Source: Astropecten irregularis (lineage: Eukaryota > Echinodermata > Asteroidea > Paxillosida > Astropectinidae). Taken from it: a stretch of 64,000 nucleotides of DNA. The translations under genes and the position numbers were made by a program. The stretch spans positions 12,189,662-12,253,661 of the forward strand of contig OZ020252.1 in NCBI GenBank assembly GCA_963971285.1. The letters run 5' to 3'. The notes under the pieces were generated by a model. The model made no database searches. It was not told the DNA's origin and saw nothing but the letters and a program-made list of their open reading frames with translations. Positions 1-64,000 of the stretch are shown in pieces. Positions within the stretch are counted from its first letter, which is position 1. Every line of letters begins with the position of its first letter.

Positions 1-856
1 GACATGGAGTTTTCAACTTGTCTAATCGCGTTTACAGACTTCCGGGACCGTTGCCTATCGGTAAATTCACAAAAGGCGACATGACATCCTGCAGAAGTAT
101 TGAAGGTTTGCTGCTGCTGCTCACCACGAAAATGTCCCAACAATAATTCAAACGACATTTATGTATTATGACGTACAACGTAGGCCTGCTGTACGTTGTG
201 TGACATCAACAGCTAGTCGTCTTGACTCAGAAATGCCATTCTTAATACATTGTTTATGCTTGTATACTGTGCTGTGATTGGACACTGCACAACACATGGC
301 CCGCCCCCACATTTCATATTCGCTTACGAGAGCTTCGCTGGAAATCCGGCGAAAATATAAACAAACACATAAGCTTACATCAAGGAAAGGTACAAGGCGT
401 TTATACCAGTAGACCTAATTTGCATATTTCACAGAGTACCGCGAGAGGTTCCTGTTTGCCTAATGTGCATTATATTATTGTACGCGCAAACGATCGTGCG
501 GGGGATCGGGAGCGCTGCTAACAAATTAATATTACACATGGTACGAATACGATCAACGCCTTGACCAAGCCTAAGGTAGAAGAAAAAAAGAGCAAAAATA
601 AATGCTTTTTGCTGACCCGGAAAAGCCAAAAGTTACTGATCTAACATGTCAAATGACTTAATTTAATATTTGATCAATGGGAGACTTTGGAGCTTGGTCT
701 TCAACTTGATAGCACACATGATAGAACAACACGCGCATGCTCAGAGCTACCAAACAGGAGTCTTCGGTCTGCTGCCGCCAACATCTCCCAATCTTTGAGC
801 AATTTGTATTTCATGGTCTAGTCCAAAATTGTTCCAATTAAATAACAGTTATGTAC
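1..856. other. Intron or intergenic, nothing recognised
   Basis: No exon, RNA gene or repeat that I can support. Downstream intron of the tensin gene, mostly AT-rich. Confidence 0.5.
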
Positions 857-1422
857 CTCTTGTCTAGATCTTTCACTATCTGGACCACTCAACACAGTCA
901 TGTCTTCTCCAATCCCTCTCAACAGATCATCCAAGTCTCTCTTCTCTTTGTAATTCATTGCTCTCTTCTTATCAGATGACATCTTGGATGACTTTGGTCC
1001 ATTCAGTAATTCTGTAGGTCTTTTGAGTTCAGTTCCAAGTTGAACTGATTCAGAATATGGCTGCATAGGACTAGGTGGATCACTCGTAGGGGTAAGGGGA
1101 CTAGGAGTTCTTTGTTTTATTGTCTGACATGCAGGATCTATCTGTGCATTCATCTTAGCACGTAACACAGCCATCTGTGTGGTCTGCATTGGGCTACGAG
1201 GACCCATGTCATAGTCCACTGCACCAGGCATTTGGGGCGTCAGCTTGTTAGATGTTGGAGATACTGGTGCTACTTGATTAAGGCTATGAAAGAATGCCTT
1301 ATCATGCTGAACTGGACTAGGTGTCTTCTGAACCTCTGCATAAAGACTACCATCAGGGGCTGATGTATGAGGGATGTTGTTGTTTATACTTGCAGACAAA
1401 TTAATCATTTCAGGGGGATAGT
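857..1422 (-). CDS. Tensin exon: start of the linker after C2
   Basis: 566 nt, entered in phase 1 (first two bases complete an Asp codon begun by the exon at 2,846) and leaving in phase 0. The acceptor reads ttctacag and the donor GAG/gtacat. DGSLYAEV near the start matches the conserved post-C2 DGSLYAKV motif of tensins. [13 protein letters not shown] near the end matches the conserved EKRELDRLLSGFG-type helix of the family. Between them lies a Pro/Ser/Thr-rich stretch with many SP motifs, likely disordered. The window's remaining 856 bases to the left hold no further exon that I can support. Confidence 0.85.
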
Positions 1423-4400
1423 CTGTAGAAAACACAAACAACAAAAAGAGATGTCAAATTATTAATGGCCAAAGGTGGGTTGAAAACCAATACCAGAGTT
1501 TTAATCATCATATGGCATTAAATTAAAGTGCACAAGATCAAATACACTGAGTGAAATATTGGAATGGAAATAATAGCATAATGTAAAGGCATGGGTGCTT
1601 TACATGTATATAAAAAATATATACTTGGGAACAACCTTGCGTACATTCTTTCAATGAAGGGACACACCTAGACTTGGGGCCAAGTCTTTCTTAGTCCGCG
1701 CGGTGATTGTCTCTTTTTTTTCCCCGCAACTCTCGCGAAACCGCGGGAGACTCATGGCTACGGCGAGAGTTGCGGGAAAAACAAAGAGACAATCACCGCG
1801 CGGACTAAGAAAGACTTGGCCCCAAGTCTAGGACACACCTGGAATTTAGACAGTCTAATTCATTAAACATTATTCTCATCAAATAACCACAAGGGAAACT
1901 GACTGAATTTAAAGTTATTGAAAAGAGAGCAAAGAAAAATTTACTGGAGCGAGATTCGAACCGGCGACCTCCTGAATACCGTACAGGCGCTCTACCAACT
2001 GAGTCATCCAGCCCTGCAGCCCAGTCAATTTTTCTTTGTTCACTTTTCAACAACATTATTCTCATTATAAAGAGGATGATCAAAGAGGATGATCCCCCAT
2101 GTACTGTTTCTCAGGTTGCAGCATTGCTGCAATTGATAAAATGATCCCTGGGATATGGCGTTGATACGTTGTTGAGTTTGTGCTGTTCTTATGACCTTAT
2201 GTTTTATGTACATTCTAGCTCGGTTATGTCTACCTATTCTGTGTGTTTTTATGTTATCCTTTTAGTCGCGTATGAACTTATTAGTGTACAGCTTTAAAGT
2301 CTTATTTATTTTTTGTTTGTCTAGTATTGTAAAGTATAGTGTTATTTTAGCATTTTAAATAAAATTTTACATTGTAAAACCCACCAGTTTTGGGGTTGCC
2401 AATAAATAAATAAATTGATTGATGACGGTGTGTGCATGGTTTCATGGCTTCTGACTGCCAAACGAACCAATATAATTGACTATTAGGGACATCAACTAAC
2501 GTAGGGCTGGATAGCTCTTTTAAAAGATCAAAAATAAAAGAGAAAAAACTTAAGAAATACTGTGGCTGTTTTTCATTGTTTTCTCAAAAAGTGGGCACCA
2601 TATGGGACTGACATTTTCACAGATGACTGTCACTGTATTGGTCTTGATATTTTTGCCCACAAATCTGTATTTCTTTGACAAAAACCAAAGTATGATATTA
2701 CCTTTAACTACCTACCATTTGTTTTCATATGCATGCAACTTTACATATTTATAAGACCATTGGAAATCAACGTTATATGAATTTGTTTTTGTTGATTCTC
2801 TTTCTCTGGTGTAAAGGGTTGGTAGAATTTAAAATGAGTACATACCCCCTCCTTCAATGATTTTATCAAAACTCTCATATGAGTCCCAGTGAATAAGCGA
2901 CTCATCAGTATCATCTACAGGGAAGTTACTTCCAGCTACATAGTCACTTCCATGAAGCTGGTCTGGTGTATGAGAAAACACAAACTCTACCTTGGTGAAG
3001 GCTGGAAACCGTGCATCTGGACAAAGAAATGAGAAATAATGCATGCATGTCTCATTGAGATAATCCATCTTTTGTGTTTGTGTTATTATTCATGCTATAT
3101 TAAAAATTATTCTCAAGGCTAAATTTTATCACATTTCTTTTAAGAAAATACTACATAGATCCACAAAAAACACAGTACTTAAATATATTTCACAGGGGAA
3201 AAATAAAAAAAAGAACCAGCTTAACAATTTTAAGCAGCAATTGCGAAGCAAACATCATACAATGGAGCAAAAAGAGCAGAATTTATTAAAATGGACTGTA
3301 ATAACAAATTAAGAGATTGCATGTATTGCACCGGAGGAACTTCCATGTTTCAATTTTTATTAAACAGTTCAACCATAATATGACACTGCACTTTTTTCAT
3401 ACTAGCTGGGTTTGTTGTAAATTCTCCCCCACCTGTTGTGGTTCGAGTCTACTAGTTCATACCTACCCCAGACGGTTACTACGAATGCAATTCCCCTGCG
3501 CCTATTTGCTACTTCGCTGAAAAGACTTGATCAACCGTGGTGCACCCTGACCTCCCACAATGCGTACCGCCATAGCCGCCATGATCGTCCTTCTTTTCGA
3601 AGTTAAACACCTCGAAGCCAAGAGTGGGGAGGACGGGCGGGACGTAACCGTCTGGGGTAGGTATGAACTAGTAGACTCGAACCACAACAGGTGGGGGAGA
3701 GTCTACTGCATTCAACCTACCCCAGACGGTTACTACGAATGCAGAGTGGCACCGGATCCCGGTGGCGGGTTGGCTACGAGGAGTGTCAGGTGGAAGGTGG
3801 ATATGAGCCAGGTTAGCGTAGAGGAGGTAAAGTAACACGTGTACGATTTTACATGTACATTACCCCTAAAGAGCTGTACCCTGGGTGGGGGTCCGTGCGG
3901 GTCTCACCCAGGTGCCAGATGGTTGGAGGGTTTCCTGGGCTCCGAGTTGTTGGGGCCAGGACCGTCCTGCCGTGAGTTGAGTTGCTCTGCAAGACGTCCC
4001 TCGTGAAGGAGGTAAAAACGGAGGGGCACTTCCAGCATGAAACTCCCCTGAAGTAGGACCAGGATGCAGAGACCTCTCAAGCATCGTGGGCCTTGATGTA
4101 TTGTTGGGTTAGCTGATCCAGCCTGGGTGGCTAGTCTGGGCCTGCAGCTTGATGGTTGACGACTGGATGACGACCCAGTGGGCAATGGTGTACCAAGACG
4201 ATGGATGGCAACGCTTGGTGGTAGAGGTGAACGGCTGAGAGGAACTCCCTCTCAGGCCCCTTGTTCGGGGCAAGTACGGCTTCAGGGTCCTGATAGAGCA
4301 CCATGATTGTCGAATGTGTCCCCGGTGTGAGAAGCCAGAGATGGTACCAAAGTGTCCAGTGGCTCGAAGGAGGGGGACTGGTTCTTGGCGGAGAGCCGAT

Positions 4401-7400
4401 GGTCGGGGTGAGTCGAAAGCCATGTGGCTCCCAGCGGATGTGATCCCTAGCTATGGATAGAGCCTTGATGTCACAGGTCCTCATAGCCGTAACCACTGTC
4501 AGGAGCTGATAGTAGTGGGCATCAGAGGGGCCTAGCACAGAGGTTCGAGTGGAGGCCTGCATGGAGTTACAGGTAGAATGTCCAGGTTCCAGGATGGGAT
4601 TGGCTGTCTGCTGGGAGGCCGCTCTAAGTCCTGCGTGAGGAGGTGAGGGGCCTCGTTGTTTGATATGGGTGAGCCATCCTCAAGGTCCTCAGGTATGGCA
4701 GCCAGTGGAGAACTGTGGATGCAGGGTGTCGAAGCTTGCAGTCCAGTGTGGAACAAGTGGGTAAGGAAAGGTCACTACCACTGTAACAGGTGCATGGTCG
4801 ATGTAGCACGAAGCGCAGAGGCGTTAACGCTATCGTGTGTCTTCGGTTGACAGGTGTCGTCCCGGTGCAGCCGTGGCGGCAGTGTAGTCAGAAGACCAGC
4901 CGAAGAGAGGGTCGTTGGACAGCATCCAGCACATAAGGTGGAGACCTCCGGATGCTGGGAGCAGGATCCCTGACTGACCGAGGTTGATGAAGGGAAGTTC
5001 GGTCTGGGAGCGTGATCAGTGGCGCAACGGCCGGCCCGGCCGGTCTGGGAGCATGATCAGTTTTAGCGCAAGAAGTCTGGCCAGTCTGAAGAGCCTGAAT
5101 CACACTCGTTCTGGCGTGGCCAGTGTGAGGGCGATAGGAGAATGCAGCATCGTTTCTGTTTCAGTTGTGGAGAACGTGCGCGGTATCAGGGAGATCAAAG
5201 GGAGATCAAAGGGATGACCAGGAGGGCCGCACCGCTGATCTGTCGGGCATCCGTTGCCCATGAACGAAGGTGAGGGTGCCCGGTGTAGAACGTCAGTAGT
5301 TGGACGTAGTCGGTTGACGCAGACAGGTCAACGTGGCATCTCTAGTCGTAGAGAGAGCGTCCTAGTGATGTCTGAGTGGAAAGTCCATTCTGGATTCATC
5401 CACCCTCGGGAGAGAGCATCTGCAGTATGTTGTCCTGGTCGGCAATGTGGATGGCTTGTAGGTGGGCGCCATTGGTCCTTGGTCCACCGTAGGGATCTGC
5501 CAGGTCGACACACATCTGTGGGGAGCACGTGGCTCAATGGTGGTCGATGTGCGCTACAGCTGTTGAGTCATTGGAGCAGATCGGTGTTCGTCTTCCCTTG
5601 ACGTGTCCGTAAGAGTGTCGCCGGGCGTCAAAGACGGCCCGTAGCACGAGCGTGTTAGTGAGATAGAGACGGGAGATGTGGTCCCGGTTCCCAGATGCCT
5701 GGTGTGGGGGGAGGGGTGTGTTCCACCCCAGGAGGGACCCGTCGAGATACCGCCTCGGCTCTTGATGTCAAGGAGAGGGTGTCGTTAGGTAAACTTCCTT
5801 CATCGACCAGGGGAGGTACTGGTTGATGTGTTGCGTAACTTCGACTGCGATGCCAATGGAGTCGAGGCTATGGGGCTGAGAAGCCAGGAGATGCGGGTTG
5901 CATATGGCAGGGTGATGAGAACTGACATAGTTTGATCGTTCTAATCCCCCGTGAGGTCCTGTCTTAATCCAGGGGGACTACCGTTGTGGAGTGGCATCCC
6001 CTGGGGAGATGGCCTCAAGGTTTCTGCACTGCTGTGCAGAGACAACATCCTACTCGTCGGGTGGTAGGCGGAGTCCAGATGTGGGGTGCCCAAATTCCTG
6101 TTTGAGTTGTGCGATAACTGAGGAGTGCTGGACTGATGCAGGTCTACTTCCGTCACCTGTTAGGTGTGGTAGTAAGATGCAGGAGTGGTGAAGGCCGGTT
6201 TGGGCCGTCCTTCGATGGGTCAGCCATCAGGTTGATCACTGCCTTGATTAATTGAAGATGCTGACCTGTAGTCAAGAGGCTGTAACCACAGCTCCTTTGT
6301 CGCTTTCGGTAAGGTCGGAGAAAGTGTAAACCTTGTGTATCCGTGGGCCAGCAGCCACCAGTGGGATGATAAGGGCAAGGCGGCTGGAGGTCTCGGTAGC
6401 ATCGAAAACCGATTGGTTCCGCAGGTCCGCTTGGGAAGTTCATGGTACTGCGGCATCGTCACCATTGGTGGCTATCCTGCAATGTGCCGGGAGCTTATGA
6501 TACTGTCGATGGTGATAAGCTGTGTAGATGCATGCCAGCTCCTTGGCTGCGTGGGCATGCTGTATGTCGAGTCCCTACATCTACATGTAGGATAATCAGG
6601 ATGGTGTGTCCACCACAACTGTTCACATTCTGGTACCTGTGATGAGTCATGGTATCACATGTATTAACCTTTGACCTCAGGAAAATACCGAGTGGAAAGG
6701 TCGTATGAGCATCGGAGCGGTCTCACAATGGAATCACTGAAGTAGAGTAATTATTAATTCCCATTACTGCACCCATGACTACCGCGGACGCCGGGCGGCG
6801 CCATGGGGCCGTGGCAGTGTACTATACGGGGCGTACTAATCACCGATCCTGCCGGCAGTGGAGCGTTGTGCTCGGTAGTGTTGTGCTGGTAGTGGCGGAC
6901 AATACTGGAGGGTAATTGTAATGATACAAAGCCGGTATCATATGCATATACGGACGTACAGTATACTGTACTGTATACATATAATGTACCGCCTGACGCA
7001 ATCCGTGTGTGATGAACGAGCGTGGTCATTGAAGCGTTGCCGATCCTTGCACGCTAAACAACGAAGATCGCACGTGCAGTGGGAGTGGGCAGATCGACCG
7101 CGGCACAGCTCGAACTTGGGACAAGTCGGCCGCGGACGGCAGCGGGCTGGGCCCTGAAGAATTCACGGGCCGTGCTGGCGTGCGGACATCGGGCGGAAAG
7201 GCTGTAAGTGGGGACTCCCGCAGCCGTCCGCTCCATAGGACCGAGCCGTGGGATGGATGCATATCGGTCCCCGTGACAGGGGGAACCGGACATGTCGACC
7301 GTGGGACAACTCGACATGGACAAGTAGATGTATACAAATTATACATGAAGGCCGCAGGCAGAGGAGTGCCGACCCGGGAGCATTGAGCTGTAAACGGGAA

Positions 7401-10400
7401 TTCTCGAAGTCTTCCGCTCCGCGGGAAAGAGAATATTATCTGTCTCTGTGTCCAAAGAAGTCGTCCGTGGGTCAGCTCAACTTCAGATGCGTCGACTGCA
7501 GACTGGACGGGAGCCGGCCGGGTCCGGTAGCATCGTATCCGCTCCCGCGGAACTAGGCAGTAGTTTAGGGAGAGGTGTACAGTGATTGTGTAGTGTATAC
7601 ACATATAGATATACATGTAGATCCCAGGATCGTCAGGCATCGGACAGGTCGGCCGCGGGACGGCTTGGCTAGAGCTGGTTCACTCCGCAGAAGCAGCGCA
7701 ACTCCAAGTAGCGTTGAGTGGGCTACCGCGGCCGTGTAGGCGGTGTAGCCGAGCTGTTTGAGGACTAAAGCCGCTCTCCGTATCCCTTGTGTTCTGGACG
7801 GCAGTGGATATGGCCCTCCTTTGCGTTGTCGGCTGAAGCCCGAGGTCTCCTCGCTGCGTTGTGGTAATTGCAGGGGGAGAATAACCGGGTCCCATTAAAT
7901 TGTTGGCGACTGCTGGGGCTAACTGGTGGGCTATAGATCGTGTATAGACCCTGCCCCTCGGGGGCCGGGGCCGGATTGTGGTCCGTTGTGGGCCCCGGTG
8001 GGCGTGTTGTTCCTGGTGGTGAACACTGGTCGCCGGTGTATAGGTGGGTCGCCACCGCCGATGGTATGGAGCCACAGAATAGCAAGGGATGTGCGTGTGA
8101 AGCCAATCCTAGTCTTGCAGGGCTGGTAATTCTGGTGACGGAGGGCGGCGAGAGCCCGCCCGCTGCTGACAATAGCGGGGGATGGGACACTGATCCCCGT
8201 ATTCTGTTGGTCGGCAAAACATCAAACGTTGTGTAAGCCGATGCACAGTAGTTACAAGTACACTCCGCAGCACATTGTGCCACGCGTGTTTGTATTCACC
8301 CTAACCACACAGCCAAGCATTGTTCGGTGATGAAAGGGCTGTTGAGTGGTCTCGCTGTGTATGAACACCTGCAGCGTTCCGCTCTCAATGGCCCAGGGCC
8401 AAGCAGAAGTGAAAGGGCGTCCCTCTGACGTCCGCAATCGTGTTCCGTAGGGCTGGAATGGTTTCCCGCCCGGGTAGGGCCAGACAATGGGCGGGGCCAG
8501 GTATTAACGGCGCTCATTGGATGCCTCAGCCACAGCACGTCTCTCCGACGTCCGCAATGGAGTTCGTAGGAACGGAGCGGCAGTGGGGTGACGGCGATGT
8601 AAATACAGCATTTATATACATGGATCGCCATAAACAGGGGTGTGATTAACATGGAAGAATAGTGTAAAATAGAGCTAAACACACACGAAATTGGACTGGA
8701 AGCAATAAAATAACAGGAAATTTTGTCACAGAAAAACAGTCAAATCACACCCCAGCATTAAACATTGCTCCTACCCACTGACGTCTGAGGCTTGTTCCTC
8801 GGCACGGTAGGCCCGGTATTCTCAGCTGGCTCGGGCCTCCGATCAACGGCACATAACACGGAGCCTGTGAAAGGAGCATGTTACGCCGGGGCCGATCAGT
8901 CCGTTCAGGCGGTATCCTTCTTCGCCTCTGGTAGCGAGCGATCTCCCTACGCTCTGGTAGCGACCGTGGTATCGAGCTACCCCCGGCCGTAGGCCTCTTC
9001 GGGTCGGATAGACACGTAGCCGTCAAGGCATGCCTAGTATCTAACCGCCCGGACTTCCCTCGGACTGGTAACTTCCCTCGGACTGGTAGTAGTACCAGCA
9101 AGCCCGGAATGAGGGGACAGCACCCACTCAGCCATTCCGTTTTTGCGGTACCGCAAGCGGGGAATGAGGGGTCATCGCCCATACACTCATCCATCCCCCT
9201 AACTTGCGTTAGGCCTTTCATCGTAACGTACACAGAGCCGGCTGTGTACGCCCGGCATCTACATGGGAGATTAAGTACCTGTTGGATGCACAGAAAAAGA
9301 GAGAGAAAAATACCAAAGAAATGCACAGAAAGGGATTCTGTTACAAGAAATATTGGTAACGGATGATCAAGATAAAGTTTATATCAACTAAATGAAAAGT
9401 GATCAAGTCATAACAGCTTATCTAAGGTGTAGCGTGGAAACGGAACTCGAAAATCGAGAGAGCCCCAGGGGGCACGTCCGTTTCGTAGCGGCGCTGAGAA
9501 AAGAAGGACGATCATGGCGGCTATGGCGGTACGCATTGTGGGAGGTCAGGGTGCACCACGGTTGATCAAGTCTTTTCAGCGAAGTAGCAAATAGGCGCAG
9601 GGGAATTGCATTCGTAGTAACCGTCTGGGGTAGGTTGAATGCAGTAGACTCCTTATTGTTTCTCAAACATGTAATTTTGGTGATTAACACTGAACGATAG
9701 TTCAACATTTTCAAAAGGAAGACCTTTATTTAGATGCACATTATTGTACAGATGTCTTTTCTATGATCCTAAAGTGAATTTAACTGCTTTTTGGAATTTT
9801 TCAGTAAATTGGAATGGAGTTGGATAATTCAGCAAGCCAGTTCAGTTTTAAATTCTTCCCAGCTTGTTTTACTGGTTAATAATGATGATTTGATGAATTT
9901 GCATTTATCATTGTAGTCATTATGGAAGGTTTGATTTATTGATTAAACCCTCCCATAGTTAACATGGTGTTTTCAATCAAGCATACTGTACCTCTATTGG
10001 TTTGTTTAGACAATACATTTTTATGATAATGCATCCATATTTTCAAAAAGTGATTGTCAATATTGGTTTTATATTATAACTTACCAGTACTGGCATCATC
10101 TAAATCAGCTTTCTTGAAAATGAGGTGACTTTCCATGATTGCTGTTGTATGAAACTGGCATCGAAAGATGACATCACAAGTAGTTGTCCTTAACTTCTTG
10201 TGGTAGCATTTAACCAAAATATCACCTCGAATAGGTAAGGCCTGGTCCAAAGTGATGACAAAGCGACTCGTTCCTTCTGGTACAGAGCTATTAAAAAAAG
10301 TGCATTACACCATTAAACAAAAGTACAATGTATAACACCTTGCTCCAGTTTTCTTTCAATAGAATAAACACAATACATTTTAGTACTTAAGCAGTTATGC

Positions 10401-13400
10401 CTCTAGATGGAATACTTTGCCAGTGAAATATTCCCCACAGAAGTGTAGTTGGGGTCTATGAGCAAACACTTAACTGTAAAGCACATTACTACATTTGCAT
10501 AGACTGACATAAGCTGCGTACGGACCTAAATTTAGCTTGGACGATGGTTAAATTTCAAATGGGTAAATTTTCCTGCAGTTCGCACTTGGACTTTTTGAGT
10601 CGGGAAATTTAACCGAGACTATGGTTATAGTAAACAAGCTTGCAATCTAACGGCTCATAGGGGCGCTAAAATCAAGACCTCGATAGCCCGCGAAATACTA
10701 CTCCCTGCTTGAGGAAAATACACGTCACCAATCATTGAAAACAATACTAACCGAAACGTTTATAGTGCAACCAAAAAGTGTACAGAATGGTGTGTGGCAT
10801 CGCTTGCGTGTCATGACGGTCATGGTACGGTGACCGGATATTGGGCTTTTATACTGAGTGGCGTTTTCCCGAGTTGCGCGTTCACACTGGATTAACCGTC
10901 TCGATTGGTCAGAAGTTGGCGGTAAAAGTAACCACTGGACTTGGTAACTGAGAGGAAAGTTTTCTGGCTGTATGGACTGGACATAAATTGGTTAAGTTAC
11001 CATTGTCTCGGTGAGTTTTACCAAAAAAAGTCTTGTCCGAATGGGGCTATAGAGGAAAAAAGGCGGCGGGTCATACGAGATGCCATCGTTAGGAACAGAA
11101 CAAGGATAGACCCTTAAAAATGCCCACAAAGTAGTTGCTGTGTGAATTTGCAACCTGGCAATTGTATCTTGAGATGCCACCTGGTGTGATAGAGTTGTTG
11201 AAATACAGTGAAATCTCGTTAGTTCAAAGTCGCTTAATTCAAAACTTCTCTTATCTCGAAGACAGACCCCATTCCCGCCAGAAGAATGTAAACAAAAAAG
11301 GCTTTTATGTACAAAAATATCTCTGTAATTCGAAGTACCCACGTGCCTACAGCTTTTGTGAGGCTCATCAAAAAGAAATCACATCCAAAACACTTCTACA
11401 AGTGCCACAATGGACTTTCATTATGAGTTGCCAAACAAAGCCAACTTCCTCCTTTTACATACACGTGAGTTGAATCATTGACTAGTATACTGTGACTGTA
11501 CTGTACCTTTATGTATGTCGCACGGGGCCTGTGAAGCTACCGCCCTTTACACTGGTTACGCTTGCGATCGCAATGTCTGATTGTTGAATCAGATCACTGG
11601 CCGTGTTAGCACAACGGACATGTGACCATGGAAGCACAAATTGCTGCACAGTTCGCTGACCACGTGACGGCAAACGCACGTCGGGGATACACAGCGCGCT
11701 TAGTTTGCTGTTAGTTTACTGAAAGTTTACGATGACGTAAATTCACTTTTAGAACTCTCACTGATCAGAGTATTCCTTCAGAATCATCAAAGATGTAGAA
11801 AGCAACCAGAAATTGGTGATTAAGGTAAGACTTATCGAAGAAGTCGAAAATCACGGTGCAAAAAGAAAGGCAGACATCGTATAGGAATGGGGAATTCTGC
11901 AATCCACACTGTCTACCATCATGAAAGACAAGGAGAAGGTTAAGGAGCAGTTTGAAAACCAATCCATATCATCGACAAGAAAATGCATGAGAACGGCGGC
12001 GTATCCACAAGTTGAAGAAGCCCTCCTTAAATGGTTCAAGGCTGCCCGTGCCGAGAACATCCCAGTTTCCGGTCCGATTTTACAGGCCAAGGTCCGATCT
12101 CTTGCCCAGCTGTTGGGCCATCCCGACTTCGTGTGCAGCGACGGATGGCTGTCCCGATTCAAAGCTCGACATAATATCATCTTCCGTGCAATTGTCGGGG
12201 AAGGGGCTGCAGTCACCTCTGACATGATGAAGGATTGGATAGAAACCAGCCTATCAGAAGTCCTGTTGGCGTACGAACCGAGTGACATTTTCAATGCTGA
12301 TGAGACGGGAATTTTCTACCGCCTTCTTCCAGACCGATCCTCAACTTTTAAGGGGGAGACATGCAACGGGGGAAAGAGGAGTAAGGAGTGACTCACAGCT
12401 ATGGTCTGCGCCAACATGGACGGGGGCGAGAAGTTGCCCCTGCTTGTCATTGGCAAGTCAAAGAAGCCACAGTGTTTTGCAAACGTTAAGTCCCTGCCTA
12501 CAAAGTACGACGCCAACAAAACAGCTTGGATGACTTCCGACATCTTTGAGGCATGGGCTCGAAACGTAAACAAGAAATACAAAGTAAGAAAAGAAAAATC
12601 ACCATCATCATTGACAACTGCCCGGCCCATCCCCACATTACGGGTCTAAAGAAGGTCAAGCTGGTGTTCCTTCCTCCCAACACAACAGCCGAACTCCAAC
12701 CCATGGATCAGGGAGTCATCCAAAACCTACAGACGCACTATTGCCGCCAGCTCATCACGTTCCTTCTTGAAGCCGTGGAGAAGAAGACGGAGTACAACCC
12801 CACCATGTTGGATGCAAGGGTTCTTTTCAAGAAGTCCTGGAGAATGGTGAAGGAGACCACCATTGCCAACAGCTTCACGCACGCGGGATACAAGCACCAC
12901 ACTGCTGATGAGGACGAGGAACATGAAGACACCGAAACCGTCCCTGATGGGAACAACGCCGAAAGCAACGATGCAGACACAGATCTCATGGACAGACTGC
13001 GAGATGCTAGGGTGGATGTTCCATCAGAAATAACCATTGAGTCCTACACCAATGTTGATGCAGACTTGACGTGCACCATGGAGCTAACGGTCGAAGCCAT
13101 CGTAGATGCAGAGCAATCCTCCAATGCATCAGAAGTTAAAAAGATGATGACAACGAACAGTCAACCACCACTCGCCCAGCGGTCTCGATCTCCATTGCAG
13201 AGGCCCTGCAATTCGTAAACCAATTGCGTGAATTCGCAGAGCATGCAGAACTCCAACGCTGAGGGCATGTTCGATGCCCTTTGTGATATAGAGGAGTGTG
13301 TTGGCGACATCCAAAAAGGCAAAGCAAAGCAGAAACAAATCAAAGATTTCTTCAAGAAGTGAACATTAACCAAAATCCCGGCACAGCCAAAAACGGCCTT

Positions 13401-16400
13401 TTTCAAGGCCACATGGTACCACGTGAGATGTGTCCCTGTCGCGGTGCTGGAAATGCGCTGAGCTTTTTTGCTTTGTAGCGTAGCCAAATCTCACTCAAAA
13501 AGAACAAGAAATAACTAGACCTGTGTCTGTTGGTAACAAACACTGAGCTATTTCGTGTATGTTTTATAGAATATGAAAAATAAATATGAACACAATTGGG
13601 CCAATACAGAGAAATAGCCTATCAGCGGTGTCTTAATTGTCGTAAAAAACTATGAGCGTCTTCACTCTTCCATCAATACATGTATACATATACACACGGT
13701 CATGAGAAACACAGAAATGGCTGAGTCTGTATAAGCCACTGCGCATATTATGTATGGTTGTTTATATGGGCTGTGGAAACAGCAAAAGGATTGATTTTCT
13801 AGCTCGTCGTGTTCCGTTAACGTGTACACAAAACGCGTTTCGATCCTAACAGGATCTTTCTCAAAGGCGAACTGAATTACGGACAAGAACATGGGAGGGA
13901 ATAGAAACACAAAAGTATGGATGAGGGAGTCAGGACAATGGGAGGGGGGATTGGTCACACACAGAGGGGTCAGGTAGGCAAGATCAAAGTTGCCACACTA
14001 CAAATGGTGGGAAGAAGGGAGCTGGGGGATAGGGATTAACAATGAAAGTAATTAGAGGATTAGTGATCAAGATGGAGAGTACAAAAAGCAGGAGGGATTA
14101 GAGAGCACCTGTAGATGAATGAAAAGGAGACAACCAAGCATTAATATTAGTCATTTCCTTCCTGGAGATTAAGTCCATGAGGCTGAATGGTTCGTAATTT
14201 CTTAATCCAAACTTTCTCCCTGCTCAGCCGGACCAAATCCCTTCGGTGGCCAAGTGATTCAATGCCCTGCAAGATCATGTCAGAAATTGTGTGATTAGGG
14301 AGATTGAAGTGGAAACCCACTGGGGTGTCAAGTTTCTGAGTTTTGACTGTAGATCTGTGACCATAGAAACGTTTCTTAAGGGTATTTTTCGTTTCACCGA
14401 CATACTGAATGTTGCACACCCTGCAAGAGATGAGATGAATGACATTAGATGTAGTGCAGGTAATATTCCCTTTGGTCTTATGGGTGGAGCCATTGCCTGT
14501 GAAAGAATCAGATTCATGGATATGGTGCTGGCAGACTACGCATCTTGAGTTACATTTGAATGTGCCATGCTGGATAGGGGGAGAGACATTATTAGTGGTT
14601 GGGACCTCAGCCCTGACAATCAAGTCGCGGAGGTTGCGGGGACGTCTGTAGGCCAAGATGGGCTTTCCTGGGATAGCCCTGAGGAGACGGTCTGAGGTGT
14701 GAAGAATGTGATGGTTATCATTAGTGATTCTGCGTAATGGGGGAAGAGAGGGATGGAAAGTAGTCACTAGAGCAACGCTGTTATTAGTACAAGCATCATC
14801 GCTGGGGGCTTTCTCTTGGAGAACTGCCGATCTGGGATGAGCTCTCTCAATGGCACTCCGCACCTTGCGAGAGCTGTGGCCTCTTGCAACTAAGTGTTTC
14901 TTCAGTTCCTGAGTGTGTTTGGAGAAATCAGAATCATTAGAACAGATTCGTCTGAGTCTGAGGGCCTGACTATATGCTATACCAGTCTTGCAATGCTTGG
15001 GGTGGCAGCTGGTGGCATGGAGGTACTGGTGGGTATCTGTGGGCTTAGAATACAGGTCAGTGATTAGTGTGTCCTCTTCCTTGCGGATGGTGACATCAAG
15101 GAAATGGGCCTCATGGTGGGAGACTTCTGCTGTGAATTTGATGTGGTTAATGAAAGAACCTAAGCTAACCTAAGCTAAGTTTATTACTTGTATTGAAAAA
15201 TAAGATTTGTCGTTCATGAGATATAAAGAAAAGGTAAAAAAAATTGAATAATTCATATAAAATCACACGATGACGTTATCAACACGTGACTGCAATTTTT
15301 GTCTATAACACGTCCCCATATACTTGCATACCAAGTTTGATTTGAATCGGACTTGCAGTTCCGGAGATAAAGAGCCCTGAAATTTGCACTTTTATGATGA
15401 CGTCATGGTGCACGTGATGACGTCACGATGACGTACATATGCGGGACACTATTCAGGGTGGTGGTCTAACTATGTGCCAAGTATGAAGTTGATCAAAATC
15501 GGCATAAGGGTAGAAGTGACTTGTAGTGGTAAAAGAAAAAACTAGACCTGTGTTTGTTGACAAACACTGAGCTGTTTCGTGTATGTTTTATAAATAATAT
15601 GAAAAATAAACATGAACGCAATTGGCCCAGTACAGAAAAAAGTAAATCAGTGGTGTCTTCATTGCCGTTAACAACTATCAGGAGCGTCGTCAGTTGTCCA
15701 TCAATACACACATAATATACTGATACATGTACATGTATACACGTGGCAATACACAAGTCTACTATAGGCCAGCGTGCATAGTATGTATGGTTGTGCTTAT
15801 GGGCAGTGGAAACAGCAAAATGATTCATTTTCTAGCTCGTCGTGCTCCATTCACGTGTACAAAATTGTCCCACTACTTCAGATAACCATATCAGCGGTCC
15901 AAAAAGTTCCAAAGCCCGTGTTTTGTGTTTTGTTTGACTCTAAATGGCCAAATTAATTATCTAAAAAAATCAATAAAAAATCAGCCGATGACATCATCAT
16001 GATGTCACTTCACATTAGGGATACTAATACCATTTCCTACCTATCCACCGAGTTTCATTATGATCAGATATTCGCTTATATGTGTTTCTGGGAAAAATGG
16101 CTAAATTAAATATTCAAAAATCAATTAAAAATCAGCCGATGACGTCATCGTGACGTCACTTCACATTATGGATACTAGTACCATTCCCTACCTACCCACC
16201 AAGTTTCATTACGATCGGATATTCGCTTATGTGTGTTTCTGGGAAAAAATGGCAAAATTAAATATTCCAAAATCAATAAAAAATCAGCCGATGATGTCAT
16301 TGTGACGTCATTTCACATTTACGATACTAGTACCATTCCCTACCTACCCACCAAGTTTCATCACCATCGGATATTCCCTTATATGTGAATCTGAAAATCG

Positions 16401-19400
16401 GCTTTTTGATGACGTCATCATGACGTCACACCTTTTTGGTAAATTGTGGCATATGCCTATAACCTAACAAACATTTGACCGAAAGAATTTCGAAATTACG
16501 ATTTGTCGTTCAGGAGATATAAAGAAAAGGTCCAAAAATTGAATAATTCGTATAAAATCACACGATGACGTCATCGACACGTGACTGCAATTTTTGTCTA
16601 TAGCACGTGCCCATATACTTGCATACCAAGTTTGAGTTGCATCGGACTTGCCGTTCCGGAGATAAAGAGCCCTAAAATTTGCACCTTTATGATGACGTAA
16701 TTGTGCACGTGATGACGTCACGATGACGTACATAAGCGGGACACTATTTGGGGTGGTGGTCTAACTATGTGCCAAGTATGAAGTTGATCGGAATTGGCAT
16801 AATGGTAGAAGTGACTTGTAGAAAATCCCTGTGTTATGTCTATGGGAAAAAAGTGGAAAAAAAATAAAATAAAAAGGAAACTAGACCTGTGTTTGTTGTA
16901 ACAAACACTGAGCTGTTTCGCGTATATTTTATAAAATATGAAAAATAAACATGTACACCGATAGCCCAGTGCAGAGAAATAGCCCATCAGTACTCAGTAG
17001 TGTCAAGATTAATAGTCGTATTAAAACAACTAGTATCAGGAGCGTCGTCACTCGTCAATAAATACATGTATACACTATAGGCCTACAGATACATAATACA
17101 CACGGCCATGAGATACACAGAAATGGCAGAGTTTACTGTAGGCCAGCGCGCATAGTATGTATGGTTGTGCATATGGGCGGTGGAAACAGTAAAATGATAG
17201 ATTTTGTAGCTCGTCGTGCACCATTCACGTGTACACAATTGGCCGACTACTATGGATAGCCATATCAGCGGTCCAAACATTTCAAAGGCCCGTGTTTTGG
17301 TGTTATGTGTGACTCTAAATGGCCAAATTAATTATTACAAAAATCAATAATAAATCAGCCGATTATGTCACCATGACGTCATTTCACATTTAGGATATTA
17401 GTACCATTCCCTACCTATCCACCAAGTTTCATGACTATCAGATATTTGCTTATATGTGTTTCTGGGAAAAAATGGCAAAATTAATTATTCAAAAATCAAT
17501 AAAAAATCAGTCGATGACGTCATCGTGACGTCATTTTACATTTGCAATACTAGTATCATTACCTACCTACCCACCAAGTTTCATCACCATCGGATATTCC
17601 CTTATATGTTAATCTGAAAATCGGCTTTTTGATGACGTCATCATGACGTCACAACTTATTGGTATTTTGTGCCTATAGCCTAACAAACATTTTGCAGAAA
17701 GAATTTCGAAAATACCATTTGTCGTTCATGAGATATAAAGAAAAGGTCAAAAAATTGAATAATTCTTATAAAATCACATGATGACGTCATCAACACGTGA
17801 CTGCAATTTTTGTCTATAACACGTCCCCATATACTTACATACCAAGTTTGAGTTGCATCGGACTTGCCGTTCCGGAGATAAAGAGCCCTAAAATTTGCAC
17901 TTTTATGATGACGTAATTGTGCATGTGATGACGTCACGATGACGTACATACGCGGGACACTATTCGGGGTGGTGGTCTAACTATGTGCCAAGTATGAAGT
18001 TGATCGGAATTGGCATAATGGTAGAAGTGACTTGTAGAAAATCCCTGTGTTATGTCTATGGGAAAAAAGTGGAAAAAGAAAAATAAAAACTAGAAATTGT
18101 GTCTGTTGAAAACAGAACACAAGGCTTTTCCGTTTTATAGAAAAATCAACATAACCTTATACACACAAAGACATTTGATTAAGATCTTATGTTTTATACT
18201 TTTGAAGTATGCACCTTAAATCATACACTCACGTGACTTATTCATATTTCTGTCACAAAGAAAGACCTTGCCTAACATTGACTTTTGGCGAAAGAATCAT
18301 GATCATAGCCCTTACAACTTTTAAATCAGAAGCTACTTCCTGTTTGACCGGAAGTAGAGGTCGTAGAGGTCAAGCAATGTGTCACAATGAAAGACCTTGC
18401 CTAACATTGACTTTTGGTGAAAGAATCATGATCAAAGCTCTTACCACTTTTAAATGAAGAAATACTTCCTGTTTGCCCTGTACAAGTCCATGGGCTATAG
18501 CGTGAAAAATATTTTTAAAAATCATAAAAAATAAAATAATGACGCTGTCTTGACGTAACTTCACAATTACAATCCCGAACCTCCAATTCACCAATGTACC
18601 AATTTTCAAGGCGATCAGCCGTTCCTACTATGTGTTATAAAAATCGCATTTTTTATGACGTCATGAGGACGTCACCGATTTTGTGTCTGTGCAGTGTTCA
18701 TCTATGTTGTATGCTGAAGAATTATCAAAAAAAAATTCTAAGATATCTTGTTTCGTTTACAAGATATCGTTAAAATAACTTTAATGACCCAAAATTTCAA
18801 TAAATCATAAAAAATCAAGGAATGACATCATGATGACGTCATTGCAATTTTTCGATATAACACTTCCCGACTTAGATACATACCAAGTTTCAACTCAATC
18901 GGACTTAGGGTTCGTTCATAATTGATGTCTGAAGTTTGCCCCTTTAAGACACTGTCACGTGACACCTGATGACGTCATGATGACGAAAAGTTTCGGCATA
19001 CATTGACGCTATAGGGACTTTGTTTTGACCAAGTTTGGTTAAGATCAGCTGTTTAAAAATGGCCAAAGTGGGGTGCAGAATGCCCCTGTGCTTTGTCTAT
19101 AGGAATTCCAAACGACAAGAAGAAGAAGAAGAAGAAGAAGAAGAAGAAGAAGAAAAAACTAGAGATTGTGTCTGTTGAAAACAGAACACAAGGCTTTTCC
19201 GGTTCCGCTTTTATTGAAAAAAATTGTCATAACCACATACACACAAAGACAGTTGATTATGATCTTATGTTTTATACCTTTGAAGTGTGCACCTTTAATC
19301 AAAAACTCACGTGAATTGGTCATATTGTGTCACAAAGAAAGACCTTGCCTAACATTGACTTTTGACGAAAGAATCATGATCCTAGCTCTTACCACTTTTA

Positions 19401-22400
19401 AATGAGGAGCTACTTCCTGATTGACCGGAAGTAGACGTCACAGAGGTCAAGCAATGTGTCACAAATAAAAGACCCTGCCTAACATTGTCTATTGGTGAAA
19501 GAATCATGATCATAGCTCTTACCACTTTTAAATGAGGAGCCACTTCCTGTTTGACCGAAAGTAGAGGTCACAGAGGTCAAGTAATGTTTCACAATGAAAG
19601 ACCTTGCCTAACATTGTCTATTGGTGAGATACTCATGATCATAGCTCTTACCACTTTTAAATGAGGAGCTACTTCCTGTTTGACCGGAAGTAGAGGTCAC
19701 AGAGGTCAAGTAATGTTTCACAATGAAAGACCTTGCCTAACATTGTCTATTGGTGAGATACTCATGATCATAGCTCTTACCACTTTTAAATGAGGAGCTA
19801 CTTCCTGTTTGACCGGAAGTAGAGGTCACAGAGGTCAAGTAATGTGTCACAAATGAAAGACCTTGCCTAACATGGACTTTGGGTAAAAGAATCATGATCA
19901 TAGCTCTTACCACTTTTAAATGAGGAGCTACTTCCGGTTTGACCGGAAGTAGAGATCAGAAAGGTCAAGCAATGTGTCACAAAGAAAGACCTTGCCTAAC
20001 ATTGTTATTTGGTGAAAGAATCATGATCCTAGCTCTTACCACTTTTAAATGAGGAGCTACTTCCTGTTTGACATGAAGTAGAGGTCACAGAGGTCAAGCA
20101 ATGTGTCACAAATGGAAGACCTTGCCTAGCGTTGTCTATTGGTGAAAGAATCATGATCATAGCTCTTACCACTTTTAAATGAAGAGCTACTTCCTGTTTG
20201 ACCGGAAGTAGAGGTCACAGAGGTCAAGCAATGTGTCACAAATGAAAGACCTTGCCTAACATTGTCTATTGAAGAAAGAATCAAGATTATAGCTCTTACC
20301 ACTTTTAAATGAGGAGCTACTTCCTGTTTGACCGGAAGTAGAGGTCACAGAGGTCAAGCAATGTGTCACAAAAGAAAGACCTTGGCTTACATTGTCTATT
20401 GGTGAAAGAATCATGATCATAGCTCTTACCACTTTTAAATGAGGAGCTACTTCCTGTTTGACCGGAAGTAGAGGTCACAGAGGTCAAGCAATGTGTCACA
20501 AAGAAAGACCCTGCCTAACAATCACTATTGGTGAAAGAATGAAGTTAATATCTCAATCCGTTGATTTTTTGTTGATTTTTGAAGATTTTGATTATTAAAT
20601 TTGAATTGCTTGTCACATGACATCTGATGACGTCACAATGACGAAAAGTTTCGGGAGACAACTACCCTATATGGACTTCCTTCAGACCAAGTTTGGTTAA
20701 AATCGGCAATTTAAAAGTAGCCAAAGTGCCATCCAGAAAAAGTCTATGGTAACTCAAACGACAAGAAGAAGAAGAAGAAGAAACTAGAGTTTATGGCTGT
20801 TGAAAACAGCACATATGGCTTTTCCGCATACAATAATTATTATAAATTAATATTATAAAATGTTATACAAATAACTAGAAATGGATCCCTCATATGGACA
20901 AATCATGATCCTAGCTCACATACACAGGTCAATTAATGTGTCACAAAGAAAGACCGTGCCTAATCATCTATGGCCTAATATTCACTTTTGGTGAAAGAAT
21001 CAACTTACTATCTCAAACCCTTGTTTGATTTTTGAAGAATTTGATTATTAAATTCAAATCGCTTGTAATTTGACACCTGATGACGTCATGATGACCCTAT
21101 AAGGACATACTTCAGACCATGTTAAAATCGGCTGTTAAAATCTACGATTAAGTCTGTGGATCATTGCAATTGTTTGCATGCAATATAAATCATGCTCTCA
21201 AAATCCTTTTTTCGAAAAACATTACGTCAACTCACAAACATTGTGTCAACTCGCAAACATTGCTTCAACTCGCAAACAATACGTCGACAACTCGGAAACA
21301 TTGCGTCAACTAGCAAACATTACGTCAACTCGCAAACATTGCGTTAACTCGCAAACATTACGTCAACACGCAAACATTTCATCAACTCGCAAACATTACA
21401 TCAACTCGCAAACTTTGTGTCAACTCGCAAACATTACGTCAACTCGCAAACATTACGTCAACTCGCAAACATTACGTCAACTTGCAAACATTACGTCAAC
21501 TCGCAAACATTACGTCAACTTGCAAACATTACGTCAACTCGCAAACATTACGTCAACTGGCAAACATTACGTCAACTCGCAAACATTACGTCAACTGGCA
21601 AACCTTACGTCAACTCGCAAACATTTTGTGAATAATTCTGAAAAGTCAACACTCAACAGACATATGGATTCGACAATGAACATGTAAGTTTTACATACTG
21701 TAAACAATGTTTTAAACATGTTTTGGGAAATTGAGTCAATCGAGCATCACATCGTATGTTTTACTATGATCATTATTTTCATGTCAATCGGGTAGCGTGG
21801 GTAAGATTGAAAAATTTATAAAAGATTATAGGTGATGAAGTTGTCATGACTTCATTATTAATCGCCAACCTCTATTTCCCAAACCTACTAATTGTGTTAT
21901 TACAATTGTTTGAAAATGATATAAAAAAGACGTACGTGCTTTGTCTATGAGGAAAAATACAGTTTTGAGTCAACGGTCAATCGGACATCACGTCCCGGCC
22001 CAAGGCCCAGTGCGTAAGCCACGCCATCGGGCCGCCGGCGGCTCAGCAGCGGCGCCCATCCACCGACCGTGGTCTGCCGGTGCATGGTGGTTGCCACTAT
22101 GAAACGGCCGTGTAAATACCACCGCGTACACAAACAATTGTCGTCTAGCCTAGGTCGGGCCGATGGGGGACCGACACTGACTGTATTTTGCCTATAAAAA
22201 GGCCTTCTGAATATAATATTTATACAAAATTACATCAAGAACATGAAATCACTCTGATGACACTTTAGTCTAGGGGAAATGGCGTGATATAATTCAATTT
22301 GTTCATGTGTAAAACATATCATTATTGCCACGTACAAAAAAAACAAATTATGGATCATTGCACTTTTCCATACAACTCTTCCCAAGTATTAACTTGTACA

Positions 22401-25400
22401 TGTATAGCTGATATTAACGCGACCCATAGAATGACGTACAATACGGCAACCTACATCGATAGCATTTCGATATTTGGTGCTGGTATTTAACGATAAATGA
22501 AAAGTCTTACATGAAAATGTCTATGGGAAGATTATAAACGAAGTTTTGATCGAGTCACGCAATCCGCGGACATTATTATGAATGCCATACACACAGTGCA
22601 GTGAAATACGTATACGTACAGTGCAGTATGTACATGTATGGGGAGAGTTGAGTCATTCGAGCATCATATGTTTTGTACACGACCATATTGTCACGTAATC
22701 TGTGTACAAAGTTAACGGGCTGTGAGAAATATTAAAAAATTCATATAAAATCAAGATATGACGTCATGATGTCGAAAAGTTTCGGGAGACAACTACCCTA
22801 TATGGACTTCCTTCAGACCAAGTTTGGATAAAATCGGCTGTTTAAAAGTGACCAAAGTGGGGTCTAGAATGCCCCCTTGCTTTGTCTATGGGAATTTTGG
22901 CGACAAGAAGAGGAAGAGGAAGAAGAGGCAGAAAAAAAAAAAAAAAACAGAACAGAAATAAAGGCTTTTCGCTTGCGCGAAAAAGCCAAAAAAAAATCAG
23001 AACAAAAACAATACCTTTTCCGTTGAACACGGAAAAGCCAAAAAAAAAATCAGAACAAAAACAATACCTTTTCCATTGAACATGGAAAAGCCAAAAAAGG
23101 AAAAAATAAAAAAACAAATAAGAAAAACAAAAGCTGTTCCGCTGCATGCCAAACAGCTTAAAATAACACAAAAAATAACAAAAACAAAAGCTGTTCCGCT
23201 GCATGCGAAACAGCTAAAAATGCGAACATACAACATATGAAAATAACCGAAATTCACTTTTTCCATTAAAATCCAGTATTTGCTTTTATCCTGTCTAATT
23301 GCCTGAAATACATGTACATGTACTATAGCACAAGTGCCACACTTGCATTCCAAAACTGCAATCTTTGTCAACTTTGTCTCCAAATCAGAGTCATATCTGT
23401 GGGTTCCCAGACGTAACTTGGCATTTGTTACGTCATACCAAGTTACCAACTAATGAAGCACAAGAAACTTCAGCCCATCTGTGCACATTCCAGCCATCAT
23501 CTTGACATAATTGTGTCACATTAATTACAGATTTTTACATGTATTTTAATCAAATGTAATAGATGAAAAATTGAATTTTATTTCATCGAAATTGGTGGTG
23601 GGTGAGTGGTTCAAACAAATTTGAAAAAAAAGTCGAAATTTAAAAACATTGAAAATTTTAGTGGCCCCTTAGTACATAATTTTTTTAATTTTGCCTGTGA
23701 AAAAGATTAAGGCTGTCAATTTGTGGATATAAAGCACACCCTGACCATTGGAAACCTAAAAACAATTAGTATTGATGTAGGCACCTGCATTTGCGGGAGT
23801 GGATAGAGTGGTTGCGTTGGCTAGACAACGATTTTACTGGCCTAAGATGACTCAGTGCATCAGGTGTGTGGCTCGTAAGACAACACAGAGAGTAGCTGCA
23901 CCCTTGGAAAACATTACCACCAGTTGTCTCCTTGAGTTGTCTCCTTGTTATGTATTCGGATTTACATTCTCGGTCCCTGCTTATGTTTATGTTGGTTGTT
24001 CTTTATAAATCTATGTTTTTGTAATAGTACTGTTACTCTTGTATTGCCTGCTTGTTTGTTGGTCAAATAAATAATAATAATAATGATGTGTGACAAAACT
24101 CCCCATGGTGTATCGCAAAAGCAGGACTCAAAGCGTGTTAAGAATCTCAAGCTTAACTTGGAAGATGCTTATCGCCTAGCATTGAAGAAATCTGCCAAAT
24201 CGGCAGCCGGCTGTGGCTGTAGGCCATGGAGTAGAGACACGATGTTGCCATCAGTGCAGACTCCCAAGGACCCAGACTCTCCCAGGGAACATACCATGCA
24301 CCCAGTTTTGAAAGTTATGGTAAGCACATTACAAGACACTCTACAACAATGTGTCTTCGATGCGAGTTTTATTCTTAAAAAACTCTCTAAAAAAACTCTC
24401 TTCAAAGTAGGTTAGAATGAAAAGTGTCAAAGCATTAGAAAACCATTCTATTGACATGCTGGCTAAGAGGAAAATACATGAGGCGTATGCACCAGGGTGC
24501 ATTATGGGTAGATCGGTAGAGTGTGCTGTGTTAAACTCTTAGCAATTTATCTGACAATATAAGGGAAATATGCAAATGTAGTAATTTGCTCTACAGACAA
24601 TGTATGAGTGACGTAAACCTTGACAATTCATAGAGTATGCTGACTAGAGACTGAGATGTAGCAGAAATGGGTATACTCACTACACACTGGATGTGAAGAT
24701 GGGCTGCATTCCTTGATATACTCTCAGGAATGGCCGGCAACCTATATCAAATTCAAGTTGACATAAATATCATTAGCTTTAAAATTAACAAAAAATAGAG
24801 CATTATAAACTAGGTTAGAATAAAAAAAAAAATTATTTTGAAGCAAGTTGATTTAACGGTAACCTAATTTTGGGGTACTGAGAAATTGTGTAATCTGAGG
24901 TTAAAGGGGGTAATTCTGGCAAAATACTCCCCAAATTGGCAAAAAATTCTAAAGCTTACAATTTTTGCAAAAAAAAACAAACCCCAAAGTACTTTATAAA
25001 CAGAATCGGGTAACCTACCAATTTTGCCTAATTTGGTTGTTATCAAGCTTAAAGGCGTCAATTTGGAAAAATAATCCCAAAACTGGCTCAAAGATCCAAA
25101 TGTAAGACTTAAAATTTTAAATGGAATCTGGTAACATACAAAGGTTGAAGGGGTCATTGTAGCAAAATATATGCTAAAAATTCCCAATATTTCTGCATCT
25201 CACCTCCATTAATATCATAGTTAGGCACTCCATGTATGATCACATGATGCAAGAATAGTGGTTCACTGTTGACTTGAATTGACTTTGTCAGAAGACCAGT
25301 GAAGTAATTGACATAACGATACTGTGATGGTTGCATAGCTGATTCAGTCTTAGCCTCCAGAAAACGCTTCATTGCATACCTGTCCACTGCTGTCTCTGAG

Positions 25401-28400
25401 CTATCATAAAATGATTCAATATTAAAATAAATTGCCTGTAAGAGTCAACAGTATGGAATCTAGAATGTTATCATCTATATCAGTAAAATGAAGAAAAGAA
25501 GAAATAGCATAAATGGGCACTCTATAACCAAATCAACAATTCCAGCATTTTGTTTTCAGACCATTTTTACATATGTGATTTGATTGTTTTCCATTTATCC
25601 CCTACAATTTGAGAAAAATCTTCACACAAATCTTCTGTTTTGTAAATGAAGAATTGGAGGCCTGCCCAAATTCATATTAGCCTTTATACGTCTCACTAGC
25701 AGTTTTTCAGACCCACCTTCTTCATGCTTGCAAACATAAGTTACAGACAATTACTGATAATTTCATGTTCATCGTCATATCTCAAAATTATTCTTACGAT
25801 GCAAATTATGGTCAGTTGGAAAACAACAAATTTTTCAACTGCAAACCGTTTAAGTCAAGTGCGTATGTGTGGTTCAGTCAGCCAATCCAAAACATTTTCT
25901 GATGTGCTCTGTGAGTAACGTTGGCCAATCATGTTGCCATTCAGCATGCAAGTTGTAGTATGATAACATGTCAGTTGCTCAGTTGTGCATGATAAACAAG
26001 TGCTGTGGATAACTGCAGCTACCATTGGCATCGTATATGATTCAGTTTCCTTTGTACATCTATGTGTGCATGTCCGGTCTGTGGAGATTGTGTGTGGGAC
26101 AGTTTTTGGCAGCTGATCAGAAGAAAATGTTTCATGTTCGTAGCGACTTGATATTGCCATCTTCAAGTGGGGTTGGAGAGAACTCTATCTCCACCCCTAC
26201 TGCCTAATGGATTGGCACCACACTCTGAAGAAATTGCCCTGCACTCTATGGCTAATAAGATTGACATAAGGACTTGATATCATTGAAATGACATGATTTT
26301 CAACCCCCTCCCCACATTTCCTAAAAGCTAGATCTGCCCCTGTTCCGTGGCATATTATTCAGCATGGCAGATATAACTAAATGTATCACAAAAGGAGATG
26401 TCAATGTGAATGAATGATGGAAGTGATATGATAGGTAATTTTACTTCCAATTATCTGCCATGTGTATGGGCAGTTATAATCCAATCTATATGACATTTCA
26501 CACTTTCACACTAATTCATTTTTGATAAAGGGTACCCCTAGCAGGCATCAAGAGAAAAGTCAAGGCAATGTGACTTAATTCTTCAGTGGTTGATTGGAAG
26601 CAAGATCTCAAATGATGCTACAGTCGTGAAATGCAGAATGATTGTACATCATAATGAAAATCCAACATGATTAAAGGTACAGTACAGGTTGTTAACATAC
26701 CCAAACAAAAAATGTTCACAGATTTATGTGGAACTTTTAAGGGTATGAAGATGGTGCTGGTAAAAACATACAGTTAAAATATTACCCCCGGAAATGGTGT
26801 ACAGTATTTATCCAGAAACTAGTAAAACAAAGACTGAAAACAGTTTTCATCTCATCATGGAGGTAGGAATCTCAGGATAAGATCAAACCATTCTTTACGT
26901 TTTATAAGAAAGGTTGAGTCTGGTTTTTGCTATTTTCTTGTGACTCAGATGTTTGATGAAGGTCACAGAACAGCGCTCACACTTTGTCTGATCAAGCAAA
27001 TATGAAATAATATACTTGTGAAAATTTGAGCTCAATTAATCATGTATTATACCTTTGAATGCAGTAAAAACCATTCAAACAAAAACCAACACAACCTAAA
27101 AATAATAATATGATTCCATTCTTAACTTACTTTGAGGTGATCATAACATAATTCATATATGCCAAGACAACTACTCCAATAGGACCTCTGCCACCCTGGA
27201 AAACAAAACAAAACCCCAAATAAATCTAACAACTGAATGCAACTAAAAATTATAATATGTCCTATTAAGAAATTCCACGTAACAGATGTATGCATTTTCT
27301 AAATACAAATGCCTGCAGAGATGACCAGTATAAGAGATGAACAGCAGGGTACATGTAGATTTGATTCATCCAACTGAACAGATTAATGACTGATTGGTTA
27401 ATTGTTCAATTAAGTTTTCTTTAGGGGCAAGGGTGAGGTGGGGAAGGGGAGTTATCCATTTCTAATAAAAGCCACTTGTAAATAATAAGTCCCATCATGC
27501 AATACTATTCCCAGTGTATTTAATATTTTCACTTTAAAATGTAGACGAAGTGAAGATATTTCACTGATCTTGGTTCAGACTTTAATATATTTAATTAAAA
27601 CCTTTTCCCATAAAACCAGAAAAAATGCTTCTCAAATAAAAGGAGATAAATAGAAAAATTTACACACTGTACCTTACAATGCAGTACAGCAACATGGTGT
27701 GGATCTTGTTTAAGCCATGTCTCTATGTGTTTACAGATGCTGCACAGCTTCTCTAAAGAGGGAGCAAGGTGGTCTGGCCAGCCAAGATCATACACCTACA
27801 TCCAAAAAGGAACATGCTTGAATCAATTATGATATTTATTATTCTGATCAATCTTTGATTGTTAATTCTACCTGGAAACATTAAAGCTGGGACAAGTGGA
27901 CAACATTGAACTCATTACCAAAATTCTGAGACACAGAGAAATTAATTGTTTGACTGTGAATGCACACATTTTCACAAAATAACATTAGTTTTATTACACC
28001 TTTCCAAGCTACCACTACAGTAATTTCACTTGAGAGCAAAAGGGAAAACAATCTAACCCTTTACATTATTTTCAATTCACACAAATAGCAATTGCATATG
28101 TTTTGAAATCATAAAATATTTTACGTCCTTTACATTTTTTCCCAAATCAGGAGATGAATGCAATAAAAAAATGTTTCACAATATAAATAAATACTTCTCA
28201 AGTATTAACCCCGAAATAACATTGCCTTGTTAGGATATCGACCTGAATGATATTTGGAAATAAGCTTACATTCTTTCCAATGGATAAATAAAAGGTAACT
28301 AGACTAAATCTGTAGGGTGAAGCCACATACATGTTGAGTACCATGTCCTTGATTATTTGGATCTTTTGGAAACTCTTTTGAGGACTTCCATGGTTAACAC

Positions 28401-31400
28401 CAAATTCTCAATTGGCATCATTAACAGTATTATTACTTTGTACTCAGCCAAATATTACAGCAAAGATCAATCAACGAAACAGGCAGTAATACAAAGGTTT
28501 AAATGAAATCAGAATGTATAGAAAGCCAGGATGAATAAAAAAGAACTTAACTGTGCTGTGGCTCAAAGGTTATTAATTCAATCTGTAGAAATTACATAAC
28601 TTACAGGATTTGCAAGGCCTCCAAAAACAATTATTGAGTTTGAGACAAACAATTGACTCAACAGTTAGTAAACAGTGACAAGAGTCACCATGGGAAAATC
28701 TTGCTTCATTAGATGCTGGGTTTTTCAAGGAAATCAAGATTTTGTGTCTTTTAAATAGATTGTTCGTCCAAACAATTTAGTAGCATTTCGAAAGCGTGGT
28801 GTAACCGTGAAGGATTTGGAGGGGGCAAGATTATTTCGGCCGTATTTCTGCTATCCAGATGAACAAAGCGTAAAAAGGTACATGAAACAACGTCTGTAAG
28901 GAGGTTTAAGACCTTCACTTCTGTTTAAGTACCAAATTCAGCCAAAACGCACATCTTTGCAAATCCTAAAAGCTCCCTTTAACGGTTCCATATTGTGAAA
29001 AGCCTTATGCTGAATACAGGAATATAACAATATGATGACTAAATGCACAACAATTGTGAAACTTGATCTGTTTTCAATTAATATTATACCAGTTCCAAAC
29101 AATGTTACAGAGCGGCATGATGACTATACATGAAAGTGAATTTCACTGAAATAACAATTTTCACTAAATTCTCCTACATGTAACCCATTGAACAAATGAT
29201 AATAAATAAAATAATAATAATAAATAAATAAATAATAAAAATAATATTATAAGGCCCTGCAGTCCCAAGGTGGAACTACGGGACGAATGGGAGGAGGTTT
29301 GGCCCCCTTGATGTAAAGCATGCATGGCCCATCTCTATGGTGGAACATGTATGTGTCAAATCTGTATACTCAAATCTGTATCCTTGAAGAGACATGACTT
29401 TGCTCTCATGTACTAAATGAACACTCTCCAAAGAGCAGAATTTAAATTGCTCCCATCTGAGCCAGAATCACTTTCCTGGGTAGAATTTTCTAACACAACC
29501 ATCTCCAGCAGCTCATGCATCCTGATCCTTCCCCAGCCATCTCAATTTCGTCCTGCCACTGGAGTTGTGTGCACCAGGATGAGAGAGTGAGGCTGATGCA
29601 GTACAAGTCACCCTCACAATAATCTAAGTTCTATGCAAGTCATGGTATAGATTGTTTCATGGCATATCTGCCCCAAACCTGTACATGGCAATGGGGGAGC
29701 AGCAAAGCAGCAGGAGAGAAAGCACTGAACTGAAGTAGCAATGGCATGCACACAACTGGCTGAGAGATCCAGCAGCCTTCAAGGGCCACTCTGCTCACCA
29801 CCATTGCAAGTGGGTGGGGGATAATAGGAGCCCTAAAGCATAGCTGCTTCAAACCTGCCCTGGCCAGCTCACCGTGGTTGGCGGGGTTTCCCCACTGCAG
29901 TCAAAACAAATATAAAAAGAAAGTGCTGATGCTCACCCTAGCATCATGGAATGTTCAGACATAAATACCAAAACTGACAGACTGGAGACAAGGACTGCCC
30001 TTGTGGCAAGAGAACTTGCCCGCTACAAGGTGGACATTATGGCCCTCAGCGAGACTTGCCTCCTTCTGGTGTGGAAGCAGCAATGAAGAGCACAGAGAAG
30101 CACATGTGGGCTTCGTCATCAACCCTTCGACACCGTAAGCAGAGAAGGACACTGGAAAATTATGAAGAGGTTTGGCAGTCCAAGCAAGTTCATCGCCATC
30201 GTCAAGCAGTTCCACGAGGGCATAACAGCCTGTGTGCTGAACAACAGCGAACCATTGGACTCCTTTCCTGTGACAAACGGAGTAAAGGAGGGGGTGTCCC
30301 AGCCCTGACTCTGTTCAGCATGGTCTTCTCGGCAATGATAACTGATGACTACAGAAGCTGTCACTCAGGCTGTCACATAAAGTATATGTGATGGGAACTT
30401 AATATTCAACTTCAGGTGGATAGGTTTCTTCTGTCTGTGACAACTTCAGCCTGACTATCAGTACCAAAAAGACTGGAAAGATGTATCAGCCCAACTCTGC
30501 ATCACAGTGAAGGGTCAGAAAATGTTATGTACCTTGGCAGTACTCTATCCTGAAACGCAGTTCTGTTTCTCAGGTTGCAGCATTGCTGCGAGTATCGATG
30601 AAATGATCCTTGGGATACAGCGGTATGTGCGTGGTTTCATGGCTTCTGACTGCCAAATGAACTAAGATAATTGACTATTTGGAATACCACCAATGTAGGT
30701 CTGGATAGTTAAGTTAGAAGAGTGCCTGTACGGTATTCAGGAGGTCGATGGTTCGAATCACGCTCCAGTAAATTTTTCTTTGTTCACCTTTCAATGACTT
30801 ATAATTCAGTCAGTTTCCCTTGTGGTTATTTTATGATTATGTAATAAATTGTTGAAACTGTACCGACTGACTGAGTTGTAACAGGCAGAAACACTGAATA
30901 CATATAAATGTCATTTTTCATTCAAATGTCATTTTTGCATACATGTACAAGGCAACGTCATGCCATGTGTGAAACCAATCAGCATGATCACAGAGAGACA
31001 GACATGACAGTTTTCTCTTTTTGTAATCACCACTTTAAGCTTGTATACACTGGTATCTTGTCTTACTAGTTACCGCAAATGTCCCCATATACAACACACC
31101 CATGTATATGGCACACCCCAAACTTTTGACATTGGCCAAGAGAAAAAAAAACCCAGAAAAGTCTAGAAAAAATGTAGCACTCATTTTTCTCCACTCATTG
31201 TTATTTTGTGTTTCAATTTATATTTGCAAATTAAAGTCAAATAAAACATTGCATTCCTCAATCCAACTCACAACTTTCAGCCATTTTTGCCTGAGTTTGC
31301 AACCAAGCCGAAGTGCACCAGTCATATACCTTGGCTGCTGCTGCGCTGCGCGACAGCACAAGTACATTGTAGTACTACCTGTATATGTGCAGCCTATCAT

Positions 31401-32898
31401 GCGTAATGTCGTACCTGCACACATGCAAAACAGTATCTCTACCATAGTAGACTTCTCTACAGTCTACATATTCAGCGGACAGTACATTCACATTCCTTAT
31501 ACCTCAATTCCAGTCTGTGATATAAATATGTGTAAGTGAACAGTTCGAGCAGAAAATATTAGATTTTTTTTATCATCTTTCCTGAATCATTGGCTCAATT
31601 TTGAGACAGCCGGTATACTTTCATTTTCATGTGAATGTTGGTCAGTCAGTGTCATTATGTCATATGCCTCAGACCTATACTTAGCGATACCACCAGCAGG
31701 CTGCACCCCCACCTTTTGATTTTTGCCGAGGTGAAAAAAAGTGTGCCGTATACACAGACATTTATATTAAGTATGCAGTGACAATCATAAACCTGTTATG
31801 TTTAGAGCAGAAAATGGTATTTGTTATGAAGGTGCTAAAACAAAGGGGCAGTTTGGACAAAGATTCTTTGCCTAAAAAAGACCCATAAGGGTCAAAACTT
31901 GGTCCACATCAATTTATTAGGTGAGTGAGCACTGATTTAAAAAAGAAATGTTTTACATCATATCTTTATAGTCACAGTGCTATGCAGTTTCTCCAGTTTC
32001 ATATCGTAGCAGCTTGATGTACTTTGCATGCATGCATACAAAATACCATTCTCTTTTGGGCACAATTAGAAATTGTTTGGATTCACTCAAATTTGGTTCA
32101 GAATTACCTTATTTGGCAAACTTCTGTTCAGTTCAGCAACAACACTAGAACTGACAATTCAATCCCTTGCATAAAAAATAAAGAAATTTAATTCAGGAAT
32201 TTGCTTTAAAGCTATGAAAGGAAAATTGTATGGAAAATTGCTTCATTTATTTTTGTTTCAAATTTAAACATTATAACCTCTTAATCCATTCATCATATGC
32301 AAGATAAGAGAGTGTATACTGACCTGCGGACTCAGTTGATGAATGTCATGTCTTCTTTTAGACAGATTGAAAATGACAAACTTTTCTTGATGTTTGCTCT
32401 TCAACATTTGTACCACATCATGAAGATTGCTGCGGTATTGTGCTTCTAATCCACCGGCAGGAAAGGACACAGCTTAAACAAAAGGCAAATTGTTTAAAGT
32501 AAATTTCAATTTCATGATGAAATGATGAATTAACAAATTTTCTGCTGATCTGTTGGCCAACTTCAGAAAAAGTTACCTAACTTAAATCATGTCCGAGAGT
32601 CATGCCACAAATATGCTGCATAGCTGCACCACTTTCCACATCCTAAATACATGATGATCAAACTTTGGGGATGGGAAACTTGACAACATTGTGATGACTG
32701 TCACATGTGGTAAGTGTAGAGGATAAGGCTTAATGAGGTATGGAAGTCCGGAGTAACATGGACTTACAAATGAAAAAAAATAGTCTTTGAGATTCTACAA
32801 TATAAACGAATAAGGAAAATGTATAATTACCTATCAGCCTTTCAGTGATGTAATCCACATCTAGGTCCAATGAATATCTCATGATGGTGTCTTCACCA
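857..32898 (-). CDS. Tensin-family gene, N-terminal half (multi-exon, partial)
   Basis: Tensins link integrin adhesions to actin: an N-terminal PTEN-like phosphatase domain and C2 domain, a long linker, then SH2 and PTB domains. Nine exons give about 534 residues (68, 149, 123, 65, 197, 61, 203, 171 and 566 nt), all with AG/GT borders, and the phases join without a stop. In order: an ITERLIA start region (32,831-32,898), MLKSKH block (32,324-32,472), GWPD loop (27,673-27,795), P-loop second half (27,131-27,195), AMKRF and QPSQ block (25,204-25,400), CRPFL block (24,681-24,741), C2 strands with VKCYHKK (10,085-10,287), WDSYE end of C2 (2,846-3,016), and the linker with DGSLYAEV and EKRDLDDLL (857-1,422). 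The SH2/PTB part is outside the window. The first exon is not certain; an ATG inside 32,831-32,898 is possible. The paralogue cannot be assigned. Confidence 0.9.
1669..1830. mobile_element. Foldback MITE with 9-bp target duplication (MULE-like)
   Basis: The two ends TAGACTTGGGGC and GCCCCAAGTCTA are exact inverted repeats. The arms run inward about 60 bp (GTCCGCGCGGTGATTGTCTC and its complement) to a GC-rich loop. The sequence ggacacacc flanks both sides (1,660-1,668 and 1,831-1,839), a 9-bp direct repeat as made by Mutator-like transposases. There is no coding capacity. Confidence 0.75.
1841..2021 (-). mobile_element. tRNA-derived SINE, copy 1
   Basis: On the minus strand: an A-box-like CTCAGTTGGTAGAGCG and a B-box-like GGTTCGAATC about 30 nt apart. 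Then follows the tail with TTTTTCTTTG and TTCCCTTGTGGTTATTTGAT that is shared by copies at 30,548, 37,016 and 53,790. It is a SINE, not a tRNA gene: the acceptor stem does not pair and the flanking body repeats elsewhere. Confidence 0.8.
2022..2515 (+). mobile_element. SINE copy 2, split by a CR1-like 3' end
   Basis: Body blocks CAGGTTGCAGCATTGCTGC and GGTTTCATGGCTTCTGACTG of the same SINE, head-to-head with copy 1. About 260 bp (2,161-2,424) interrupt it, ending in AATAAATAAATAAAT, typical of CR1/L2-like 3' tails. In the copy at 30,548 the two halves are continuous. Confidence 0.65.
2161..2424 (+). mobile_element. 5'-truncated CR1/L2-like retrotransposon 3' end
   Basis: A non-coding stretch with an AATAAA-containing end and a short (AATA)n tail, precisely inside a SINE body whose empty version is seen at 30,548. 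Only the 3' UTR remains, so the family assignment is an inference. Confidence 0.5.
2520..2703 (-). mobile_element. TTAA-type MITE fragment
   Basis: Ends with CCAAAGTATGATATTACC followed by TTAA (2,704-2,707), the same terminus as the complete MITE at 48,416-48,772. The left part is missing. Confidence 0.65.
2846..3016 (-). CDS. Tensin exon: end of C2 domain
   Basis: 171 nt, phase 1 at both ends. It encodes [17 protein letters not shown] and, at the end, [12 protein letters not shown], the tensin counterparts of the last C2 strands (family pattern FP-F-KVE-VFS and LIRWDSYE). The acceptor is tttgtccag and the donor GGGG/gtatgt. It joins 10,085-10,287 through a split Asp codon. Confidence 0.88.
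3424..3597 (-). repeat. DIRS right inverted terminal repeat
   Basis: Inverted copy of the left terminal repeat over 3,464-3,597. The outer 3,424-3,478 is unique to this end and its complement lies at 3,646-3,699, as in the unequal terminal repeats of DIRS-1. Confidence 0.85.
3640..3745 (-). repeat. DIRS internal complementary region
   Basis: Two abutting blocks: 3,646-3,699 is the complement of the outer right end, and 3,700-3,745 is the complement of the outer left end. They meet with a 2-3 nt GA overlap. This is the circle-junction template described for DIRS-1. Confidence 0.85.
3960..4680 (-). pseudogene. DIRS tyrosine recombinase, broken
   Basis: Pieces in different frames, in order: [11 protein letters not shown] and RPPLEPL (N-terminal core-binding region, typical of DIRS/Ngaro recombinases); [21 protein letters not shown] (box I with catalytic Arg); [11 protein letters not shown] and [19 protein letters not shown] (middle); [20 protein letters not shown] and [10 protein letters not shown] (box II and the region before the nucleophile). 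The Arg of the HxxR box is replaced by TGA (4,077-4,079), a likely CGA to TGA change. The Tyr expected after FTSF is missing. At least two frameshifts. Not functional. Confidence 0.8.
5355..5670 (-). pseudogene. DIRS RNase H domain, broken
   Basis: [15 protein letters not shown], then [20 protein letters not shown] (family pattern V-SDN-TAVAYI), a TGA at 5,534-5,536, ATCSPQMC, and after a frameshift [15 protein letters not shown] (family pattern ADALSR---EW). This is the RNase H that follows RT in DIRS/Ngaro elements. It lies directly upstream of the recombinase in element order. Confidence 0.75.
5690..6470 (-). pseudogene. DIRS reverse transcriptase remnant (tentative)
   Basis: [16 protein letters not shown] resembles the segment just after the YLDD box of DIRS RTs (DDWLL-A-S), with the two Asp lost. 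Further on [14 protein letters not shown] resembles the thumb/connection region. The fingers and palm are not recognisable. Position between gag and RNase H fits. Confidence 0.4.
6470..8700. other. GC-rich unexplained interior of the DIRS element
   Basis: Open frames on both strands look random. Short degenerate repeats occur: a block like CGACCGCGGGAC near 7,098, 7,126, 7,295 and 7,650, and CGACGTCCGCAAT at about 8,428 and 8,549. An AT-richer patch with CAGTATACTGTACTGTATAC lies near 6,960. It could be decayed RT plus an inserted element. Confidence 0.4.
8745..9326 (-). CDS. Possible DIRS gag-like ORF
   Basis: 193-codon ORF starting 167 bp inside the left terminal repeat. It contains CRCRAY, then [15 protein letters not shown] and SGCCPL, a Cys-rich arrangement like that near the N-terminus of some DIRS/Ngaro Gag proteins, then an Arg-rich C-terminus. 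It is the only long open frame in the element. Assignment rests on position and Cys spacing only. Confidence 0.35.
   Translation of the reverse strand: MHFFGIFLSLFLCIQQVLNLPCRCRAYTAGSVYVTMKGLTQVRGMDECMGDDPSFPACGTAKTEWLSGCCPLIPGLLVLLPVRGKLPVRGKSGRLDTRHALTATCLSDPKRPTAGGSSIPRSLPERREIARYQRRRRIPPERTDRPRRNMLLSQAPCYVPLIGGPSQLRIPGLPCRGTSLRRQWVGAMFNAGV
9493..9651 (-). repeat. DIRS left inverted terminal repeat
   Basis: Its inner 130-140 bp are the reverse complement of 3,464-3,597. Its outer about 45 bp (starting GAGTCTACTGCATTC on the minus strand) have their complement in the internal region at 3,700-3,745. Confidence 0.85.
10085..10287 (-). CDS. Tensin exon: C2 domain core
   Basis: 203 nt. Encodes [25 protein letters not shown] and [15 protein letters not shown], matching the tensin C2 signature (GDV-VKCYHK, RDVIFR-QFHT). 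The donor is G/gtaagt and the acceptor aatag. Its first base completes a Tyr codon from the exon at 24,681. The intron upstream of it, 10,288-24,680, is 14.4 kb and filled with transposons. Confidence 0.88.
11206..13362 (+). mobile_element. Tigger/pogo-like DNA transposon (relic)
   Basis: Starts with CAGTGAAATCTCGTTAGTTC, a typical Tigger/pogo-type terminal sequence, about 600 bp before the transposase. No matching 3' inverted repeat was found. The element seems cut off where the Helentron copy begins at 13,515. Confidence 0.6.
11768..13362 (+). pseudogene. Tigger/CENP-B-like DDE transposase, broken
   Basis: Order: psq/CENP-B type helix-turn-helix ([12 protein letters not shown], then [15 protein letters not shown]), CENP-B HTH with [14 protein letters not shown], and a DDE_1 domain with IFNADETG (first Asp), [12 protein letters not shown] (second Asp) and PMDQGVIQ (third Asp). 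The C-terminus [11 protein letters not shown] is typical of Tigger. Breaks: TAG at 11,882, TGA at 12,389 (a likely CGA to TGA in SKE-stop-LTAM), a frameshift in an A-rich run near 12,590, another near 13,180, and a TGA plus shift near 13,260. Not functional. Confidence 0.85.
13832..15170 (-). mobile_element. Penelope-like retroelement, 5'-truncated
   Basis: C-terminal RT-thumb region plus GIY-YIG endonuclease and 3' UTR, inserted in F3 copy A. The 3' UTR holds GATCCTGTTAGGATC followed by GAAACGCG, a stem plus GAAAC resembling part of the hammerhead motifs reported in Penelope elements, but without CUGAUGA. At the truncated end lies CCTAAGCTAA repeated twice. Confidence 0.8.
14147..15156 (-). 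pseudogene. Penelope RT C-terminus and GIY-YIG endonuclease (partial)
   Basis: About 336 codons open to the stop at 14,147. [23 protein letters not shown] and [21 protein letters not shown] are the conserved post-palm block of Penelope RTs. CVVCQHH is a Cys/His knuckle. [20 protein letters not shown] is the GIY-YIG core with NIQ and YVG in place of GIY and YIG. Then follow FHFNLPNH and [18 protein letters not shown]. The RT catalytic palm is absent, so the copy is dead on arrival although this part is undamaged. The ATG at 14,863 is internal to the domain order. Confidence 0.88.
15542..16880 (-). mobile_element. Helentron-like F3 copy B
   Basis: 3' end at 15,542 with a hairpin and GAAACAGCT. 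The body carries repeats of a TGACGTCATCGTGACGTCA type separated by ACCAAGTTTCAT. It ends directly at the CTAG of copy C, with no 5' hairpin at the junction. Confidence 0.75.
16881..18089 (-). mobile_element. Helentron-like F3 copy C
   Basis: Intact 3' grammar: GCGAAACAGCT, hairpin GTGTTTGTT/AACAAACAC, CTAG. The body is highly similar to copy B. The 5' side ends GTCTATGGGAAAAAAGTGG against the CTAG of copy D. Confidence 0.75.
18090..19158 (-). mobile_element. Helentron-like F2 copy D
   Basis: 3' grammar of F2: CGGAAAAGCC, hairpin TGTGTTCTGTT/AACAGACACA, CTAG. Carries just over one unit of the 129-bp core repeat (18,263-18,480). The 5' side ends in an (AAG)n run at 19,117-19,155. Confidence 0.75.
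19159..20783 (-). mobile_element. Helentron-like F2 copy E with long minisatellite core
   Basis: Same 3' grammar, with CGGAAAAGCC and CTAG. Core of about nine and a half tandem 129-bp units (19,328-20,515). The 5' side ends in (AAG)n at 20,762-20,781 against the next CTAG. Confidence 0.75.
19328..20515. repeat. 129-bp minisatellite, about 9-10 units
   Basis: Each unit begins near TCACAAAGAAAGACCTTGCC and contains CTTCCTG...CCGGAAGT (an inverted ETS-like pair) and AGGTCACAGAGGTCA, two AGGTCA half sites 3 bp apart. Units start near 19,328, 19,458, 19,590, 19,720, 19,847, 19,976, 20,106, 20,233, 20,360 and 20,487. Confidence 0.85.
20784..22987 (-). mobile_element. Helentron-like F2 copy F (innermost)
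   Basis: 3' end at 20,784 (CGGAAAAGCC, hairpin, CTAG). 5' body at 22,740-22,960 and 5' hairpin at 22,963-22,987. The middle holds a 19-bp minisatellite and about 1 kb of sequence unrelated to the other copies. Confidence 0.65.
21220..21630. repeat. 19-bp minisatellite
   Basis: About 21 units of CGCAAACATTACGTCAACT with few changes. Because 19 is not a multiple of 3, reading frames rotate, and a 169-codon frame (21,178-21,687, plus strand) stays open by chance with a 19-residue period. I do not regard it as a gene. Confidence 0.9.
22963..23215 (-). repeat. Cluster of five Helentron-like 5' hairpins
   Basis: Hairpins at 22,963-22,987 (F2 variant), 23,014-23,039 and 23,067-23,092 (F2), 23,132-23,158 and 23,189-23,215 (F3), separated by 26-39 nt of A-rich (T-rich in element sense) sequence. 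They are the stacked 5' ends of the nested elements to the left. Confidence 0.8.
23220..23780. other. AT-rich, nothing recognised
   Basis: No feature that I can support. Confidence 0.4.
23785..24230 (+). pseudogene. Ty3/gypsy integrase remnant
   Basis: [19 protein letters not shown] and [20 protein letters not shown] match the zinc-binding H2C2 domain of gypsy integrases ([16 protein letters not shown]). After about 130 bp of unrelated AT-rich sequence, [19 protein letters not shown] and [17 protein letters not shown] match the region after the integrase core. The catalytic DDE core is missing. Two fragments of one decayed copy. Confidence 0.75.
24681..24741 (-). CDS. Tensin exon: phosphatase-C2 junction
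   Basis: 61 nt encoding [20 protein letters not shown], which matches the tensin CRPFL-IYQAMQPVYTSGIY segment. Bordered by acceptor atatag and donor gtgagt. Phases join exactly to 25,204-25,400 (split Gly codon) and to 10,085-10,287 (split Tyr codon). Confidence 0.88.
25204..25400 (-). CDS. Tensin exon: end of phosphatase-like domain
   Basis: 197 nt encoding [29 protein letters not shown] and [14 protein letters not shown], all strongly tensin-like ([30 protein letters not shown]). Acceptor gatag, donor GGAG/gtgaga. Phases fit both neighbours. Confidence 0.9.
25401..26670. other. Tensin intron, nothing recognised
   Basis: AT-rich intron sequence without supported features. Confidence 0.4.
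26675..27053. mobile_element. TTAA-type MITE
   Basis: Starts TTAA then AGGTACAGTACAGG and ends TATACC then TTGA (decayed TTAA). The body is shared with 33,650-33,964 and 52,600-52,955 (CTCACACTTTGTCTGATC, ACCAGCACCATCTTCATA and its complement). TTAA target choice fits Kolobok or piggyBac mobilisation. Confidence 0.7.
27131..27195 (-). CDS. Tensin exon: second half of P-loop
   Basis: 65 nt encoding [17 protein letters not shown]. With the preceding exon ending in VLHCK this gives the P-loop HCKGGRGPIG. Active PTEN-like enzymes have HC-X5-R. Here Cys is kept but the Arg position (+6) is Pro, codon CCT, one base from CGT. Activity is therefore doubtful. Acceptor ttttccag, donor gtaagt. Confidence 0.88.
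27200..27670. other. Tensin intron, nothing recognised
   Basis: No supported feature. Confidence 0.4.
27673..27795 (-). CDS. Tensin exon: WPD-loop region and start of P-loop
   Basis: 123 nt, phase 0 at both ends. Encodes [18 protein letters not shown], then [25 protein letters not shown] is the counterpart of the WPD loop and HVAVLHCK leads into the P-loop; tensins have GWPD-H-P-LEK-CSICK. Acceptor ggatgtag, donor AAG/gtacag. Confidence 0.9.
28601..28978. mobile_element. TTAA-type MITE, second family
   Basis: Left end AGGATTTGCAAGGCCTCC. The right end GCAAATCCTAAAAGCTCCC is followed by TTAA (28,979-28,982). Related to the copy starting at 54,817. Confidence 0.65.
29250..30545 (+). pseudogene. 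RTE-like non-LTR retrotransposon with internal deletion
   Basis: A GC-richer 5' leader (29,260-29,930), then [30 protein letters not shown] (start of the AP endonuclease domain). Near 30,100 this jumps to [19 protein letters not shown] and [23 protein letters not shown] (RT palm, block before YADD), then decayed [12 protein letters not shown] sequence. Most of the endonuclease and the RT fingers are deleted. Several stops and shifts. It ends at the SINE of 30,548. Related to 37,345-39,940. Confidence 0.75.
30548..30850 (+). mobile_element. tRNA-derived SINE, copy 3
   Basis: Contiguous body: CAGGTTGCAGCATTGCTGC, GGTTTCATGGCTTCTGACTG, a tRNA-like part with a decayed A box, B box GGTTCGAATC, then the TTTTTCTTTG tail. 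It gives the uninterrupted order used to read the other copies. Confidence 0.75.
30851..32320. other. Tensin intron, nothing recognised
   Basis: AT-rich. An open frame at 31,102-31,539 shows no recognisable domain and no splice or codon support. Confidence 0.4.
32324..32472 (-). CDS. Tensin exon: N-terminal phosphatase-like region
   Basis: 149 nt encoding [16 protein letters not shown] and [20 protein letters not shown], matching tensin AVSFPS, RSNLREVAQMLKSKH and LFNLSERR. Acceptor tttaag, donor CAG/gtcagt. Joins 32,831-32,898 through a split Ala codon. Confidence 0.9.
32831..32898 (-). CDS. Tensin exon: first recognisable exon
   Basis: 68 nt encoding [22 protein letters not shown], matching the start of the tensin core (DLDLVYVTERIIA). 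It contains an in-frame ATG that could be a start. Acceptor tttgtag suggests at least one exon further upstream. A 39-nt segment at 43,097-43,135 with good splice borders is a candidate partner. Confidence 0.8.
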
Positions 32899-33649
32899 CT
32901 ACAAACAAGACAAGAGAAAAGAAACAACTTTCCAATTTTCCATCATAAATTGTATGTATATCATATAAAATGTGTATCCTTCAAGTACATACACGTATAA
33001 GCCATAATTAGTATTTTTTTAAATGATCTTGGCATAAATCACCAAACATTGGATGTAAGTCAAAGCTGAGATCAGTTGCATACATTTGGCTTTACAAGCC
33101 TGACAGTGGAAAGAGTTGCAAATCTCTTTGCAATCCTATTTTTGTTTTATCCCTTCTGGAGGGAACCCTTATATTTTTATATAGCAGTTCACCACCACAT
33201 TGCGTGAAAATATTCATGACTGCTTTGTTATTTCCAATGAAATGCACTGAATGGGGATACTGTATGGAACGAGAGGTTCGATGAACCTGTAGTGCCTTTC
33301 TTCTCAACTTTGACCTTATGTTAATGAGGTATACCGGTAAGTTAAACAGGTGCGTCAGTGTTCTCCGGAGGACTAGAAATGTTCTCCTCACACATACTGT
33401 GATCTAGCTATATAAAACTTAGTTTCTGCCACATTTTGACTACTGTGCTATAGTCTGAGGTAATACTTCCCAAATTAAACCTTTATTTAGAAATACCTGT
33501 ATTGCAAAATAGTGCTGGGAAGTTCATTCTGGCCTTTCCTCAAAGGACTCATACTAATATTGTTTTGCCAATTTTGGGTTGGAATTCTTTGAAAAAAAGG
33601 CATCTATTTCATCTCAACATACTATAGTTCATAAAAGTTTCGCGTTTAA

Positions 33650-33964
33650 AGGTATACATGATTGGTAAAGGTCACAAAACAGCACTCAAACTTTGTCTGA
33701 TCAAACATGTACATGAAATAATAAAACTGAAAATTTGAGCTCAGTTAGACATCTGAATCACAAGAAAATAGCAAAAAAACAACCAGATTTTTCTTATAAA
33801 ACATAAAGAAAGGTTTGACCTTACATCGAGATCATAACTGTTATCGGTCTTTGTTTTACTAATTTCTGTATATTTCTACCAGCACCATCTTCATACCCTG
33901 AAAGTTATACGTATAAAATCTGTGAACATTTCTGTTTGGGTATGTTACCAATCTTGTAATACCT
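33650..33964. mobile_element. TTAA-type MITE
   Basis: Flanked by TTAA on both sides (33,646-33,649 and 33,965-33,968). Ends AGGTATACATGATTGG and GTAATACC. Inverted relative to 26,675-27,053. Confidence 0.75.
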
Positions 33965-33965
33965 T

Positions 33966-34275
33966 TAAATTAATAATAATAATAATAATTATTTATTTTT
34001 TAAAGACAGTTACACAACATGACGTCTCAACCGTCTGTACATATCATACACAAATATAAATATATATATATAAAGCATTATTCAGAGTAAAAAGACTAGA
34101 ATTAAAAACATTGCCTAAAATACTATGCAAGAAAAAATGCTTACGACTTAAAAATTGTTTAGCATTACACATTTCACATATAAATCAATAACCATAAAAA
34201 CCATGAGAAATTAAAATGTAGAAAAGTAGGACCGATATAAGAAAACGCCCATTAAGAAGTGTCAATAGACTAGAA
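33966..34275 (-). repeat. (ATT)n tail and 3' UTR of the CR1-like element
   Basis: A run of TAA/ATT triplets near 33,970-33,990 lies downstream (element sense) of the RT stop. Such short-unit tails are usual in CR1-type elements. Confidence 0.5.
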
Positions 34276-36319
34276 TTACTTAAAATACCGTCTAAAAAGA
34301 TATGTTTTCAACTGGGATTTAAACTGAGTAAGACGTGCAAGCGACCTTAAGTTTGATGGAAGACTATTCCATAAGTGTGGTGCGGCCACACTAAGGGCAC
34401 GATCACCGTACTGTTGACTTGATGTCTTCCCATGAGACTTAAAAGAGAAGGGAACCAGCCTTACTCCACTACTACTCCTCGTTTGATAGGCAGGGGTTTC
34501 AACTTGAATAATTTCGGTGAGGTATCCTGGTGCAGACTCACTGCTGTGAATCAACTTAAAAATTATTCCTAGTAATTTGAATTGAATCCGCTGTTCAACA
34601 GGGAGCCAATGGAGCTCTTTGAGAATGGGCATCATGCTTGCATGATGTTTCAGCTTCCTACGGACAACCAGCCTAGCAGCGGCATTCTGAATATGTTGTA
34701 TTTTTTGGATTTTATAGTGCGGAAGACCATGGAATAAGCTATTGCAATAATCCAGCCTTGATGTCACAAAACCATGTATCAATTTCTCAGTTCTGGCTTG
34801 ATCCAACAAACGCCGGATCTTACCAATACGCCACAGTGAGTGAGAAGCCTTGCTACACACACTTTTTATCTGCTCATCCATCATGTCCATGAGACCAGCC
34901 GAGTCCAACATCACCCCCAGGTCACGGACTGTAGCCGATGGTGGAACATGCACCTCACCGACTCTAACATCACCTGTGACAACCCGCATTTCCTTGGTTC
35001 TTGACGAGAACCTGATAATTTCGCTCTTCTCATCATTCAGTGCGAGTAGATTTAACTGCATCCAATGACGAATCTCGTCAATGCAGGCCTCAATATGACC
35101 AGTTGGGGGATTTCAAAATTGTTCGGAAGAATGTTGGCTGAAGCCTTCTTTGAACCCGAGATGGTATCAACAATGCTGAAAAGTTCCTTCGTGTTAGCTG
35201 CCTCAATTCGATTGCTATGAAATGATGCTTTTTTGGCTTCGAGAAGTTTGTTATACTTTGTCCGCGCAGCCTTGAACATCTGTCGATGAATCTCTAATTT
35301 GGAGCCTAACCATTGGCGTTCTAGCTTCCTCAGTGACCGTCGTTCAGAGAGAAGATCAGCTGAAAACCACTCTGCTCGTGGTTTGTCAATCAAAGTCTTC
35401 TTTTGAATAGGAGCATTCATCAAGTTGGTCAATTCCATCTTGTAGGCATCCACAAGGCAATTGACATCAACTGTCGACTCCATCTGCTTAACAGAACACA
35501 ATACTGAGGCTTTCAGGGCGACTGCATCAACGTCCTTCAGAACGCGACGTTCTCTGGTTACCTTCAATGGACGGGGCGGTGAATCATGGATGAGTAGTGA
35601 ACAGCGTAATGATCTGAAGGCATTGTATGGTCTATCACAAAGTTGCCGAGCCAGGATTCAGAGATACGCGTCAGAACCAAGTCCAGTGTGTGACCTTTTA
35701 TATGTGTACTCCCAACGACGTGTTGAACTAAGCCCAGCGATGAAATAAGTTCGCTAAATTGTCGGGCTTCCGAGCACTCAGCATTGTTCACATGAATGTT
35801 AAAGTCACCCATAATCATTAAGTGACCAGATGATACTATCAGGCTTTCCATGAGCTCACCAAATTCTGATATAAATGTGGGGAAAGTGACTCGATGTTTA
35901 TCAGAATAGGGCGGTCTGTAGACAGTCAGAGCACGAATCATAATGCTGCCAACATGAATAGTTGCATCCAATACTTCCATTGACTTGAAAGGGTCACAAG
36001 TATTACGCTTGACCTTCAGATTGTTTCTGAATATGAGGGCCAAGCCTCCACCTTGGCATTTATAGCGTGGAACATGTAATATACTAAATCCGTCTATAGA
36101 AGAAGAAAAGTCCGCTTCTAGAAGGACACCATTCTTCTCACAAATCCATGATTCAGTCAGCATAAAAACGTCTGTTGTATTAGCCATAATGGACGCTGTT
36201 AAGGCACCGATTTTCCCATTCATCGAGCGTGCATTCCACAGGGAAAAAGTGCGGCAATGTCCGCGGTTATTTAATGGCTGATAGAGAATCGTAACACGTG
36301 TAGATATACAACAAACCAT
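34276..36319 (-). pseudogene. CR1-like non-LTR retrotransposon with RT palm deleted
   Basis: Element order: AP endonuclease domain (36,319-35,564) with SLWNARSMNGKI, LTESWI, GGGLAL, VYRPPYS, MGDFNIHV and SDHYAV; a linker (35,567-35,052) with EWFSADLLSERR-type sequence; then directly the RT C-terminus (35,061-34,276) with EKSEII, RDLGVMLDSAG, VTSRLDYCNSLFHGLP, QNAAARLV, LHWLPVEQRI and PHLWNSLPSNLR. The fingers and palm including YADD are missing at about 35,110, a deletion of roughly 1 kb or more. The endonuclease and the C-terminus are each open. Confidence 0.88.
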
Positions 36320-36429
36320 TTGCTGAGATTGCTGTCTTCGATCAAAAATGTCAATTACAGGTTTGATTCGATGTTGAAATTTTGGAGTAAGCTCCTCGCT
36401 TACCCCGAGGTCTCTTCCATCTGAATTCC

Positions 36430-36522
36430 CATTTCATGAAAAGGCTCCGTAATATGACGTCATGAGCTATTCATTTCATGAAAAGCTCATGACGTCATAT
36501 TACGGAGCCTTTTCATGAAATG
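36430..36522. repeat. Near-perfect palindrome, 39-bp arms
   Basis: Arms 36,430-36,468 and 36,484-36,522, containing GGCTCCGTAATATGACGTCA, with a 15-nt loop that repeats TTTCATGAAA. No clear target duplication. A foldback MITE or an extruding palindrome. Confidence 0.8.
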
Positions 36523-37015
36523 TCTGCTGCCCCCATTGACGAAATTCAGACAGTTTCAATTTTGGGTTAGCTTGCGGGTTGAGCATGTGGAGAGAAAAAT
36601 CATCAAAAAGACTCTCTTTCTGTGTTCAGTGTGAGATATTTTTTTTTTCTCATGTCAAGTAATTTAATGATTATAGTTCTAACAAATAAAGCGAGGTTTG
36701 TTGAGTGTTGAAGATCCTCTTTAAATATGTATCAAAATGAAATGATGGATGGACGAATGAATGAACAGACTGCCGAAAGGACAAATGAACAAACAAAACA
36801 AACAAACAACAAACAAAATAAAAATAAAACACCGACAGAATGGCCCAAAGGAATGGTAGTTGTTCCCAATAGACTGCTGACTCTTCTACTTGAATGCTTG
36901 GAACATTTGACATGCCAAGCGGAACAGCCAATGTGCCCACAACACATTCAGACCATTCACATTTTTGAAATGTTCACAAAACATAATTGTTGAGATACCA
37001 GTGAGTATTATAAAT

Positions 37016-37160
37016 TAACAATCAAAGATAATTGACTATTGGTGTCACCACCAACGTAGGGCTAGATGGCTCAGTTGGTAGAGCACCTGTACCGTATTCA
37101 GGATGATGCCGGTTTGAATCCTGCATCAGTCAATTTTTCTTTGTTTACTTTTCAATGAGT
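37016..37160 (+). mobile_element. tRNA-derived SINE, copy 4 (best tRNA-like part)
   Basis: GGCTCAGTTGGTAGAGCACC (A box) and GGTTTGAATCC (B box), preceded by AATTGACTATTGGTGTCACC and followed by the TTTTTCTTTG tail. Confidence 0.8.
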
Positions 37161-37344
37161 ATTAAAATTGTTAGACCTTTCTGGTACTACACAATGCTTA
37201 CCTGGATTGTTTGAAGATCTCTGCTTGCAAGTGAGCAGTCATTTTGTTCCTATCTTCAGACACACTACTCTGTAATAAATCAATAGTAAATGCATGAGAA
37301 AGATTTGAAAAATTGCAATGGCGCAAGACTACATTGATATGTTT

Positions 37345-39940
37345 GTATGCAAATTCATTAGTCGTGGTGCGGTGTGATGGGTCCTCACTGCTTTGGCAAC
37401 ATGAACGATAACGGTCAACGTCTCCTGGAGTGTTGTGCCAGCCATGACCTGTATCTAACCAGCACCTTCTTACTGGCTCACCTCGTTCCAAATCCACCTG
37501 GATGCACCCTCATTCACATCGCTGGCATAACTCAACCACATCATCGTTAGAAAGAGGCAGCTGCGTGATGTCAAACAGTGACGTAGTATGCACTCCACAG
37601 ACTGTAACACCGACCATGCTCTTGTCCATTGCAAGCTGAGTATGCAGCCTAAAATGTTCCATCAGGCTCGGTTAAGACCATCTCCTGTAGTCGACACCTC
37701 CACCACTCGGGACATCAACTGTGTCACCAAGTTCCAGGATCTCATCAATGAACAGCTTTTCTTATCTCCCTCACCAAATTGCCCTGGACCTGCATGGTCC
37801 AGGTTTAAGCTCAACATCATGAACTGTGCTCTCTCTGCTTTTGGTCAATGTACTTGAACACAACCTGACTGGTTTTTGATAGTGCTGACATCTTGCTCCC
37901 TGCACTTGAGGCAAAACGTGCAGCAAGACCATGCTCCACACACGCTCTTCCAAGTCTGCGCTTCGTGCCGCTAAGAGAAACGTCCAGCGCTTGACTCATA
38001 TTGCCCTGCGTTGTTTCTGGTCTGATCTCAGCACTCGCATCCAACACTGCCCCGACTTCAGGTATCTACGTGGTCTGTACTCCGGCATCAAAGAAGCAAT
38101 AGGCCCTACCCCAAAGAAGCGTGCCCCACTGCTGTCGGCTACAAATTAAGTCCTCACTGATCCCTCTACACAGCTTCATCGTTGGGCAGAGCATTTCAGC
38201 ACGCTCTATGCTGTCGATGCTGTAGTGAGCCCTGATGCACTGGACTCTCTTCAACGTCTTCCCATTCTGCATGAGCTTGACAGTGACATCACCTTGGTTG
38301 CAGTAAAACGTGCTATTGGTGGGCTAAAAAACAACAAATCTCCTGGTGCCGACGGCATTCCTCCCGAGGTCTTGAAGTGTGGTGGAGCTGCTCTCATGGC
38401 TGACCTGTGCAACATCTTCTAGCTGTGCTGGCACTCTCGATGTCTCCCACAGGACTTAAAAGATGCAAACATTATCACACTCTACAAAAATAAAGGCAGC
38501 CATCAAGACTGCAATAACTACAAAGGCATTTCTCTGCTGAGCATCGCTGGAAAGGTACTTGCCTGTGTGCTGCTTCCACGGCTGCAGGTCATCGCCAACA
38601 GAATTCTACCTGAGAGTCAATGTGGTTTCCGTCCATCTCGCTCCACTGTCGACATGGTGTTTTCTCTGAGACAGCTACAGGAAAAGTGTGTCGAGCAGCA
38701 GCGTCCGCTTTACGTCGTCTTCATTGACTTGACGAAAGCCTTCGACTCTGTCAGCCGTTTAGGCCTGTTCTCCATACTGAAGCGTCTCGGATGCCCGAAT
38801 ACACTCCTGGCTATCCTTATGAACTTCCACAATGACATGCAAGCCACGGCACAATTCAATGGCTCCAAATCAGACAGGTTTCCAGTTCAGGGTAGTGTCA
38901 AGCAAGGCTGTGTACTGGCTCTGACCTTGTTTGGAATCTTTTTCTCAGCTCTTCTCCTTCCATGTTCCCTCCAACATCCTGCTTCACACTCGCAGCTCAG
39001 GAAAGCTCTTCAATCTTTCTCGTCTCCGTGTAAGACCCAAGGTTAGACAAGTTCTGATTTGTAAACTTCTGTATGCAGATAATGCTGCCTTTGTTGCCCA
39101 CAGTGAAACAGAGCTCCTGTCTCTATGTAATACCCTCGCCAATGCTTGCTCAGAGTTCGGCTTGAAGATCAGCCCCAGCAAGTCCGTTGCTCTCTCGCAG
39201 GAATCCCTAGCTCCTCCATCAATTTCCATCAATGGGTCAACCCTGGATGTGGTTGATAAGTTTGCTTACCTTGGTTCTACCATCACTAACACCAACTCCC
39301 TTGACGCTGAACTGGACTCCCGCATTGGGAAAGCTGCAACCACATTTGGACGGCTTCGCCAACGTGTCTGGAGCAACAGAAATCACTCCATCCAAATGAA
39401 GGCCCGCGTCTACGAGGTCTGTGTGCTTAGCGTGCTTCTGTACTGCTTCAAGTCATGGGCCATGTACCGTCGTCAAGAACGCCGTCTCAATTCCTTCCAC
39501 TTCCGTTGCCTACGCTCCATTTTAGCTCCTGGCGTGACCACATCCCAAATGTCACAATCTTGCAACTCACTGGGGCAACAGATATGTTCACTTAGCTGAG
39601 ACAGCGCCGTCTTCGGTGGGTTGGACACGTCTACAGACAAGATGATGGACGCATCCCAAAGGACATCCTTTACGGTGAGCTTGCTGATGCTTCCTGACCT
39701 CGCGGTCGACCAAGACTTCGCTACAAGGATGTCCTGAAACGTGACCTCACCGCTTTCAGCATACCTAGCACAACATGGGAGACAACAGCTATCAACAGCT
39801 CCCAGTGGCACTCTGCCATTCTTTTTGATTGCTCCATCTCATCCAAACATTACGTCGATGACTGTGTGAAACGCCGACTCCATCATTTGTCCATCATCGA
39901 TTACGACGGGATGAGCCATGATGATGATGAAATACCAACA
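37345..39940 (+). pseudogene. RTE-like non-LTR retrotransposon, 5'-truncated
   Basis: Begins inside the endonuclease (GNMNDNGQRLLE, then NTDHALVHCKLSM). The RT follows: IGGLKNNKSPGADGIPPEVLK, SQCGFRPSRSTVDM, VFIDLTKAFDSVSR, QGSVKQGCVLALTLF, and LLYADNAAFVAHSE at the catalytic box, where the second Asp of YADD is Asn. The C-terminal part has VDKFAYLGSTIT, the frames after 39,599 with RRLRWVGHVYRQDDGRIPKDILYGELAD, then YKDVLKRDL. Stops at several points (for example 38,420, 39,597 and 39,694) and a frameshift near 38,950. The clade among RTE-related elements is not resolved. Confidence 0.85.
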
Positions 39941-40671
39941 CCAAATCTTGTAAATTTGTATTTCGCAAATCATTTTGTATTCGCAGAATGATTTTGTGCT
40001 ATTCAAAAAATGAATTTGTGTCCTCGTAATAATTTCGTATTCGCAAAGTAATGTGTCCTCCAAAGCATTCCATGTTCTCCGATGTCATCATGATGTCATC
40101 GTATGTTCAATGACAATACAGTGTTCAATTAGGGGCTCCATAAACCCTGCAACTAAATGGGTTAATCTTTAGTTTTCTAAAATGATATATGGTCACTTTT
40201 AAACAGTATGTCTTAAGCAAACAAAATAAGTGATGTGTATTAATTTGAGAAATATTCTATATCATATATGCAGAAAAGTCTTGTGTTCTGTTTTCAACAG
40301 ACAAAACCTCTAGATTTTTATTAAAATTACAAAGCATTTGTAATTTGACACCTGATGATGTCATGATAACGTCATTGCAATTTATCAAAAGAACAATTCC
40401 CAACTTAGATACATACATGTACGTAGAGTTTGTTCATAAATGATGTGTGAAGTTTGCCCCTTTAAGGCAATGTAACATGACACATTGTGACGTCATGATG
40501 ACGTCACTGCAATTTATCAAACCCTTCCCAACTAAGTACATACCAAGTTTCAACCCAGGGCTCGTAATAGTACTAGCCCGACGGCGTACAATGTCTAGCA
40601 AAAACCACTCTGGGCTAGCTACTAGCTAGACTCACTTCCTTGGTTGCCTGTTGGGCTAGTTAAAAAAAAAC

Positions 40672-40746
40672 ATGTGGATCGGTTTGCAGAAACACCATGT
40701 TAGAATCAATGATTCTTAAATGGTGTTTCCGCAAATCGATCCACAT
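40672..40746. repeat. Short inverted repeat, 27-bp arms
   Basis: ATGTGGATCGGTTTGC and GCAAATCGATCCACAT form the outer arms, and AACACCAT/ATGGTGTT the inner. It lies inside decayed F2 sequence. Confidence 0.7.
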
Positions 40747-41044
40747 ACTTTTGTTTGGACCAAGTTCGGTTAAGATCAAATGTTTAGAAGTGACCAAAGT
40801 GGCATGTAGAATGTCCCTGTGCAAAGTCTATGGGAATTCTGGCGACAAGAGGAGGAGAGAAGAAAAAAAAGACAAAACAAAAATAAAGACTTTTCGCTTA
40901 AAATATGCGGAAAAGCCAACTAGACCAACTAGACACAATTGGCCAAGCACAGAGAAAAACAAATGTAAACAACTATCAGAAGCGTGGTCACACGTCCATC
41001 AATGCATGTATACAGGTACATACACACGGCCATTAGAAACACAG

Positions 41045-41379
41045 TGTTATCGCCGTGGATAAGTTATCCATCTTTCCGGGAAAGTTTTGTAGACACCGTT
41101 AATACATTCATTATTCAGACCCTGTTCCTTATTTGCATGTCCCCAATAGTTACATTCTTGCGTCTATTCAGCCTTATATGTGGTCCGAACGCGACCACCA
41201 TATATTGAATGTTAATTTACTTATTTCTTCATTAATTTGATATATATATTTGTAATTGTATCCTTTAGTTTCACCTGCTTCATGCTACATGTACTTGTAC
41301 ATGTTTTCGAGTGCAAAATAAATGGGAAAACAAGCCGCAAGAGTCCTCCGGCCTCTTTCTTTCTGCGTACGCGATGACA
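41045..41379. mobile_element. Solo LTR in an F3 element
   Basis: 335 bp starting TGTTATCGC and ending GCGATGACA, an imperfect inverted repeat with TG...CA ends. Flanked by cacag and aacag (5-bp target duplication, one mismatch). The empty site reads GAAACACAGAAATGG in F3 at 13,706 on. Contains AATAAA near 41,319. Likely a solo LTR of a Ty3/gypsy- or BEL-type element. Confidence 0.7.
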
Positions 41380-42195
41380 AACAGAAATGGCTGAATCTAC
41401 TATAGGCCAGCGCGCATAGTATGTATATGCTTGTGCATATGGGCAGTGGAAACAGCAAAAAAAAAAAAGATTGATTTTCTAGCTCGCCATGCTTTGTTCA
41501 CATGTACACAATTTGTCTACTACTATGGATAGCCATATCAGCTGTCCGAAAAGTTCCAAAGCCTGTGTTTTGTGTTATGTTTGACTCAAAATCAATTATT
41601 CAAAAATCAATAAAAAAATCAGTCAATGACATCATCATGACGTCACTTGACATTTGCAATACAAACATCATTCCTACCTACCCACCGAGTGTCATCACCA
41701 TCAGATATTCCCTATTTGTTTCCCTGTGTCATCATGACGTCATTCATGAGATATAAAGAAAAGGTCCGAAAAATATAATATTTCGTATAATATCTTATGA
41801 CATCATCAACACGTGTCTGCAATTTTTGTGTAGAACTCATCCCAATATACATGTACTTACATACCAAGTTTGAATTGCATTAGACATGCACTTCTTTTAC
41901 GATGACGTCATGGTGCACGTGATGACTTCACAATGACTAACATTTGCAGGACACTACCTGGTGTAGTGGTATACTATTTGCCAAGTATGAAGTTGATCGG
42001 AATTGGCATACATGTAAAGGTAGAAGTGACTAACCCCCGTGTTATGTCAATGGGAAAAAAGTGGAAAAAGAAAAATCAAATCCAATATTGACGAAAATTT
42101 CCCGACCAAAATCATTAATATTAATGTTTTATTGTGGTAGCCTAACTGCCGCGATATTGGATTTGATTCACCCCGCTGTCCCCTGCTACATGTAC

Positions 42196-42390
42196 AAGTA
42201 GCATGGTGGCCTAGCAGTATGGCATCTGCATTAGTAAGCAGGAGGTTGTGGCTTCGAATCCCACTTGAACCAGCACATGATTTTTTTCATGTGTACTCAC
42301 AAGCACTAGGTACACAGTTCTCATCCGCTTCAGTGAAGGGCAAGCCTAATTTGCATAAAAAACATAGTTTGGCTGTTGAAGTTCCTCAAG
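42196..42390 (+). mobile_element. tRNA-derived SINE, second family
   Basis: TGGCCTAGCAGTATGGCA (A box) and GTGGCTTCGAATCCC (B box) at tRNA spacing, followed by an unrelated body. Different from the SINE at 37,016. Confidence 0.65.
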
Positions 42391-43096
42391 TGTGTGTAAT
42401 ACTAATATGAATGTTATATGATCATGATGAATGAAACAGCAAGTAAGATAATAAAATGGCATAATGCACTATTTGTTTGACAAACATAAATGCCCTTTGT
42501 CTTGTACTTTAATTCTTGTTCTTGTGCCATATTTGTCCTCATATGGTTATGATATTGAGTATTTTAAAAGGTAATGATAGATCAATTTAGTATTCACTGA
42601 TTGGAAAAACACCTCTGACCGAACAAAAGAAAGGTCTATACCCCAGCAGCCATTGGAAGCTGTTTGTTAGAGGGATGTATACAAATTTGTACCAAACTTT
42701 ACACTTTGTTTTGTTTTTTGACTTGCTTACAATTTGATTATGACACACCAGATGCAAATGCTATGTAAATTCAAGCCATAGCAATGTAATTAGGATGTGG
42801 TATTTCATGTCTGCTGCTCTCATCATGTATGAAGGAGATGAATTTGAAATATCTCTCAGGTTAGCAAAGTGATCATCTGCACCATGTACTAAGTACAGTG
42901 GCTACCAGAACACTATCACTTTTGCACTTATTGAATGGTGTGACAACACATCTTAAAATGGCCAAGTTGGCAGTGGTTGCATTTTCAAATAAATGATTCA
43001 CAACTGTTATATCAAGCAGAATAGGAACTTTTCCAAACCTTTTCCATAAAAAGCAACAAGATGTCAAAATAATTAAATAAAAAGGGAAATACTTAC
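42391..43096. other. Nothing recognised
   Basis: AT-rich sequence without supported features. Confidence 0.4.
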
Positions 43097-43135
43097 CAGG
43101 GCATCATTTGTGCAGGGCTTGCATAATGTTGATAC
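43097..43135 (-). CDS. Candidate small upstream exon (uncertain)
   Basis: 39 nt flanked by a strong acceptor (tttcag) and donor (gtaagt) on the minus strand, 10.2 kb upstream of the first clear tensin exon. In the phase needed for that exon it reads YQHYASPAQMMP without a stop. There is no recognisable homology, so it could be an alternative 5' exon or chance. Confidence 0.3.
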
Positions 43136-43437
43136 CTGAAAAAAAAGAAAATACATTTTGGAAAGGCCATATCAGAAAAGTTTACATTAACATTTATGTT
43201 TCAAATAGATTCAATGTTATAAATGCTGTAAATGTGCTTGATGTACATCAATGAGTAAGTTTTACCCTACATATGAGGCTCCCATACCAACCTATTGGAC
43301 TAGCATACATGTATAAGGTCAGCCCAGGGTCTATATCTTGGTGTTACTTTTCTGGAAACAACCAGGGGCTATCTTACACATACATGTACTTATTTACCTG
43401 CTGTTTGTTTGTTTGTTCATTGGGCTGTTTGTTTATT

Positions 43438-44460
43438 AGGTGTTCGGGTTCAAGCCAACACCTATTGTTATTGTTCGAGTTTTTTTTTCCTTTTTTTATT
43501 TTCCTTCTTCCCAAACTTGTCAGCAGGACTTCTATATGACAGTTACAAGATATTGACTTGAAACTTGGTGGGAACTTGGTCGTGATGCCAAGTTGTGCCT
43601 AGAAGATTGACGTCATGATGACGTCATCGGGTATCAAATTACGCGCGTTTTTAGGAAAAACTTTGATGCTTTATAACTTCAGAACCACATAACCTATGAT
43701 TTTGATATTGACATATGTTACTCAACGCGTGAATGTCAACAATTAATATATTCAGTGTTGTGTACAAATGACCTTCACTTCCGGTGTTACCGGAAGTTGA
43801 AGTTTGACTCAAAATAACTCGAAAACAGAAGGATTTGGGCACAAAAAACTTCATGGGTAAAAGATAGAGAAGGTCTTGATCTTTCAGAAAATTATATAAA
43901 CAATGATGTCATAGGGGCTGTATAGCGCCCTCTACGGTGGATTAAATATATACAGTGATTACGTTATCCGAAAGTAAACAACGGATTTCCGCCAAATTTG
44001 GTGAGTGTGAAGCACTAATGCACCTTGACATATGTGTGAAGTTTGAAATCTGTGACGTCATTCAACCGGAAGTTATGCGTTTTTAAAGGAAACATGATGT
44101 TATTATTCAAAAACTGTTTATTCGGTAATTACATGACGTACATTGATGAAAATTGCACAATATTTACATCATACGCATTGAATAACCTCTCTTAACTTTC
44201 AGTTCTTTGTGATGAACTAACCGGAAGTTATAGTCAACGCAATATTGCATATATTTAAAGGTGACACATATGAACAGTATGTACAACATGTGTGTACAAC
44301 GTACAGTGTCATTCACATTACACAAATTACATTATCTATGAGGGACGATTGGTCACATACGTTCAAACATACATGTAATTTTATGTTCACATTAACAGTT
44401 CCACCTTGAAAAAAGACCCCGAACACCTAGTGGTTGTTCACACAACCACAATGTCTAGTT
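43438..44460 (+). mobile_element. Helentron-like F1 element, stand-alone
   Basis: 5' hairpin begins AGGTGTTCGG; its right arm has lost a base here. After a T-rich tract and a body with TGACGTCATGATGACGTCA, the 3' end has CCGAACACCT (complement of the 5' arm), hairpin GTGGTTGT/ACAACCAC, then CTAG and TT. No coding capacity. Nearly identical in layout to 59,852-60,876. Confidence 0.75.
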
Positions 44461-44966
44461 CTTATTAAAATGATGTTTACATGATAGGCCAAAAACTTAC
44501 TAATATTTTCCAATTACAAATATCAGAAATACATGTTGTCAGATAATGAAACATGAATTAAATAAAATGTCATTGACAATTCTAAGTTAAAATTAAAATA
44601 TACACTTTACAACGAATCATTATTATAAAAATTGTTGCACTGAAACAGGAATAAATGACAAAATCCTGCATTCCTAAAAGTGAACTTTATTTGGGTGAAA
44701 ACAAGGACTAGACAAATCTATTGCTGCTAATGGCATTATGCTACTGCAATCATAGCAAATCAAATCTACATACATCAGGCATAAAGTATAAAACTCTTCC
44801 GTCCCTGCTCATACAACCAAACACCCTCACATACCTACACATGTACACGATGTATACATGTACACATATGTACATACAATGGTACATATGGGGCCTCCAA
44901 ATAAAGTATTTGGGCACAAGCACTCGCACAGACACACATCATTCAGAAAGTCTTTAAAACACTCAC

Positions 44967-45025
44967 GATGTTTCAGTTCATGTATATCCAATAAGAATTC
45001 CTCGATCAGCAAAATGTGACAACTC
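44967..45025 (-). CDS. Candidate exon (uncertain)
   Basis: 59 nt with acceptor aatag and donor gtgagt, open as CHILLIEEFLLDIHELKH. Phase-compatible with 45,531-45,590. No domain recognised. Confidence 0.28.
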
Positions 45026-45530
45026 CTATTGCAGGACCACCAAGATCAAACAAACAAACTTGAATGATAAACTTGATGATTTAATGCCAGAAAAGGAAGA
45101 GTGCAAACTACTCCATGCATCCTAATATTCTCAATGTCATCAGACTGGACTACACATATTTCACAAGCAACACAAACTTGACTCACTGGTTGCACACACA
45201 CACAATTCACAAGGCCACAAGGCCCACAGTAAACATAGACAAATATGGAGAGAGCCTGCTATGCAGATTCTTTGCATGCTTGGTGACTTGGCCAGCATAT
45301 ACAGGCCGGAGGGCTGCAATCAAAGATACCATATGAAATTGAATGAGAACCATCTGCAAGACACAGAAATATTAATAATTTGCTGTGGGGTTACACATGA
45401 TCTATATATAAAGTGATTGGATTTTTCACAGCTGGACTTGTCATTTGCTGAAACCAGCTAATATTAAGTCAAATGCTTCAGCAATGCATGAGGAATTTAA
45501 ATCAATGGCAAACTTTTATGGAAAACTTAC

Positions 45531-45590
45531 TTAATATATTCTGTCATAACATATATGTTAAGTTTGGAAAGGGGACCACCAATATCACCA
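45531..45590 (-). CDS. Candidate exon (uncertain)
   Basis: 60 nt with acceptor tttttag and donor gtaagt, open as GDIGGPLSKLNIYVMTEYI. Its end phase fits the candidate at 44,967-45,025 (split Lys codon). No family recognised. The pair does not join 43,097-43,135 without a stop, so they may belong to another transcript or be chance. Confidence 0.28.
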
Positions 45591-45599
45591 CTAAAAAAA

Positions 45600-46474
45600 G
45601 GATGGGGAAATAAAAAAAAAAATACAACAAAATTAAAAACCTAACAACTAAAAAAGAAAAAGGAAAAACAAAATAAAACAAAACAAAACACATACATGTA
45701 CCTTTCTTAAAACTCTTGTCTCCTCAACTTCCATAATGGATGTCGTATATTAACAATTAAGTAGGGTTTCCGCAAAATGTTAAGTGATGGAATGACAGCT
45801 AGAGGCATCCAATGTGTGAATCCACTGTTATAACTAAAACGTCAACATGCCCTTCAGGAATTGCTCTTGAAGATATTGTAATTTTTATCTGTAATCAATC
45901 TCGATTAAAAACAAGTAGAAACCCCAATCAGACATCTGTTAATACCTGTCTGTGAAGTTAACCACTTTCAGGCCCTGGTGTATGACACTCAGGCAAAATC
46001 TAAAGAAGACTGGGAGATTCTACAAGATTAACTTATAATGAAAGGTTGATAAAGATTAAAGGTTGTAAATTGTTAACATTTAGGGTAGAAACTGTTTATT
46101 AAAATGTTTATTTGTTATTAATATCAATGAAACTAATCACTGTCCAAATTAAACCAAAATATGCAGCAATTTACAATAAACACATACTTTTCATTAATTT
46201 ACTTGAATAATATCAGATATTTTTTAGGGTTGGCAGCACAGATGTGGCTTTCTGACACTGGTGACCTGTGCATACTTTAAATTTTTACAAGGGAGTTTGA
46301 TGCATAAGTCAGAGTATTCCCAAATCACCCGATAATGATTAAACACGTCATTGCATGTGTAGGCCTACACATGTAAAGAAAAACTCTCCATCTAACCTAC
46401 CAAAGGATAATAATAAAGGAATTTGAAAAAACTTGGTTCATTTAAATACTACAAATTTGTAAAAAAATTAATTT
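45600..46474. other. Nothing recognised
   Basis: A-rich simple stretch at 45,605-45,690 (AAAACAAAATA-like), otherwise unassigned. Confidence 0.4.
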
Positions 46475-47240
46475 AAAGCCTGACGTGTCCATTTGGTTAA
46501 AACTTCAGAAACGTAGAAAGGTGCACAACCATGCCAAATCTTAAATTTAGTCACTTAGATCTTGAACTTTATGCACTGAGAGATCGGTAACCAATGAAGA
46601 TCGTAAAGAATGGATGTGATGTGCTTATTGACACTAGTACGGGTAACTAAACGATCTAGGCAGAGTTTTGGAGAAGTTGTAACCGGTGAATACTGTAAGA
46701 GAATCTGGGAGGCCATGTACAAATGCTATTACAATATAAACAAGAAGTAACAAAAGAATGGATCAGGTGTTCTGTACAAGTGTGTCTTAAAAACTTTCGA
46801 ATACGACTTATACATGTACAATAGAGAGAAAAAGACACTGACTGACTGACCTTGGATACGTGGGTATCCATAGATAAAAACGAATCAAGATAGATGTCCA
46901 GGTTACGAATAGAGTTACAACAGCTAACAGTAGTACTCCCTACGTTCAATGAAACAAGCTTGTTCACATCTTTAAATTTAGAGTGAAAATGAACAACATC
47001 AGTTTTACCATCACTAAGTGCAAGCTTATTGGCTGACATCCATCTACTAACATCTTGAAAGCATTTTTCGATGGAACTAACTGAATCATGGGCCCTAGAG
47101 CATGTAAGGTACACTTGGGTGTCATCAGCATAAAACATACAATCTACCCCGTGAGATTTAACAATATTCTGGATTGGTGAAGTGTACAATGTGAAAAGAA
47201 GAGGACCAAGAATACTGCCTTGTAGCACACCGTATATAAA
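46475..47240 (-). pseudogene. CR1-like RT fragment with intact YADD
   Basis: VLQGSILGPLLFTLYTSPI, MFYADDTQVYL, WMSANKLALSDGKT, IRNLDIYLDS, FVTSCLYCNSI, then in another frame LHWLPISQCIKFKI. These are palm motifs and C-terminus of a CR1-type RT. The 5' part is absent and there are shifts near 46,660. Confidence 0.8.
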
Positions 47241-48077
47241 AGTGACGATACATACTGATATAATACATACAGTACCAACTTGGACCAAACCCAGTTTCAA
47301 TCCGATCAGATGACAGGTTGGATTGCAATTGGTTTGTGAACTTTGCCCCTAAAATTTTGCCCCTCAACATCATCATGACATTAATCTTTGACACACACAT
47401 ACCTTTTCAAACAAAATATTGGTCTCAACAAAGGTCACTTCTACCCTTATCCAATAAAATATTTTCAAAATCATAATACTTTATATATATCTATGAATAA
47501 ATAAACATTCTGTGTGAACTAAAAACGTAACTTGGTACAACCTATCTTAAATATGAACATGATTTTGAAATCCATATACTGGTGGTTCATATATATATGT
47601 GATGAAGTCATCAGGTGTAAATTGCCAGATTTAAACAAAGACAATGTTAAATAAAAACAATTAGAAAAAGTCTAGCAAAAATGTTAAGCAATTACTAAAT
47701 TCCCTTGAAGTATGAGAAAAGACTAACCAAGATTAATGCCAATAACAAACACGCATATATATTTCCTCAAGGCAGTCAAATATTTGAAGTTCTATAATTG
47801 TAAAGTGCATCCTCTGGCACCGAACCATGATGCAATGCAGTTCTTTCAATGCCTTGAATTGCTCTTGTCTCATGCAAATTATGTTGTTGCCATTTTCATT
47901 TATGTGACTGGACCCTGTGATTCTTACCATAAACATGAAGGCTTTCTGTTTATTTATGCACAGGAAGGAACATGTTTAGCTGTTCATTTGGAGATGTAAC
48001 ATTATCCTCACAATCAAACAATACAAAGATATCTAAAAGGTAACACAATAAAAAACAATCTGACTGATTTGCATGGT

Positions 48078-48160
48078 ACGACTTTCTTTGACTTTGAGAA
48101 CGAAACGTCAGGATCTCCTAACTCCAAGCATCTCTTTATGAATTGCAAGAATATAGGGCT
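48078..48160 (+). repeat. Possible Penelope 3' UTR relic
   Basis: GAACGAAACGTCAGGATCTC and CTCCAAGCATCTCTTTATGA resemble 53,010-53,085 (AAAACGCGTCAGGCCCTCC, CTCCAAGCATTTTTATAA), which in turn resembles the 3' UTR at 13,832. Confidence 0.35.
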
Positions 48161-48165
48161 TTTAA

Positions 48166-48411
48166 AGGTATTATCATACTTTGGTTTTTAAGAAGAAATA
48201 CAGATTCATGGGCAAAGTATCAACACAGATACAGTAACAGTCGTCTGTGAAAATTTCAGTCCCATACGGTGCCTACTTTTTTTGGAAAAAAAAAAAAACA
48301 GTGAAAATAGCCACAGTATTTCTTAAATCTTTTCTCTTTTATTTTTGATCTTTTAAAAGATCAAAAAGATTTTCGGTCGTTGTTTTACTAATTTCTGGAT
48401 AAATACACCCT
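48166..48411. mobile_element. TTAA-type MITE, truncated, abutting the next
   Basis: Begins at TTAA (48,162) with AGGTATTATCATACTTTGG. It lacks its right part and runs into the TTAA of 48,416-48,772. Confidence 0.65.
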
Positions 48412-48415
48412 TTAA

Positions 48416-48772
48416 AGGTAGTATCATACTTTGGTAAGAGACCAAAACAGACATGTTCACAGATTTACGTATAACTTACAGGGAATGAAGATAATGCCAG
48501 TAGAAACCTACCGTTAAAATGTTTCCGCCTGAAATGGTGTATTTATCCAGAAATGAGTAAAACAACGACTGAAAATATTTTTGATCTTTTAAAAGATCAA
48601 AAATAAAAGAGAAAACACTTAAGAAATACTGTGGCCGTTTTTCACTATTTTCTCGAAAAGTGGGCACCGTATGGGACTGAAATTTTCACAGATGACAGTA
48701 ACTGTATCTTCCTTGATATTTTTGCCCATGAATCTGTACTTCTTTGACAAAAACCAAAGTATAATACTACCT
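48416..48772. mobile_element. TTAA-type MITE, complete
   Basis: AGGTAGTATCATACTTTGG and CCAAAGTATAATACTACC form inverted ends. TTAA at 48,412-48,415 and 48,773-48,776. Internal palindrome GATCTTTTAAAAGATC. No ORF. Confidence 0.85.
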
Positions 48773-48779
48773 TTAATAA

Positions 48780-49770
48780 GTCATTTATTTGTATAGTACC
48801 CACATACATGTACTAAAGGCTTTGTAACATGTCTAATTTACCCATATCACAAAAAAACAGACATATTTATGATTCCAATGAAACTGAAAGGCATCATAAG
48901 CTGGTAATGAAGGGCACACAATTAAGAAATTCTAGATTTCATGGCCTATACATCTATAACTCCCCCTTTTTTGTTTTTAATTAATTTCCTGAAGAAGTAC
49001 ACGTTATTATATAGGCCTATATACTAAAAAATCAATGTAATAAATGTTATCATTGACTGCATATGTACAATACTTGCTGAGAATAAAGGAAGAGTCTGAT
49101 AATTCAAACATAAGTTGTTCAGCCACAAGTTGTGCAAATATCATATCTGTGAATCATTTGACCTTGACATTCTCAAACATGACATTTTATAAATTAATTC
49201 AAGAAAAAAATGATTAGAGGCACTGCATTAACCGATTCACGACGGTATTAAAAATAAAAAACAACCAAGCCCAACAGCGGTATTATTTTCACCGTGCTTA
49301 AGTGATTTTTTTATTAAAAAATTACAGTTTTCCCCCAGGACCAATAAGTGAACTCTTCCAATGATCATTAGTGGCGGTATTTTCATTTTTTACTCACCAT
49401 TATGGACACATTTTGTGGGATTTTTTCCAATGTGTGATATCTTGTCAACTGCAGAAAACAGACAATTTTTCCTACAAAGCAGGAGTCATCCGTGTCTTCT
49501 CATGGTGAAGAGTCCAGTGCAGTAATCCTATATTTAAAGCCAATTATAAACTCTACAAGTAAAATGGAAACGCTGTCAGGCTTTGTGATTGTGGTTACAG
49601 AAGAACTAGGGTCTTCAACATGTTCAAGGCATATAACATCCCAGTAATTTTCATCCATAACCCTGCTGGAAAGGAGAGGGGGAAGTACAGGTATAGCAGT
49701 TGACTCAAAGCTCCATGGTTGAGCAAGCAGAGATGAAAGACCTTGCCTGTGGACACAAGAGGGAATTATT
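48780..49770. other. Nothing recognised
   Basis: AT-rich, no supported features. Confidence 0.4.
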
Positions 49771-49789
49771 TTATATACTGAACGAGAAT

Positions 49790-50275
49790 AACCTCCGAGG
49801 CCAAGGCCGAGTCCGAATCATGGGTCTCTGAGGCAAAGGCCGAGGCTGAGGCCAAGTTTCTCACGAGCAGCCGAGGCCAAGGCCGAGTCCGAGTCATGGG
49901 TCTCACAGGCCGAGGCCAAGGCCGAGTCACACACGAGCATATAATTTCATTCCACGAGAGACTGTTTGCTAGTCTAGATGTGGTACCCGAACTTTCCAAT
50001 GCAGCTTATAACCACACTAGCATAGTCCACCATGCTCTCAATTAATTACATTCAATGAATTACACACTAAATTTCTTTCTGTAAGTGTTTATTTAATGAA
50101 AAATTTCAAATTGTCCCCCCTAAAATGTTGGGAAACACGTTTCAGTTTTAAATAAACTTCCCGGCCTCGAGCCGAGTCATCATTCAAAATTCTTCGAGAC
50201 CAAGGCCGAGTCATGGACCCATGAGGCCGAGGCTGAGGCAGCAAATTTCCGGCCTCAACACTCCAACACAGTCAT
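49790..50275. repeat. Degenerate GGCCGAGTC-type repeats, hAT-like end
   Basis: Many copies of GAGGCCAAGGCCGAGTC-like words, then CTCAACACTCCAACACAG, whose complement resembles CAGTGTTGG-type hAT ends. Dense subterminal words are usual in hAT elements. Confidence 0.45.
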
Positions 50276-50819
50276 ACAACACTGATATAACCCATTAATC
50301 GGGTGTTAAGTGTAAAAAGGAATAGTAGAAGAATTGTCAATTGACAAGTCGAGTCATTTGCTTGCATTGACTTGAATTGAGTCTAAGAGTCATTTATTAA
50401 CTGACTCCAGTTTAAGTCGTCACCACAAATTGACTTAAGTCAGACTCAAGTCGATTTTTGTCATAATTAAATGCAGACTTGTTCATTTATATCACCTGCT
50501 CAATGTACAATTGCCATCACTCAAAATTAAAGCAACCTATTAGTTATTTATGAAATTAGGATGTATCTTCAACAATGTTCATTTACATGGACAGACATTT
50601 TCGGACAAAATTTGGGCCAATCACCAATTCATACAATTCAGTTCAGGCACAGTGTGAAAATCACTTGTCAAAATACAACAACCACATGTGCAGAAACATA
50701 AAACAGACCAATTACCAGATACTGTCAGCTGTATACTGAACAAAATGACACTGGCACAGACACAGAACAGAGACAGGGAGACAAGGACAAAGACAACACT
50801 CAACAAGAACTAATATACT

Positions 50820-51250
50820 ACAATCACAAAAACAACATGTACATGTACATTGTACAAGAAATACTACTATTACAACTACAATACGACAATCACAAAAACA
50901 ACATGTACAAGAAATACTACTAATACAACTACAATATGACAATCACAAAAACAACATGTACAAGAAATACTACTAATACAACTACAATATGACAATCACA
51001 AAAACAACATGTACAAGAAATACTACTAATACAACTACAATATGACAATCACAAAAACAACATGTACAAGAAATACTACTAATACAACTACAATATGACA
51101 ATCACAAAAACAACATGTACAAGAAATACTACTAATACAACTACAATATGACAATCACAAAAACAAAATGTACAAGAAATACTACTAATACAACTACAAT
51201 ATGACAATCACAAAAACAAAATGTACAAGAAATACTACTATTACAACTAC
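50820..51250. repeat. 53-bp minisatellite, about 8 units
   Basis: Unit runs from ACAATCACAAAAACAACATG to ACAACTACAATATG with very few differences between copies, which suggests recent expansion. Confidence 0.9.
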
Positions 51251-51799
51251 TATATATACGGAAAAGCCTTCCAATGCTCTTTTTTCCAAATAGACATACA
51301 GTGTACATGTAGATGTCTATATTATTTTTCGTTTTAATAATATCAGGGAAGTTTTGATAATGTAAAGGTTATTAATTACAGCACAGGCGCATCATGTATT
51401 TATATCGAGATGGTGCTCCCTGTTCAATGACCTACATGTACTCTGGCAGGTTGTGCATGCACAGTGAGTCTGTGACTTGGACTGAGGACTTCAATTATTA
51501 CATCCAAGTCGTTTGTCTTCACATGGCTATGTTCATAAATATTAAGATAAAAATATAAATCTTGAATGTGCATTACATGATCCATACATGGCCAACCAAG
51601 ATGCAAGGAAACAGTTTGTGTTGCTTTTTGTCATCAATGGAATGGTCACTATGCAATGTGCTTTTTATATATCCACAGCGGAATGTAGCTCACCCCCCAC
51701 TGAGTTTAAGGTCAGTGAAACAAAATACAGCCAAGGTTTAGTGTGCAATTTTGATATCTGCATTTGGATTCACATGCCAATTTGTATCACAAAGCATTG

Positions 51800-51935
51800 A
51801 AAATACTTTCAAGTTTCCCTTGTAGTTGTTTAATTATTACATTGATTAAAAAGCTGCATCCTCTTTAAGTGATCCCCATGTACATTACTGTACATGTATG
51901 TATATCAGGTTGCAGCATTGCTAATGCAAAAGTTG
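51800..51935 (+). mobile_element. SINE fragment (tail and body)
   Basis: TTTCCCTTGTAGTTGTTTAAT, then GTGATCCCCATGTACATTAC and CAGGTTGCAGCATTGC: the tail-to-body portion of the SINE family at 30,548. Confidence 0.55.
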
Positions 51936-52599
51936 TCAAATACCAGGTCATGACAAATTGCCAGTCACAACAAAACAAAAAGAAACTCACACTACACGTA
52001 CTGTACATCATGTCCACTTCACACTCCAATTTTACCATTTCTACCCTGTAGAGCCTATATATCCAGCCCCTAAAACACCCCTCATATAAGATGTAGATAA
52101 AGAGTTTGCACTACATATAACTAGGAAAGAGTAAAACTAGGAGTATTAGCAGATGATTTATAACTGACATACCTTCCATATGCTAAGGCATTTTCCCATG
52201 TCTCACATAGTTATCATTAGGTACGATGCATGATAAAACAAACCTACCATAGGTTGTTGACACACAGTAAAGATGGATGCAGCTAGTGTACATGTACATG
52301 ATGCAAATGACTGCTTCCAAACTAACCGTTTCTCAAGCCTGCCTGCATGAGCACATGTACGTGTACCTTCAGTTAACCTCCATGTGTGGCTTAAAATTCA
52401 CATTGCAGTGGTGCTGCCTAGTCTACAGTTCACCTCAGGCCCCAGCATAATTACTTCAGAAAACCGGATTCTTCTGTGGCAAGCTTTCACACTTCAGCTC
52501 AGGGTAATAAATCCACCACAGGTTTATAGGGAAGGTCACCATAGTCCACAGGTCCAGAGCAATGAAATATGATAATCATATATTATAGGCTGGCCAATA

Positions 52600-52955
52600 C
52601 ATGATTGGTAAAGGTCACAGAACAGCACTCACACTTTGTCTGATCCAATATGTACATGAAATAATAAACCTGTGAAAATTTGAGTTCAATCGGACATCTG
52701 AACCATGAGAAAACAGTGAAAACCCGACTCAATTTTTCTTATAAAACATAAAGAATGGTTTTGATCTTATCTTACCCCGAGATCAATTTAACTGTTTTCA
52801 GTCTTTGTTTGACTAATTTTTCTGGATAAATACACCATTTCAGCGGAAAATATTTTAACAATATGTTTCTACCAGCACCATCTTCATATCCGGAAAGTTA
52901 TGTAAATCTGTGAACACTTTCTGTTTGGGTATGTTACCAATCCTGTACTGTACCT
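52600..52955. mobile_element. TTAA-type MITE
   Basis: Body as 33,650-33,964. The right end CCTGTACTGTACC is followed by TTAA (52,956-52,959); the left end is decayed. Confidence 0.7.
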
Positions 52956-52984
52956 TTAAAATCAAACTGATAACAAATTACTTG

Positions 52985-53110
52985 GAGATAGCCTGAGCAG
53001 GATCTTTATCGAAGGCTAAGTAAAGATCCTGCTAGGATCAAAACGCGTCAGGCCCTCCCATCTCCAAGCATTTTTATAAATTTCAGGTCATTCTTTTGGC
53101 TGATGAGCAG
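52985..53110 (+). repeat. Possible Penelope 3' UTR relic with stem
   Basis: AAAGATCCTGCTAGGATCAA followed by AACGCGTC parallels the Penelope 3' UTR at 13,832 (GATCC-loop-GGATC, then GAAACGCG). Confidence 0.45.
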
Positions 53111-53789
53111 TTTGCAGCAGTTAATTACTTGTATTGATAACAAATTAACTCCCAGTGATGGTATGTACACTAGACAGTGAGATGAACTTCAAGTTCAAAT
53201 TATCGTAAGGCAAGGTTAGATAAAATAATGGAATATGTGTATTTATTAACCTGCTGCCACAAATTCTCGAAGACACAACCTCTAGTTTTTATTGCAAATA
53301 GTAAACAATGTCTGATCATCACGAAACTTGTAATTAGGTGTGATGTCTGTGCTACTCCAAGAAAGTTTCTGTGATGACGTTATTATGACGTCATCGGGCC
53401 TTGAATTTTGTACTACAAATTTTGTATTTTTTTTTAATGATTATAGGGTTCCTGCAGTGCTTTTTCCAGTCAGGTTTATTTTATTGCCTTCAGAAAGAGA
53501 ATATACTGACAAATAATGAATGGCAAGTCTTATTTTGGTTTCAAACCACCATTTGATTTTCGTTTTAATGGCTTTGCAAAATGGGAGATTTTCATACATA
53601 CTCATGTGGGAAACCAACAGCAAAAATATAATGAAAAAACATAAACAATGTAGAGGCAAACTTGACCCCCAGAAATGGTTTGGCAAAAATATTACACCTC
53701 CTGTTGAGTGAAAGGAACATATTCAGCACACAAAACCAATCGAAGAGGAAAAGGTCTGTCCGAAAACCTATAAAACAACCCCAACATTT

Positions 53790-54098
53790 TGTGCACCAAT
53801 CAATTGGGTTACTTGTTGGTGGTGTCCCTAATAGTCAATTATCTTTGTTCATTTGGCAGTCAGAAGCCATGAAACCACTCACATACCACTATAGCCCAAG
53901 GATAATGTTATCGATAAGCAATACATGGGGGATCACTCAAAGAAGATACAGCTTTTCAATCAATATAACAATCAAATAACCACAAGGGAAACTGACAGAA
54001 TTTTAAGTCATTGAAAAGTGAACAAAGAAAAAATGGAGTGGGATTTGAACCAGCGAACTCCGGAATACCGTAACAGCACTCTTACCAACTGAGCTAAT
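53790..54098 (-). mobile_element. tRNA-derived SINE, copy 5
   Basis: Minus-strand SINE with a decayed A box, GGTTCAAATCC B box, TTCCCTTGTGGTTATTTGAT tail and GGTTTCATGGCTTCTGACTG body. Confidence 0.75.
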
Positions 54099-54437
54099 GC
54101 AAAAGTGTTTGACAAAGGACTAAATTACATCTGCAAGGACCTGCAAATAGCAAGAGCAACTCATATCTGCATCTATAGATGGCTTTTTAATTGCTGGTCA
54201 CAATGATCAACACTTCTGATGAATGATCGTACCCAATACACCGATCCAGAAGGCCACACCCATGCCCTTGACAAATTGACCAATCACAACGTGCTATTTA
54301 AGGTCCAACAAATTGCCGCCATTTTGTCCGAAATAATGTTTTAAATTTTGTATTCTTTACTACACACTTCTCGGTGAATTTACTTTTGTCAGGCGGTGTT
54401 TAAATGTTCATTGGCAAGAGAGGAAATGTACATTTAA

Positions 54438-54812
54438 AGGCATTGCATACGTTTGGTAATGACTCTGAAAATTTATGGCAATAAAAACTTACTTGGTATT
54501 AAGAAGTACAGCTGCTTTGGATAGTATTATGCATATTGAGAAACGTTCAATTCGAAGTACCGCGGTTATGGAAAAATATGTCACTTTTTATCTCCCAAAA
54601 TTATGAATCTGAGAAGCGTTATGGCCGTAACGCTTCTCAGCTATTGACTAACTGTTATCTGGCGTGAAATAACCGCTCTAGTTTGTCGCCAAAATCTCAC
54701 AAACGCTACCACCTTTTGAAATGAAACTTTCACAGGTTAGTTTTATGGTATATACAATTATATTGGTTTGAAACAAACAATAGGCTCAAATTACCAAACG
54801 TATGCAATCCCT
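54438..54812. mobile_element. TTAA-type MITE, third family
   Basis: Ends AGGCATTGCATACGTTTGG and CCAAACGTATGCAATCCC, TTAA on both sides (54,434-54,437; 54,813-54,816). Contains GAGAAGCGTTATGGCC-type inner palindrome. Confidence 0.85.
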
Positions 54813-54816
54813 TTAA

Positions 54817-55060
54817 AGGGAGCATATAGGATTTGCAAGGCCTCCAAAAAAAAATGTATTGAGTTTGAGACAGAAAATGGACTCAACAGTTTGTAAACAG
54901 TGCAAATAGTCACCATAGGAAATCTTGGTTCATAAGATGCTGGGCTTTTCAAGGAAATCAAGATTTAGTGTCTTTTCCAAAGATTTTTTGTCTGAACAAT
55001 TTTTGGAACAAACATAAAGGACACCCTCACTTGAGTTGTTTTAGTAATCCCTTTTCACTC
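54817..55060. mobile_element. TTAA-type MITE, second family, truncated
   Basis: Begins AGGGAGCATATAGGATTTGC directly after the TTAA that closes the previous MITE. The body matches 28,601-28,760; the right end is missing. Confidence 0.6.
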
Positions 55061-55063
55061 AAG

Positions 55064-55232
55064 GTATGAAGATGGTGCTGGTAGAAACATACCGTTAAAA
55101 TATTTCCACCTGAAATGCTGCATTTATTCAGAAATTAGTAAGACACAGACCGAAAACAGTTTTGATCTCGGGGTAAGATAAAAACAATTCTTCATGTTTT
55201 AAGAAAAATTCAGTTGGGTTTTTCGCTATTTT
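55064..55232. mobile_element. TTAA-type MITE fragment
   Basis: GGTATGAAGATGGTGCTGG and GTTTTGATCTCGGGGTAAGA are body words of the 26,675-27,053 family. Confidence 0.6.
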
Positions 55233-55639
55233 CACATTCGTGTTTTGTCCGTCAAACGCCGCAAAAAGTTGGGTACAATCATTGTGCATCAATAGATTCA
55301 ATAGGGGTCAAGGGTGTATACGTACCCCGGTTGCGTCCCCACATCTTGGTCATAATGCAGGACATACACAGTGTAATGTGTACACATACAAAGTACCCCT
55401 GGTATAGCGAGTGGCAGGGCTAAAAAAAATTACCGACTTGATATCAAGTCTGCCTGCTGCACGTGCACCAGATGCCCACCCAATTTTGACAGCGCCATGA
55501 CAACATTTTGAGACTACACTGCAATTGGCCAATAGCCCTTCCAATATGATTGCCTTATATGGTCAATGTGGATGAGGCATCCTCACTTAGTAATAAAATT
55601 AAAGGTTGCCGGAGACAAAATTGATTTATTGGATGCCAG

Positions 55640-55830
55640 TGTTGTAGTACTCGTACTTGTACTCGTACTCGAGTACAACTCGAGTCCACAAAAGTACTTG
55701 GCCCATACTCGATTAAAAGTACTCGAAAACAAAATGTACTAGGCCCGTACTCTATCCAATGTACTTGAATTTTGGACGTACTCGACGTTAAGTACTCTGT
55801 ACTCGATCCCAGTATTAAAGTACTTGATAA
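55640..55830. repeat. hAT-like end with TACTCG repeats
   Basis: CAGTGTTGTAGTACTCG starts a 190-bp stretch of degenerate GTACTCG/ACTCGA words. A similar block at 57,350-57,497 ends CCAACACTG. The two could be ends of one element, but the 8 bases flanking them do not match. Confidence 0.45.
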
Positions 55831-56084
55831 TTTCCGATAAAAAAATCAAATAAATTCACCCTTTCGGGGATGACTGCTCAACCTCAAACATATCGTAAAC
55901 GCGGTATCCGGTAGCACGATATCCATGATTATAATGTGTAGAAGGCTTTCCTTGCCCTGGGTACAGTTTGCGTGCGTACACGTGCAAGGAGCTCGGAGAT
56001 ACGTGTAGTGGAGTTAGTGGTTAACGCGACCCTAATTGGGATGGGATGTCAGGCCCAAATGCATTATGGTATACAAAAAATGAA

Positions 56085-56225
56085 TGTTTATGAGTGGAAT
56101 GGTAAAAATAATTTCATGAGGTGACAGATGGACTGTTCCATTTCACGAGGCGAAGCCGAGTGGAATGGAACAGTCCATCTGTCACCGAATGAAATTATTT
56201 TTTCCATTCTACGAATGTGAAACAT
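56085..56225. repeat. Inverted repeat, about 50-bp arms
   Basis: GTGACAGATGGACTGTTCCA and its complement flank CACGAGGCGAAGCCGAG. Outer parts TGGAATGG/CCATTCTA pair imperfectly. Non-coding foldback. Confidence 0.75.
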
Positions 56226-56239
56226 TCATTATTTGTTTT

Positions 56240-56600
56240 ATATAACATCTAAGTAGATCTTTGTCATTTGATTTTGATTGGAGGATAACATTTTAAGAGT
56301 TAGCGAGACAAAAAAAACTTAAAATCTTGGCAAACTATAATATGCTCTTATTACAGTAACGCGCGTTGCACACCAACGCGTACGCGCGCACGCAGTGACA
56401 AATAAATGGAACGCCGCTTGACCAATCACATATTAGAGTCCCTGGCGTGCAATGGTACAAATCGGATGGCACCAAAAATGCACGGTGGATGGAACAAATT
56501 TCAACGGTTGTGCCATGAATTGGTCTATTTATCAAATATCACGTGACATACAATCCTCCAATCAAATGACAAGGATCTACTAAGGTGTTATATAATTGGG
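56240..56600. mobile_element. Foldback MITE, about 45-bp inverted ends
   Basis: TATATAACATCTAAGTAGAT and TTTGATTGGAGGAT on the left match, inverted, ATCCTCCAATCAAATGACAA and GGTGTTATATAA on the right. The interior has a GC-rich CGCGTACGCGCGC word. Confidence 0.7.
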
Positions 56601-57349
56601 TCAAAATGATGCGCTACATGTATGTACATGTACAGTCCATGTTACATTCTCAATCGGTACATAATTGTGTTTACTCTGTATATTTCGTGTCACGCACGTG
56701 TATACGTATTGCATGACACTTGACATTTACATATTCCAAAGCGAAGGTTTTCGTCATCTCACGGGTAATTATGTCGGCGATATATGATATTATACATATT
56801 ATGTTTGTTCCAGGTCTTTCTTTATACCCTGTAAATTATATGTAAATCTGTTTTGGTTTCCTACCAAAGTACGATAGTACTTTTCAAGGTTATCTGTCAA
56901 AGAAATGCAGATTCATTGGCACAAATATCAAGAACGATACAGCAAATATCCAGTCCCTTACACTCAGTGCCCACTTTTTTTTTAGAAAACAGTGAAAAAC
57001 GCTCACTGTATATAATTTGTTCATAGAAGTTTTGATCTCTCCCTGAGATCCAAAGTGTTTTTGGCATGTGATTTATTATTTGTCTTTCTTTTTTAAATAC
57101 AACATTTTAGGCAGAAAAGGTTTTACCATTATATTTGTACCATCACCATCTTTATACCCCGTAAATTTGATAAAAAGCACTGTTCAGTGTTCATACAAGG
57201 TATTTTGACTATTTTGTTATTAAGTCCAGAGAGAATAAAGGGCAGTTGTTTTTGTTTCCTTTACCTGCTGACCTTGTTGTGTAATGAAGAGATTAAAACA
57301 CGACTGTCATGAACTGCATTTGTTGGTACTGTGCATTGGTTCTGTGGAT

Positions 57350-57497
57350 GTACTCAGCCCAGGACTCAAACTTTGGTACTCGGACTCGGCCCTGTACTCG
57401 GCCTTGAATGTACTCGGCCTCGATACCTAGGACTTGGACTCGACAGCAATGTACTCGGACTCGGCCCAGTAGGATTTGAGGACTCCACTCCAACACT
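57350..57497. repeat. ACTCGG-type repeats with hAT-like end
   Basis: Repeated TACTCGGACTCGGCC words ending in CCACTCCAACACTG. See 55,640-55,830. Confidence 0.45.
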
Positions 57498-57689
57498 GTA
57501 TACATACAGTTTAAGCGTGTCGGGATGAATTTTTATGCAAGGAATCTATAGCCTGACAACACAGGTTTTCTCAATCTAGTCCCACGTGTTTACAATGGAT
57601 TCGGCTACCATGGCCGACCGACCATGCCCAGCGAGACTTGGCGCTGGCGCATTGGCGCATTCAACTACTCAAATACGGACTCTACTCGA

Positions 57690-58246
57690 TTAGGCGATTA
57701 CTGTATCGTATGATAATCGTGAAGTGAACATGTGTAGTAATCATGAACTTTAAAATAATCGCGATGTGTGTAGTAATCGTGAACTGTATAATAATCGTGT
57801 TCAGCCTACATGGGGTGTACATGAATGATGTACATGTAGTCATCGTGTACTATCGTTGACCTGTACATGCATGTATGGGACTACGTCTGGGTGTATGTAC
57901 GTGTGGCAGTAACTGCCTTGTCGGCCAACACTCCATGAAATTACCCTACTTTACTGAAGGAATACCAATAATTATGGATGATATTAGTTTAATGAATTTT
58001 GCATAATAGGCTATACCTTAATTTGTCAGAAAAAAATGGCAGTGCTCAATGTCTCGGAAATAGGAACTGATCGCTGTTGAAACTTGTAAGAATCAATGCA
58101 TTACGCTAGTGCAGTTAACTGCAGTACCGCTATGATGAAAACAAGGTACGTGCTGCTTGTATAGTCACTTCCGGGTAATTGTGATTAATCGAGATTAGTT
58201 CCTCCACGATTAATCAATTAGTAAAAAGCACTAATCGCCCAGGACT
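57690..58246. repeat. TAATCG-rich stretch with hAT-like end
   Basis: Repeated TAATCGTGAA and GATTAATCG words ending AATCGCCCAGGACTACTG. The complement, CAGTAGTCCTGGGCGATT, resembles common hAT termini. Confidence 0.4.
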
Positions 58247-58249
58247 ACT

Positions 58250-59180
58250 GATGACAGAAACACTTTCCAGACCAAGTCCACCAAAACATGCCCCAGTATT
58301 TCTTTGCTCGCCCCCACACATCCACAAAAAAAAAATAAAGTACACTTATAAAAAACATCTTCAGAGGGTTTTTAAAGCACTGGAATTCAACACAAAGCAA
58401 CATGACAAAACACGATGCAGTGCAATGCAGTGCAGTCCAATCATAGAGATATATTAAAATTACATGAGTGCTAGCTCCGTGTACAAAGTGATGCTTGCTG
58501 GGTGCATCCATGTTTGTGCACAAACCTATGGAAAACACAACATTTTGTACGTTTTTTGTATGTTCATTTGCATGTCTGCATTGTGTTCTATACAGGTGTG
58601 TTATCGAAGCCAATAGCGCTCTAGTAATTTTAATGTAGCTCTATGAGTATACAATACACGACATGTTAATAAATAAATTTCCATTCATCAGCTCTGTGGG
58701 TTTGCTGCATAAAACAAGCCGGTATAATTACAAATCAAGTGTATTCTACCTTATTAATGATAAATTAAACACTGGGACATTGAAATTACATGTACATACA
58801 TGTAGTCATTACTTACAATTCTCTGGCAAGTTTGATAAGGGCAGAAATTTTCAGCTCCAAATAGGTTTTTATGTGTCCATTACATGATACAAGCAAAGAC
58901 GGAAGCACATCACATCACTGTGAAGCATAACACAGGCAGATATTCACAACTGAGACATGACTGGTCTAGTGGAATACTGCAACTTTGTATGTTGGCATTT
59001 AGCCACTCTCATGGAATGTGCTGCTGGTCCTATGGAATAGTTCATACTTGAACACATGCTGGAACACTTAACCCATCCAATGACAATGTTCCCACTTTTT
59101 GCATCACAGTGGACGTTGAGGGCAACAAATGAAACATTGTGTCGCGATTCTAAAGGGCCCTAGCTGGGTCAGTCTGGAAA
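58250..59180. other. Nothing recognised
   Basis: No supported features. Confidence 0.4.
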
Positions 59181-59187
59181 TGACTCC

Positions 59188-59353
59188 TAATAGCGCTCCG
59201 CACTAATGACATCACAAAATTCCCAGATGTCAGACAAACATTGTCTCACACATGTAGCGTATGTATGCACGCGCACACCACACGTCTGCATGGTTGCAAT
59301 GTTTGTCTGAGATCCTGTGCTATTTTTAGCGCAAGTGCGGAACGCTATTCCAG
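59188..59353. repeat. Imperfect inverted repeat, MITE-like
   Basis: CTAATAGCGCTCCGCAC and TCAGACAAACATTG on the left match, inverted, CAATGTTTGTCTGA and GTGCGGAACGCTATT on the right, with mismatches. Confidence 0.55.
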
Positions 59354-59851
59354 TAAAAGGCAGAATCGGTATCGGTGCATGAACGGGGAGCCGGGAAGAG
59401 GTTTGATATTTTAATCGTCTTTAGATTGTTGATTATCAAACAAGGTCATATTTGTATGTAGATGACGGTGATTAGAGCTCCAATCAGGTTATATACTGAG
59501 GTACGTGTACATGTATATGTCAAACCATGTACCAAATCAAAGGGTTTGCTGATGCATAACTCCAAATTTAAATATACAATGCTGTTTCCATAGCACCATA
59601 AAGCGTCCTTTATTCCGTACAATGGGCACTTAGGCAGTGCATACATGCGTGCATCAGCTGCCTATAGGAGTGTACTGTATGTGATGTACTGTCACAATTG
59701 AACAGCAGCTGCCACAGAAGGAAAGTATCAGGTCAATGTTAACTAATAATTACCGCAGGGCATTTGACATTGTACATTGTTGCGAAAAAGCTATACTGTT
59801 TGTCAAGGTTTTTTTTTTAGCTGTTTCGCATGCAGCGGAACAGCTTTTGTT

Positions 59852-59891
59852 AGGTGTTCGGGTTCAAGCCGAACACCTATTGTTATTGTTC

Positions 59892-59925
<34 letters not shown>

Positions 59926-60876
59926 CTCCTTCCACCCAAACTTGTCAGCAGGACTTCTTGGTGACAGGTACAAGATATTGAGTTGAAACTTAGTGGGAAC
60001 TTTGGTCATGATGTCAAGTTGTATTTAGAAGATTGACGTCATGATGACGTCATCGGGTATCAAATTACACGCGTTTTTAGGAAAAACTTTGGTGCTTTAT
60101 AACTTGAGAACCACATGACCTACGATTTTGATATTGACATATGTTACTCACCACATGAATGTGAACAATTAATATATTCAATGTTGTGTACAAATGACCT
60201 TCACTTCCGGTGTTACCGGAAGTTGAACTTTGACTCAAAATAACTCAAAATTGGAAAGGTTTTGGCCACATACAATTGCTTGGCAAAAAGATAGAGTAGG
60301 TCTTAGGCTTTCAGAAAATATAAACGATAACGTCATACGGGCTGTATAGCGCCCTCTACGGTGGATTAAAGATATACAGTGATTACGTAATCCAAAAGTA
60401 AAAAAACAGATTTCCGCCAAATTTGGTGAGTGTGAAGCACTAGTGCACCTTGACATGTTTGCGAAGTTTGAAATCAGTGACGTCATTTAACCGGAAGTTA
60501 TGCGTTTTTAAAGGGAAAATGATGTAATTATTCAAATACTGTTTACTCTTTAAGTACATGACGTACATCAGTGAAAATTGCAAAATATCTACAGCGTACG
60601 CATTGAATAATTTCTGCAAATTTTCAGTTGTTTGTGATTAACTAACCGGAAGTTATCGTCCAGGTAAGTATTACATATTTAAAGGTGACACCATTTTCTA
60701 TGTATACGCTATTTGTCAGTGTATGAATATGGCAATCAGCATGATCAGTATCACGCAATATATTTACGCAGTATTTCAATAATTATGCCATTGATTACAT
60801 ACAATCCAACAAACAGTTCCACTACGAAATGAAACCCCGAACACCTAGTGGTTGTTCCCACAACCACAATGTCTAG
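59852..60876 (+). mobile_element. Helentron-like F1 element
   Basis: 5' hairpin AGGTGTTCGG/CCGAACACCT, T-tract, body closely similar to 43,438-44,460, 3' CCGAACACCT, hairpin GTGGTTGT/ACAACCAC, CTAG. Confidence 0.8.
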
Positions 60877-60891
60877 TTTTTTTTATTTTTT

Positions 60892-61908
60892 GGCTTTTCC
60901 GTGTTCAACGGAAAAGGTATTGTTTTTGTTATTGTTTTTGTTCTTTTTTTTTTTTTTTACTTTCTTCTTCTTCTTGTCGTCGTTTTTTTCTAGGTGGCAC
61001 TTTGGCTACTTTTAAAGTGCCGATTTTGACCAAACTTGGTCAAAACAAAGTCCCTGTAGGGTAGTTGTATGCACAACATTTACGTCATCATGACGTCATC
61101 AGGTGTCACGTGACAGTGTCTTAAAGGGGCAAATTTCAGACATCATTTATGAACTAACCCTAAGTCCGATTGAGTTGAAACTTGGTATGTATCTAAGTCG
61201 GGAAGTGTTATATCGAAAAATTGCAATGACGTCATCATGACATCATTCCCTGATTTTTTATGATTTATTGAAATTTTGGGTCTTAAAGTTCTTATAACGA
61301 TATCTAGTAAACGAAATCAGGTGTCATGTGACAACCTATTTGAATTTAATAATAAAAATCTTTAAACAACAAAAAATCAACCGTTTGAGATATTAAGTTC
61401 ATTCTTTCACCAAAAGTGATTGCTAGGCAAGGTCTTTCTTTGAGACATTTTGTTTGACCTCAGTGACCTCTACTTCCGGTCAAACAGGAAGTAGCTCCTC
61501 ATTTAAAAGTGATAAGAGCTAGGATCATGATTCTTTCACCAAATATCAATGTAAGGCTAGGTCTTTCTTTGTGAAACATTGTTTGACCTCTGTGACCTCT
61601 ACTTCCGGTCAAACCGGAAGTTGCTCCTCATTTAAAAGTGGAAAGAGCTACAATCATGATTCTTTCACTCAATATCAATGTTAGGCAAGATCTTTCTTTG
61701 TGACACATAACTTGACCTCTGTGACCTCTACTTCCGGTCAAACAGGAAGTAGCTTGTCATTTAAAAGTTGTAAAAGCTACAATTAGGATTCTTTCGCCAA
61801 AAGTCAATGTTATTGAAGGTCTTTCCAATGACACAATCTGATTTACAAGCAATTTATATCATATGCGGAAAAGCCTTATGTGCTGTTTCAAACAGCCATA
61901 AACTCTAG
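60892..61908 (+). mobile_element. Helentron-like F2 element, both ends present
   Basis: 5' hairpin GGCTTTTCCG/CGGAAAAGG, (TTC)n then TTGTCG, TGACGTCA words, three units of the 129-bp repeat (61,430-61,820), 3' CGGAAAAGCC, hairpin with CTGTTTCAAACAG core, CTAG. This copy defines the full F2 structure. Confidence 0.8.
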
Positions 61909-62169
61909 TTTTTCTTTCTTCTTCTTTTTTTTCCCACTGCCCATAGACTTTGCACACGTTTTATTCTACGGGACTTTTTTGCCATTAAACTTTTATACAC
62001 TTTATTCAAAGTTGGTATATCATAGTACATACAGCATAGATGTGCCCGCGTGAATTACGTCATGATGACGTCATCAGGTGTCATGTGACAAGCTATTTGA
62101 ATTTAATAATAAAAATCTTAAAAAGTCAATAAAAAATCAACCGTTTGAGATATTAAGTTCATTCTTTCA

Positions 62170-62850
62170 CCAAATATCAATGTTAGGCTAGGTCTTTCTT
62201 TATGACACATTGCTTGACCTCTGTGACCTCTACTTCCTGTCAAACAGGAAGTAGCTCCTCATTTAAAAGTGGCAAGAGCTAGGATCATGATTCTTTCACT
62301 AAATATCCATGTTAGGCAAGGTCTTTCTTTGAGACATTTTGTTTGACCTCAGTGACCTCTACTTCCGGTCAAACAGGAAGTAGCTCCTCATTTAAAAGTG
62401 GTAAGAGCTAGGATCATGATTCTTTCACCAAAAGTGATTGTTAGGTAAGGTCTTTCTTTGTGACACATTGATTGACCTGTGTGACCTCTACTTCCGGTCA
62501 AACAGGAAGTAGCTCCTCATTTAAAAGTGGCAAGAGCTAGGATCATGATTCTTTCACCAAAAGTGATTGTTAGGTAGGTCTTTCTTTGTGACACATTGAT
62601 TGACCTGTGTGACCTCTACTTCCGGTCAAACAGGAAGTAGCTCCTCATTTAAAAGTGGCAAGAGCTAGGATCATGATTCTTTCACTAAATATCCATGTTA
62701 GGCAAGGTCTTTCTTTGTGACATTTTGTTTGACCTCAGTAAACTCTACTTCCGGTCAAACAGGAAGTAGCTCCTCATTTAAAAGTGGTAAGAGCTAGGAT
62801 CATAATTCTTTCAATGTTAGGCAAGGTCTTTCTTTGTGACACATACATAT
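62170..62850. repeat. 129-bp minisatellite, about 5 units
   Basis: Same unit as 19,328-20,515 in the opposite orientation, with TGACCTCTGTGACCT and CTTCCGGTCAAACAGGAAGT. Confidence 0.8.
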
Positions 62851-63262
62851 TTAGATCTAATGTTGCATGGATTCATAAATTAATTTAAAAACATGGAGCG
62901 GAAAAGCTCTATGCTCTGTTGCACTTGCAGACAGACATAGAATCTCTAGTTTCTATTGTACATGTAGATGAAACGAAAGGTACCCATGTTTGTGTCCATC
63001 CTTACAATTTTATAAATGAAGCACAAGTGGTAATCATTCATAAAGAACATTTGTTCAGAAGGCCTTTTTTGCATTGGAGGGAGTAAACTGTGGGGTTTTG
63101 TATACCAGGTTTTAATAAGATTCATATTTAAAATTGTTTGTTAGGCTAATTCTTAATTAAACTGAAAACCCTCCGGTCCCGATACATTCTTAAACCATTT
63201 GATGTGTTTCCTTTAAGGAGAATACTGAAGCATGTGGCAAAACAGGCAGGCTGGCCAACACT

Positions 63263-63745
63263 TTGTTTAAAGGTCTTTGTACAACCTTCAGAATTACGAG
63301 ATATTGTTTTAGCCTATTGATAGGGGATGGTTGGGATGACATTGAAAGCCTAGATATCAGATGGTCTCACCAAAGAGTAGAAGAACCACTTTTAGGCCTT
63401 AGTTCCAAATGGAGGTCAGAGATGCAGTCTAGAGAAAATGCCCCAGCGTGTGAAGGCAAGCCCGTTAAAAGAGAACCAGTCCCTAAAAAAAGGCGCCACA
63501 TCCAGAAAGTCACCAGGAGGACCGAACAGCAAGAAGCTCCAGGCAAAGTGAATCAGCTGTACCATCGGCTGCATCTCTGGCATCAAGCTCATCAGAGGTA
63601 TTTTGGGGACCCTTTTGACATAATCCAAACTGTGGAGGCTAACATCCTTTCACCAATACAACCAGCCAAATTGTCAACTGTTTCTTGTCCAACTAGGCCC
63701 CTATCTGCCAGATTCAAGTTGTATGTGTCTAAAGACACTGGATGA
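63263..63745 (+). CDS. Unrecognised ORF, 160 codons
   Basis: A basic, Lys/Arg-rich middle (KREPVPKKRRHIQKVTRR), then YHRLHLWHQAHQRYFGDPFD. No domain recognised. No repeat ends seen nearby except the Helentron end at 62,949. It could be part of an exon, a transposon relic, or chance. Confidence 0.3.
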   Translation: MFKGLCTTFRITRYCFSLLIGDGWDDIESLDIRWSHQRVEEPLLGLSSKWRSEMQSRENAPACEGKPVKREPVPKKRRHIQKVTRRTEQQEAPGKVNQLYHRLHLWHQAHQRYFGDPFDIIQTVEANILSPIQPAKLSTVSCPTRPLSARFKLYVSKDTG

Positions 63746-64000
63746 GTATCTTATTAGTTTGCCCTTCCATGCAGTCACATCATCAACCATCAGCACGTGG
63801 TTAAAAACATTTATGGACTTGACTGGCATAGATGTCTCTTTCCACGGCTCAATCACGACTGTTCACAGCACACATTTGGCATAACAGCTGACTAGTACAT
63901 TCAAATGATTTTCGGGATGTTTCCAATCAGGTTTGGAATGGCAGTCCTGGCTTTGGTTAAGCTTTGACTAGGGTGAAATATAATTTCCAATTATGTATTA

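Follow-up and report, generated by a model that had tools for sequence, protein, structure and literature searches.

Nested Helitrons with multiple termini are already known from maize and Fusarium. In passages of the maize account, nesting is proposed as the source of multiple termini, 28.7% of helAs carry multiple terminal structures, and 99 of 100 sampled internal 3′ ends are without an intact CTAG (PMC3288121). Passages on FoHeli Helitron2 elements of Fusarium oxysporum describe short repeated 5′ termini of 31-85 nt and composites with several 5′ termini and a single 3′ terminus, with a proposed origin in self-insertion and a later transposition that begins at the outer 5′ end and stops at the first 3′ end (PMC5148889). 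Helentrons, HINEs and DINE-1 elements, in the parts of Thomas et al. 2014 drawn on here (PMC4067079), share several features with the elements described below: a palindromic 5′ subterminal repeat that recurs inverted some 40 nt ahead of the 3′ terminus, a stem-loop on the 3′ side, apparent insertion into T-rich sequence, tandem repeats within part of the copies, and non-autonomous copies; the same source reports a minus-orientation protein for one D. ananassae element. We analysed a 64,000-nt stretch of the Astropecten irregularis genome (the window), situated in a 21.5-Mb contig (C16), where such elements form multi-layered stacks at the 5′ T-tract, whereas the Helentron passages mention clusters and tandem arrays but no stacks of this kind. 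Unlike the FoHeli composites, the stacks in this genome retain several 3′ ends; their hairpins number as many as 11, and their families recur in the same order. In contrast to maize, CTAG is preserved at the five internal 3′ ends of the window stack. What is new here is thus depth, order and recurrence, and multi-layer mirrored Helentron stacks were absent from the titles and abstract openings searched, whose coverage mostly excludes subscription journals.

An edit-distance motif scan recovered six minus-strand 3′ ends, identified by subterminal repeat plus CTAG, at 20784 (type F2c), 19159 and 18090 (F2), and 16881, 15542 and 13515 (F3), as well as five palindromic 5′ hairpins on the same strand within 253 bp (22963-23215). 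The family order of the hairpins mirrors that of the 3′ ends (5:6), so that the inventory and the mirroring claimed in an earlier note on this DNA were recovered in full. From the outermost hairpin inward, and then from the innermost body outward, the stack reads as follows.

23189..23215, minus strand: F3 5′ hairpin, outermost in the array (exact F3 match)
23132..23158, minus strand: second F3 5′ hairpin (1 difference from the F3 hairpin)
23067..23092, minus strand: F2 5′ hairpin variant CCATG..AATGG, both arms changed in pair (motif scan)
23014..23039, minus strand: F2 5′ hairpin (exact match)
22963..22987, minus strand: F2c 5′ hairpin, innermost (exact, being the source of the motif itself)
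20784..22962, minus strand: layer 6, innermost, F2c body and 3′ end (CTAG at 20784)
19159..20783, minus strand: layer 5, F2 body and 3′ end (motif scan)
18090..19158, minus strand: layer 4, F2 body and 3′ end (motif scan)
16881..18089, minus strand: layer 3, F3 body and 3′ end (motif scan)
15542..16880, minus strand: layer 2, F3 body and 3′ end (motif scan)
13515..15541, minus strand: layer 1, outermost, F3 body and 3′ end, own 5′ hairpin missing (motif scan)
14147..15169, minus strand: 340-aa ORF inside layer 1, weak GIY-YIG match (PF01541)

The F2 layers comprise at least two subfamilies, the innermost, F2c, being distinct in both hairpin (GGCTTTTTCGCGCAAGCGAAAAGCC) and 3′ end, and the hairpin at 23067..23092 carries a paired change from CCG..CGG to CCA..TGG. 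Layer 6 contains a 19-bp tandem repeat (21217-21625) and layer 5 a 130-bp unit repeated about nine times. The ORF in layer 1 (E=0.00025; 21.7 bits, under the cut-off of 22.6) probably represents a fragment of a Penelope-like retroelement.

As in Helentrons and HINEs, the left arms of the F1, F2 and F3 hairpins are reverse complements of the 3′ subterminal repeats at 10 of 10 positions, and these repeats start 38-43 nt before the terminus, within the roughly 38-60 bp used to define that group. Five of the six stack ends have a stem-loop near the 3′ terminus, its stem spanning 6 bp or more upstream of the CTAG, and the end at 13515 was identified from its motif only; an autonomous Rep partner is linked by position. 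The 3′ ends differ from those given for Helentrons (PMC4067079, in part) in being CTAG, as in canonical Helitrons: the CTRR of Helitron1 is present at 6/6 stack ends. The canonical 5′ TC is absent from the apparent 5′ starts, where hairpins begin with AGCT or GGCT after T runs.

We consider it probable that this is a Helentron-like (Helitron2-type) locus grown inward by nested insertion. The T-rich tract that follows the 5′ hairpin of a resident element, before its body, would receive each newcomer at a T-T step. Such an insertion would part the resident's hairpin from its body and 3′ end, and with every repetition one more hairpin would join those on the one flank and one more 3′ end those on the other, the two series mirroring each other. 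Each growth step would be a transposition, presumably with Rep elements acting in trans and the tract as preferred site. The gaps between successive hairpins measure 30, 39, 27 and 26 nt, matching the T-tract spacing of 26-39 nt claimed earlier, and the scan places a hairpin at 0/5 internal body junctions, likewise as claimed. It also bears out the absence of one outer F3 hairpin, with two F3 hairpins for three F3 3′ ends; this may reflect either movement of a composite past a 3′ end or loss.

The bare junctions bear directly on a rolling-circle concatemer, or a circular copy recombined into a resident. Passages of PMC4067079 and PMC5148889 do mention Helitrons arrayed in tandem in other species, but a concatemer predicts a hairpin per junction, and homologous recombination of circles was rejected as it would likewise leave one at each. 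Because hairpins are missing from the window's junctions, this origin is largely refuted for the window locus, and we give it next to no weight overall. Among 39 sampled 3′ ends, on which the tandem share rests and which came from 9 of 13 stretches, 26 pass directly into the body of another element without a hairpin (5 of these junctions match by construction, 21 do not), 5 have a hairpin within 20 nt, 7 enter unrelated DNA and 1 lies at an edge. Where unrelated flank follows, the next base is T in 7/7. Genome-wide, 121 exact junctions connect the 3′ end of an F2 element with the start of an F2 body that has no hairpin (control 0).

The layers in the window have separate ancestries. Layer 4 differs by 2.0% from a layer on contig C8 and by 10.7% from its neighbour, layer 5; the latter lies 6.0% from a layer on C25, and the three F3 layers have their nearest sampled relatives at other loci (12-14%) and are farther from one another. 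Since the closest sampled relatives of the F2 and F3 layers thus sit elsewhere, local duplication is disfavoured. The innermost layer, whose nearest sampled 3′ relative is 24.5% away, was counted against the nesting model. A single F2 insertion into an F3, followed by hairpin slippage and unequal crossing-over of bodies, would accord with the tandem periodicity of the hairpin units (53 and 57, TRF) and with two adjacent C8 layers, which are the closest pair among the F2 ends compared, at 0.7% over the last 300 nt. These C8 layers are 2.3% apart over the body and at least 3.4% from the compared copies at other loci, so that local duplication or conversion is possible there; a tree placing them apart is weakly supported. 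In the window, however, the bodies are unequal in length (1069 to 2179 nt) and in their internal repeats, and the F2 and F3 layers are nearer other loci than each other. Slippage would make matched counts at several loci coincidental, and we regard it as improbable.

The expectation that inner layers are younger than outer ones met with mixed results and is not demonstrated. Private substitutions increase outward in the window F3 layers (2, 3 and 7 of 290 sites) but decrease outward in the C8 F2 layers (35, 8 and 10 of 1045) and in the two compared window F2 layers (5 and 3 of 288). Layer dating was dropped as support, consensus divergence and private substitutions having given contradictory trends from few copies.

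Similar stacks recur across the 475.7-Mb host genome. Closed stacks were read on five contigs besides that of the window (C8, C12, C17, C25 and C27), with differing layers and flanks, and an assembly artefact, for which the repetitive, T-rich sequence might speak, is accordingly hardly credible. At C8:26.84M (4:4), hairpins F3 F2 F2 F2 face 3′ ends F2 F2 F2 F3; at C12:19.12M (4:4), F3 F2 F2 F2c face F2c F2 F2 F3; at C25:8.99M, F3 F2 F2 F2c face F2c F2 F3; and in the second C17 stack (3:3), F1 F2 F2 face F2 F2 F1, its innermost 3′ end being F2c-type and its innermost hairpin nearer F2. The first C17 stack has five hairpins for three 3′ ends, and its mirroring is trivial, every layer being F2. 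Hairpin and 3′-end order, which the earlier note had proposed to compare genome-wide, mirror each other at family level in 7/7 of the closed stacks read, leaving aside a tentative second stack in the window. Exact equality of hairpin and 3′-end counts holds in 3/7, or 4/8 with the tentative stack, and was counted against nesting. Hairpin counts are those of the motif scanner, with one hairpin added at each of C17 and C25:4.39M from a general hairpin finder that overlooked most F2 hairpins with the settings used.

The tentative second stack (59819-62949) reads as follows.

59819..59845, plus strand: F3 5′ hairpin (exact match)
59852..60876, plus strand: F1 element, hairpin 59852-59878, 3′ end 60876 (motif scan)
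60892..61908, plus strand: F2 element, hairpin 60892-60917, F2c-type 3′ end 61908 (motif scan)
61909..62949, plus strand: remainder of the outer element and its 3′ end (read by eye; missed by the motif scanner)

The remainder at 61909..62949, matched by eye, is tentatively assigned to the F3 hairpin at 59819..59845.

The 27-nt F3 hairpin has 620 genome matches with at most one mismatch (reversed control 0), and F3 is followed by F2 within 12-42 nt at 67 exact places (controls 0), which may include non-independent insertions, versus 4 places for F2 then F3, the two patterns being asymmetrical (20 versus 19 fixed bases, the reverse one omitting F2c hairpins). Among junction-pair combinations within 40 kb, the junction lies downstream on the same strand in 16/21 (66 of 67 pairs, 100 listed of 121 junctions).

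Hairpin clusters also occur upstream of Rep-coding elements. With 150 of 154 candidates scored, PF14214 (Helitron Rep domain) gave 149 matches, and a match lies 9.6-26.7 kb downstream of 16/67 F3-F2 pairs, antisense in 16/16, the link being one of position. Linked clusters at C1:9.90M, C25:4.39M and C9:8.32M have 7, 5 and 6 hairpins; a reading of these three as truncated was rejected, as the Rep search indicates continuation into large Rep-coding elements. A 164-aa antisense frame at C9:8311137, a possible candidate for the endonuclease domain expected in the protein of this group, gave a weak PF03372 match in a laxer search (E=0.001; 19.3 bits versus a cut-off of 24.5), no Pfam match in a stricter one and no PDB match. 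Pattern scans of viral contigs gave no matches. At C10:8.67M, six hairpins stand with no 3′ end within 7.5 kb and no Rep within 30 kb among the matches listed, which was counted against nesting.

These clusters raise the alternative that the hairpin array is a mobile multi-hairpin 5′ end, transposed as a unit and holding no record of local insertions. The Rep-linked clusters and the 5:3 stack on C17 fit it, as does C27:3.476M, with 11 hairpins for five 3′ ends, where hairpins 3-7 match by eye the first five of C27:3.456M in the same order, 20 kb apart, although this pair may instead be a segmental duplication. The mirrored 4:4 and 3:3 loci, however, terminate in unrelated DNA, and the layers' closest relatives sit at different loci. 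Copying of clusters as units, which the earlier note had set against its own reading, does seem to occur, as on C27, and plays a part, yet it leaves the stacked bodies unexplained; as a full account we judge it unlikely. Repeated insertion into the resident's T-tract, as first proposed, is well upheld by mirroring elsewhere, by hairpin-less junctions and by layers akin to those of other loci more than to one another; age order and copied units count in part against it. Within nested growth, composites with several hairpins may on occasion be remobilised. Transposition that starts at an outer hairpin and stops at an inner 3′ end would leave too many hairpins, and transposition that continues beyond a 3′ end would leave too many 3′ ends.

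More speculatively, and with considerable reserve, the 5′ T-tract might be a preferred Helentron landing pad with a near one-way family hierarchy, each array being an ordered record of inward insertion, and composites might move again and keep growing into arrays that have a common run and differ further in. The Helentron target is described in literature passages as T-rich or T-T, and a landing site used repeatedly and in order within the 5′ end of the element itself would make targeting testable by sequence. Insertion order would provide a relative clock independent of divergence, and the stacks would offer many natural cases of which 5′ and 3′ end, among several, the transposase uses.

The stack of Helentron-like elements on the minus strand at 13515-23215 has the anatomy that the earlier note described, with six 3' ends, five hairpins at its opposite side and internal junctions at which our scan found no hairpin:

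20784, 19159, 18090, 16881, 15542 and 13515, minus strand: six Helitron-type 3' ends, each a subterminal repeat plus CTAG, then T
22963-23215, minus strand: five palindromic hairpins, from a motif scan

Assigned to families (F1, F2, F3, and F2c for the F2 subfamily of the innermost layer), the hairpins read F3 F3 F2 F2 F2c from outside in, with gaps of 30, 39, 27 and 26 nt, and the 3' ends F3 F3 F3 F2 F2 F2c. Repeated insertion at the T-tract inside a resident hairpin is the best account of such stacks: each new element would enter this tract and part the resident hairpin from its body, and because every insertion would do so, junctions would lack hairpins and the two orders would mirror each other. 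The surplus 3' end fits either movement past a 3' end or the loss of one hairpin. Directly adjoining the stack, at 11885-13218, lies a Tc5/pogo-like transposase in two frames with HTH_Tnp_Tc5 and DDE_1 matches.

A DNA search of the host genome (475.7 Mb in 168 contigs; the window is C16:12189662-12253661) with the hairpin array as query scored 40 of 2319 first-look candidates and returned 52 matches; the eleven best-scoring loci beyond the window were examined in part or in full. Six stacks are closed within the stretch examined (contig and position in Mb):

C8:26.84M: hairpins F3 F2 F2 F2; 3' ends F2 F2 F2 F3; then unrelated DNA
C12:19.12M: hairpins F3 F2 F2 F2c; 3' ends F2c F2 F2 F3; then unrelated DNA
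C17, second stack: hairpins F1 F2 F2; 3' ends F2 F2 F1
C25:8.99M: four hairpins; three 3' ends
C17, first stack: five hairpins (one from a separate hairpin finder); three 3' ends; F2 group throughout
C27:3.476M: eleven hairpins; five 3' ends

The mirrored order anticipated elsewhere holds at family level in the window stack and all six of these, although for the first C17 stack this is trivial and its F2/F2c subtypes do not mirror; equal counts of hairpins and 3' ends are found in only three of the seven (C8, C12 and the second C17 stack, in which an innermost 3' end of F2c type goes with an innermost hairpin nearer F2). The stacks at C23:7.18M and C27:3.456M run beyond the stretch examined and stand outside these counts, and at C1:9.90M, C25:4.39M, C9:8.32M and C10:8.67M no 3' end was found within 7.5 kb. 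Hairpin excess is explained by the model proposed for Fusarium, in which transposition of a nested composite would start at the outermost 5' end and stop at the first 3' end, so that the moved copy carries several hairpins and one body; we infer the chemistry of this step and of insertion. The two C27 loci have a run of five hairpins in common (hairpins 3-7 of one being 1-5 of the other), which is consistent with the movement of a composite followed by different inner growth, or with local segmental duplication.

The order of families is nearly one-way across the genome. The F3 hairpin, at up to one mismatch, has 620 matches (reversed control, 0), and 19 of 100 listed matches fall, counted by eye, in eight same-strand groups. 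At 67 exact places an F2 hairpin comes 12-42 nt after an F3 hairpin, and the reverse order occurs at 4, a ratio that is only approximate because the patterns fix 20 and 19 bases, respectively, and the one for the reverse order omits F2c hairpins; as copying of clusters is possible, the 67 places do not amount to as many independent events. At about 40 nt each, the 620 tracts come to roughly 0.005% of the genome; if a few thousand copies had inserted uniformly, tens of landings in these tracts would not be expected. Junctions of an F2 3' end with an F2 body start occur 121 times genome-wide (control, 0). An F3-F2 pair and a listed junction lie within 40 kb of each other in 21 combinations: in 16 the junction is downstream on the same strand, in two on the opposite strand and in three upstream on the same strand, these last all from one C9 pair and also lying at most 40 kb downstream of another F3-F2 pair. 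Of 39 3' ends sampled from 9 of 13 stretches scanned, 26 run directly into another element's body start (5 by construction, as the reference body starts were taken from the window), five are followed by a hairpin within 20 nt, seven by unrelated DNA, and one lies at the edge of its stretch. In this sample no F3 3' end, out of six, runs into an F2 body, in keeping with F2 elements placed inside F3.

Over its last 300 nt, window layer 4 (counted from outside) differs by 2.0% from a C8 layer versus 10.7% from the adjacent layer 5, layer 5 by 6.0% from a C25 layer, and each F3 layer least from a copy elsewhere (12-14%, versus 17-21% among themselves). No other layer of the stack shares the type of the innermost layer. 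The nearest of the sampled 3' ends is 24.5% away from it and so no close relative, although 91% identity to a C23 layer extends over much of the innermost body. The three C8 F2 layers are 2.3-5.1% apart over the whole body, versus 3.4-6.4% when compared with copies from two other loci, and the C8 layers form no clade in a weakly supported tree; over the last 300 nt two of the F2 layers differ by only 0.7%, so local duplication or conversion between these sequences is possible. The expectation that inner layers are younger met with mixed results: private substitutions rise outward in the window F3 layers (2, 3 and 7 of 290 sites) but not, from inner to outer, in the F2 layers of C8 (35, 8 and 10 of 1045) or the window (5 and 3 of 288), and divergence from consensus is likewise mixed, in a test that is thinly sampled and confounded by subfamilies. 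This mixed outcome and the exact balance in a minority of closed stacks are the points that do not fit the nesting account.

A second stack lies in the window:

59819-62949, plus strand: F3 hairpin first, then an F1 element, an F2 element, and a body with 3' end
59852-60876, plus strand: the F1 element
60892-61908, plus strand: the F2 element

The last body and 3' end could be the remainder of the outer element to which the F3 hairpin would belong, the subterminal repeat agreeing by eye with the F3 hairpin arm at 11 of 12 positions; as F2 is about as close and the motif scanner made no call at this 3' end, the bracket structure ( ( ) ( ) ) is tentative. The window also holds a lone F1 element with hairpin and 3' end at 43438-44458, with no second hairpin alongside in the scan; a remnant at 40260-40917 with an F2-like 3' end at 40313 (plus) and an F2-like hairpin at 40917 (minus); and a 53-bp tandem repeat at 50851-51268 (7.6 copies, 98% matches) that ends at an F2-like 3' subterminal repeat and may be a satellite that a related element carries.

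A genome search for the Helitron Rep domain (PF14214), in which 150 of 154 candidates were scored, found 149 matches; some 94 of them, counted by eye, lie in single open frames of 3000-3714 aa, hinting at recent activity. A Rep match lies 9.6-26.7 kb downstream of 16 of the 67 F3-F2 pairs (two pairs being in one cluster), antisense in every case; one further pair has a sense match at 29 kb, and none has a match upstream within 30 kb. These downstream matches suggest that the clusters at C1:9.90M, C25:4.39M and C9:8.32M form the 5' ends of large elements that code for Rep in antisense orientation. An incomplete 164-aa antisense frame in C9, cut off by the edge of the stretch examined, matched nothing in Pfam at the default threshold and nothing in PDB; a laxer Pfam scan gave a sub-threshold match to the endonuclease/exonuclease/phosphatase family, making it an unproven candidate for the endonuclease that Helentrons would have. 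Rep linkage leaves the C10:8.67M cluster unexplained: C10:8668192-8677507 has six hairpins, with neither a 3' end within 7.5 kb nor, among the matches listed, a Rep domain within 30 kb, and a 640-aa open frame starts about 5 kb downstream of it. Same-strand Rep series (seven in 176 kb, C11:16209717-16385913; four in 74 kb, C20:6831088-6905268; three at about 6.65-kb spacing, C1:9972735-9986581) suggest tandem arrays or local duplication.

Maize (PMC3288121) and Fusarium (PMC5148889) are already described as having nested Helitrons with multiple termini, the latter with repeated 5' termini of 31-85 nt and self-insertion as their proposed origin. What sets the Astropecten irregularis elements apart from these, as far as our searches of the literature show, is the depth of the stacks, their preserved mirrored order, the CTAG kept at internal ends of the window stack, and a near one-way family order that recurs through one genome.
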